Shown: positions 1-64,000 of the stretch, in pieces | Layout of the letters: each line of letters starts with the position of its first letter | Numbering within the stretch: the stretch's first letter is position 1 | From: Theristus sp. LFF4_11 | Taxonomy: Eukaryota; Nematoda; Chromadorea; Monhysterida; Xyalidae | DNA length: 64,000 nt | Direction: 5' to 3' | Assembly: GCA_030248135.1 (NCBI GenBank) | Contig: JASANC010000838.1 | Span: 1-64,000 of the forward strand | Translations under genes and position numbers: made by a program | Notes under the pieces: generated by a model | What the model saw: the letters and a program-made list of their open reading frames with translations, nothing else | Told to the model about the DNA's origin: nothing | Database searches by the model: none

Positions 1-582
1 TGCCATGCAGCCTACACATCATTCAGACCCTCACACCTATTGTGATCGGCATAAAAACCGAGATCACTGGTTGTGAAACCCAGGGTAGTTGTGTTGTGTT
101 GTGTGTTCGCTTAAAAAGCTGAAAATTCAGCTCAGACATAAAACACAATTCGATTGTTTCATGAACACCCAACCGGTGTTGCGAAAAGCAACCAAGTTGC
201 TAACTTTCTGACAGACAGAAGACGGTCAGAAAATTATGACTAGCTGCATACCTTGCGTGCTAGCCGAAAGGTCTTCAAACAAGGACCGAAGGAGTCAGGC
301 ACTGACTCCCTAGCCTAATTGACAACCCTGAAGTTGTCATAAGCAGTTTTTGATAAAACTGGTTTCTGCGTGCAGGAACCAGTCGCCTTATCAAGCACAC
401 CTGTTGGCAATATGGCCGACAGAGCATGCTTCTGATAGAGTGCACCGGCCAGGTACACTCAATTTTGGGGGAATGTCCGGTAACTAATTACCGTACACCC
501 CATCAGTGGTGAGGGAGCCGCTGATGATAATGCTGCGGCAAATGCCGCAGACCAAAATCCACCGCCACCGGCGGATGGAATT
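1..582 (+). promoter_or_regulatory. Structured leader of the giant ORF, tiled with stem-loops
   Basis: Non-coding stretch upstream of the 6.4-kb ORF made almost wholly of short inverted repeats. Clear examples are 291-309 (7-bp arms, 5-nt loop), 321-338 (6-bp arms), 344-361 (7-bp arms, 4-nt loop) and 361-380 (8-bp arms with one G-U). The arms are near-perfect and follow each other with few spare bases, as in a highly structured RNA leader. An ATG at 473 opens only a four-codon frame. The long ORF frame is open from 484 but has no ATG until 619. The leader may continue left of the window. No promoter or splice acceptor could be assigned with confidence. Confidence 0.55.
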
Positions 583-3500
583 GTGAATCCCGCCGATGAC
601 GGCGCGGATGATAACGTCATGGAGCATGACGATCAGCTTGGGTTGGAGGAACCCATGGAATACCAGGTGGCTGAGGCCCAGCCATCTCGGATTCATTTGA
701 AAGACGGTGAAGAACCGTCGCTCGAGCTGTTCTGGCAGCAGCTCGGTTTTGAGGACGAAGGGTCCAGAACGCTAGTGGAGACTTATCCACTAGCAATAAA
801 AGTAAGCCAGACGGACTCTGAGCAGCATTGCAAAGAGACCGTCATGGTCTTCGTGAGAGACGATCGGGATCAGTTCCCGAACGTATCAGAAGGTTGGATG
901 AACCTTGCCAACCTCAACAACTGGGTCGTGTTGCCCAGTATGGAGAACTACCGGCCGATTGCCGCGATTCGCGCCAATCGCCAGTATTTCTTGATGGACG
1001 ACAATGTCGTCATGACGGTCTGGGCGACTAAAAACCGACCAGACAATTTGAGCGAAGCCGAGCTCCGGTTTCGCATTCATGCACCAAGGGGCACTCCAGG
1101 CCCTTGGGTTGATCTGCAAGCCAATTTGCGGCTTACACCGAAAAACTTATTCGCGTTGTCGCGAGTAACGTCTCAGTGGTCCATTACGGACTTCGGCAAC
1201 GACTACCCCACAGGTGCCGTCCACCTGTTGGTGAATAGTCTGAAGTCAAAAGCACCAAGCCCTCGCTTGGTGATGTATGCGTTCGCAGCAGTCTGCGACC
1301 CGATAGCTTCGTCGCTGCAAATTCCGCAGTATGACGAAGATTATTTGGATGCCGACATGTCTGTCTGGCCCATGACATTGATCCAGCTGATGGATTTCAG
1401 CGAGCAGATCAATTTGGAGCACCAATTTTTGGTGCATGGTCACGCCTCGCTCGCGAAAGAGCAGACGTATGTTGTGCCACGCGGAAATTTTCTGCATGGT
1501 CAAATTAGGCCGCATATGCCGATATACACAAAAGGCATGCGACGTCATAGGGACAATCCGAAATCGGAAATTCTCCCGAACTTGAAACAAACGGGGACCA
1601 CCAAATTCCCGTTTGATTTGAACGAATCACTGTTGGAAAACAGTGAACGTGATAAAATCGCTGATGACCTTGTTTGGCAACAGCGTGTTAATGTCTGGCT
1701 GATGCTAGACCAGTTGTACAAGCGCACCGCGCCTTGTTTTGAAGGTGGCAGGGACGATCTGCCACAAGTTTTGCTGCAGCATCACGAGTATGAGGCCCTC
1801 TGGTCCTCTCGTGAAAGCAGCTATACACGCTCGGAAGCATTCCGGCGGCACTCACGATTGATCGGTCGTGAGATTGGTAAGGCTGAGGCCGTCATTTGGG
1901 TCACAGACCTGAATGAAAACCAACTCGGTGAGTTGGTGGATTTTATGCACCAACAAATGTGCACCATGAATGGTAATGCAGTGCTGCATTACACGTATTT
2001 CGAGCCGGATAAGAAGTATCCCGCTCCTGCAAACGAACAGCAGGAACCTCGGTTCCGAGCTGCCTCGGTTAGAGCCGGGAAGGGCTTTTTGATGAACGTC
2101 AAGTACCCCTTGACGGTTTTCTTCGGTGTGGGCGCATACTGCGTCGCCATCGATTTGAGCTTGATCTTTGATCCGCTCTTGAGAAAAGAGAACAGTACGA
2201 AGGTGACTGTTCTGTTGGAGTTCCTGTTGAACAAGGAAAACACGTTTCACCATTGGGATGACCCAACGGAATTTTTCAAAGGCATGAATGCTGCCTATTC
2301 TGAAGACATGAACAACACTCCGTTGTTCGATCAGGTCCAATTCGAAAATCACCTGGACACACGTCCATTGGTGAAGGCGATTGGATTCGCCAACATGATT
2401 GACGCAAGGCCATACCGGTTTGAGCCGTATGGTGGTAATTATGTGAGCCCAACACCGGGAACGGTGTTGACGGCATTCACATGCAAATTGCACGACCTCG
2501 TGCATTTCACCATGTACGGGTTTGAGAGGAATCTCAAATACCCGGAAGGTTCATGGGATCAAAATGCGATCTCACAGAAACGCCATTTGATCGAATGGCA
2601 TAAAGATGCAGGCAAGCATTATGCCATGCAGTTCAACTGGACAGTGCTCGTTTACGACGCACTGTTTTTCTGCTTAGCGTGCAGCGACAAGTTCGCGACG
2701 CTATCACATAAACCTCGTTCGAAGGGCGAGGTGAATCAGAGGTACAACAAGTACCGCGCCGCTATCGACGTGGGCTTGGCGTACCTGCAAAAGGCCGAAG
2801 AGTGGCCGTTTGATTTCGTGCACAAGATGCCGATAGTCACGCGAGATCTCTCGCTTGACAAGATCTTGAGCAACGAACCGATGCGTCTGATTTTCGCTCA
2901 GACATTGATCGAATACGTGCGCGCTGTGCGCTACGTAGAGAAACACCCTGCGAGAGTGATCGCAGGGACGAACCCACAAGTTCCGCACGCGGTGCCTCGC
3001 GTGCCGGACGAGACAAACAAAAACAGGTTCCAGCCTGCTTTTCGTTCTGACAGGCATCTGATGATGCACCAATACGTCCTCAAGAGGGAAACCAAATTGA
3101 GGAGATGTTACATTCTTCAGTTGAAAGAATGCTCGAAATCGGCAGCATACACGCCGTATGCTCTGTATAGCACGGCAGAAGTTTTTCTGCAGTGGTTCAA
3201 ATACCGACTCCTGAAGTCGACTATTGGCATTGTGATGACCAATGCATCAAGCGACTACGCCTATCAGCTGGCGAAAGTCGTGTACAGCAAGTGTGCTGAA
3301 ACACGCACACTGTGTTTCATGCGTGTGGGAGGTCCACACACATGCAGAGGAGGCTGTCAGCCGACACCGCCGACAGAGTTCGAATTGCAGCCACACGTGC
3401 CTGCAAGCTATCTGGGAAACCAGATGGAGAAAAGGACTCCATGGTTTAGCGTGGAGTTTATCAAGGTGGGCCGCCGCTTTGACGACCCACACAAAAAGCA

Positions 3501-6500
3501 TCTGCTTCACAAGCAGAATCAGGTCATTAGGACGCAAAGAGAGGCTGAGTTTATCGCTCAGGCTATTAGAACGCCAGCCAGTTGGGCCGGTTCGTTTCAC
3601 ATCAGTGAAATCGAAAGGTTGAGTCACTTTGGTGTGATACCAAAGCCAGATTTGATGGACATCAATCCAACGTTTGTGTCCACGAAATGGCCGCATGCAG
3701 TGATGTATGCGTGCACTAATGACGGGGTGTACCCGCCTGGAATCACTCCTGACAATGTGTCAGAAGATTGGCGACGTCGTGAGACGTCGGAGCCGACGCA
3801 TGTCTACGAAGACTTTGACATGCTACACGCTCTGTCCTGTCGTATGAACATCAGTACGACAGATTTGATTGAGTTGCCGCTGAACATGCAATTCAGCTAC
3901 GAAGACGTCAAAGCTTTGACGTTGGCAATTTTGGTGCGTGTCTCAATCGAACGCATTTTGCACCTGCTGTATCAGCATGGTCTGGAAAGGTATGAGCGTC
4001 TGATTCAGAAGCTCATCGATTTGAACAACCTAGTGCCACAAACGGCACGAGGCACGAGCACTCGCACGAGTGTGTTTCGTTTCTGGAATCCGTTCGTGTT
4101 CGACATTCCAGCCAAAAGGAATGACCACCAATCAACGTGGCATTCATTGAAGCCCGTCTGCGCACAACAACTGTGCGACAGTGACGAGTACAATCTGCTG
4201 AAAGACATTGCAGCAGCACGTGCATGGTGGACCGTGTTCCACCATCATAAAACTCTGCCGCTCAGGGAAGAGCTGCAGGAAGCGATTGTGCTGGGTGACG
4301 AAGCCCAGAAGAAAGCACTGATCGAAAAGATCAGAGGTATGGTTGCAGTGCCGACAGCACCTGCAAGAGATCCGGTTCTTGAAATGCGTCAAGAACGATT
4401 CACGGCCGACGTAGAGGCCCAAGCGGCTGTGAATCCACAGCAACCTAATGTGCGTGCCATTGAGCAGCAAGAAAAACAACCGTTGTCGGTTGAAGATCAT
4501 CCATCCTCGGATGCACAAGAGCAATCGAGTGCATCTGAAGATGACGACAGTCAGTCGCAAGTTTCTACGACTGACAATCCACAGCAACAACAGGGTGCTG
4601 CACAACAGGGAGCCTCACGCTTCCGAACTCTCACACCGAGAGCACAAGTGCTCGTACAAAAGTACGGCCAAGTGCTGCAGCCACCAGCGGCGCAGCAATA
4701 TCAACAACAGTTTCCGACTCCGGCAACTGTGGCACCAACGGGAGTAACACCCAGGATGCCATTTATGCACACCACTCGTGGTGTCAGTTTTGCAGCCGCG
4801 GCCGAAAACCGTGCCGCGCTCGATCAAATGCAGCGCGTGTCGATCCTTAGACCTCGACTGCCTGCTCCAGATTCTCAAGGCTTCAAAGTGCCTTATGCAA
4901 AGCAATCGCGTTCAGCGCGATCGCCGTTGCAGGGAGCCCCTCCAGCAAAACGGGTCCCTGGACAAGTTCTTCAACGAGAAGAAAGTTTTTCGGGTGAAAG
5001 TAACCCGGGCAGAAACCTCCCGAGAGGTCGTAAGCGCAGTAAGTCTCGTGAACAGAGACTGTTGCTGCAACAACAACAGCAGGTGGAACAAACCTCTGCT
5101 GATTTTATTTATTGCCCAAAACGCAATTATTTGACGCCTCCGATGAATACATCGCAGGTTGATGATCTTCGTCACTATTACGAAGGTGCAGTGGTGAACC
5201 ACGAGCTGGTTCCCGAGTTGTCAGAAGCCGTGTACCAAAATGCACAGGCTAAACAGACACCGATCACGTTGTCTGATGCAGTGTCTTGCAAAGTGGTGCA
5301 AGACAATAAGAGAGCGCAAGAATACATGCGCCCGACCTATGACACACTGCCACGACCAGTGTATGTGAAAGATCGCAAAACAGCGAATCTGATAGACAGC
5401 TCACCGGAAATGGAGAAACGGCGAGCAGATTATTATGGCAAACCGAAGCCATTGTTGACAACGGACATCCTACCGTTGGATGCGCCATCATGGTTCGCAG
5501 TGCAAGACTTGGGCACGCGAATGAAGGAGAATCCAACAGGATTCCTTGGGGATGCCAGACGTCAGTCTGCATCGCACGTCGCTAACACGATCAAGTGGCT
5601 AGCGTATTTTGTGTCACTTAGTGAACAGGAAGAATTCAACGGCGATCCGCCGGATATTCGTTTGATTGGTGCTGGAACACCAACAGAAAACCTCATTCGC
5701 ATGAGAATTCTGGCTCAAGCAGAAGCTGAGCGAGAAACACGCACAAATGTGCAACTGCACTCTGTGCTACAACCTATGTGGTTGCCGCCACTGCCGGGAC
5801 CGCATCGTTATTGGAACGCGAATGAACAGAACGCGTTCGTGAAAAATTTCTCGGTCGAACCGAGTGCAATGTTGGAACCAGGCCTCGTTGAGGACCTGAA
5901 GAAACCGAATGTGCCTAAACTCACATTCCTTGATGCTGTGCCACCGCCGAAAAAGGACGACGCACAGGAGAAAAAGAAGTCGAGGACGGTGAAACCGAGT
6001 CTCGAAATGCCAAAGAAGCTCGACAAACTGATGTCGGAGCAAAGAAAACGATATAGCAAGAAAGCTACATCGTATCAGCTGCCTAAAAAGACAGTCGAAA
6101 CCAGTTCGACACGAACTGATGGTGATGACACCGAGGAAATGCAATCCGGTGATGAAAACGCTGAAGCAGAAAAGCGTCAGCGAGAACTGCTCGAACAGAT
6201 CAGTTATGATCCGACGATCACATGCAGTGCATGTGGCAATAAAGGACATGAACACTCAGTGTGTCCACTGATGTACATGTCGCTCGAAGCGGACGCAGCT
6301 GAAAAAGCCAAAGCGTCTACGAAATCGGACACAGCCAGTTCGATGACTAAAAAGCAGAAAAATGCTGAGAAATTGGCTGCACTTGCGAAAGCAAGAGAGG
6401 CCGAGAGGCTGGCTAGAGAAAAGTCAGCTCGTGAACACGCGGACCCAACAGCCGCTCAGAAAGCTGCCAAGTCGACAGCAAGTCAGGTGACTGATCAACA

Positions 6501-7047
6501 GTCACAACAAAAACAGTTGAACACAGCCAGTTCAACTGGTCAGTTTGAAGACACAGGCCCAATCGATGTATTGGAAGCTTGTCGGCGTCTTACGCTGGAG
6601 ACTCTGCCGCAGAGCAGACCGACAGCAGGAGACGCCCCGAAAACACAACAACAATCGACTGCCGTTTCGACAGCCGCTGATGCACCGTCGGGCCAGGCGT
6701 CGAGCGCCAGTTCAGCGCGCGTCTCGGTCCCGACTGGACACCGCTCACGCTCGCGTGGCAAGAGCAGAAGCACGTCGCGATCGAAGTCGCGCCGTCAGCT
6801 GCCGCGAACGACATTGGTGGCGTCACCGCCGGCGTCGGGCTACAGCACGTCCGACGATGAAGATCGACCGGCGACTGAGGCACCGATAGAGCAGCAACGG
6901 CGATCGCGACTGCAGACCGACCCGCCGACCGCGTCGCGCACGGACAAAGATTCGTCGAAGACGGCGTCCGACGCGAGCGCGTATTCGACCGACGGCGGCA
7001 GACGGGTTGGCACGCCACGAGGCAAGGGGCGCGGCAGACGGAAGTGA
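583..7047 (+). CDS. Giant single-exon ORF, gag-like protein with CCHC zinc knuckle and RS/basic tail (function unknown)
   Basis: Uninterrupted reading frame of about 2154 codons; codon 1 as listed is GTG and the first ATG is at 619 (codon 13), which is the likelier start unless initiation is non-AUG or an exon lies upstream. Residues 1 to about 1330 look globular and were not recognised. A Gln/Pro-rich linker covers about 1390-1560, Lys-rich coiled segments about 1790-1860, then one CX2CX4HX4C knuckle with C1881, C1884, H1889 and C1894 (6223-6264). A second Lys/Ala/Glu helix-forming stretch follows, then an Arg-Ser-rich region near 2050-2072 and a Gly-Arg-Lys end. The C-terminal order (knuckle, basic tail) resembles retroelement gag or another RNA-packaging protein, but no protease, reverse transcriptase, integrase or polymerase motif was seen in the ORF or after it. 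The coding DNA itself is tiled with hairpins, unlike every other gene here. It could be an endogenous viral gene, a domesticated gag, or a novel RNA-binding protein. Confidence 0.75.
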   Translation: MNPADDGADDNVMEHDDQLGLEEPMEYQVAEAQPSRIHLKDGEEPSLELFWQQLGFEDEGSRTLVETYPLAIKVSQTDSEQHCKETVMVFVRDDRDQFPNVSEGWMNLANLNNWVVLPSMENYRPIAAIRANRQYFLMDDNVVMTVWATKNRPDNLSEAELRFRIHAPRGTPGPWVDLQANLRLTPKNLFALSRVTSQWSITDFGNDYPTGAVHLLVNSLKSKAPSPRLVMYAFAAVCDPIASSLQIPQYDEDYLDADMSVWPMTLIQLMDFSEQINLEHQFLVHGHASLAKEQTYVVPRGNFLHGQIRPHMPIYTKGMRRHRDNPKSEILPNLKQTGTTKFPFDLNESLLENSERDKIADDLVWQQRVNVWLMLDQLYKRTAPCFEGGRDDLPQVLLQHHEYEALWSSRESSYTRSEAFRRHSRLIGREIGKAEAVIWVTDLNENQLGELVDFMHQQMCTMNGNAVLHYTYFEPDKKYPAPANEQQEPRFRAASVRAGKGFLMNVKYPLTVFFGVGAYCVAIDLSLIFDPLLRKENSTKVTVLLEFLLNKENTFHHWDDPTEFFKGMNAAYSEDMNNTPLFDQVQFENHLDTRPLVKAIGFANMIDARPYRFEPYGGNYVSPTPGTVLTAFTCKLHDLVHFTMYGFERNLKYPEGSWDQNAISQKRHLIEWHKDAGKHYAMQFNWTVLVYDALFFCLACSDKFATLSHKPRSKGEVNQRYNKYRAAIDVGLAYLQKAEEWPFDFVHKMPIVTRDLSLDKILSNEPMRLIFAQTLIEYVRAVRYVEKHPARVIAGTNPQVPHAVPRVPDETNKNRFQPAFRSDRHLMMHQYVLKRETKLRRCYILQLKECSKSAAYTPYALYSTAEVFLQWFKYRLLKSTIGIVMTNASSDYAYQLAKVVYSKCAETRTLCFMRVGGPHTCRGGCQPTPPTEFELQPHVPASYLGNQMEKRTPWFSVEFIKVGRRFDDPHKKHLLHKQNQVIRTQREAEFIAQAIRTPASWAGSFHISEIERLSHFGVIPKPDLMDINPTFVSTKWPHAVMYACTNDGVYPPGITPDNVSEDWRRRETSEPTHVYEDFDMLHALSCRMNISTTDLIELPLNMQFSYEDVKALTLAILVRVSIERILHLLYQHGLERYERLIQKLIDLNNLVPQTARGTSTRTSVFRFWNPFVFDIPAKRNDHQSTWHSLKPVCAQQLCDSDEYNLLKDIAAARAWWTVFHHHKTLPLREELQEAIVLGDEAQKKALIEKIRGMVAVPTAPARDPVLEMRQERFTADVEAQAAVNPQQPNVRAIEQQEKQPLSVEDHPSSDAQEQSSASEDDDSQSQVSTTDNPQQQQGAAQQGASRFRTLTPRAQVLVQKYGQVLQPPAAQQYQQQFPTPATVAPTGVTPRMPFMHTTRGVSFAAAAENRAALDQMQRVSILRPRLPAPDSQGFKVPYAKQSRSARSPLQGAPPAKRVPGQVLQREESFSGESNPGRNLPRGRKRSKSREQRLLLQQQQQVEQTSADFIYCPKRNYLTPPMNTSQVDDLRHYYEGAVVNHELVPELSEAVYQNAQAKQTPITLSDAVSCKVVQDNKRAQEYMRPTYDTLPRPVYVKDRKTANLIDSSPEMEKRRADYYGKPKPLLTTDILPLDAPSWFAVQDLGTRMKENPTGFLGDARRQSASHVANTIKWLAYFVSLSEQEEFNGDPPDIRLIGAGTPTENLIRMRILAQAEAERETRTNVQLHSVLQPMWLPPLPGPHRYWNANEQNAFVKNFSVEPSAMLEPGLVEDLKKPNVPKLTFLDAVPPPKKDDAQEKKKSRTVKPSLEMPKKLDKLMSEQRKRYSKKATSYQLPKKTVETSSTRTDGDDTEEMQSGDENAEAEKRQRELLEQISYDPTITCSACGNKGHEHSVCPLMYMSLEADAAEKAKASTKSDTASSMTKKQKNAEKLAALAKAREAERLAREKSAREHADPTAAQKAAKSTASQVTDQQSQQKQLNTASSTGQFEDTGPIDVLEACRRLTLETLPQSRPTAGDAPKTQQQSTAVSTAADAPSGQASSASSARVSVPTGHRSRSRGKSRSTSRSKSRRQLPRTTLVASPPASGYSTSDDEDRPATEAPIEQQRRSRLQTDPPTASRTDKDSSKTASDASAYSTDGGRRVGTPRGKGRGRRK
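6223..6264 (+). other. CCHC zinc-knuckle coding segment
   Basis: Encodes CSACGNKGHEHSVC, fitting the CX2CX4HX4C nucleocapsid-type knuckle that binds single-stranded nucleic acid. Only one copy is present. It is the only sequence-level clue to the biochemical role of the giant ORF. Confidence 0.8.
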
Positions 7048-7900
7048 TTGTCGAAGACGACAACCGTTTGGATGGCACCACCGCCATTTGATGGACAACG
7101 ACAGCGTCGTTGCCCGGCTGGACACTGAACACTGGACACTCTGGTGAAAAACGTTGTTTTTCCGTTTTTGTTTTTGAGCAGGCGTTGCTTGCTGTGTTCA
7201 CGTGCCATCTTAGCCGTCTAATGCCTTCTGCCTTTTGTCACAGACGTTGTCTGTTGACTGTTGTTGTAACAGTTCTGTTACCTTGTGCCACGCTTGTGTG
7301 CTGCTTTTGAGTCCCTTTAGAGGGCTGGTAAAGGTAATTTTAATGCTTTGCCACAACACTAACCCAACTTCGATTCCAACAGTTTTTCTTTTCGTGATTT
7401 TTGTGATTTGTTGTTTTTCGTGTTTGTAAAACACTCTAATAAAATAACCTTGTTATTTTTCTCACTCACACTTTCGATGTGGTAACATTGAGGGGAACAA
7501 CCACACGCACTGTCGCATGTGGCCCCGATCACCATTGTGATCTATTTTTGTTTGTGTTTCTACTAGTTTGTTGTTTTGCCGGAAGTGTTTTTGTTTTTTT
7601 TTTTTTTTTTTTTTTTCTCAAACAAAGATTTTTATGTTTGTGTTTTTTGAAGTTTGGGGTTAAAAGTCATAGGCGACTGCACTGTTGTATTCGCCCTTAA
7701 CAAACAGTTGTAATTACCAACAAAATCCACAGTTTTCTCCACTCTTTTTATTCACTGTTTCACACACCACATCTTTTCAACAACAATCACCATCAATTGT
7801 AACCAATACACAATAGTGTAGCGTTTCATAAACGTTACTCTTTCACGTCCCACATTTGTGGCCTCGTGGAAGAGGCCTTTTTAAAGGGGGGGGGGTAGTT
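7048..7900 (+). other. Hairpin-rich trailer with poly(A) signal and T-tract
   Basis: Hairpin tiling continues past the stop codon: 7048-7063, 7501-7522, 7527-7542 and 7860-7877 are perfect or near-perfect stems. An AATAAA lies at 7438-7443 inside another stem (arms AAAATAA and TTATTTT). A 23-base T run is at 7594-7616. The tiling fades near 7900 where a G-run begins. This fits a structured 3' UTR, with the coding unit ending near 7450-7600 or continuing to about 7900. Confidence 0.5.
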
Positions 7901-8157
7901 GTCAGGTCCATACAACGACCGTGCCAACCGCTTCCAACGTTTCAACGCTAAACTACTCTTTTATCTTCACCAATCTCTACCTTTATCTATTCTTTTATAC
8001 CAACTCATCTATTCTTTGCACATTGGTTGATACGTGATGTGTGTCTTTTATCAGTGTCTTCCTTTGTGTGCTCACTACACTTCACTTCTTCATCGCCTTG
8101 ACCAATAAAATGCACAAGTATGCGATTTGTTCGGCCGAAGCCGTCTACCGCCTACTA
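7901..8157. other. Short intergenic stretch, C/T-rich on plus strand
   Basis: No ORF or motif with support; an AATAAA at 8104-8109 on the plus strand is the only signal seen. Confidence 0.3.
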
Positions 8158-8228
8158 TTAAGGCGTATAGGCGTCCAGGCGATTCAAGGCGTCTAGGCGA
8201 CAAGGCGTCTAGGCGATATAGGCGACTC
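8158..8228. repeat. Degenerate TAGGCG-type minisatellite
   Basis: About seven imperfect copies of a 9-12 bp unit built on AGGCGTCTAGGCG. It lies beyond the 3' end of the minus-strand secreted-protein gene and shows no coding potential. Confidence 0.7.
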
Positions 8229-8455
8229 ACTCGCTGGGCCCCTATTGGTACCAGTGCCGGTGAACGGTTCGCCTATAACCGTTGTCTTGTGTGCGACATT
8301 CGCGCAGCGATGACTTCATCCAAGTCAGTTGTCTCCAGTCTGAAAACTCAATGTACAACCCGGTCAGAACAAGTGAGAGTTGTTCCACCGTTCGGTCAAC
8401 ATGTGAGTGCCCTGTCAGGCCATGTGGCAGATGGTCTACAGTTTGGTACGTTGAC

Positions 8456-10158
8456 TCAACGTCCGAAACCGCTGCCTCGGGCAGTTGATGTAAAAGCAAC
8501 CACCCCAGTGGCAGTGGGGTCGGGCGTTGCTTCACAATTTGCATACGGGTTGTACAGGTTGGCATAGGTCGCTGGCCTGTAACTGCTGGCGTACTGTAGC
8601 GCATTGTAACTACCGTAATAAGGACTTGCAGTGGCAAATCGATTGTATGTGTTGTACGGGTAGGAGCCTACGTTGTTGTAGGGGTATGGGTAGCGGTTGA
8701 AAGCAGCGTACAAGTTGTTTTGGTTGGTGTACGCATTGTTGTTGTAGTACGGGTAGCGATTGCTGTTGTAATTGATGTTGTTGCTTGGATAGTAGGTGTT
8801 CAGATTGCCAGAATACGTGGCTGGTCGAATCAAGGGGCCTGGGTAGATGTTGCTGTTGCTGAGCGCTTGATAGTACGGTTGAGTGGCGAGCATGTTGCTG
8901 GCCAAATAGGGGTACATCGCCTGTTGCGACGGCGCAGCGAGCGCTCGCGGTGACTGAATGCAGGTTTGCAGCTGTGGCTGTAGGCTGCGTTGCAGTTGCT
9001 GGCGTGCTTGGCACAGACATGAGCTCAGCACCGATCGGCTGGCAATAATGCGACACTGGCCGCTTTGGCGAACTCTGCAACGCAAACGTTTCATTATAAA
9101 CTGAGCATTTCATAAAACAACGCATGCGAAGTCTTGGTGAGTGAGGTGTTCCAAAAGCTGGCTCACAAGCATGACTCGTCTGTGGGTCCCCCATTTTTAG
9201 GGGGTCATTTGATTGTGGCGGACAAAGCAGCCTGCCAACTGGTCGCCACTCACTGCTGAACGCATTGGCGCCGTTGTTGCTGCAGCTGACGCACCAGCGC
9301 TGCCAGTTGAGTGTCCGCTTGCAGTCGATTCTGGGCACAACGGAACTCGCTGGTCGTCAGCTCGCATCTCGCCGCGAGCTCGTTCGCGAGCGCGTCATCC
9401 GTGCTCGAGACACCGAGGATGCTCGCAACTGCGGACGGACATGCCGCCTGCACCGTCTCCCATTGGAGGCCCCAGTAAACGTCCGAAATGCCGGCGTCTA
9501 TTGCTGCCAACTCTAGTGGATCGGCTGTGCACAAAAAAATTGAAATAAAAAACATTCCATTTTTTGAAAAATTATATAAATTTGTGAATTGCGAATACGA
9601 TTTGCTTTGGCGTTTAGAATAAAGTCACAGAAATAAGCGACTGTACCTAACTGCGCGAACAGCGCATTAGATGCGCCAATAATTTGGAAGAGACCATTTG
9701 TGCCAGAGGCCTCCGTCGACAAACAGTCTTCCACGTTGCGGATATGCGTTTGAAACGCTGATACTGAGCCTAAAAAGCATGTTTGCTTATGACAGGACTG
9801 CAACTAATTGAATTAAAAAACAGCTGTTGACTGATTCATATGGAAAGTGTACCTCCGATGGGTGGCTCAAGGGCAGCATAGAGTGTCGTGGCACGCAGGG
9901 GCTGTTGTACGCCAACATTGACGCATCGTCGATAATTGATCCACGTGTTTTGGCATCTGCGAACAACAGTGTTGATTTCAAATTTGATAGAACCACAGTC
10001 TGAACAGACTCGGCAAAAGAACTGCACTTGAGATTACTGGCGGTGCATTCGCCAAAGATGGCCGTCTTTCGATCGTCGATGCTTCGCAAGAGCGCCGCGT
10101 TGCCGGTGGCACACTGCTGCAGGCGACGGCCGCACGACTCTTGACTGCGCACCGCAGC
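8456..10158 (-). CDS. Secreted Cys-rich protein with Tyr/Asn-rich tail, paralogue 1 (first exon not found)
   Basis: Five exons assigned on the minus strand: 10028-10158, 9853-9956, 9647-9769, 9254-9524 and 8456-9074; all phases join (2, 1, 1, 2). The product matches paralogue 2 (14826-17678) exon by exon: shared motifs include CQNTWINYRRCV, LELAAIDAG, the YWGLQW block, and a QCR...CLC..ARQQLQ segment just before MYPYL. Cysteines are spaced as in the paralogue, implying conserved disulfides outside the cell. The last roughly 130 residues are Tyr, Asn and Pro-rich low complexity, like structural cuticle, eggshell or matrix proteins. The signal-peptide exon, present in the paralogue as a separate 15-codon exon, should lie above 10158 but no convincing ATG exon was seen, so the 5' end is incomplete. 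Family not recognised; the extracellular role is inferred from the paralogue. Confidence 0.72.
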
Positions 10159-13100
10159 CTACGCAAACAAACGTGCCACCAGAAGAATGCGTTCGCACAA
10201 AGTGAACTTTTGCGTTTCTGATTCTAGTTTGCATAACAGCACTGTAAAATATCCGGCTCGTAGATCTTAGTCTTGAGCTTGCTTTTTTGACAGGGGCTTG
10301 ATATTATCAAAGAATCGGCTTTTAATTTCACTTTTCGGTTGACCAACAAAAAACCCGACTCTTGGATCAGTTGTTTAACGTCGGGCAAGTCGGCGCTTAC
10401 ATGACCAGAGAGCCGCATGATTTTTTTACAGTAAAGTGGACTTCAACAATTTCACTTGGAATTCTTGCCATCTCACGACACACGCAACGGCGCCCAACGT
10501 GTGTTTCGGTTTCGGATGCATTCAGCTGCTGAATTTATCAACGAAAACTACGTATAAAATTAAAAAAAATGCAAAACTGACCGTATGCACAACAACCAAA
10601 ACAGTTAGCAACAAAACTGTATTGCGCAGATTCATGTTTATGCATTTATTTGCAACTTGGAGCTCGGATACCAAAGCAAATCAGTTCCACTTTTTTATTG
10701 AAAGTATATTACTAATATATATTATTACGTTACATTTGTTTAACTGTTGTCACTGTGTGCGTTTATCCAGTTATCCACCAATTGACTTGAAAAATCTTTT
10801 ATTCCCCATAAATCTTCATATTTGGCATTGTTAAAAAAATTCTGTTTAATGGCTGGTATGGGTGTGTGTTGCTATCAAATATGGCTTGCTTTTGTAAACA
10901 TTGCTGACACTTTTTTCTGTGGCATCATATTCACAACTGCGACGTCAGATCACAAAAGAATTGTGACAACATTGTGTTTCAGAGAGAAAATCTCTGGAAC
11001 GTGCTAAATTAATGGTGTTGCTTTGGTGACCCACTTCACACGATTCTTTCTGAAATGCAGTCTGTGCGGTGTGCAGATCGATTTGTGACCAGTCTGACGG
11101 TGACGCCTGGCCAACGGTGAAATCATTGCTTTCAACAAAATCCAGCGTCATTATCACGCCGCAAATAACCGGGAATGACATTGAGAAACAACGCGTAAGG
11201 ATTTGCTTGATGGAACACGCATTCTACAAAAAAAGTTCGTTTTAACGACGGGGTTCACGCTTAAAAATTCCATTGTCCGCACTCTCACACCAGATCACTG
11301 AGAATAGCTCTAAAAACGGTTCTTGGACTTGGGTTGAGACGTATATCAGAAGCGGCTCTTACATATCAAAAGCGGCTCTTATCCAAGACCCGGCTCTGAC
11401 ATGTCCAAGACCTGGCTCATTTTATGTACCGGGTGTGCGCAACCACACGCTTTCTGGATTTGGCTAATGTCGTCTCCTCGACCCTATGGCATGATATTAG
11501 GTTGCTGCAATAATCGTGTCATAGGGCAACGTTGAGCGACTAACAAGTTTTTTTCCAAAAAACATAGTTTTTCACGAACTCTTGACACCACCAATACCGG
11601 TTGTGCACTGCATTTTTTTAAATCAAAAATGCGAAAAGCAAATGTTTTTGTGCCGACTGCCAAGTTGCATTACCATCAAACGGGCATTTTTTCTTTCAAT
11701 AAATCAATTTCCACTCATATTTTCGCAGTAATTTTTTACCACCGTTCTGGCACACCAAAAGCGATGTTTTTCAAATATGTTTAATTGTTTAGCATATTTG
11801 TTTTTGCCGCCAAAACTGACGTTTTTGGTTTTGATTTCAAACCAAACAGCAAACATTGTTTATCAGCGTGATCAATCTATTTGATCGTGGCCAGCAACAT
11901 CGATCAAACGGGGGTACATTCTGTAATAAGACTGCGAAGAGTTTTCCTTCATCAGCAAGTTTTTCGATGCGAGCAATATTTCAACGCCCGTGCATTTTGC
12001 TACGTGCTGGTGATGGTTTGGAGATTTCAGGGTACGATGCAGGTTTGGCAAATATTGCACCACAGTGCACTGGACTGTGAACAGATTACAATCTTCACCA
12101 AACGACCTTCTAATTATACAGCCGATAAATCTTCTAATTTTGTTTATTCGTATAGTAAGTAATCGGAAAATATTTATGCGAGCTCCGGCATCGCATACGG
12201 TTTTGATATTTCAAACGTTGCATTCCAACGTGGTGACTCCTGCCGATCTAAAACGTCAGGACGGCAATTATTCAACGTTGTGAAAAATCAGATTATGATA
12301 GCAAAGTGAACAATAAACTTTTGGCTTTTCTGTTATGCTTGAGCAGTGTGATGGTGAAATTATTCAATTTTTAACATAAAAATATTCTTTTGATGTTTCA
12401 GGTCAGAATAAATAGAATCCCATTTATCGGCTGAATCCATATGCAGCATTTACATGTAATTAAAGCAATGAAATTACTGAAGAGCATTAGCATTGTCTTT
12501 TTTATTTTGAAAATCCGTCACTATAGCAGCAAGGTGTAATCACCCTGCTCAGGACTCAGCGAACTGAACTAATAAATGTGTTTTGTCTGAAACTGATGTA
12601 CAAACCACCCACGTGCATACGAACACGGAATCATTCACCGTTTTGTGGAACACTAGTTTTGTCCTGATCCTGTTTTCAAACAGACCAAGAACGAACAAAC
12701 GTATCAGTTTTTGGCACAGTTTTTGCATAACTATTTTTTCAAAAAAACAGGCGCGCTCGTGTTTAGTGTTTACGATATTTGAAACTGGTACCAAGCATGA
12801 ATGCGTGTCAGAGTAAGCACACTTGTTGACTGCTACATCAGGTTCGTTTTTCGCTGTGCGCCCCGACCATAATTTATGTAAACACACTGCCACATTTTTC
12901 ATTTCCGTCTCAGTGCCATACCTTGTTTTCGACATGTTGCTACACCTTGCCGTGAATTGCATGTTCAGCACACGTGGGTGCATTTTGAAATTGTGCCCAA
13001 GCGTACATTTATGGCTACTTGCCAGTTTCTAAGACCATGTGATATAGCGGTATGTAGTGTCAACCCTAATGCAGGTGTTTTTTGCTCAAAATTATTCTGT

Positions 13101-13830
13101 AGCTGCATTCAACTGTGCTTTATTTGCATTAAAACGTTCAAAAGCTGTTTTTCTATCCAAGAGTTTTGTGGTTTCCATGGTTTTCGCGCGCTGACGCGAA
13201 CGTGATCTTTTGACAAACAATTTGATATTGCGAATAAATGAAACGTGTGGCGCCACTTCCTCAGCTTGTTGTTCATCTGGAACTACACAAAAATTTTGTT
13301 TTCCAAAATGTCGCCTACCTTTTTTGATTATCAGTTTCCATTTTCGATAGAGCCTTATGAACGTCTGTCAACAATTATTGACACACTGCCATTATTGCCA
13401 GTTGTAAAACTTTTTCATGTCTTTTTCAATAAGTTATGCGCCCACTGATAAGCAGCACACACGAGACTGTTGGCGCCATTAGTCAATGTTATTGTGCTGA
13501 TAAAAGTTTAATTTTTATTTTTCCTGTTTTCTCTCCTCTCCAGCCAACAAAGAAACCGCACAGAAAGTGCATTTCTCATCATCGACAACTGCGCTGTGTA
13601 GCACGCTGATTGGTTGCATCACACCAGAGCGGCCAATCAGTCCAGCTTCTACGCAGCCAGTCAACCTGTTGCATGTTTTCGTTATCAGTCTCCTCCTCAC
13701 ATGATTTATCATTTTTTTGTCGAATATAAGTGAACGCAGTTTGTTTCAGAGCTTCTTTACCATTTACATAATTCACGTTTGTTGCATTTTGCCGACCGAC
13801 TGGTGCTGAGGTGCTGACAAAAGAACGAAA
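10159..13830. other. AT-rich intergenic region
   Basis: No supported gene. Frames on both strands are short or patternless; the longest (12549-12983, minus) has no domain, signal peptide or splice context. Two near copies of a short AAGCGGCTCTTA unit lie at about 11351-11380. The missing first exon of the minus-strand gene probably lies in the first kilobases of this interval. Confidence 0.4.
13607..13730 (+). promoter_or_regulatory. Putative metallothionein promoter: two CCAAT boxes and TATA-like element
   Basis: ATTGG at 13609-13613 and CCAAT at 13633-13637 face each other, and AATATAA lies at 13723-13729, about 105 bases before the metallothionein ATG. A convincing metal-response element (TGCRCNC) was not found nearby, so metal induction is not shown by sequence. 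Confidence 0.35.
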
Positions 13831-14311
13831 ATGTCTGACACAAGTGAGTTTCCAGATGGATAATGCGACGTGATTTTATGGTGGCGACCATTTCGAAAGT
13901 ATTGCATGTTTTTAAAATGTCAAAATCCTGAAAACATTTTTATTCTCGGACAGAAAACTGGGACAGATTTGGTGACTGTCATCCGTTGTTGGCTTGTATG
14001 AGAAACACTATGTCAGATCGCAGTGCAGGCATTGAAACAAGAGCTGATCTGTTTTTGTTTGTTTCATTGCCGTTTTTAGAAAGTAGCATTCAGCATTCAA
14101 ACCGTCGGTATATCGACGATCATTGCAAATCGAACAGGCGTGATACATTTCAGAGTGTGACTGCAAATGCTGCGGAGCGCAGGGCAAGAAGTGCGAGTGC
14201 TGCGACTGTTGCGGCGACGCGTGCAAGGATGGGTGCGTGTGTCCGGCCGACTCGTGCAAGTGCAAAACGTGCGAAAAGTGCAAAGCGCCTGCTGAGGCGA
14301 CCAGCTCATAA
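13831..14311 (+). CDS. Metallothionein, two exons
   Basis: Exon 1 is 13831-13843 (ATG plus three codons and one base, then donor GTGAGT); exon 2 is 14154-14311 after the acceptor TTTCAG, ending in TAA. Joining gives a 56-residue protein starting MSDTKCDCKCCGAQ and ending KAPAEATSS. It has 16 cysteines in C-X-C, C-C and C-X-X-C arrays (CECCDCC, CVC, CKCKTC), many lysines and no aromatic residues or His, the hallmark of a thiolate-cluster metallothionein that binds Zn, Cd or Cu in the cytosol. It sits on the strand opposite the two secreted Cys-rich genes that flank it. AATAAA at 14592-14597 could serve as its poly(A) signal. The Cys pattern was not tied to a known phylum-specific class. The alternative acceptor two bases downstream would bring a stop, which supports the chosen junction. 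Confidence 0.85.
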
Positions 14312-14825
14312 TATACAGTTACTGCACTCCGCGAACGATATCACGCCGATGAATATTCTTAGGTCCGTGCGACCGCGTTTTTTTAGATTTGTAGTTTGCC
14401 AAACAGGGTTGATTTTATTCTCATTTGAGTAACGAAACGTTGTGTCCCGGGGTCTACATTAACGTTATAAGTTGCCCCTATTGTAGTTCACATTATGTCA
14501 CCTATCTAATTGCAATTGAGAATGTTTTTTATTTCATAATTTTTTCTGTGGTTGTTTAATTCTCATAACCCATTGCCTGAAATTGGTCGATAATAAAATA
14601 TCATTAAGTAAAAAAGTACATGCATACATATAAACATGCAAAGCAATAAACATGCACCATGTGCAGCAGTTTACAGGGAAACTTCAAAGAGTGGCGGTTG
14701 TTTAGACATTGATGATTCTTGGCAGTGTTACATGGCTCAAATAAAGAAAAAACAACATAAACAAAAATCCTAAACTTGAAATAAATGCTTTGGTTAGGGT
14801 GAAGAAAACGAAAAAAACGTGTTTT
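14312..14825. other. Convergent 3' flank, metallothionein and paralogue 2
   Basis: AT-rich, no ORF of note. It holds AATAAA at 14592-14597 and a second AATAAA about 50 bases on. It lies between the 3' ends of two convergent genes. Confidence 0.4.
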
Positions 14826-17678
14826 TTAGCTTTTCCGGGGCCACATGTTCCAAGCACGGTTGTATGCGGTTGCATACGGTGTGCCAGCGTACATGTAGTA
14901 CGAGGCTGGGCGGTAGGTGGCGCCTGGCACCACCGGTGGGCGCACGACCGATGGGTAGTTGTAATAGAGGCAGTTGTACGAGTACGGATACAAGGTGCAG
15001 AAGTTGGGCGTGTAGTAGGCCGAGTTGTACGCGCCGACCGGCGTAGGCACTGCCGGGATCGCGGTCGGACGCGGCTTGATCGCGGGCAACATCGGGGCTG
15101 GCAGTGGCGGCCGCACCGCACCGAGCGACGTCGTCACTTTGGTCGAGGTGACCGCAGTGGCCGGTGCTGAAACACGGGCGTCGACGTTGGACACTGTGGA
15201 AACAACTTAAGGCGCGTTTAGCAATTAGTTTTTTGTGCGTACGCACGGACACGACACGTAAAAAATGGCCACGCGATTTAGAAATCGTGTCGTGTGTGCT
15301 ATCTTAATGCATTACGGACACGATTAGTTTGCGCACGGGATTTAGAACGACGTTTGTGCGTACGGACGAAAAACTAAATGGTGTTTCCGCCTTAAGCTAA
15401 CTGAGAAGAGATTTGTCAAATTTCGCACCAGCAACAACCGGCGCAGCGGGGCGTACAAACGGTCGCGGCAGGTACTGCGGCGGCGGCACGGGCGCGACGG
15501 CCGGAGCGGGCACTGGGGCGGGGGCGGGGACGGGCGCGGGGGCGGGCGCGGGGTAAGGCCGTACGAATGGGGCAGCAGGTGCCGCTGGGTAGCCATATCC
15601 GCTTGCGTACGTGGTCACTGTGGTGGCTGGTGCGGGCACTGCTAGCGGGTTGAACGTCGCTGCGCACGGCACACCGTTCGGCTGGAACCATTGGCCGGCA
15701 CGCATGAAGTAGCCGGAGGCGTATGCGTTCGCGTATTGCAGGTACGGGTACATGACTTGGTTGCGCTCGGTCGATGGTGGGTCAGCGATGCACGCGACGA
15801 TCTCAGCCTTCAGCTCGCGCTCCAACTGCTGGCGGGCACCGCACAGACAGACGGACAGAGGACCGTCAGTGGCACTGACACGGCACTGCTCGGATGAGCG
15901 CACGCTGGAAGCAGGGGCGTTTGGGAGCATGGTTAGTTGGCGTCAATTGATCAATTGCTGTTGGGTGGCAGAATTCGGTACTGGGAAGCTGAATTTATAA
16001 AGCCGATTGTTGGATTGCTAGTTGCTATTTCCGCTATTTGTTGAGTGATGATATTTGAACGACAACAGAATAACTCAGCTCTGTGGTGTGTGTGCATACC
16101 TTTGGACGCACTGCAACCTGAGCAACTGCAACTGTCGGTTCAGCGCAGCCAGCCGTGCATCATTGCGCAACGACTGTTGCACACAGTTGAACTGCTCATC
16201 CGTCATCTCGCAGTCCTTGTTCAGTGCAGCCAATTGTTCGGCATCGTCATCATCGGCAGACGGGCACGCGAGGTGCATCGCATCCCACTGCATCCCCCAC
16301 AGCGTGTCCGAAAGACCTGCGTCCACCGCGGCCAGCTCAAGAGCATCCGCTAAAATAAGATAAATGTTATAAAAAGCACGGTTGATTTGAATTGGTCTTA
16401 CCGGTCTCACGTTGATACGATTTGTTTTGATTTGATACAAAAAACGTCAATAAAAACACAACCGATCCAACTAAAAAAATGAATTATAACTTGCCAACGA
16501 ATCGTGATGATGGCTTGTGGAACAGTGAAGTGCTGGTTTGTTCATTCAAGCAAGAATCCACATCGGCACGATGTGCAACAAGCACCGGACTTTCTGAAAG
16601 TTTTCAAAAATATTTTCAAACAATATTTGCCAAATCACAAAAGGCATAAATAAATATCCACCTTCTTCCTTTGAGGCAAAACGATCAGAAATGGTCGCAC
16701 CAACGCATCGGTGGTAATTGTTCCACGTGTGCTGGCATCTGAAAGAAAAGTGAACTTTTCGATTGGAGAACAAAATGTGGTAATTTGTCACTCCAACAAA
16801 AAATGGGTTTTAATGACAAAAAAACAGGCAAAAACGAAAATTCAGAAACTGTGGCACACCGCACAGCCTCACGGTCTCACCTGTCGTTGCCTTTCGTGCA
16901 TTGTTCGAAGAGTACAACTTTCAGAGCCTGCATCTGTTGTACAAGACCTTCGTCTTGGAATGCGCATTTCTGCAGCTGTTCCGCGCACGTTTCTTGGCCA
17001 ACTGCCTAAACACAAAACAAAGCCAACAAACACGATTCAGTTTGGGATAGGTTGTTTTGAATGATGTGAAAATCGATTTGATTTGATTTATTTGAATTGA
17101 TTTGAAAATTGAATCATCAAGCTGGGGGTCTATTGGAATGTTTTTAAACGGTTGAATGCTTCAATGAAAAAAGCCAATTCATGAAACCGAGACAAATCAA
17201 AAATAGAAATTTTCACAACAAATTTAAATTAAAAAAAGAACGATGCAACGGCGACGGTAAAGACGCTGTGTATCACGAAAAAAATCGATTCAGAATCTGC
17301 TTCCCTAAAAATTTTCCCAAACAATTTGCAAAATACTAGCAGCAAAATATTAGCGAAAGTGTGACAAAACGACGAACGTCTCTGTCGCCGTCGTCGTTGT
17401 TCTTGGATAAATGAATTGATTTGATGTCACACCAGTACAGTCAAAAAAAGAAAACTTCATTCTTATTTCTTATTTGTTGAACCTGATTCAGGCAATTAAT
17501 CAACTGCTGTAAAAGTTCTAATTCGATATTCGACAACCCTCATGCACGGAAAAAAGACTACAATGCGAAAAAAGAGAAAAGTGTAAAAAGGAGCAAAACG
17601 CATTATTGCCTTGTTGGTTCAGTCACTTTTTACCTGGGACACGGCAGCAGCGGCAACTAGGAATGCCCAAGTGAGCAT
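14826..17678 (-). CDS. Secreted Cys-rich protein with Pro/Ala- and Tyr-rich tail, paralogue 2
   Basis: Seven exons: 17634-17678, 16881-17005, 16662-16738, 16495-16593, 16100-16349, 15402-15904, 14826-15193; summed CDS is 489 codons including stop with every phase consistent. Exon 1 encodes MLTWAFLVAAAAVSQ, a compact signal peptide, so the protein is secreted. The mature part carries CAEQLQKC, then CQHTWNNYHRC, a DVDSCLN block, LELAAVDAG, a CEM...NCVQ block and QCR...CLCGARQQLE, all shared with paralogue 1. After MYPYL the tail turns into a Pro/Ala repeat (PAPAPAPVPAPAPVPAP type) and then a Tyr/Pro-rich last exon. The intron between exons 4 and 5 needs a GC-AG donor (G then GCAAGT) to restore the FVADALELAA frame that the paralogue predicts. 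Reading through the exon 6 donor gives an alternative stop two codons on. Family not recognised; an extracellular structural role is inferred. Confidence 0.8.
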
Positions 17679-18611
17679 CTTCGCTTCCAACTGTTTTACT
17701 CAGTTGTGTGAAATGAACGATAATGAAGAAAAGGAGGCACACTGCAACGAAAGTTTCGAACACTGTGGATGGTTCAGAAAGTTGAAACTAACGAGATCTT
17801 CAAACTTCGGTAGAACTTATCTGGAGGTGTTCAACCAATCAGCGAATCACTCTGTGTGTTTTAGTTTTACACCAGTCAACCGTGACTGCTGAACCGGACA
17901 AAAGTGTGTATCGCAAAGAAAAACAAACAAAAAACTACGTTTGTGTCAACTGTTTATACAAAGTGGATCGGCGTCATTGAAACTGCTACATTTCACACTT
18001 TTGCTTCGCACTCTATGACACAAAGGCAACGTAACCGGTTGACTTTGCTGAAAAAAGCACATTCATTAATGTTTATGCGAGGTATTGTTAATGGATAGAT
18101 GAACAATGTTGCAAATCCACTTGAAAATAACAATGTTGAACATGCGTGTAAAATGTAAATGCCATCGTTATACACATACACTTTTCAGATCCTTTATTTT
18201 TTCAGTTCATCATTTTATTGTTCAAAGAATTTATGTTCCTTACATTGTGGCTATTCAAAGGTGCCCACATGCTATCGGCAATCCAAGTATATTTTCACTC
18301 AATCTTTGCATTGCGACAATCCATAAACTGAATCCAATTTTGACTTTCATTCATTTCAAATACAAGAACGCGGTTTCGCTGGCAACGTTGCGTCGTGACT
18401 TTGGCACAACTGGCCTGTTTACAATGGTCTCAGTTTTATTTACTGAACTGAACGTGGTTTTTTACACTTGTTACGAAGATCATTGAAAGATGACGAACAA
18501 AGGAGCCGACCAGTGAAACAGTGAATGGAAAGCGAAAGGAAAAAAACTGAATTAAACAACAGCAACATCACTGATCACATTCACACCGCAAAGGAACAAT
18601 GAATCGTTTGG
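17679..18611. other. Intergenic region upstream of paralogue 2
   Basis: AT-rich; contains the start side of the minus-strand gene. No TATA box was clear and no further gene could be supported. Confidence 0.3.
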
Positions 18612-18905
18612 TCAAGCGTCAGCGTTGACGGCGATGAGACGGTCACTCCGAGGCAGGCGCCCGAGTGAGTACGCTTGCCACGCCGAGATCAGCGCTGCTT
18701 CTTGGCGTCTGTTGCGCGTTACACGCGCGTCCGCCGTTGCACACTCGAAAAGCAACGCCGGCTTCAGTTCCACTGCAAGTGCACAGCGGAACGCTTTTTT
18801 GATTTTTCCCCCAATTTTTGGCAACCAACGCTGATGCCGTTCAAGGCTCTGTAGAAACGCTTTCCGTCGTTCAAGATCAACGATCTTTAGCAGTGGCAAT
18901 AGCAT
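18612..18905 (-). CDS. Possible small ORF, 97 residues, unrecognised
   Basis: Continuous frame from ATG at 18905 to a stop at 18612. The product starts with a Leu-rich stretch (MLLPLLKIVDLERRK), is basic in the middle and has two Cys. It has a plausible exon-like composition and higher GC than its surroundings, but no recognised domain and no splice context. It could equally be an exon of an unseen gene or chance. Confidence 0.22.
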   Translation of the reverse strand: MLLPLLKIVDLERRKAFLQSLERHQRWLPKIGGKIKKAFRCALAVELKPALLFECATADARVTRNRRQEAALISAWQAYSLGRLPRSDRLIAVNADA

Positions 18906-19872
18906 CGTTTTTTACGGTTACGTTTTTAACGTTGCGACTTTTGATTGGGAACGTGACAACAGACTTTTTTCTAATCAACCTTTGATCAGTGATCAAAACA
19001 TCAACTTGCCAGGCGCCCGCTGTTTTGGTTGGATCGGCACCAAATCAACAGACGTTCCGTGATCGTGTGGGTGTGATTGCTTTGACAACTGAAAAACAAA
19101 CGATGATACCACTGTGTGAACTGTGCTAAAAATGCTACATTGCCAAAAACCTGATGCATGCGTTCTGTCCAGGCATTGCCACGGAGGCGAGGCGGAACCT
19201 GTTCAGCACAGAAAGCATGCACCAGGTGATCACCAACCAATCAGCTGATTGCCTTATAATTTAGAGTTCGGTTTTACAATGTGAAAGCGCTTACCACGTT
19301 GACCTGTCTATTCGCAGGCTTAAGCTCGTCACCTTGCTGCTTGTTTCCACTAAGACTGCGGCCACTTTTTCCGCTTGCGATTGGAACCTTCTGGTTCTGT
19401 GACTGTTTGTTTCTTTTGGGACTTGGCAACACACGGCGAAAGAAACGCTCACGCAACTGATGATCAAGGGAAAAAATCTGATTATTCAATCTGATTGCAA
19501 AAAAACATTTCATAAGAAAATTACACGTCTCTACCGGTGGTACTCATGTTGTGCATGTGTTTCTTACATAAAGAGAAGGTGGATTTTTTGCAAAGAGTAA
19601 TAGGCCAAAGTTGTTTCAAAGATTAAAAGACTTTCACATCAGTAAGACACTGACACTGCGTTTTGGCATTTTCGCTGTCTATGCAGATGATGATCGAATG
19701 ATTGGACAGTTCCTAGTTGCTGATGGCTGCTAACAGAGAAGTGTGGGAAGCATAAAAATGTCAAGAATGTAAAAACGTTTTTCAAAAAAGTTTCTTAAAC
19801 AAATAAAAACTTAGAAATTTGAAACTTTTAGTTAGTTGTTAAGCTACCGAGGCAATCCACATGTTTGTTATA
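18906..19872. repeat. Intergenic region with a partial TA-flanked MITE (about 19140-19275)
   Basis: The segment at about 19140-19275 shares CATGCRTTCTGT, GAAAGCATGCA, ACCAACCAATCAGCTGATT and TTAGAGTTCG with the complete element at 59287-59452, so it is a diverged copy of the same MITE family. The rest shows no gene. Confidence 0.5.
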
Positions 19873-20980
19873 CAGGGTGAGCCAAAAAAAAGGTTCCAAT
19901 TCTAAAATGCTCTCACTTGCTTGTGCTGAGGTGTTTCGAGCTGAAAATTGGAACACCATTAGAAAACATTTGGAGGTTTTTCTGACCAAATTTTTGTTTA
20001 GGTATGTTGCCCCTATCACTTACTACAGCAGAATATCTGAAAAACATGAAAAATCGACATATGTTGTGAAATACAAAAGGAGGATTTAGCTGTAACAAAG
20101 GGACCTTATGGCTCAAAAATTTTGAACACTGTTAGAACACTTTGGAAGATTTTTTGTGATCAAATTTTTTTTTGGCTCACACGTATCAGTTCACTTTTAC
20201 AGTGTAATTTTCAAAAAATAGCAATTTTTGACAAAAAAAACAATGGTTATCCATAATCTCACTGTTTATCTTGCTCATAAACTGACTTCCGAACTGATGT
20301 ATCGTCATGCGGGGTCAAATTGAATTTTGTACAAAATTTCCGAACCACTGTTGAAAAGTTATTCGCATGTTCCCACCAATTGGCAGACCAGACTCGCTGC
20401 TCTGCCGTCCACTTTTAACCATGCTGGCAGAAAAGACTGAAAATGGAATTGCGTCTTTCACTGCAGAAAACAACTTGTCTGTTGTGGTGAAAATATCAGA
20501 GTGGCAAATGGTGTGAATTAAAAAAAAGAAAAAACAATTTGCCTCTGGAAAGTTAAATTTGCATCTGTTCTGAGCAGAACCGCTCACGCACGCTCAGACT
20601 CGAAGTGAAACATCAGGGTGATCAAAGACTGTTCAAATGCAATTCGGCATTCGGAATTTTCAAGCTACTGTTTGTGCATATTGCTTTTTTCATATTTTTT
20701 GTGTTGTGAACACTTGAACACACGTGAACACGTGAACACAATCATCATTTGATTTTTGTTACAGCTAAATCAACACTCTGCATTTCACAAGATTTGTCGA
20801 TTTTTCATATTTTCCAGATAGTTTGCTGTAGTGAGTGACAGGGACAACATACCGTGACAAAAATTAGGTCAAAAAAACCTCCAAATGTTTTCTAATAGTG
20901 TTCCAATTTTCAGCTCGAAACACTTCAGCACAAGCCAGTGAGAGCATTTTAGAATTGGAACCTTTTTTTGGCTCACTCTG
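19873..20980. mobile_element. Non-autonomous Tc1/mariner-type foldback element with about 230-bp inverted ends
   Basis: Begins CAGGGTGAGCCAAAAAAA and ends with its inverse (TTTTTTTGGCTCACTCTG), flanked on both sides by TA (19871-19872 and 20981-20982). About 230 bases of each end are inverted copies (19873 to about 20103 against about 20755-20980), including a shared segment around TTTCTAATRGTGTTCCAATTTTCAG. A further GGCTCAC end-like motif sits inside at about 20170. The interior has no transposase ORF, so movement would depend on an enzyme elsewhere. Confidence 0.75.
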
Positions 20981-20982
20981 TA

Positions 20983-21440
20983 CATGCTGTCATGTGGTAT
21001 TCAGGTTTTTAAACTTTAAACAGTGTAAAAGAAAAATATCAAAAAATCTTGTTTTATTCTTCAGAATTGATTGAGAGAAACAGCAAGCAAACAATGAAAG
21101 TAAAAAAATAAAAAAATAAATTACTTAAAAACAATAACACAATTACCCTAAGTCACGACTCCATTGTGGATAGACACCAAACTTACACACACAGATACAA
21201 ATAGCTAAGCACGCAAGGAAGTTGGGATTGCGAGAAAATTTGGTTTGAAATTTAAAAAAATAGGGTATGCAGAAGAAAAAATTTTAATATTAAAAATCAC
21301 AAAAACAATTAAAGGTTATTTAATTTACCGTCAAGTCTTACAAACAACAAGGTTCCTCCCACTTATAAGACGCCCACCCAAAAGTGGGCGTAGTGTCACA
21401 TGGCGGGAAACGGGAACCAAACAAATTAAAAAATTGTAAT
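20983..21440. other. AT-rich spacer
   Basis: No gene or clear repeat; homopolymeric A and T runs only. Confidence 0.3.
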
Positions 21441-24400
21441 TGATATTCTGGATTGTAATTTCAAAGATTTTGCAGAAAAATTTAACGTTTTTTCTTCAAA
21501 ATTTAAGCGAAAAAATATTATGGGTCATGGGAGGGGTGGGGGGGATGGGGTGTGCACCCCCAGTCGCCCCAGAAATTTTTTACAGTAGTGCATCCCCCAT
21601 GGACGACGCCTGGGGGTGTCATTGTCACTGTAACATGATTGACAACCCCCCCCCCCACCAACTGAAAAATTTTTGGCACCCCCACGTGACGACACCCTCC
21701 CCCTCCAAAATTTGTTTTCGCCTTCGGTACTGCCCCCACATGGACCTGAGGGCTATCTATTTTGGGTTTCTGGGGGTAAAACTTCTGTGCGATGACGTTT
21801 TTGAGCGTCCCAAAGCTTGGCTTATCATTTCCGATTCCGATGCAGATAAGGTGACGATTCGCCTCGCCCTCGCAATCTGAATTCTGAGCGTCCGAGCTGC
21901 TCCGTTTGCATCGAATTTCACGCCGGTATTTGGTTTTCATTTGAGCTTGGGACAATTAGTAAAAAATAACGATTTTTGTTTTTTTAACAACCCAGCAAAT
22001 TTTGTTTTTGGGTGGGGTGCCAAGCAAATTTTGAGGGGGGTTGTAGTCGTGTGGATGGTCCAATACTCCAGCCAGTATCGGATTTTAGGGGGTGGGTGTA
22101 GACTGTAGGTGTAGGGTTAAGGGGTAAAAAATTGTCAATGTCCAACTTTTGGAACACCCTGGAGTAAAACTCCTCACTTTTCAGACACTACTCACTTTTA
22201 TAAAACTGACCACTGGCAGAAAAATTTCGTGAGGGCGGGGGGGGCGGGGGTGCACGGGATCGCACGGGTAATACTAAATTTTTGCCTCGGGAAAACACGG
22301 AAATTCTTGTAAATACAGAATATTTTGTGCAAAGAAGCTGCTTGTTTGGTCAGAAACAACAAAATCTGTGCAGGGACAGACACAAACGTAAAAAATGCAA
22401 AAATTACGGTATTTTTTGGAAAAATTGAGATGAGATTGACCACCGTGAGGGGGGGTACGATCCCGTGTTTTCTCGCGGAGGGGGGTGGAGGGGAGTCTAG
22501 TACCCGTGTCGGTATCTGCCCGTGCACAGGCACCCCCCCCCCACTTTCGCTACTGATATTGAACCGTTCTTAGTTTAATCAGTACCGAAGATGAGGGGGG
22601 TGGGAGGGTACACCCCCTAGAGCACCCGAGACCTCCGCGTGGGGGGGTGGGGGGGGATCACGCGACACCCACCCCCAAAACCGGACACTGGACCATCCAC
22701 ACCCCCCCTCGAAATTTGCTGGACACCCCACCCATCCCCCCCCCTACATGGACCTAAGTAACAGTGACACCCCCAAAAATTTTCTCGGACCACCCAAAAA
22801 TCATGAATTTTTGCTCAAAAATCATGATTTTTTGTCCTTAAAGTCCATAATATAAGCTAAATATATGGTAACTTGACATTCTTCATTGTAATTTCAAAGA
22901 TTTTGCAGCAAAATTTAGCGTTTTTCCTTCAAAATTTAAGCGAAAAAATCTCATGGGTGGGGTGGGGGGTGTGCACCCCCCCAGAAATTTTTCTACAATA
23001 GTGTACCCCTCCATGGCCCACGCCTGAGGCTGGGGGGTGTCACTGTACCATGACTGACACCCCCCCCCCACTGAAAAAATTTCGGCACCCCCCACGTGAC
23101 GACACCCCCCCCTCGAAAATTTGCTTTCGCCTTCGGTACTGGTTGTTCCTCTGTATAAAATTACCAAAATTGACTGTGTTCAAAAATTCCTGTTTGCTGC
23201 AGCTAGGGTTAGGGAAAAAAGAGTTGGATTTTTTTAAATTAATTTTTTTTAAATTTTTTTACAAGTTAGCTAAGTTCGTTCGAAGCGTCTCGTCGAGCTG
23301 AGTTCAGCTAGACCGTTTTCAGAACGATCCGGAGAACTATAAGAGCGAAAATCGTGTTTTATTGAAATTTTGTCCATTTCATGGAGGTAAAGTTGCATTT
23401 TCAATAGTAAAACAGGACAATTTTTGACGTGTACACTTGAATATTGAACCGTTCTTAGTTTTTCCTCTTTAAAATTACCAAAATTTGATTGTGTTCAAAA
23501 ATTCCTGTGGCTAAGTCGGCAACCCCTGTCGACCCGGTCGCCCCGCTTCCAACGTCGCAGCCCATGTGGTGCAGTACCGTGGGCGGGGGGGGGGGGGGGG
23601 GGTGGGGGGCTACACACACACCCCCCAGAGCACCAGAGACCGTCGGGTGGGGGGGGGGGGGGGGGGCACCGTGCCACCAGTACCGTGGGCCCAAAACAAT
23701 TTTCGAAGGGGGGGGGTATGGTGCCGGGGGGGGGGGGGTGCCGACCAAAAAGTGTTGGGGGGGGGGTCCAACCTATGGTAACGTGGGACCCCCCATGGGG
23801 GTCCCATGGGGAGGGGGGTGCGTTTTTTCAAAATTTTCTGTGGGGGGGTCCACCCCCCACCCCCCCCATGATAATTTTTCGCTTAAATTTTGAAGGAAAA
23901 ACGCTAAATTTTGCTGCAAAATCGTTGAAATTACAATGAAGATGGTCAAGTTATTATATATTCAGCTTATATTATGGACTTTATAGACAAAAAATCGTGA
24001 TTTTCGAAAAAAAATTCTGGGTGTACGGAAAATTTTGGGGGGGGAGGGTCTCCGCCAGACAAAATTTCATGGGGGGTGTGGGGGGGTGTCGGCCAAATTT
24101 TCGAGGGGGGGTCCGATGGGGGGGGGGGGTGCCCGGTTTTAGGGGGGGGGGGGTGGCACGGCACGGTGCCCCCCCCCACCCGACGGTCTCTGGTGCTCTG
24201 GGAGGGGGTGTACCCCCCCCCCCCCCCCCTCGCCCACGGTACTGCGTGCCACCCCCCCCCCCTAAAACCGGGCACCCCCCCATCGGACCCCCCCTCGAAA
24301 ATTTGGCCGACACCCCCCACACACCCCATGAAATTTTGTCTGGCGGAGACCCCCCCCCAAAATTTTCTGCACACCCGAAATTTTTTTTCGAAAATCATGA

Positions 24401-25480
24401 TTTTTTGTCTATAAACAGGGGTCGAGCCCGATTTTTGGCGAATCCGAGGGGGGGGGTCCGCCCAAATTTGGGGGGGGTCGTCCCGGGTGGGGGGGTCGAC
24501 TTGGTGGGGGGGGGCTCCCGAGCGAGACCGAAAATTCTAGGGGGGGGTCCGAGCGAGACCGAAAATTCTAGGGGGGGGGGTCGGACCAAAATTTTTTCTT
24601 GACGATGACATTGTCTGGGCAAAAAATGGCTAGTAGGGGTCGATTTGGTTGGGGGGGGGGTCCCGAGCGAGACCGAAAATTCTAGGGGGGGGGGTCGGAC
24701 CAAAAGTTGTTGAATAAAAGTGCTAGAAACCACAGCATCCAGTCAAGGCCTCTCTCTAGTCACACATTTTGCTTTGATTTTCGTTCGGGTCGGGACCAGT
24801 ACCGAAGACGAAAGCAAATTTTCGAGGGGGGGGTGTCGTCACGTGGGGGGGGGGGGGTGCCGAAAATTTTTCAGTGAGGGGTGTCAGTCATGGTACAGTG
24901 ACACCCCCCCAGGCGTGGGCCATGGGGGGGGTGCACTATTGTAGAAAATTTTCTGGGGGGCATAGTTGTTCCAGAGCCGAGGGGTTGGGGGGGGGGCCGA
25001 TATAGATAGCTGGAGAAAATTTTCTGGATAGATAGATAGCTGGAAAATTTTGGGGGGGGGCGCGGGGGGGCCATGTGACTTTAGGGGGGGCCGGTCAAAA
25101 TTTTGAAATTTAATAGATAGATAGCTAAAACGCTAAAAAGCTATAAAAACAGCAAAATAATGCTAAAAATACACTAAAAATCAAGTATAAACGCGTATTT
25201 TACCTAAAATTAGCGAAATTTTCAAGAATTACGAGCAAAAATGGTCAATTTTGGTCAAAAATTGACTCATTTTATGTCTTCGAAGACAAAAATTTTCAGA
25301 TAGATAGCTGGCTGAGAAATTTTTTTAGATAGATAATAGCTGAGCCGAAAAAACCTGTCTGATAGAGATAGATTCGAATTTTTTTTGGGGTGGGGGGCGG
25401 CCCCCCCAGGCCCCCCCCCTAGAACAACTATGCTGGGGGGGTGCACACCCCCCACCTAGAGATGTCAAGAAAAAAAAATT
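21440..25480. repeat. G/C homopolymer-tract mosaic, left part
   Basis: Runs of 7 to 15 G or C alternate with short AT-rich spacers of the type CAAAATTTTCGAGGGGGGG, often mirrored by the complementary C-tract version nearby (for example 24060-24200 against 24230-24390). Frames here are Gly- or Pro-rich artefacts. The G-runs are dense enough to allow many G-quadruplexes. ACCAGTACCGAAGA-type motifs recur next to the tracts at about 22578, 23130 and 24800. Confidence 0.6.
22600..23530. repeat. Inverted repeat arm paired with 26905-27600
   Basis: Two blocks are inverted copies of downstream sequence: 22640-22960 (around AAATCATGAATTTTTGCTC and TTTAAGCGAAAAAATCTCATGGG) pairs with 27285-27600, and 23205-23530 (around TCGTCGAGCTGAGTTCA and CCTGTCGACCCGGTCGCCCC) pairs with 26905-27270. 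Divergence is low apart from tract length. Confidence 0.65.
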
Positions 25481-25547
25481 TTCTATTTTTTTTCTTTAAA
25501 AAAAAAATTTTTTTTTTAAATTTTTTTTTAAATGAAAGTTGTTCAGA

Positions 25548-26930
25548 ATTTTTCAGGGAGTCCGAATATCACCATCTGAGGAGCCACCGACTTACCATAT
25601 GACCCCCACTCATATGGGAGGAGGGTGAAAATTTCAGACTTGGTTTCGGCGACCCCATTTTCCCACCGACGACATCACGTCTCGTGTTTTGCCTCTCAAT
25701 TCACCTCAAATAACATGGAAACAAGTTCCACAACAAACCGGTGTGATCATGCTGACGACACGAGGCGAAACAGCAACGAGCAACCAACGAAGTTACGCTT
25801 GCAGTGGCAGACAGTGCAATTTCCACCTTTCGAGATCCTGAAAAACGATGCGTAAATGTGAGTTCTCTGCTTCTATCTCACCTTAGCGACATCGGAATTT
25901 GTTGAACTAGCCTTTGCGACGCTCAAGTACTTCAATGCGCGAGTCGATCATCACTCACCAAGGCTGAAAACAGTCGATAAATCAATCCAGAATACCACCT
26001 GCAGCGTTGAAGACGAGTGACAAGGTAAAGTCAAAGAAAATTTTTGTTGAACTTTCGAAAAATTATGCCAAAAACGGCATTTTCAGGGCACATTAAAGAA
26101 AAAATTTCAAAAATTTTTAATAAAAAAAATAATAAAAAAATGCTTTTTTTTTACTTTTTTTTTAAAAAATTAAAAAAAAAATTTTTTTTTGACCATTACA
26201 TCTCTACCCCCACCCTAGGGTTAGGGGCTTTGAAAAAAAAAATTTTTTTTTTAATTTTTTTTTTGTTTTTTTTAAAAAAAAAAATTTGGATTTTTTTTTC
26301 AAACTTAAAAAAAAAATTTGAAAATTTTTTCTTCTACTTTGCTCTGAAAATTCGATTTATGGCATAATTTTTTGAAAGTTCAAACCAAATTTTCTTCCCA
26401 ACTTCTTTGTGTGCTTAGGTAAATGTCATTATTTGGTCATTTTGACCGACGTACTCCATGTTTTTCGATTTGGATGACTTCTAGAGTCAATTTTTAGCGT
26501 TGAAATGACTTAACTGAATTGAAATATCGTTTCAGAAATCGTTTTCTTGCAACTTAGAACATGTTTTTCAGTCGGTAGGCCATGAGATGAACATGATATC
26601 TTGTTGATTGGCGTATGTTATAGGTCTACAATGGAGTTGTGCGATATATTGTTAAACAATTTGAGCGGAGATGTTGGTTAATACCACATCACACGACCGT
26701 TTTTCAGATACCCGATAACATGGCCACATGTTAAAACTTGCGTGCTGAGCTAAACTAACGTGTTAAACTTGCGTCTGTCAGTTGCTCGCAACGTGATCGC
26801 GAAATCATGGTACGTGTTTTCGATACGATGATTTGAAGAGTGGGCTCTCGCCATGTGGCAGATAGCATAGCTGGTTGAACCTGAAAGTAAGTGTCTTGGG
26901 GGGGGCGACCGGGTCGACAGGGGTTGCCGA
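25548..26930. repeat. Inverted repeat modules A (25548-26070) and B (26380-26930)
   Basis: Module A (around TCAGGGAGTCCGAATATC and CATATGACCCCCACTCATATG) reappears inverted at 28150-28665. Module B (around CTCGCCATGTGGCAGATAGC and TACCCGATAACATGGCC) reappears inverted at 29112-29690. The order A-B is not mirrored (A' also precedes B' on the plus strand), so this is not one simple palindrome but a mosaic of separately inverted modules. Between A and B lies a run of A and T homopolymers. Confidence 0.65.
25625..25855 (+). CDS. Small ORF in repeat module A, 76 residues, copy 1
   Basis: Frame starting MKISDLVSATPFSHRRHH and ending FPPFEILKNDA, followed by a stop. The inverted copy of the module (28355-28582) keeps the same frame with one substitution and one in-frame codon loss. 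No domain was recognised. It may be the remnant of a transposon-encoded exon; equal preservation could also simply mean recent duplication. Confidence 0.25.
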   Translation: MKISDLVSATPFSHRRHHVSCFASQFTSNNMETSSTTNRCDHADDTRRNSNEQPTKLRLQWQTVQFPPFEILKNDA

Positions 26931-27815
26931 CTTAGCTACAGCAAACAGGAATTTTTGAACACAGTCAAATTTTGGTAATTTTCTAAAGAGGAACCACTAA
27001 GAACGGTTCAATATTCAAGTACACGTGAAAAATTGCCCTGTTTTACTGTTGAAAATGCAACTTTCCCTCTATGAAATGGACATAATTTCAATAAAACACG
27101 ATTTTCGCTCTTATAGTTTCCCGGATCGTTCTGAAAATAGTCTAGATGAACTCAGCTCGACGAGACGCTTCGAACGAACCTAACTTGTAAAAAAATTTTT
27201 TTTTTTAAAAAAAATTTTTTTTTTTAATTTAAAAAAAAAATCCGGATTTTTTTTTTCCCCCTAACCCTACCCCACCCCACCCATGAGATTTTTTCGCTTA
27301 AATTTTGAAGGAAAAACGCTAAATTTTGCTGCAAAATCTTTGAAATTACAATGAAGAATGTCAAGTTATCATATATTTAGCTTATATTATAGACTTTAAA
27401 GACAAAAAATCATGATTTTTGAGCAAAAATTCATGATTTTTGGGTGGTCCGAGAAAATTTTTGGGGGGTGTCACTGTTACTTAGGTCCATCTAGGGGGGG
27501 GGGGTGTCCAGCAAATTTTGAGGGGGGGGTGTGGATGTTCCAGTGTCATGGACCCCCCCCCCCCACCCCCCCTCGTCTTCGGTACTGGCGGGACATCTGA
27601 AAGCTAAACGAACGAGACACGCTGCACGGGTGAGACTTGATATTGAAGTACAGTATTGAAAACATTGACGTACAAAGTGGCAAATGTATAACAAAGTGGT
27701 ACATATACAAAAAAACATACAATATATATTGATAATATAGATACCTACAGATGAGAAAAATATAGAGATATACAAGAGAAAATGTCTCCATCGAAAGTCA
27801 AAATCAAAGGGGGGG
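26931..27815. repeat. Module C/D and spacer
   Basis: 26905-27600 is the inverted partner of 22600-23530. 27600-27815 is an AT-rich stretch with ATA/TAT repeats and no gene. Confidence 0.5.
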
Positions 27816-29870
27816 GTGGTCAGACGGTCAGGATTTGGTGGGGGGGGGTTTGGAAGGTCGAAATCTGGGATGGGGGGGTCTGGCCTGGCCCCCCCCAAAT
27901 TCGAGAGGGGGGGGGGGTATTTTGACCAAAATTTGGGGGGGGTTTGCCCGGGTGGGGGGGGGTGTCGACTTGGTTGGGGGGGTACCCCCCCCCACCTAGA
28001 GATGTAAGGGTCAAAAAAAAAATTTTTTTTTTAAATTTTTTTTAAAAAAAAAGTAAAAAAAATGAGCATTTTTTTTTTATTTTTTTTATTAAAAATTTTT
28101 GAAATTTTTTCTTTAATGTGCCCTGAAAATGCCGTTTTTGGCATAATTTTTCGAAAGTTCAACAAAAATTTTCTTTGACTTTACTTTGTCACTTAGTCTT
28201 CAACGCTGCAGGTGGTATTCTGGATTGATTTATCGACTGTTTTCAGCCTTGGTGAGTGATGATCGACTCGCCCATTGAAGTACTTGAGCGTCGCAAAGGC
28301 TAGTTCAACAAATTCCGATGTCGCTAAGGTGAGATAGAAGCAGAGAACTCACATTTACGCATCGTTTTTCAGGATCTCGAAAGGTGGAAATTGCACTGTC
28401 TGCCACTGCAAGCGTAACTTCGTTGGTTGCTCGTTGCTGTTTCGCCTCGTGTCGTCATGATCACACCGGTTTGTTGTTGAACTTGTTTCCGTGTTATTTG
28501 AGGTGAATTGAGAGGCAAAACACGAGACGTGATGTCGTCGGTGGGAAAATGGGGTCGCCGAAACCAAGTCTGAAATTTTCACCCTCCTCCCATATGAGTG
28601 GGGGTCATATGGTAAGTCGGTGGCTCCTCAGATGGTGATATTCGGACTCCCTGAAAAATTCTGAACAACTTTCATTTAAAAAAAAAATTTAAAAAAAAAA
28701 TTAAAAAAAAAAAATAGAAAATTTTTTTTTTCTTGACATCTCTACCCCCACCCCCCCCCCATCTCGACCCCTGTCTATAAAGTCCATAATATATGTGTAG
28801 CGTTTTTCCTTCAAAATTTAAGCGAAAAATTGTCATGGGTGGGGGGGGTGGACCCCCCCACAGAAAATTTTGAAAAAATGCACCCCCCCCATGGGACCCC
28901 CCATGGGGGGGTCCCACGTTACCATAGGTTGGACCCCCCCTCACTTTTTGGTCGGTACCCCCCCCCCCCCCCACGGCACCATGTCCATACCCCCCCTTCG
29001 AAAATTGTTTTGGGCCCACGGTACTGATGTGGTGGACAATAAAAAATTGCGACACTGCCTTTCCCCAAGGGCGTTGGGTAAGGATAAAAAGGGGGCAACA
29101 AACAACAACAACCCGGTCGCCCCCCCCAAGACACTTACTTTCAGGTTCAACCAGCTATGCTATCTGCCACATGGCGAGAGCCCGCTCTTCAAATCATCGT
29201 ATCGAAAACACGTACCATGATTTCGCGATCACGTTGCGGGCAACTGACAGACGCAAGTTTAACATTTTAGTTTGGCTTAGCACGCAAGTTTTAACATGTG
29301 GCCATGGCCATGTTATCGGGTGTCTGAAAAACGATCGTGTGATCGTGGTATTGACCAACACCTCCGCTCCAATTGTTTAACAATATATTGCACAACTCCA
29401 TTGTAGACCTATAACAATAATAACATACGCCAATCAACAAGATATCATGTTCATCTCATGGCCAACCGACTGAAAAACATGTTCTAAGTTGCGACCAAAC
29501 GATTTCTGAAACGATATTTCAATTCAGTTAAGTCATTTCAACGCTAAAAATTGACCCTAGAAGTCATCCAAATCGAAAAACATGGAGTACCTAAGTCGGT
29601 CAAAAATGACCAAATAATAACATGTACGTAAGCACACAAAGAAGTTGGGAAGAAAATTTGGTTTGAACAACTTTCAAAATTTTTTGACATAAATCGAATT
29701 TTCAGAGCAAAGTAGGAGATTTTTTTTGATTTTTTTATCTAAAAAATCCGGATTTTTAAAAAAAAGCGAAAATTTTTTTTTTTTCAAACCTAACCCTAGG
29801 TGGGTGTCGCGTGACCCCTTCACGCGGAGGCGGAGGTATCGGGTGCGGTGGGGGTGTACCGGTCCAGAAT
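27816..29870. repeat. G/C-tract mosaic, right part, with inverted copies A' and B'
   Basis: Contains G-tract units like the left part, module A' (28150-28665), a segment at 28800-29030 that is the inverse of about 23680-23900, and module B' (29112-29690). Ends near 29870 with the last C/G-rich stretch. No host gene seen. Confidence 0.6.
28355..28582 (-). CDS. Small ORF in repeat module A', 75 residues, copy 2
   Basis: Inverted copy of the frame at 25625-25855. It differs by a Met-to-Thr change in the middle and loss of one Ala codon, so the frame survived an indel as a multiple of three. Unrecognised product. Confidence 0.25.
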   Translation of the reverse strand: MKISDLVSATPFSHRRHHVSCFASQFTSNNTETSSTTNRCDHDDTRRNSNEQPTKLRLQWQTVQFPPFEILKNDA

Positions 29871-32164
29871 TTTTAGGTTAGATAACAGCTGTGCTGAGCT
29901 AAAAACTTAGATAGAGATAGATTCAAAATTTGTTTTGTTTTGTTTGTTTTGTTTTTCAGAGCAGCCGATGATGCAACGGACTGTTGAGCGGTCTTGAAAT
30001 CAGTGACGTGCGTGTGTGTGCGTCGTCGGTGTGGTGTGGTGTGGTTGTGTGCAGTGCGAGCGAATGCACACAGCAGAGACAGAGCAAGCGAACCGTGCAA
30101 CAACGGAGTTGCCAGAACACTGTCATTCATTGTCGCCTTGCTTTTATTCTTGATCGCGGCCCGGCGCGTGCGAATCTCAGCTTATTATAATTATTGACAA
30201 CCAGCTGAACTGAACTGATAAGTGTGAATTCAGCGGGTGCGCTCTCGAGTGTGCAGCATTTTCTAGCGCTATCACTCGGCCCAATAAGCCATCGTGCATC
30301 TTGCAGCAGCGGCGGTGCCTCAGGTTGCGGTGCACTAATTCAGGCTTCTTTATTGTGCTCTCTTCTTTATCGGTTGGTACAAGAAGATCTTATGGAAGCT
30401 AGATACATTGGAATAGTCTCCGGTTGCAGTTTGGACCGCAAGAACGTTTTAGATGCAGCTGGTATTATGGATTTCCCACCTGTGTTCAGACAAAGGTGCA
30501 GCGGGCATTTCAAAGAGGGATTATCAACAAAGCGATTTTGTAATCGACGCTCCGGGTTTGCTGAACACAGGTGGAACACGCGCTCAGAAGGCTAAGCTAA
30601 GGCGGCATTCATGAAGTACCTAGTATTTAGTGACCGCGTAGCTGAGTTGTGTTGAAACATTGCTACGCGGTTACCAAGTACTACTTCATGAATGTCGCTT
30701 AAGTGTCAGTCATTTTGATATGAAAGGCACAGTGTTTATTTATGAATAAAAGACATCCATACGATGTGAGTTCGAAGTTTTTTGAATTGCCGCTTGTTTT
30801 GTACAGGTTGCGGCAGTGTGCAACGGCTTTGAAATTCTGGCGTCGTGGCGTCGAAAATTGGAATCACGCAGTCCGTTCAAAGGGCGACGAGGCGGTGACA
30901 GCGACGTTGTGGCTGTGAGTGCACAGGCTGTGTTCGGCATTGGATACTGCTGTCAACAGTGCTGCTTGGCTGCTGGACAAGGCAAGTGAATCGTGCTGTA
31001 GTGCTAGGTTGTTGCAACGACAGCTTGGGTGTTGCGTAGTTCAACTTTTTCAGTTTGTTAAAAAATTGAAACTAGCATTATAAAATAAAAAAGTCGTCAT
31101 TTAAAATGAATTAATGTAGATTTCTGCTCTGCTGCGTGCACATTATCAGTGGCCCCTCCATGTCTCTGATCTGAACTAAAAAAATCTTCAGCCACATCCA
31201 CATGTCTTGAATGAATATTTTATTTAAAAAATTAGCTTTCCCCTGATGCTGCACAGCACAGCAGAAAATTCAGCTTTCTCACTCTTTTATCCTAATAATT
31301 TGCAGCCGTTGGCTTACCGAATGTTTTCATCAGACCATCAACCAAGGTTTCACCAACCAACACTAAAATGCCGCGTGTGTTTTTTCACACGTTTTGAATT
31401 TGAATTGAATTGAAAATGTCCAAACATAGCAAACGAACGAGACAGTCTGTCGTTTTTACACAGTGGTGCACGGTACCCACATTGGAACAAAGTGAAATTG
31501 GTAGACTGAAGTTGTATTCATTTTTTAGTACTGCAAATCAATGCACGCATGGATGGGAATGCTTGTTTTATGCTTGACGTGGCAGTTCAAAATTTCCGAA
31601 GTAACCTGAGTCTATTGAGACTTGCCAGAGCAGATCAGTCACTCAATGCCGCATCAAACATATCGAACCAACTTCGTGTCCCGTGTGCAAGCGTGCTGAG
31701 TTGCAGCGTAAACCGGAAAACCAAAGGGTAACAGAGTATTCTCAGCGTTTCACCGCATTTTGCAGCGAACTGCTGTCGTGCGTCCGTGGGCGGAGTGAGT
31801 TGTAGTGCGTCGAGTGCTGCGTCGAGTTCACTTGCGATCGGTGCACTGTTCAGTCGGAGCACGTCGACGTCGACTGCCGTGTCGTCGTGTTGTGCGTCGT
31901 GTTGCTCGCATCTGCACCAGCACAATGCAACCACAACGGGCACGCTGAACGCAAACGCACTCGTGCTCACCGCATCCGCCTGTTGCGCAGGTCAGCACTC
32001 ACTGTGACCAAGTGCGTCTGGCTTGCTCCGGAACAGCGTTTCCACGAGACACGCAGGCGGAAACGAGACGCCTCTCTCTCGCAACAAGCCAGCCCACTGA
32101 TTCGGTTGTGTTGTGAAGAGTAGCTGGTCGCCCATGACTGCATTGGGCGTGTGTGCATGCAGGT
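29871..32164. other. Intergenic region upstream of AMMECR1
   Basis: Mixed composition, rising GC towards 31800. No supported gene. It holds one strong palindrome (30602-30698) and probably the AMMECR1 promoter and 5' UTR, but no TATA box or CCAAT cluster was convincing. Confidence 0.35.
30602..30698. repeat. Palindromic MITE-like hairpin with TTCATGAATG ends
   Basis: Left arm (30602-30642) and right arm (30662-30698) are near-complementary with a spacer of about 20 bases; the ends read GCRTTCATGAAGTA and its inverse. The same GCATTCATGA / TTCATGAATGC ends occur at about 53754-53800 and single arms near 53870-53960, which suggests a small repeat family. Confidence 0.6.
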
Positions 32165-41353
<9,189 letters not shown>

Positions 41354-43806
41354 CTGCACCGTGCACCGCAACATCGCTCATCTGCAGCACACATCTTGGC
41401 CGCTCGAAAAAACACAACACACTCTCAAGCAGTCTCGAATGTGTCTCGCCAAGTTCGGTGTCTTCTTTCCATTTGTTGTGGGAGGATGTTCAGTGACACA
41501 CAACAAACCGTGAACCTTGCTGGCAACATTGCATGAAGCTCGGACGTACTTATTGTATCGTGGGTGACAGTTTTTAGTGCACTCATGTTCACTTGTGAAA
41601 GACTGCGTAGCGCCACCGTCAGAGCTTTATCCTTTGTTTGCTTTGCGTGTTGGTACATTCAAAACTGTTGCGTGTGTTTTACACGGCATGCCATGAACAC
41701 CGTGATTGTCATTCGTATGGTTAACTGTTCGTTAGTTCTGGTTGATAATTGAACACTTGACAAGCTATCAAGCTATCATTAACCGTTAAACAGACGCTTT
41801 GGTGAAGATGTGTTGCTGGTTACGTTGGTCAGGTGACAGATTCTATGCTCTGCTCGTTTGTGCTCTCTGATTCACGTTGGCTGCGTTTCGGTGACTTGCG
41901 TTCAGGCGACACCGGAGCGTGAATTTCAGAATCGTGTTATGAATGATGCCCGTTCGCGTGCTACAAGTTCGCCTGAACGCTGCTGGGCAACGCAGTTCCA
42001 ACAGTGTCGTTCGTCTCTGTCAAGTCCGATATTCTGCTAGTTAACCAATATGTCGTCTTTCAACTCTGAAGAAACACGTTTGATGGCCGTTGTGTTGTTA
42101 CGATTTTGTTGATGACTTGTGTGTTTTCTTCTCATTTTGCCATGTTCTCCACTGTGTCTCTCTGCACAACCGCCAGAGCCTGCAGTGCGTCGTGTGGTGG
42201 CCGTCGGCTGCATTGCCGCTGCACTGCATCGTTTGTCCCAACAGTGTCCATGGTGCTCATTGGCTCACACGCACCAAGCGACTCTGACAACGCTCTTCGA
42301 CGTGTTCCCTCGAAACACAATAATAATTTGTCTTTGTTTGGTTTTTTGTTCGTGCTGCCTACAGAATTCAGTTTCAATAAGCATGCTATCGTCACTCCAT
42401 AAAGCACTGATCATATCGTCTCTTATGTTGCTGTACTCTCCTCCTTTTGTAACATCGTGCCCCACCCCATCCCACCCCACCCACTCAAATCATTGTGCAC
42501 ACACCCTGTAAACGTTGGTGAGAAACACGAAACAGCAAAACATGTCCAACAAACACTATCATCTTTTGCTTTTCCATCCACCACTGTGAGGCATTTGATT
42601 TATTCTCGGTTCATTGCTTCATGCATCTTTTTCCTTAAGTTTTGTAATATCGTCGTATCCAACCGTTATTACTTCTCCTTGATTTTCGTTTCGCAGCGCT
42701 GTGTTTCATTGTATTTCCATTGCATGCCTTTGTTTCATTGTTTTTCAACTTTTCTTTTTATTCAAACTTATTCTGATTTTCCGATTTTGAGAAAACTTCT
42801 GTTGCCAATCACCCTGGTTACATTTGCGTAAATAACTGTGGGATTATTGTTGTTATTACTCTTGATTTTGATTAATTTTTGGTTTTAATCCATAACGCGG
42901 TGAAACGCGATCCGAGAGAAATACATGTTTTGTTTTGTGTGTACGTACACCAACTCACTTTGCTTGTTCTCTGCACAATGACCGGAGATATTGAAAGCCA
43001 TTACAGGACGGTTGTTGTAGCTTTGTAGCTCCAAGCGAACTGTGCGGTCGCACACGAAATTTAAAAAAAATAACAACCGATTGGCCGCAGTGGCTGATTG
43101 GTTGAACGATCATAACCAAGACAGCACCACTCAAATCACCAATCGTGTTTCGTGCGTTTGACCACACAGCACTGTGCAACACTGTTGGCACACTGTTGTA
43201 TTCTATGCTCACACACCACTACACAGTTGCTTTCCATCTCAGTCGACTGTTTGGCGCAGATCACAACAAAACACGCCACTGTCGACATTTCATTGTCAAT
43301 TGTTTCTAATCAAGCAGATTCTGTGTTCTTTTTTTATTTTTTATTTTGTTGAAAATTATTGAAACTGTTTATGAAACGCTAAAGCAATATCCCTTGACAG
43401 ATATGGCGCAGCTTTATCTTTTTCACTTTATTTCACATTACTTTCGAAGCTTGAGAGTTGCATTGTTAACAGTTATGATATAGAAAAAGCTGCGTTATAT
43501 TTCTATGCTGGTGTAAATAGTGATGTTTCTTGTGGTAAAATTTGAACCAGATGTAATTTGTCATTTGAAAATGGTGCATGGTGTCATCGTTTTGCACAGT
43601 GTTTTCAAGACCGTGACATGAATACTTGAAAAAAGTAATGTGATTGGCTTTTACTCTTACTGTAAACTTTTGTTCTGTTTGTTTTCTGTTCGTGGTAAAA
43701 ACGCACATTTCGTGTTTGTGTTTCGGTGCATTTTCAGCAAAACAAAAAAAAACGTGTAAAATTTGGTGCCTCGCGGAAACAAACAGAACAAAGGAGTGCT
43801 GATGTA
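41354..43806. other. AMMECR1 3' flank and intergenic region
   Basis: No supported gene. T-rich on the plus strand between 42450 and 42830. Frames on both strands are patternless. Confidence 0.35.
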
Positions 43807-44082
43807 CAGTATGGCCGAATAAATAAGACAGTCCTTGTATTCTCCATCAAGGCGGGATCAGTCGCAGACTAGGAGTTGTCTTTTTCAAGAATGCCAAGAA
43901 AATTAGCAATTGTGTGTGCAAGGGAGAAAGAATGCACAAAATAGCACGAAGAAGCAATTAGTTTGAAAAAAACACGTCAAATTTGACACACAATTGCTTT
44001 TCTGAACGTCATTTTCTTTCATTCAAATTTCGCGCGCTCCTTGCACCCTGAAAAAAGCTGCCATGTTTAATTGGCCATACCG
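43807..44082. mobile_element. Tc1/mariner-type MITE, copy B
   Basis: Begins CAGTATGGCCGAATAAATA and ends TTGGCCATACCG, flanked by TA at 43805-43806 and 44083-44084. Inverse orientation to copy A at 35217-35489, with substitutions and small indels. Non-coding. Confidence 0.78.
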
Positions 44083-44460
44083 TATTTTGTTTTTTCTGTC
44101 GTTGGATATATTCGTCTATGACGATTTTGTATGAAAGACAGTATTTGTAATCTTCACTCTCGGTGTAACGAAAACCATTTTGTTGTACTTTTCTTTTAAC
44201 TTGGTTTGTATTGATGTAATTCTGCAACAATGTATCATACATTTGAAACTTTGAGATAAAGTTGTCAAAAATGTAAGCACTCAGTAGTTCGGTATCACAC
44301 CATTCACACGACAGCGAATATTACATTCGCTGCTCCGTACTTACACCGGAAACAACGAGTGGTGTTGTTCTTTTCACGTTTGTTGTGTGAACATTGCGAA
44401 CGTGCAGCTCGGTTGGTATGGCGCGTTTCAGTGAGTTTCGTTGTTGCGAGCGTGCGTGTG
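44083..44460. other. Short region upstream of the helicase gene
   Basis: Presumed promoter and 5' UTR of the helicase. The frame of the first exon is open upstream to 44359, with an earlier in-frame ATG at that position, so the start could lie further left than 44461. Confidence 0.3.
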
Positions 44461-47400
44461 ATGTCGCTGCGTCGAGTGCTGCTGAACTACTGCTGCTGTG
44501 CCGACTCTGCCCTTGGTCGACTGCAACAACGCGACGCACTGCGATGCGCCCGCCCTCGTTCACTCAACAGCAACAGCGTCGACGTGTTCGCAGGCTTCAA
44601 CGTTGAACGCGACTGTGCCGCCGATGAGCGCGATCACCACGCGACACTGCCGACCACCAGCAACGCTGCGGCTGCGCTGCGTGACGCGAACGCGAAGGTC
44701 GCCGCCGCACTGACGCTGAAACGGGAGCGCTCGCTCGCACGCCGCCGGCGGCACGAGCACAAGCGTCGGCGTGCTCCCGACTACGAGGCGCTCTTTTTGG
44801 CAGACATCTCGCGCTGGGACATGCAGTGGCTGCGTCAACGCGCGCAAGGTCCGCCGATTTTTTGTTGTCATCACCGCGCTCGAACGGCGTTTCGTTAATC
44901 GTCCCATTGATCGATCTGCTCGGGTGGTGTTTTTGTGGGTTGATGCCGACTGATATCGCGACTGCTGTGCACTTGTTTTGCGGTTTTCCGCGGTGAAGAA
45001 AACGTGCGTGCTGGCTTGAGCACCCTGGCGCACGCATAACGTTTGGAGACGGTGGTGTCTGGCGACTGATCGGGCTGACGAACCCGGAGTCGCTGCGGTC
45101 ATCGCTAACCGCAAAAACACGTTTAGCACGCGCGGGGACAATGCGCAGCTGTCAAAGCAAAACTGATGTTAAACTTTGTGTTTGCGCACACATGTGTGCA
45201 GGGTTGGCAACGGGGAGAAACGCCGTTTTACCCGGGAAAACGGTTTTTCCCGAGGCAAATTTTTGTTTAAGTTTTTGTTAAATTTTTTTCAGTTATTTGT
45301 TTTCAAGTTTTTTTCATGATTCTGCAGGTTTTGGCACATGGATTGGAGTATGTTCAATTACAGATTCAATGGGCGACCAAGCAACAGCAAACACCGGCCG
45401 TCTGTTTCAAGACGATCAGTTGATTCCCACGAACATCACCACCAATTTTGAGAAACTGATCGAAGAACGAACGTTCAACAAACAGTATGCGTTTGAGTGG
45501 CCTGAGCACTACGGCGACTACCACTATCCGCTGCTCGTACGCGAGGCATTTGAAACTGTTAGTTGTGTTGTTGATTCTTTAGAACGTGTCGGGGCGAAAT
45601 GAGGTCCAATCGCTTTGACAACGCTTGTTTGCCTTGCACAGGCACCATAACTTCTGTTTGGGGTCCCGTTCACGCATTTTTTGCAAATATACAAGCAATA
45701 CATGTTTCAGAGCATACATGATCATTTCGTCTTGACACGTTCGAACAAACAAGCCATACCACTGAAGCTTGCTCACAAGACACTGATGACCATTCGAGAA
45801 TGATATCCCTCTCAGGTGTATCGAAGCTACTTGCAACAAAGAATCGCAGACGAGCGCAGCTCACGATCAGCGACGGGCATTGCGCTGGAGGTGCAGCGGC
45901 CGACGGGGCGCTACAAAGAGCAATTGTTTGCTCAAGGTCAGACCGCACTGGGCAGCTGTGCCAGTGACACACGCGCTGTTCATCTGTTTCTTTCAATCAT
46001 TCTTATTCGTTTTCAGTTTCCTTCAAAACGTCAACTTTTTCAAAAGATCTGTGTGCCAATTGAGTTTCTCTGAAAACAGGTGTGCAAGCCCGCGACGCGC
46101 TCACCGACCCACTGCAGCCGGACTCGGTGCTTCGCAACGGCAGTTATCTGTGTTCGCTCGCTTGCTGGGTGACGGGCACGCCCGATCGTTGTCTGGTGAT
46201 TGCAAACGACTTTGAAGTGAGACATCAGGCAGTCAGCTGAGTTGCTGCTGCTCAATGATTGCTCGAATCAGCTCGATGCAGCCAACGAGCAGGCCGGGCT
46301 CATATTTTTGAATGCACGAATTGCATATTGTTTGCAGTTTTACTGAGCCAGCGATCATTGTATTCACTTGCAACGCAACATTTTCGAACGGTTTTCATCA
46401 TCTGTCACGCTCACTGATTTGCAGACGAAGCCGCACGACTTCGCGACGAGAGACACCGCGACACAGTTCATGGTCAGTTGTAACGTGCGTCTGGTGGAAT
46501 CGGCGGACAGAGGCACTGAGCAGCACACAGTGCACACGCACAGTGGACACAGTGAAAGGCCCATGCCCGGTGATACGTTGCTGCTGCGTGTGCGTGCAGT
46601 CACGGCGCAGTTGTCTTTTTGGTTTTTTTCAATTTGCTTTTATCAACATACATAAAATTCTTGCCGGTTGGGTAGCCAGACTTGTCACCTCCATGGTGTG
46701 TCTCGCAAAACGGTAGGCACCGACCAGGATTCTCATTGCCAGTGCATGTGAATTGCACAACAAAATTGTTGTGTTGCACTGCCTGCAATTTTAGTATGGA
46801 CATTCTGAGAACCACTGATGACGATTGATGTTGTTGCAGCCACTGTTGAACTTGAGTCGTTACCGGCGTTACATGCGAGCGATTGCTCTCGATGCGATCA
46901 ACGATCAGTTGCGCAACGCGCTCCTGCGACCGGCCGACCACGACGGCGTCTTCTCGTTGGCCTCCGCGCACACGGCGGTTCGCAGGCGATTTTGGTTGTT
47001 TCGGGAACAACGAACACGCTTTCTGGGGTTCTGTGTGGTTCGGTCGAGCGTAGATGGAAAGTTTTTTAAATCGCGATCAACGGCTACCAATCAGTAACAG
47101 CAAACGATCATATTTGTCGTTATCTTCTCTTTGGTTCTGCGACTCAGGAATGATAAGAGACCCTGAGATACGACTGGATCACTGAGCAAATTTGAATTGC
47201 CCCATCAAATATTGAACTGATTTTTTCCACGTCTGCAAACGTATTTGGTCGCAGAACCAGAAAAAAATAGATAATAGCATGGTTTTATTTTGCAGAGAAC
47301 CGCAAGAACTGGCCGTAAGACGGACCTGCGTGTGAGCGGCTTCAACAGCGCGCAGCGTGCAGTCATTGAGACGTTGTTTGACGACTTCATGAACAAACGC

Positions 47401-50400
47401 AACAAACCGAGAATCGCACTGGTGCACGGCCCGCCAGGCACCGGCAAATCGGCCACCATTGTTGGCCTCGTTGACAGACTCGTTCACGTAAAGTTGTCGC
47501 TGTTGTTCAAGAGATTGGTGGTTTGTCGAAGCCTGTCACACTGAGTGGTGAAAGTGTGCAATGGAGTGACAGGCGGCTCCATGCGCAGTTTGTGTGCGCT
47601 CTGTGATCAGCTGCCTCGATCGCTGTCTGTGTCCAGGCACGTCGCCAGCTGGAACGCCAAGCCGCTGGCAACCGACGTCGCTTGAACGAGTTACAGCGGA
47701 CGCTTGGCCCGATCCTGCTCTGTGCGCCATCGAACAACGCCGTCGACAACGTGATGCTGGCAATGTTGCGGCGTAACCAACGATGCACGCAAGAAACATG
47801 TGTGTCTGCCATTCAAACGTTTGTAACGGTGGTGGTAGGTGGCAGCAGCATGGTAACTGCAGCATGCAGTGGTACGCAACAACACCCAATCAGTTCAGTT
47901 GTGTGATTTCCAGCCGCATGGCGTCTGCTGCGCGTTGGTCAAACGATCGACATGCACCCGGAGGTCGCAGCCACGATTGCACTGCCGCAGTCGGCGCCAA
48001 AGCACGAGGCTGAACAGAGGCTGAACGAGGCGCACGTGATTGGCACGACGTTGATGTCCAGCAGTGCGCCCGTCACCGACTCGTTGCTCGGTGTACGTGG
48101 GTCTTCGCTCTTGGTGGTTGCCTTGAGTTGCAGTGGAGTGTGACATTCGCATTGGCACGTTCGTTGATTCGCCAACCTGAAGTTGTTCGCTGTTGTTATG
48201 CGTAGTGGACAATGCTGATGGACGGCTCAGAGTGGACTGGACACCGATTGCGATGGACTGGAGCGCAACCAGCTTGCCCCACCACAGCACCATAGCAAAC
48301 AGCTGATAATTGACAGCCACCCACGTGGTGCAAACTTGATATCACATACATCATTACTGTTGCTGATCTAATTCGTTTTTTTTTGAAGGCTCACAAGAAA
48401 ACACAAGTCCATTCGTTTTTTGTTTCATTTTCAGAAGAAACTGCAGTGTGTGCTGGTGGACGAGGCGTGCCAATCGACGGAGATCGAAGCGCTGCTGCCA
48501 TTGCGCTTCGACTGCAACAAAGTCGCTCTGTTTGGCGACCCGTGTCAGTTGCAGCCGACTGTTTTGGCGCCTGTAAGAATTCGGAAATTTGAAGTCTTAT
48601 ATGTCCAGTCAAACTATAAGACATGCATAAACAACTGCAATTCGTGCATTCTAGCGTTTCAGTCTGGTATGCTGAATTGCTGCATTGAGCTGGATAAGTG
48701 AACCAATCAGTGAGCTCAACTCAGAAGCAACTGATCAGCTGACTGCACGTTCACATTCAACCAATCCACTGTGTTTCACCGTGCACCGCGTTTCTCTTGC
48801 ACAGGCTCTCCTGTCAACGACGTTCCCGAACAGTCTCTATTCGCGCATCGTGCATCAGCTGACCAACGGCCAATCTGAGCATTTCTGCCGGCAGGCGTTT
48901 CTCTTGGACACCCAGTATCGTATGGCCAGCGAAATCGCACATTTCCCGTCGGCGTTCGTCTACGAGAATCGATTGAAAACCGAGTCAGTTGTTGTCATGT
49001 GGGGTCATATGAGTGGCAGAGAAACTGCTCTTGAATTGGGAATCATGGTTAGTTTTTTAATTTTTTTCAGCGAATCCGTCGAGAAAGAGGTGCGTAAGAA
49101 TTACGGTCAACTGTCGCGGTATCTCGTGTTCAACACACCGAGTGGCCAAGAACGACTTGACCCAGTGACATTGTTCGTGGTCTCTTCTCTGTTCACATTC
49201 TTTGGTTGTTCTGCTATCAGAAAGCATCAACTGTTTCATTTTCTCGAACACCAATCAGCAGACCGTGACCGTGTTTGCTTCGTTTTCCCCAGGTCGTACT
49301 GCAATTGCTACGAAGCGAATTTCGTGGGCGACCTTTGTGAAGTGATTTGTGGTGTGGGTAAACTGGCAGCCGGTGCTATCGGTGTGATCACGTTCTACGC
49401 TGACCAAGTAGCACTCACTGAACGCACTCTGCGGCGGCGCAAGTAACATTGAGAGCATCTGTAGTGATGTCTTTCCACCAGTTTCCAGAAACTTGAAACG
49501 TACCAAAGCCAAGCTCCGCTGGTTGGCATGGATGGACGACCAGCGTCACGTGACACAAAGTGCTTGCCAGTATTGAACGAGTATAGTTGCTCTTCGTAGT
49601 TCTTGTTTAGGGCAGCTCTGACCACGAAGCCTTTTGGTTTTCAGGTTTCAAGCAATTGTGTCAATTAGCGGATGGGCTAATGTTGATTGGGCAAGGCAGG
49701 TTCCAAACGAATAAGCTTCTGTCATTCTAAGTGAGATTGGTTATTATTAAGATTTGGCCAACTGAGCAACGTTGAAGTGAACACGGTCGACGGGTTCCAA
49801 GGTCGAGAAAAGCACGTGATCATTTTGTCGTGCGTCCGGTCGAGTCGGTTGGGGTAGGTGGCCATTTTGAACAATTGCTGCACGGCAGGTTGCAGAGTTG
49901 ATTGAGTGAGTAAGTGATTGATTGATTGATTGAACTGAACTGAACTGATTGATTGACTGATGCATAGTGCGTCTAATGTTTCCAGTTTTGTTGCTGACAC
50001 ACGACGAATGAATGTGGCGATCACACGTGCCAAGTACGCGCTGTACATCGTCGGCAACACAGACGTGCTAGCGGTTGGTCCGGTTGCACACTGTTGTTGT
50101 AATTCCTTGTTGTCATTTTTGATACTTTCCTGATTTTTAAGAGACCGTCCGGAATTAGGAGGAACATTTTGGTAATACTCTGCCCCTAGCCGAAAATCGA
50201 TTTCGCTCAAATTTGGTATGGAGGTACCCTTAGGTCCAACTAAGAAAAAACCGGCCCGCTTTTGGAATGAGACCCTTGTGGTGTGGCGCTACAGGTCTCC
50301 AAAGTAGGGTATTTCGTCGAAAAACGTCATTTTTGGCGTTTTGAAAAAAAGATCTTTTAAGGCAACACAGAAGCGTTATCGAATATTGGTGTTAATATGA

Positions 50401-53400
50401 AAAATGTAGTATTTTGCAAGGGCTTTCATGTGTTGCATTTAGTTTTTCAAAAAACATAAACTTATATTTTGGTATAAACAAAAAACCTAAAAAATAAATT
50501 TTAAAAATTTCACTTTTTGGCTTTATTGCGTCGGCGTTTAGTCCGACCCAAAAATTCTCTTCGCTATCTTTTTCGCAATAAAAAATTGGTCTAGAAAACG
50601 TTTTAACGAAATGCAAACCGTTTACTCTTTTGAGGTTTTTTTTCGTTGCAAGGTTGGTTGAGAATTTTTTTTGCTAGTATAAGCTTTTATTGCTTTATTA
50701 AGTTTATCTAAAAAAACGTTTTAACCAATGTGATCTGTGCCATATATACGTAGTTTTGAACGCTCTTTCACGTGGTTTTGATTTGTTTTAAAAAATATTA
50801 AACTATATGTTTGGTGCAAACACAAAATTGCTTCAAACCCCAGAATTTTTGGTGTACCATGAAGAAGTTCATGGTTTCTGCAGTCACAACGTTTTTACTT
50901 ATCGTAGTTTTCTTTGCACCATCATTTTCATTGTAAAAAACTGGTCTAGAAAACATTTTAGCAAGATGCAAACCGTTCCCATTTTTGGTTTTTTTCGTTA
51001 CAATGTTGGTTGAAAATTTTTTATTTTTGCTAGTTAAGCTTTTATTGGTTCATAAAGTTCATTTCAAAACGTTTTAACCAATATGATCTGTTCCATACAT
51101 ACGTAATTTCAAATGTTTTAATAAATTTCAAACTATATGTTCGGTGCAAACACAAAATTGTGTCAAATCCCAGACCTTTTGGTGTAAATGAAGAAGTTCA
51201 TGGTTTCTGCAATCAAAACGTTTTACCTTATTGTTTTTTCTTTACACCATCGTTTTCACCGTAAGAAACTGGTCTAGAAAACATTTTAACAAGATGCAAA
51301 CCGTTCCGTTTTTTAAGGATTTTCGTTACAAGGTTGGTTGAGAACTTTTGATTTTTCCTAGCATAAGCTTTTGTTGCTTCGTTAGGTCTATTTAAAAACG
51401 TTTTAACCAACGTGATCTAAACCATATATACGTAGTTTTGAACGCTCTTTCATGTAGTTTAGTTTGTGTTAAAAATATTAAACTATATGTTTGGTGCAAA
51501 TACAAAATTGCTTAAAATCCCAGACTGTTGGTGTACCATGAAGAAATTCATGAACTCTGCAGTCGCAACGTTTTAACTAACCGTGATTTTCTTTAAACCA
51601 CCATTTTAACCGTAAAAATGGTTAGACTTTGTACCAACAAAGACACCTCTGTTTCCATTGCTATGAAACTGTCCCCCTCTTTTGGCCATCATAACCAAAA
51701 AACACCTAATTATTCAATAGCGTTTTCTAATTTTTGCGTTAGCTACAATAACTTTGAACGTTTTTTTGTAGTAGATTATTTCATTTATTTTGTTTTGTAG
51801 AAACAAGAAATTCCTTAAATCCAGGTTGGTTAGCTGATCAGTTTTTTGTAGTACAACGTTAATTATGGGTTCTGTTCTTGGCACCATATCTAACGTCTAA
51901 TGGTTAGAATCGGTGTGGCCAAAAAGAAGCTTCGCATTGGCATTGCTATTAGAAAAGCCCCTTCACTTGGCCATATCAAAAAACAATTAGAGTATTGTTA
52001 AAATGAATTTGAGTATTGTTTTTGTTTTTCAGGGTTGTATAAAATTATTTAAATTTTTTTTTGGTCAAGCAAAAACTTAAGATTCTTTGCGTTTAAGCAA
52101 AAAACAGTTGTTCCGAAAACTTAATTTTTTAGTCACTTCCATAGCCGGTGTCTTTTGATCGTGAAGAACTTCCAGAGGCTTTTTGTATTATTTTTTTAAA
52201 ATTGTTTTCCTGTTATAATTGCACAGCAATTTAGTTGTTATGTTCAGTATTACAGCATTTGGTACCGATCCGTTGTGAAAACATCAAAACACTGCAAGAA
52301 AAAACGGTTAGTGAAGCGTTGTTAAGAATGGTAATCCAATACATCCACCCTGGGCTTAACGGATTTTTGTGCTGCACTAAAACACACATAACACACACAT
52401 TAAACTTTATGTGAAGTCTCAAATACTATTCGCACAGTTCCATAAAACCCTTTAACCATTTAGTGGTTTTTTCGTTATGATTGCCACAAAGAGGGGAGCT
52501 CTTAGCAATGGAAACAACAGGTGTTTCTTTGTTTGTTGTCAACAGTGTTTCTAGACCAGTTTTGTACGGTTAAAATGATGGTTTAAAGAAAATCACGGTT
52601 AGTTAAACGTTGCGACTGCAGAGTTCTGAATTTCTTCTTCCCAAAGTCTGGGATTTTAAGCAATTTTGTTTTCACCAAACATTAGTTTATTTTTTTTAAA
52701 CAACTAAACCACATAAAGAGCGTTCAAATTACGTTTTGGTTTAGATCACGTTGGTTAAAACGTTTTCAAATAGCTTACGAGCAACAAAAGCTTTGCTAGG
52801 AAAAATCAAAAGTTCTAACCAACGTATAACGAAAATCCTTAAAACGGAACGGTTTGCATCTTGTTAAAATGTTTTCTAGACCAGTTTTACGGTGAAACGT
52901 GGTGTAAGGAAAACGATAAGGTAAACGTTTTGATTCGAACCATAACTTCATCCCGTTGGGTTTGCATTTGTTTTCCCTATAGTTGATCAAACAACCAGTA
53001 AGAGATTATCTATTATGATAGTCTTTCTTTTTATTTTAACCATAACAATAGCAAATTTTAAAATTTACGAGAAAAAAAAAAATGGAGGTTTCATCTTATT
53101 TTTCAAACCAGTTTGCATTTGGTGCAAAAAAACTACTAAGTACGCTCAGACCATCTTCTTGTCTGGGGTTGAAGATTTGTGTTTGCACCAAACTTAGTTA
53201 TTTAAAACAATTAAACCACGTGAAAGAGGTTCAAAACTAGTATTTGACAGATCAGGTTAAAACTTTTTTAGATAACTTATAAAGATAAGAGTTCTAGCAA
53301 AATTCTACCAACTTGCAACGAAAAACTCAAAGAGTGACGGTTTGCATCTCGTTAACGTTTGAGACCATGCAAAAAGATAGGGGAGTTTGGGTCGGTAAAC

Positions 53401-54119
53401 GCCGAAGCATAAAGCCAACTGTTTTTGTTTTTTTTAGGTTTTTTGTTATACCAAAATAAAAGTTTTGTTTTTTAAAAAACTAAATCAACACATGAAGCCC
53501 TTGCAATATATTTCTATCAACACCAATATTCGATAACGCTTCTGTGTTGCCTTAAAAGACCTTTTTTTCAAAACGCCAAAAATGACGTTTTTCGACGAAA
53601 TACCCTACTTTGCACACCACAAGGGTCTCATTCCAAAAGCGGGCCGGTTTTTTCTTAGTTGGACCTAAGGGTACCTCCATACCAAATTTGAGCGAAATCG
53701 ATTTTCGGCTAGGGGCAAAAATGTTCCACCGGTTTGCGGACGGTCTCTTAAAGTGCATTCATGAGTTTGGAATAGAAATCCAAGTGTTTCATGAATGCAG
53801 AAAAATAACTACGGCTAGCCCTGTGTGATAGTCATGGGTCACTGCTGCTGCTAGCCTCACACAGCCTGCTGGCACTAAATGATTTTTCATCTTTTCATGA
53901 ATGCGTTTTTTTAAAGTGCTTACTAGCAAGGTATCGCTGAATGCTATTCTATGAATGCATCTTCACTGTTCAGTTTTCATTTAAGAAACTGTTATGTTGC
54001 AGACGGCCACCGCTTGGCGAAACTTGGTGGATGACGCAAAACAGCGCAGTTGTTTTGTTGATGTGGGTCGCACGAATGGACGCAGCGCTTTCCATCGTTT
54101 GTTGCCCGTTGCACAGTGA
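44461..54119 (+). CDS. SETX: Sen1/senataxin-type superfamily 1 RNA/DNA helicase
   Basis: About 16 exons: 44461-44848, 45328-45557, 45816-45936, 46080-46216, 46425-46589 (end tentative), 46840 to about 46950-47050 (end uncertain), 47296-47487, 47637-47772, 47914-48092, 48435-48572, 48805-48983, 49071-49164 (end tentative), 49293-49442, 49767-49853, 49986-50073, 54003-54119. Product about 840 residues. All SF1 motifs appear in order: FNSAQ, Walker A GPPGTGKS, CAPSNNAVDN, the HVIGTTL block, DEACQS (motif II), GDPCQLQPT (III), QYRM (IV), VDGFQGRE (V), NVAITRAK (VI), then WRNLVDDAKQRSCF as in Sen1. The N-terminal ISRWDMQWL and FETVYRSYL segments fit the Sen1 brace region. Such enzymes unwind RNA-DNA hybrids and act in transcription termination. 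It lacks the long N-terminal scaffold of human senataxin. One junction (49164 to 49293) does not keep frame with simple GT-AG sites. A 3.6-kb transposon sits in the last intron. Confidence 0.88.
49905..49962. repeat. GATT/GAACT compound microsatellite in helicase intron
   Basis: Tandem GATT and GAACT units between the exons carrying motifs V and VI. Confidence 0.8.
50141..53747. mobile_element. Non-autonomous TTAA-flanked palindromic element (piggyBac-like)
   Basis: Ends are GAGACCGTCCG and its inverse CGGACGGTCTC, each directly abutting TTAA (50137-50140 and 53748-53751), the target-site signature of piggyBac transposons. The outer roughly 280 bases at each end are inverted copies (shared blocks around GGTATGGAGGTACCCTTAGG and CGTTATCGAATATTGG). 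Inner sequence is also largely palindromic: tandem units of roughly 330-355 bases containing ACTGGTCTAGAAAACATTTT and GATGCAAACCGTTCC occur at about 50576, 50931 and 51259 and inverted at about 52850 and 53335. No transposase ORF was found. The element lies wholly inside the last intron of the helicase, leaving exons intact. Confidence 0.78.
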
Positions 54120-54430
54120 GCTCGTTTTTAGCTTTGCTGTTTATTGTGAAATAAAACTTCTGCGGGTTTACGCGCTGAGAGTATCAAAATACCACTAATC
54201 AGGGTTACAGAAGACTTTTCAGCACAATAATTTCTTTTGTTGACCAACCTGACTGGGAAAAATATCGAAACAATCAAATAAGAACGGCAAATGGTCGCTA
54301 CAGTGTAGAAACGGAAGTTTTGTCAAGGGTGACTGAAAGTGCTGGTTTGTGTTAGCTAGTAATCAGGGTCCTTCTCAACTCAGTCAGTACTCAAGTTTGT
54401 TTCTGTGCAGTAGCTGTGCGCAGATTGCAC
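54120..54430. other. Helicase-COASY intergenic spacer
   Basis: About 310 bases between the helicase stop and the first clear COASY codon. A good acceptor (TTTCTGTGCAG at about 54410) just before the COASY reading frame suggests that an upstream 5' exon of COASY lies in or before this spacer. Confidence 0.4.
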
Positions 54431-57082
54431 ATGCACTCCGATTGCTTAGTGAGCCTGCACAGATGCAGCAGTGCACGCAGCAGCAAGCAGCCGCAGCCCC
54501 CGGAGGTGTTGCTGCCGGCCAGCGCGAGCGCCATCGAGCAGCGTCGTGTGGCCGTCGTGCTGGGCGGCACGTTCGACCGGCTCCATGACGGGCATCGCAG
54601 GCTGCTCGCGGCCGCAGCGACCTTGGCCACGGAGAAAGTCACCGTCGGCGTCACGCACGGGCCCATGCTCGCACGTAAGGCTGCTCACAGGGCAAACTGA
54701 TAGTCATGCAACGTACAACCCACTGCGACAAACAATCCAATTCAAAACAAGACTCGAACTGTTGGTTCAGTGCAGAATCCTGTGTTCTCAGGCAAAGTGC
54801 TGTGCGAACTGATACAACCGCTTGACGTGCGCATCGAGGAAGTGCGTCGCTTTCTGAAACAAGCGAATCCACGCCTGCAGCAGTACGTGCACAGTCACAC
54901 TGAACGTTGCTAAACGGCCCAGTCCAAAGACAGGCCACCTGGTTGTTGTAGCACAACAGTAAGATAACACAGTCACAAACAAGGACACAAGCATGGATGC
55001 AAAAAACACAGCAGCGTGTGTGCTTGTCAGCGACTGTACAACATCACAGTGCTACAAGTGCGCTGTCTTCACAGCAGCATTTTTTAAACAAGCAAACGTT
55101 GCTCCCTGTTGCTGATCGCTGATGACATGCTGTGCGCAGGTATGAGGTTGTGCCGATTTGTGATCCGTTTGGTCCGTCCATCGTCGACTCTGCTCTTGAT
55201 GCGATTGTGGTCAGCCGAGAGACAGTCAAAGGTGCTCATCGGGTCAACCAAAAACGCATTGAAAACGTATGCATCTGTTTGCTCGGGTGGTTTTTATCGT
55301 CAGTTATTATTCATTGGTTTGTGAGCTGTGCACTACCACCGAGGTAGTGTGTGCTGTGGTGTGCTCATTGTTTCATTCTGTGCTTGCAGCTTCAACAAAA
55401 ATCGTGAGTCTGTTTCAATTGCAGGGTCTCGACCAGTTGGATGTGTTCATCATTGACTTCGTCAAAGATGCCTCGTCTGAGTCTGCTGAGAAACTCAGCT
55501 CCACTGAGGTGCGAAAACGGCAACTCGGCAAAATGCTGAAACCGCCGGTTCGGTGCAATTTATTCGGCCAAACTGTTTCCACACGTTTTATTCTGACTTT
55601 CAGTTTGTGTCAGCCACTAATAAATTCATTTTCAGACAGGGACGCGAAAAAACGAAACAGGACCGTACATTATTGGTCTAGCGGGTGGAATCGCGAGTGG
55701 CAAGACGCACATTGCCGGCTATCTGGCCGAGTTGGGCGCGGACGTCGTTGACTGCGACACACTCGCCCATGAGACGTACTTGCCCGGCACTGCTGTGTAC
55801 GACAGGTGTGGTGCTGTGCACGTTCCGTCTTTGCGTTCGCTGTTTTGTTTAGAACAAGGAACAAGAACGAGACTCATTAAGCCAATAGGAAAAAGGAGTT
55901 GTTTAAAGCTGGTTTCCAAATCTATGATCGTGGGCACCATTCAGCTCACTAAACTTGGTACAACTAATCTGCCAGCTTTGGTCCGTTCTGAACAAACTGG
56001 GATGAATAAAGTTCCAGCAGCATGTTTGTTTTGTCTTTTGTGCTACTGTGGTACTTACATTGCATCTCAGATTGATTGATGAGTTCGGCATTGCGATCGT
56101 GCATGGTGAACGTGGCCGCGCGATTGACCGCCGCGTTCTTGGCAACGTTGTGTTCGAAGACGAGGTGGGAAGTTGACTGAAGTCTGCGTCGCTCACTGTG
56201 CACTTGCACTGGCATTCACTGCGCGTTGTCCCAGCCATAAAATGCTTTGCTTGCACGCATCTATTGACTGATTGAAACCGCAAACGAGCTTCATCTGTTG
56301 TACTGTCGACAAACGTCCATCCATCTATCCAACCATTTTTATTTTGCTGAAAACATGAACCCCGAATAGTGTTATGCCGCCTGGTGCTAGCATTGAGCCG
56401 ACGCAAGTGGCCAACCAGTGAGTCTCTCAGTGGCTTCATTTTGTTGTTTTCTCGCACAGAATCGCCGTCATCGTCTTGAGCAGATCGTCTGGCCTGCCAT
56501 CAAGCAGCTCGTCCATCAGCGAATACAGAAATCAAGTTCGACCAAAGTGTCATTTGTCAGTGTTGCGTTGTGTCATCGTGTTTTGTATTGCTCTGCAATC
56601 AACGAGTGCATTTGTGTCAGCAAGTCGAGTGCTCGTGTTGGATGCCGCCGTGCTGCTGGAAGCGCACTGGGACAGTCTCGTAGACGAAGTGTGGCTGCCA
56701 ATCATTCCGAAAGACGAGGCAGTCAAACGGTTGGCTGAGCGAAACAAACTCACAGAGCAACAGGTGGGATGGCAATGGGCCCATTGCGTGGCCTGTTGGC
56801 GCTTTTGCAGCTGACTGGACTGAGCTGTACGCAACTGACAGTCTACGAGTTTAGCCAATTCGCATGCCACCTTTCGTCGTGTTTGTGGCATAAGTGCTGT
56901 GCCGTTGTCGTGACTTTTATGATGAAATATACAAAGATGCGAACGTTCGTGAATGATTGCAGGCGACACAACGTTTGGACGCGCAGATGAGCAACGCTGA
57001 ACGCATGCAACACGCGAACGTTGTGTTCTGCTCGCTGTGGCAATACGAAGAGACCAAACGACAGGTATTATCTCTTCTTTAA
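54431..57082 (+). CDS. COASY: Bifunctional coenzyme A synthase (PPAT and dephospho-CoA kinase)
   Basis: Nine coding exons: 54431-54674, 54792-54882, 55140-55266, 55425-55547, 55636-55805, 56071-56164, 56460-56535, 56621-56763, 56963-57082; total 396 codons with stop, all phases consistent. The first half is a phosphopantetheine adenylyltransferase domain with [11 protein letters not shown] (45-55), [17 protein letters not shown] and VVSRET. The second half is dephospho-CoA kinase: P-loop [11 protein letters not shown] (209-219), [42 protein letters not shown] and NVVFCSLW. Together they perform the last two steps of CoA synthesis, 4'-phosphopantetheine to dephospho-CoA to CoA. It lacks most of the roughly 180-residue N-terminal region of human COASY, unless exons lie upstream. 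The end is modelled as read-through of a GT site giving VLSLL then TAA; a last short exon is possible. The exon 7-8 junction uses a weak donor. Confidence 0.93.
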
Positions 57083-57668
57083 GACCTGCTACTCAATGAG
57101 GTTGTGGACGTGAAGGGAAACTAGTTTCAATCTTTATGTGATAATTCAGATTAGCCCAAGTGACCCGGCCTTATTTAGGGTACTCGGATCCCTTTGCCAA
57201 TTTTGAATTCCCGCGTCGTGCATGAGACTGCTTACCTATCTATGCGCGCATTGAGACGCGGGGCCAAAAGAAAAGATATTAGACTGCAGTTCTTTGGAAT
57301 ACTTTGCGTTTGCATCCTGTACAAAAACGTTTTTCAAAGGTTGTAAACGCGTGGCATGAACTGATGGAACGACTGTGATACACAACGCTGAGCACCGAAT
57401 TAGGCGGCTTTAGCATTGTTTTGTACAAAGGAGCTGTTTGTTGTGCATGTGCCTTTCGCTGTTCTTGTGATGGGACATACCGAATTTTTTAAACTTTTTT
57501 CAAGCACTGGTGGTTTCTCGCACCGGTGCTGTGAATTTCTTCGTTACTTTGAATAAAGTAATGCATCCAATACTCACGTTTTGCGATTTTCTGCGATTGC
57601 GATACACACACTTAATAACTGCAGAACACTGTGGAACAAAACCGTAACAGTAACAGTAACCTCAGGTA
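57083..57668. repeat. Convergent 3' flank of COASY and ML gene, with a dispersed repeat
   Basis: About 57190-57290 resembles 37447-37560 (shared AATTTTGAATTCCCGCG, CCTATC, CCAAAA and AAAGATA words in order), a low-copy dispersed repeat of unknown class. No gene seen. Confidence 0.35.
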
Positions 57669-58687
57669 TCATTTTGGTGCCGTGAGCAGCTGTGCCACGC
57701 CACAAGCGATTTCTTCTTTGCTCGATGAATCCCCATTTTTCAGGCGAACTTCCAGCTGGTATACCGTCTGAGAGAAGAAGAAAAGAACTCGCCAATAACA
57801 CAAACACAACAACTTCAGTTCAACATTTTTTGACAGATGCCAGCATTGTGCATTGTAAAAATAACTGACATTTCCGCCCAGCTGGCTGATAATGCTGGCA
57901 AACGGGCCAAGATCGATGCTCTGCTTGAACTGGTTCGTTCCCGGTTCCATGGGGCAGTTTGTCGTGAGCGCACAGGCGTCCAAGTTGTTTCTGCAAATTG
58001 CATGCACGTTTCAACAACTGAAATGCAGCCAACGCGGCAGTCGCATCGTGTTTGAAGACACGCTAAATCAGCGCAGGCGCGCTCCGCTTGCACGTCAGCC
58101 GGCCGTCAGTGGCCGCAAACGCACAAGAGTCCGAGCGTGGGTATGGTGACCCAGTGGCAGTCGCCCCAGAGCGGGTTGCCCCAGTACGACAGTTTCAAGT
58201 CTGCCAACAGGCTGTTGTATGTGGTGCCGTGGTTGTCACCGGCTGCTGACAGCACGATCACAGTGCTGAATGCCACTGGATAGTTTGAGTGGCCGCTGCT
58301 GTCCAGCACTTCAATGTGCGTCAGTTGAAACACGTCTGCAATGGAAAATGTTCAACATGTCGCTTTATTGAAACACGCGACAACATTATTCAGTTTCAAA
58401 CAAGTGCTCTTATCAACCCATGCACGCATAATTTGCCTTTTTGCGCATCTAGCATCAGGTTGAAAAAGCAAAAAAAACATCGAAGTGATGAGTAGTTTAT
58501 CATGTGATCGATCAGCAGTGGTCTCGAAGCAAAACCTGTTACTCAAGAAATTACCTGAACTGGCGCAGTTGAACCAGTGCAGTTTCGTGGCCGTCCCGTT
58601 TGGCATGTTCGCCTGGACACCGCAGTCTGTTGCGTTGCATGCTGACGCAATCAAACAAAACAAGCACAAACTCAGCAACTGTCTCAT
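57669..58687 (-). CDS. ML-domain (MD-2-related lipid-recognition) secreted protein, copy 2
   Basis: Four exons on the minus strand: 58555-58687, 58125-58335, 57870-57990, 57669-57767; 188 codons with stop, phases 1, 2, 0. Starts MRQLLSLCLFCLIASACNA, a clear signal peptide. The mature protein has six Cys: TDC, WFNC, GDCHW, DAC, TNCP and EEIAC. The spacing, the NCPMEPG block and the late VYQLEVRLKN strand before the last Cys fit the ML fold, a beta sandwich that binds lipids (NPC2, MD-2 and GM2-activator relatives). It is a tandem paralogue of the gene at 58935-59999 with the same exon borders; exon 1 and exon 2 lengths (133 and 211) are identical. Alternative: an unnamed secreted six-Cys family resembling ML. 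Function beyond lipid or glycolipid binding cannot be read. Confidence 0.75.
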
Positions 58688-58934
58688 CTCGGTTTTCAGG
58701 GTTATGTGGTTCGATTGTTAGCTTGAACAGTCGTTAAAAGCGTGATAAGAGCTTTGATTAAATAATCATCCGTTTATTCCGCCCCGGTATGTACAGCGTC
58801 AGGACAGGTGTCGAAATTCTCAGACTACAAAACTGAGTCTGTGTGATAACTGTGCCGTGACAAAATGATGAACAAATTTTTAATGTTTTTAATCAGACAA
58901 AAAAATCCGTGTACATGAATATGGACAGACAGAA
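58688..58934. other. Spacer between tandem ML genes
   Basis: About 250 AT-rich bases, presumably the promoter of copy 2 and 3' end of copy 1. No distinct signal recognised. Confidence 0.3.
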
Positions 58935-59999
58935 TTACGGTATCACCGATATTTTTGACGGTTTTGATCCAGTGAGCAGTTGCACAGTTCCGCAAGCGAT
59001 TTCTTCATTGAACGCTGAATCTGCGTTTCTCAGTCTCACTTCAAATTGATACACGGACTGAAAGGTGGTTTTCGTAATACAAACAAACTTGAAAATTTGA
59101 AGTTTTTTTTGGAAAATAATCTCACATTTCCGACCAGCTGACTGATCAAGCCAGCGAATGGGCCAAGATCGATGTCTTTTTGAAACTGATTTGTGCCCGG
59201 GGTCACAGGACAGTTGGCCAATATACATGCGTCCAAGTTGGTCCTATGCGACAGATGAAAGTTTCCAAAAAAACAAAACAATTGTACAGACAAACTTTCA
59301 AATATAGGGAATCCGTTGATTGGTTAGTGATCGTGATGCATGCATTCTGTGCAAACCAAACACCGCATCCCCCGGGCAATGCCTGCACAGAAAGCATGCA
59401 TCATGTGACCACCAACCAATCAGCTGATTCTTCATAATTTAGAGTTCGACTGTACAGAAATAGAGAAGGCAAAAATGCGCACTTGAAATCAAAACGCCTT
59501 CTCGCAACATGCACTTCAAATTGCTTGAGCGTACAAGAGTCCCAGCGTCGGTATGTTGACCCAGTGGCAGCTGCCTCCGAACGTGTCAGTCCACAACGCC
59601 AATTTCATGTCAGCACGCAGCTGCTTGTACGTGGTGCCACGGTTGTCACCAGCCGCTGACACACTGACGCCTTTCGTAATGGTCACTGGATAGTTCGTGG
59701 CACCGGTGCTGTCGAGTATGTCGATGTGAGTCAACGCAAACACATCTGCACACGACAGCACAAACTTTGAATCCTATTGATGCGGCGCAGTTAGCCGCTG
59801 TAACACTTTTTCTTTTCTGGTTACTTCAGAATTGAATGATAGAATCAATGATACGTGTGTTTTTACCTGACCGGGCGCAGTTGAACCAGTGCAGTTTGGT
59901 GGCAGTGCCGTTTGGCATGTTCGCAGCACCAGTGCAGTCGGGTGTGCAACAACACTGAGGCACAGACAGCAGAAGGAGCAACCAGAATAAACGCATCAT
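58935..59999 (-). CDS. ML-domain (MD-2-related lipid-recognition) secreted protein, copy 1
   Basis: Four exons: 59867-59999, 59535-59745, 59126-59243, 58935-59057; 195 codons with stop. Two adjacent ATGs start the frame (MMRLFWLLLLLSV), giving a signal peptide before CCCTPDC. Key motifs match copy 2: NMPNGTATKLHWFNC, SAAGDN.GTTY, CHWV.IPTLGLL, NLDAC, NCPVTPGTNQF, DLGPFAGLISQL and IACGTVQLL. The predicted protein is secreted and may bind lipid. Its second intron contains a TA-flanked MITE (59287-59452) that makes it longer than the equivalent intron of copy 2. The extended C-terminus (SKPSKISVIP) differs from copy 2. Confidence 0.76.
59287..59452. mobile_element. TA-flanked palindromic MITE inside ML copy 1 intron 2
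   Basis: Begins CAGACAAACTTTCAAATAT and ends with the related inverse of CAGTCGAACTCTAAATTATG; TA on both sides (59285-59286, 59453-59454). Internal arms TGATTGGTTAGTGATC and GTGACCACCAACCAATCA oppose each other. A diverged relative lies at about 19140-19275. Confidence 0.7.
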
Positions 60000-61860
60000 G
60001 GGCGTTCGCAGCCTCGTTATCCTGTTTACAGTGTTCAAATCATCAACAAATTTGGGCAAACCCAATCTTTTACTGTTTTGACTTTGTAAGCCACAAATAA
60101 AAACTGCAGCGCGCTGTCTGGTAGCTACGTGTGTTTGTCACTTTGAAATCATTTTTATCTGAAAACAGGTGTCACCGTTCCCTTCCGCTTTCATCAAATT
60201 CTATTGGCCCACCGACGATGATATGACAAAATGTTCTTGCAAAAAAGTACGCAAATTCTTTAATCCTGGACACCAACCATCCTGGCAGAAAGAAACGATG
60301 TCCCAGTGGAACTGTTGTCATAATTCACGCAACCGAAAACCAACTTTTAATTCAAAAAATCAAATTTTCGCGGCGCCAGATTCTCGTAAAAATAATCGGT
60401 GGTGTGCGCGAACATGTTTATAAAAAACAAAACGAGTCCAGAAAATAAAGCACATTGAAAACAACACCGATTTCAAGACAGCAGGTATAAACCGGTGGAT
60501 TCGAACTCGGTTGTGCCCATAACATCGGCTATTATCAGCAACGGGGTTGCGTTTCAAACAGTTTTATTTTCTAAGCCGATTGTTGTTTCAGTCGGTTGAT
60601 GGTTGGCTTTCATTGAACGATTGGCAGGTATTGTGGTAACAGTGTAGCATTGATTTCAATACATGGCATAAGTTTTAAAGAAGTTTCGTTCACAGTCAAC
60701 AGTTTATTTGGCAGTGAACATACACCCCGTTTAAGGGAGACAATCCTAAAAGTTCTGATTGTTTTTTAACCAGAACAAACACTAAAAGTTCTGCAAATTA
60801 CCACCTTTCGATCCTCATTTCAACAAACACGCTGACCACCTACACAATTATAGATTTTTCAAAGCGCAAGTTTGCACAGTTAGGTTTTCGCTAAAAACTT
60901 GCCGCGAATATGTGAATGTTTGACAGATTATGCACTGAGCATTTTCACAGCTGTTCGCTGCCGCAGTGACATTTTGTCCTCAGTCTTTTGCTGACATTCT
61001 TGGTTCAGCATTCAGGGTGAGCCAAAAGCAACAGCAGAAGCATTGTAACTCAATGTTTTTATAATGATAACGTAACGAACTGACTGACATAATTCATAAA
61101 ATCTGAATTCATTTTAACAAATGAACGTAGTGCTCCCGAGATCGTGTCACCCGTTTTAAGACAAGTATATTTGACAGGTTTTTATGACATATTGTCAGCT
61201 CCATACTTTGCTGCTTCACAATATACACAAATCATTGGCTTTCAAAACGTACCTCACTGAGGTTTATTTTTTAGACACCCTGTAGACTTGAGGCACACGT
61301 TCACCACCGTTGTTTCATAGCTCATTTTGTGTTCAGGAAAGTTGTTCAGAAGCGCACAAAACGCATTTCTCAGATCTTTGTGTAAACCGATGTGAAAAAT
61401 AACATTTTATTACTGCGCACGGTTAAACTGAATGTGCAGAATCTGGCTTTTGTTCTGGTTACCAGTTTTAACCTTTTTTAAAATATAAAACGAATTTTTC
61501 AAATTTCTGTTATTTCTTTTCCTTGTGAAAACCTAGTTTCAATGCGGCTGTAACTGAGACATCTATATTTTGTTGTGGCTAAACTTCAGAACTTCTGCTA
61601 ACAATCTGCAACTTCTGAACAACAGCAACGGCGTACTTGTTCAACTAACGCAACGACTGCACAGAGCGATGTAGAACTATTCAAGTGCATTCAATTTTCA
61701 AGAAAACTTGTGTCATTTCAGCGTGAATTGCAAAAAGAAACGCCGCCACAATCGAGTGAAATCCTGCTGATCCGACGTGAAATCGCCGTGTTAACAACAT
61801 GTTCTCAAGTGGACAAGAAGCGTTTTTATGAGAATATTTACACAAGCACTGACAGCAAGC
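60000..61860. other. Intergenic region and 5' UTR of the SMYD4-like gene
   Basis: No supported gene. It holds a MITE (61013-61282). An acceptor-like TTTCAG at about 61720 may begin the exon that carries the SMYD4-like start. A B-box-like TTCGAATCC word occurs near 60500 on the minus strand without a foldable tRNA. Confidence 0.35.
61013..61282. mobile_element. Short MITE with CAGGGTG ends
   Basis: Starts CAGGGTGAGCCAAAA, as does the foldback element at 19873, and ends CACCCTG followed by TA. The left TA is lost (TT). Interior unrelated to the larger element and non-coding. Confidence 0.5.
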
Positions 61861-64000
61861 ATGGGCAACGAACAAAGCGGCCAGCCAGAGCAACAACAAC
61901 AGCAAAGTCAGGGTGTCGCCAGTTCTCACCATCTGCAACGTGCGTATCTGCAGGCCGTGCAGCAGTCGAGACATGCGAGCCCCCCGGTGAGCGCCTATCG
62001 GCCCCCGCCGTCGACCCGTGAACGATCGGCCGATCGAACATTGAGCTATCCACGTTTCGGTGACACTCCGCCCCCGGCCGGTGATGCGTTGCGAATGAAT
62101 CTGTCGCCCTCGCGTGCTCTCCCACCCCCAGCCCCCGCTCAGCTGTCACCTGCCTACCCGGGTGGCCTGACCCGCTCATCACCAATCCCATCGTCCGAGT
62201 CCACGTGCTCTACTGATGAGCAAGAAAAGACTGCGAGTGAACACGCGCTAATTGCGTCTGCCGGTGATCAAGCTGCACATCCACAAACGCATCCGTATCA
62301 AGCGACAACATCAGTAGCACAGCAAATGCATGGCGCCACCAGCAGTCATCAACCAGTTTCACCATCAACGCAAGTTACCGCACACAGCGATGCAGCGGAT
62401 CCAAGCACACACGTGAGCGGCAGTGCATCAACAGTGCCTGTGTGCTCAGGGCAACAACAGCAACAGACTGGCTTTGCTGAGCCTTCAGCTGCGGCAAGCA
62501 CTGCAGCACCGATGCACGTTGTAACAACGTTCACAAAAAGTCAACAGCAAACAGCAGCGTACGAGGCAGCTTCTTCAGCCGTTCCACACGACACTAATCA
62601 ACAATACATCAGTGCAGCGCAAAAAAACAACAACAACACCAACTTCAATAATTTCAACACACAAACGCAGACGGCGTATGAAACCGCAGCACCGCTACTA
62701 GACTTCAAGCAAAATCATAGTGTTGGTGTTATTGTCGGTGAAGAAGCGAACGAAAATAACACAGTGCCGGTAGCAGCGCACAACAATTCTGAGTCACAGG
62801 CAGCGCATCATCCGTTCTCCCACGCGTCTCCAACAAATATCAGCCATCAAAGCCACACATTCATAAAATCCACACCAGCCATTTATAGGCGCGAAAATCA
62901 TTCTGAACTCCAACATCGCATCGTTGGTTCGCAAGTCTCGCTCCAGGAGGAGTCGCCCTTGTCTTTCGATCACATTGAGCACATTCGAATCTCACTGGCA
63001 ACCGACGGCGTGCCAATGATTCAAACTGATTCAGCCAATCAGCGCAGTGCGCAGCATTATGCAAAGTGCACTGATGTAGCCGAGTCAGCATTGACCGATT
63101 GTGCCCAAGCGATTGCACGCCACGACTACCACGGTGCCCTGCAGCACGTCGCCAGAGCGATCTGCTTCGCTGACGACTGCAGTCACCAACTGGCACTGGC
63201 GTTCGGTCAGCGCGCTTTCCTGGCCTTGTACCATCGTGAGTTCCGGGCGTGCTGCGCGGACGTGACGAGAGCGGCCGAGCTGATCACTGCTGCCGCGGAC
63301 AACGACGCCACGAACAAGCACGACCGCGAGCGACTGCTGGTGAAGTGGAGTAAACTCGAGCAGGACGCGCTCAAACAGCAGCAGCTGCTCATCGAGGAGC
63401 AGAACGACTTTCCGGAGGACGAAATCTTCGACGGTCACTACCCGCGCATCAGCGGGCTCTCCGGCGCGGTGCAGATTCGGGCGGACGAGCGCAAATCACG
63501 CAAGTTGGTCGCGTTGAAGGCGATACCGAAAGGCAGTCTGGTATTGCGCGAGCCGGCGTACGTGTCGATGATCGACCAGCGCTTCTGCCACGAGCTCTGC
63601 CAAACGTGCGCGCAGCCGTTGCCGTTCGACTGGGTGCCGTGCGCCGAGTGCAACCGTGGCGCGATTCGATTCTGCTGCATCGCGTGTCGCAACGAAGGCT
63701 ACGACCAGTTTCACCGGTTCGAGTGTCGCCTCGCCACTGAGGATCTGCCAGTGGCGTACGAACTGTTCGCAGACAACCCTGGCCTCGATCTGATGGCGAA
63801 GCGTTTGCTCAGCCGCCTGCATCCGGCTGACGTGCAGGCGTACGCGGCGAGACAACCGGCAGAAACGGAGGACACGTTTGGCACGCATGTGCGCGACCAC
63901 TTTGGCGCAAACTTCCGCTCGATCATGAGTTTGCAGAAGTACGCGCAAACACAGGGAATCAGCTGGGATGAGGCGGAGCCGTTTCCTGAGCAGCTAGTGC
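61861..64000 (+). CDS. SMYD4-like TPR/MYND/SET protein, 5' part only
   Basis: Open frame from ATG at 61861 (strong Kozak context, A at -3 and G at +4) to the window end, 713 codons, no intron. An in-frame ATG at 61828 is a weaker alternative. Residues 1 to about 380 are disordered, rich in Gln, Ala, His, Ser and Pro. Residues about 401-480 form TPR-like helices (SALTDCAQAIARHDYHGAL). The start of the SET region (SRKLVALKAIPKGSLVLREPA) is split, as in SMYD proteins, by a MYND zinc finger: C580, C583, C594, C597, C605 or C606, C609, H618 and C622. SMYD proteins are lysine methyltransferases; the TPR-first order points to SMYD4. The catalytic SET core lies past the window. The N-terminus MGNEQSG fits an N-myristoylation consensus. 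Confidence 0.85.
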   Translation, partial: MGNEQSGQPEQQQQQSQGVASSHHLQRAYLQAVQQSRHASPPVSAYRPPPSTRERSADRTLSYPRFGDTPPPAGDALRMNLSPSRALPPPAPAQLSPAYPGGLTRSSPIPSSESTCSTDEQEKTASEHALIASAGDQAAHPQTHPYQATTSVAQQMHGATSSHQPVSPSTQVTAHSDAADPSTHVSGSASTVPVCSGQQQQQTGFAEPSAAASTAAPMHVVTTFTKSQQQTAAYEAASSAVPHDTNQQYISAAQKNNNNTNFNNFNTQTQTAYETAAPLLDFKQNHSVGVIVGEEANENNTVPVAAHNNSESQAAHHPFSHASPTNISHQSHTFIKSTPAIYRRENHSELQHRIVGSQVSLQEESPLSFDHIEHIRISLATDGVPMIQTDSANQRSAQHYAKCTDVAESALTDCAQAIARHDYHGALQHVARAICFADDCSHQLALAFGQRAFLALYHREFRACCADVTRAAELITAAADNDATNKHDRERLLVKWSKLEQDALKQQQLLIEEQNDFPEDEIFDGHYPRISGLSGAVQIRADERKSRKLVALKAIPKGSLVLREPAYVSMIDQRFCHELCQTCAQPLPFDWVPCAECNRGAIRFCCIACRNEGYDQFHRFECRLATEDLPVAYELFADNPGLDLMAKRLLSRLHPADVQAYAARQPAETEDTFGTHVRDHFGANFRSIMSLQKYAQTQGISWDEAEPFPEQLV

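What the first reader, a model, noticed from the sequence alone, without database searches (positions are those of the whole stretch)
1..7900. A whole 7.9-kb unit, coding and non-coding, tiled with short near-perfect stem-loops
Seen directly: inverted repeats with 5-9 bp arms and 2-14 nt loops follow one another every few tens of bases through the leader, the 6.4-kb ORF and the trailer. Examples: 291-309, 321-338, 772-793 (8-bp arms), 1084-1107, 1627-1646 (8-bp arms), 1973-1992 (9-bp arms), 2642-2664, 3227-3245, 7048-7063, 7527-7542 and 7860-7877; several dozen more were checked by eye. Random DNA of this length would hold some such stems, but not end-to-end tiling, and the neighbouring cellular genes do not show it. 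Because tiling ignores the coding boundary, selection probably acts on the RNA or single-stranded DNA itself. Known parallels are genome-scale ordered RNA structure in some RNA viruses and virus-like packaging RNAs. Possible roles: an endogenised or active RNA-virus-like or capsid-encoding element, a domesticated gag that packages its own mRNA, or a source of hairpin small RNAs.
Basis: partly seen in the sequence, partly recalled or inferred. Interest (0 to 1): 0.92.

Follow-up and report, generated by a model that had tools for sequence, protein, structure and literature searches.

The report
Hairpin-tiled genome of a giant retrotransposon
This stretch is the 3' part of a large virus-like jumping gene whose RNA appears to be shaped, almost from end to end, into hundreds of tiny hairpins, and it encodes a giant protein without known relatives that may bind them; if so, it is a new way for such an element to handle its own RNA.

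Summary
Over window 1-6000, stems with arms of 6 bp or more are 5.5-5.9 times above dinucleotide shuffles (z 12-15); the ORF holds 96 against 19.9 in codon-permuted copies. The unit is the 3' part of a Ty3/gypsy-type LTR retrotransposon: gag-pol, leader, giant ORF3, LTR, 19.9 kb in the one copy seen with both LTRs. There, 217 stems fill the internal region, one lies in each LTR. ORF3 relatives down to about 35% identity are tiled too, with stems in other places; seven other integrase-bearing elements of the genome are not (ratios 0.6-1.6). Folding-energy difference is 24-38%, about 50% in the leader; the published maximum I read is 23.4%, with another shuffle. Only tight hairpins are enriched. 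GNRA loops, compensatory changes and slow arms favour selection on the sense RNA, though G.U is hardly preferred over A.C. ORF3 has a CCHC knuckle and, in a low-confidence model, a DEDD-exonuclease-like fold lacking the motif I acids, resembling hairpin-binding Egalitarian. Best reading: genome-scale RNA hairpins bound by ORF3 and/or Gag; structure well supported, binding inferred.

The parts
1..618 (+). Hairpin-tiled leader between pol and ORF3 (5' part missing at the contig start; this copy lacks 966 bp at about 500)
   Evidence: Stem list; MFED 33.4% in 1 window, 50.7% and 49.7% in the leaders of two other copies; deletion seen against L006 and L007
484..7047 (+). ORF3 open frame (2187 codons; first ATG at 619 gives 2142 aa), stem-tiled
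   Evidence: dN/dS 0.21-0.27 between relatives
1861..2388 (+). Part of ORF3 predicted to have a DEDD 3'-5' exonuclease-like fold; motif I acids replaced (HYTYF)
   Evidence: Model pLDDT about 60-87 over residues 62-220 of the piece; fold searches; motif
6223..6264 (+). CCHC zinc knuckle CSACGNKGHEHSVC near the ORF3 C-terminus
291..309 (+). Example hairpin in the leader, 8-bp arms, 3-nt loop
771..794 (+). Example hairpin in the ORF, 9-bp arms, 6-nt loop
6514..6538 (+). Example hairpin in the ORF, 9-bp arms, 7-nt loop
7048..7899 (+). 3' untranslated region with further hairpins
   Evidence: MFED 16.6% in 3 windows
7883..7895 (+). Polypurine tract AAAGGGGGGGGGG just before the LTR
   Evidence: Sequence
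7900..8536 (+). 3' LTR, TGTCAGG...TTCACA
   Evidence: Shared end of copies; 42 matches of its 3' part in the genome; coordinates

Best explanation
The region is the 3' part of a recently active Ty3/gypsy-type LTR retrotransposon with a giant third ORF. Its genomic RNA is under selection to fold locally into a dense series of short, nearly perfect hairpins spaced by short linkers, over gag-pol, leader and ORF3 alike. What is kept is the density of hairpins, not particular ones. Most likely they make the long RNA a compact, protein-coated particle: ORF3 (pseudo-exonuclease-like domain plus zinc knuckle) and/or Gag bind stem-loops by shape rather than sequence, marking the unspliced genome for protection, export or packaging. 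Shown by computation: element identity, tiling, its dependence on synonymous choice, its limits, compensatory change. Supported but not proven: that the sense RNA is the target. Inferred: that ORF3 or Gag is the binder, and the purpose.
Against: Strict Watson-Crick pairing: in helices with one odd pair G.U 63, A.C 73; G.U-containing helices 1.57 times the null, A.C 1.38 times. Over all 12 comparisons G.U and A.C are kept alike (0.77 and 0.73), and pol at this divergence shows no conservation of stems. A G...A excess at loop ends vanished against codon-permuted hairpins. Stronger stabilisation of the plus strand in 7 of 7 ORFs is ambiguous, because shuffled minus strands are already more stable. 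C142 has an ORF3 homologue but weak tiling (33 against 16.5 in ORF3, 13 against 7.7 in pol). The fold model has mean pLDDT 50.0; no sequence profile supports the fold. No binding data.
Confidence: 0.45

Rival explanations
1. Structure for its own sake: as proposed for genome-scale ordered RNA structure of RNA viruses, dense hairpins shield the RNA from host recognition or small-RNA targeting, and no element protein reads them.
For: High MFED with poorly conserved positions, as described for coronaviruses in PMC7642675 (passages); no common loop sequence (commonest tetraloop GAAA 15 of 349); stem turnover.
Against: Seven other integrase-bearing elements of the same genome do without it, although the same host defence should press on them. 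Only loops of 3-14 nt are enriched, more uniform than folding in general needs.
Confidence: 0.25
2. The hairpins keep the long unspliced RNA from being spliced, prematurely polyadenylated or retained in the nucleus, with ORF3 acting like CERV of Cer1.
For: Post-pol ORF in the position of CERV, which is needed for nuclear export of Cer1 genomic RNA (PMC10309623, abstract and passages); no transmembrane-like segment in the ORF3 core.
Against: CERV is 517 aa from a spliced mRNA and was not compared by sequence here; splice sites were not mapped against the stems.
Confidence: 0.15
3. A mutational process makes the stems: reverse transcriptase or host polymerase switches template within imperfect palindromes and perfects them; there is no selection on folding.
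For: Strict Watson-Crick pairing with G.U nearly equal to A.C; confinement to one retroelement lineage; sharp limit to short loops.
Against: Of 34 clusters of neighbouring differences between near-identical copies, 2 (the same site) have an inverted copy of 6 nt nearby (no null computed). Arms evolve more slowly than loops and outside. GNRA excess only in the sense direction.
Confidence: 0.12
4. Artefact of base or codon composition, or of the protein sequence.
For: None found beyond mild excess of direct 8-mer repeats (49 against 29.0 at gap 3-14).
Against: Dinucleotide and codon-permutation controls; untiled host and element controls.
Confidence: 0.01

Closest known systems
[quoted passage not shown] coronaviruses (PMC7642675, passages seen)
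   Same: Stem-loops through coding regions, high MFED, positions poorly conserved between relatives
   Different: Here an LTR retrotransposon; MFED 24-38% (leader about 50%) against 7.5-10.7% for HCV, about 15% for SARS-CoV-2 and a reported maximum of 23.4% (other shuffle algorithm, so compare with care); only short tight hairpins enriched
Ty3 genomic RNA of yeast, SHAPE-MaP map (PMC11381356, passages seen)
   Same: Ty3/gypsy genomic RNA with structured parts
   Different: A well-folded core of about 20% of the Ty3 RNA; no end-to-end tiling was mentioned in the passages I saw
DEDDy-exonuclease ORF3 of bdelloid rotifer LTR retrotransposons and Terminons (PMC5408684 abstract and passages; PMC6431247 passages)
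   Same: A DEDD-type domain in an ORF after pol in large invertebrate retroelements
   Different: Rotifer ORFs show recognisable sequence homology and keep the catalytic residues (DEED); here only the predicted fold resembles it, motif I acids are replaced, and the protein is about 2200 aa with a CCHC knuckle
Egalitarian (Drosophila), exonuclease-homology domain bound to mRNA stem-loops (PMC13186709, abstract, passages, section 7)
   Same: Predicted fold of the ORF3 core; catalytic function not needed for RNA binding; recognition of stem-loops by shape, including the I-factor retrotransposon signal
   Different: No LOTUS-like domains were looked for or found in ORF3; no sequence similarity; Egalitarian's targets are bent stem-loops with bulges, whereas these are short perfect stems
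CERV of Cer1 in C. elegans (PMC10309623, abstract and passages)
   Same: Novel protein with its C-terminal half encoded after pol in a Ty3/gypsy element, handling genomic RNA, cysteine-rich
   Different: 517 aa, spliced, C4-type loop; homology not tested

Membership tests
Ty3/gypsy-type LTR retrotransposon | Pair of LTRs with TG...CA-type ends | tested here: met
   C2891: L035 1-684 and L022 1720-2402, 98.8% identical; TGTCAGG...TTCACA in the window. The window's own 5' LTR is off the contig.
Ty3/gypsy-type LTR retrotransposon | Gag and pol with order RT, RNase H, integrase | tested here: met
   In relatives, not in the window: (protease DTGA seen by eye)
Ty3/gypsy-type LTR retrotransposon | Target-site duplication | not tested
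   No copy was fetched with both outer flanks
Ty3/gypsy-type LTR retrotransposon | Primer binding site next to the 5' LTR | not tested
   Sequence after the LTR printed, not compared with tRNAs
GORS | MFED raised throughout the genome above shuffled controls | tested here: met
   21 of 21, 21 of 21, 24 of 24 and 21 of 21 windows positive in two ORF3s, a gag-pol and a pol; controls 0.2-5.1%
GORS | Physical RNA structure shown by probing | not testable with these tools
   No probing data
DEDD exonuclease superfamily | Fold | tested here: inconclusive
DEDD exonuclease superfamily | Catalytic acids of motif I (DxE) | tested here: not met
   H[YF][TS][YF]F in 10 of 10 rows and in 18 of 20 ORF3 loci, the other two being truncated; placement by eye against E. 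coli RNase D and the predicted strands
DEDD exonuclease superfamily | Sequence profile similarity | tested here: not met
   No Pfam match or for member 1; hhalign against one RNase D probability 0.1, profile of only 2.2 effective sequences
Retroviral-type Env | Strong transmembrane segments | tested here: not met
   Best 19-residue hydropathy 1.73-1.98 in 9 of 10 ORF3s, 2.59 in the N-terminal frame extension of L016 upstream of its first usual start region

The most novel reading that the evidence does not exclude
A retroelement whose entire genomic RNA has been rewritten by evolution into a string of hundreds of interchangeable hairpins that serve as binding sites for its own giant pseudo-exonuclease/zinc-knuckle protein: a distributed, sequence-independent packaging or marking code in a retrotransposon, maintained while each hairpin turns over.
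Probability: 0.33. Interest if true: 0.93.

Novelty: new variant of a known kind. Interest (0 to 1): 0.82.

Why it matters
Genome-scale RNA structure has been discussed for RNA viruses, with its purpose disputed. Here it appears, at a level above the maximum I read of, in an LTR retrotransposon that lives beside untiled LTR elements in the same genome. That gives a natural comparison: same host, same defences, with and without tiling, and lineages with intermediate tiling (C142). It also makes a concrete, testable link between hairpin tiling and a giant protein family of unknown function that looks like an inactive nuclease of the kind that binds stem-loops.

Tried and rejected
Considered and dropped: an RNA virus or capsid-only unit (pol and LTRs found); Env (no strong transmembrane segments in the core); telomeric HeT-A-like element, suggested by copies lying with their 5' side at contig ends, but LTRs and integrase were found and assembly breaks explain it; templated mutation (no null). 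Literature on tiled or GORS-like LTR retrotransposons: searches showed none in their listings; this covers only the held library.

Full report
1. Observation. Over 1-6000 the density of stems with arms of 6 bp or more is 5.5 to 5.9 times that of dinucleotide shuffles (33, 35, 32 per 2 kb against 5.6, 6.4, 5.5; z 13.3, 15.0, 12.4); 6001-8000 gives 18 against 7.2 (z 4.8); the other 28 blocks of the window range from z -1.1 to 3.3. Permuting synonymous codons, which keeps protein and codon usage, destroys the signal: 96 stems against 19.9+-4.6. The tiling is therefore written in the choice of synonymous codons as well as in the non-coding leader.

2. What the thing is. The window starts at the first base of contig C530 of an unnamed 159-Mb eukaryotic assembly. 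A protein search of that genome gave 24 matches (22 of 348 first-look candidates scored): six full-length ORFs at 99-100% identity including the window's, three partial ones at 100%, one at 68%, the rest at 38-41%. All near-identical copies end together at window position 8536, and the last 417 bases recur in 42 places. On contig C2891, which carries the 68% relative, the same sequence occurs twice, 19.2 kb apart: LTRs of 684 bp, 98.8% identical. Between them lie one very long gag-pol frame (Retrotrans_gag E 1.3e-7, RT, RNase H, H2C2, integrase), a non-coding leader of about 1.5 kb, ORF3 and a 3' untranslated region. In the window the 3' LTR is 7900-8536, preceded by a purine tract 7883-7895. 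The window copy lacks 966 bp at about position 500 that L006 and L007 have. ORF3 evolves under purifying selection (dN/dS 0.27, 0.24, 0.21 in three pairs).

3. Extent of the tiling. On C2891, counted piece by piece: 5' LTR 1 stem in 684 bp; gag-pol 70 in 7315 and 25 in 2067; leader 24 in 1540; ORF3 92 in 6825; 3' UTR 6 in 787; 3' LTR 1 in 683; flank 7 in 3099. In the window's LTR, however, 6 stems begin between 8149 and 8502 and MFED is 18.7% in 2 windows, so the LTR is not untiled in every copy. Twelve ORF3 copies (near-identical L002-L007, L009, L010 left out) all exceed their codon-permuted null, with z 8.9 to 18.3. Six gag-pol stretches of the clade have ratios of 2.2 to 4.8; six other integrase-bearing elements have 0.6 to 1.6, a seventh 0.86. 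Two of those seven (L036, L039) have z of 2.3 and 2.2. C142, which carries an ORF3 homologue of 33% identity, is intermediate: ORF3 33 against 16.5, pol 13 against 7.7. Host open frames: 8 against 5.7 and 3 against 3.1.

4. Strength. With 350-nt windows and codon permutation the folding-energy difference is 24.2% (window ORF3), 37.6% (L014 ORF3), 25.2% (C2891 gag-pol), 37.1% (C3744 pol), 12.0% (C142 ORF3) and 0.3, 2.8, 0.2% in three control elements. With dinucleotide shuffles: 28.0, 38.3, 24.7, 38.4%, leaders 50.7, 49.7 and 33.4% (4, 3 and 1 windows), host flanks 4.6, 5.1, 0.9%, controls 0.2 and 2.7%. In passages of PMC7642675, values are 7.5-10.7% for HCV, about 15% for SARS-CoV-2 and 23.4% for the highest, a deltacoronavirus, with another shuffling algorithm.

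5. Anatomy of the hairpins. Inverted 8-mers are enriched only at a gap of 3-14 nt (131 against 14.0); at 15-30 (19 against 17.4) and beyond there is nothing; direct 8-mers are mildly enriched at all tested distances (e.g. 49 against 29.0). Linkers between hairpins favour 6-18 nt. There is no shared loop sequence; the commonest tetraloop is GAAA, 15 of 349.

6. RNA or DNA, selection or mutation. For the sense RNA: GNRA makes 29 of 278 tetraloops in a set with near-duplicates removed, against 4.4% in codon-permuted hairpins, while its complement is 8 of 278 against 2.6%. In ORF3 comparisons (three pairs, both directions) compensatory pairs are 84 against 52.7 expected, same pairs are in excess, G.U is at 0.69, A.C at 0.56 and other mispairs at 0.57 of expectation, stratified by pair type and codon position. 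Four-fold degenerate sites diverge about half to two thirds as much in arms as outside. Against: over all twelve comparisons, pol included, G.U (0.77) and A.C (0.73) do not differ and pol stems are not conserved; one-mispair helices hold 63 G.U and 73 A.C; G.U helices exceed their null only slightly more than A.C helices, 1.57 and 1.38; a G...A loop-end excess did not survive the codon-permuted control, 1.16 against 1.09; the plus strand gains more stability than the minus in 7 of 7 ORFs, but the minus baseline differs. Template-switch mutation is not favoured: 2 of 34 difference clusters among the near-identical copies, both the same site, have a 6-nt inverted copy nearby (no null was computed). 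My judgement: sense-RNA selection about 0.8.

7. Turnover. At 94% nucleotide identity 48 of 67 and 52 of 64 stems are intact, at 84% 22-30 of 55-56, at 71% 24 of 94 and 18 of 81, at 47-59% 0-5 of 46-90 (stems with gaps in the partner were left out). Hairpin density is inherited; individual hairpins are not.

9. Mechanism. I propose that the long genomic RNA presents many equivalent hairpins to ORF3 and/or Gag (which has its own cysteine-histidine motif, by eye), giving a compact particle. Because any hairpin will do, single ones can be lost and gained while density is kept, as seen. Shielding from host defence and control of splicing or export, as with CERV of Cer1 (PMC10309623), are the main rivals.

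10. Verdict. A real, strong and unusual feature: genome-scale RNA structure of extreme strength in one lineage of LTR retrotransposons, with an orphan giant ORF3. New variant of a known kind (GORS), in a new kind of carrier as far as my searches went.

Noticed in passing
window about 498-502: 966 bp present in L006 and L007 are missing here, with a short CAT shared at both edges; the loss takes leader and the beginning of ORF3.
   Followed up: partly
contigs C530, C2768, C695, C1348, C2100, C3072, C2338, C803, C2414: All nine near-identical copies lie with their 5' side at or within about 2 kb of a contig end; probably assembly breaks inside the repeat, not telomeres.
   Followed up: partly
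L006 (C3072): This ORF3 copy has one TGA and one TAG inside, with dense G-rich differences near its start, so broken copies exist beside intact ones.
   Followed up: no
window 8149-8225: Degenerate AGGCG-type repeats in the LTR (e.g. TCTAGGCGA).
   Followed up: no
window 23448-24602: Long overlapping open frames on both strands rich in G or P (low-complexity, repeat-like sequence).
   Followed up: no
window 55624-56076 and 48676-49443: Host exons: dephospho-CoA kinase (CoaE, E 7.5e-11) and AAA_12 (E 1.9e-15).
   Followed up: no
L035 3086-5485: Gag piece also gives a weak PNMA match (E 0.0014, below the curated cut-off); the upstream 800 aa of the long frame have no clear family.
   Followed up: no
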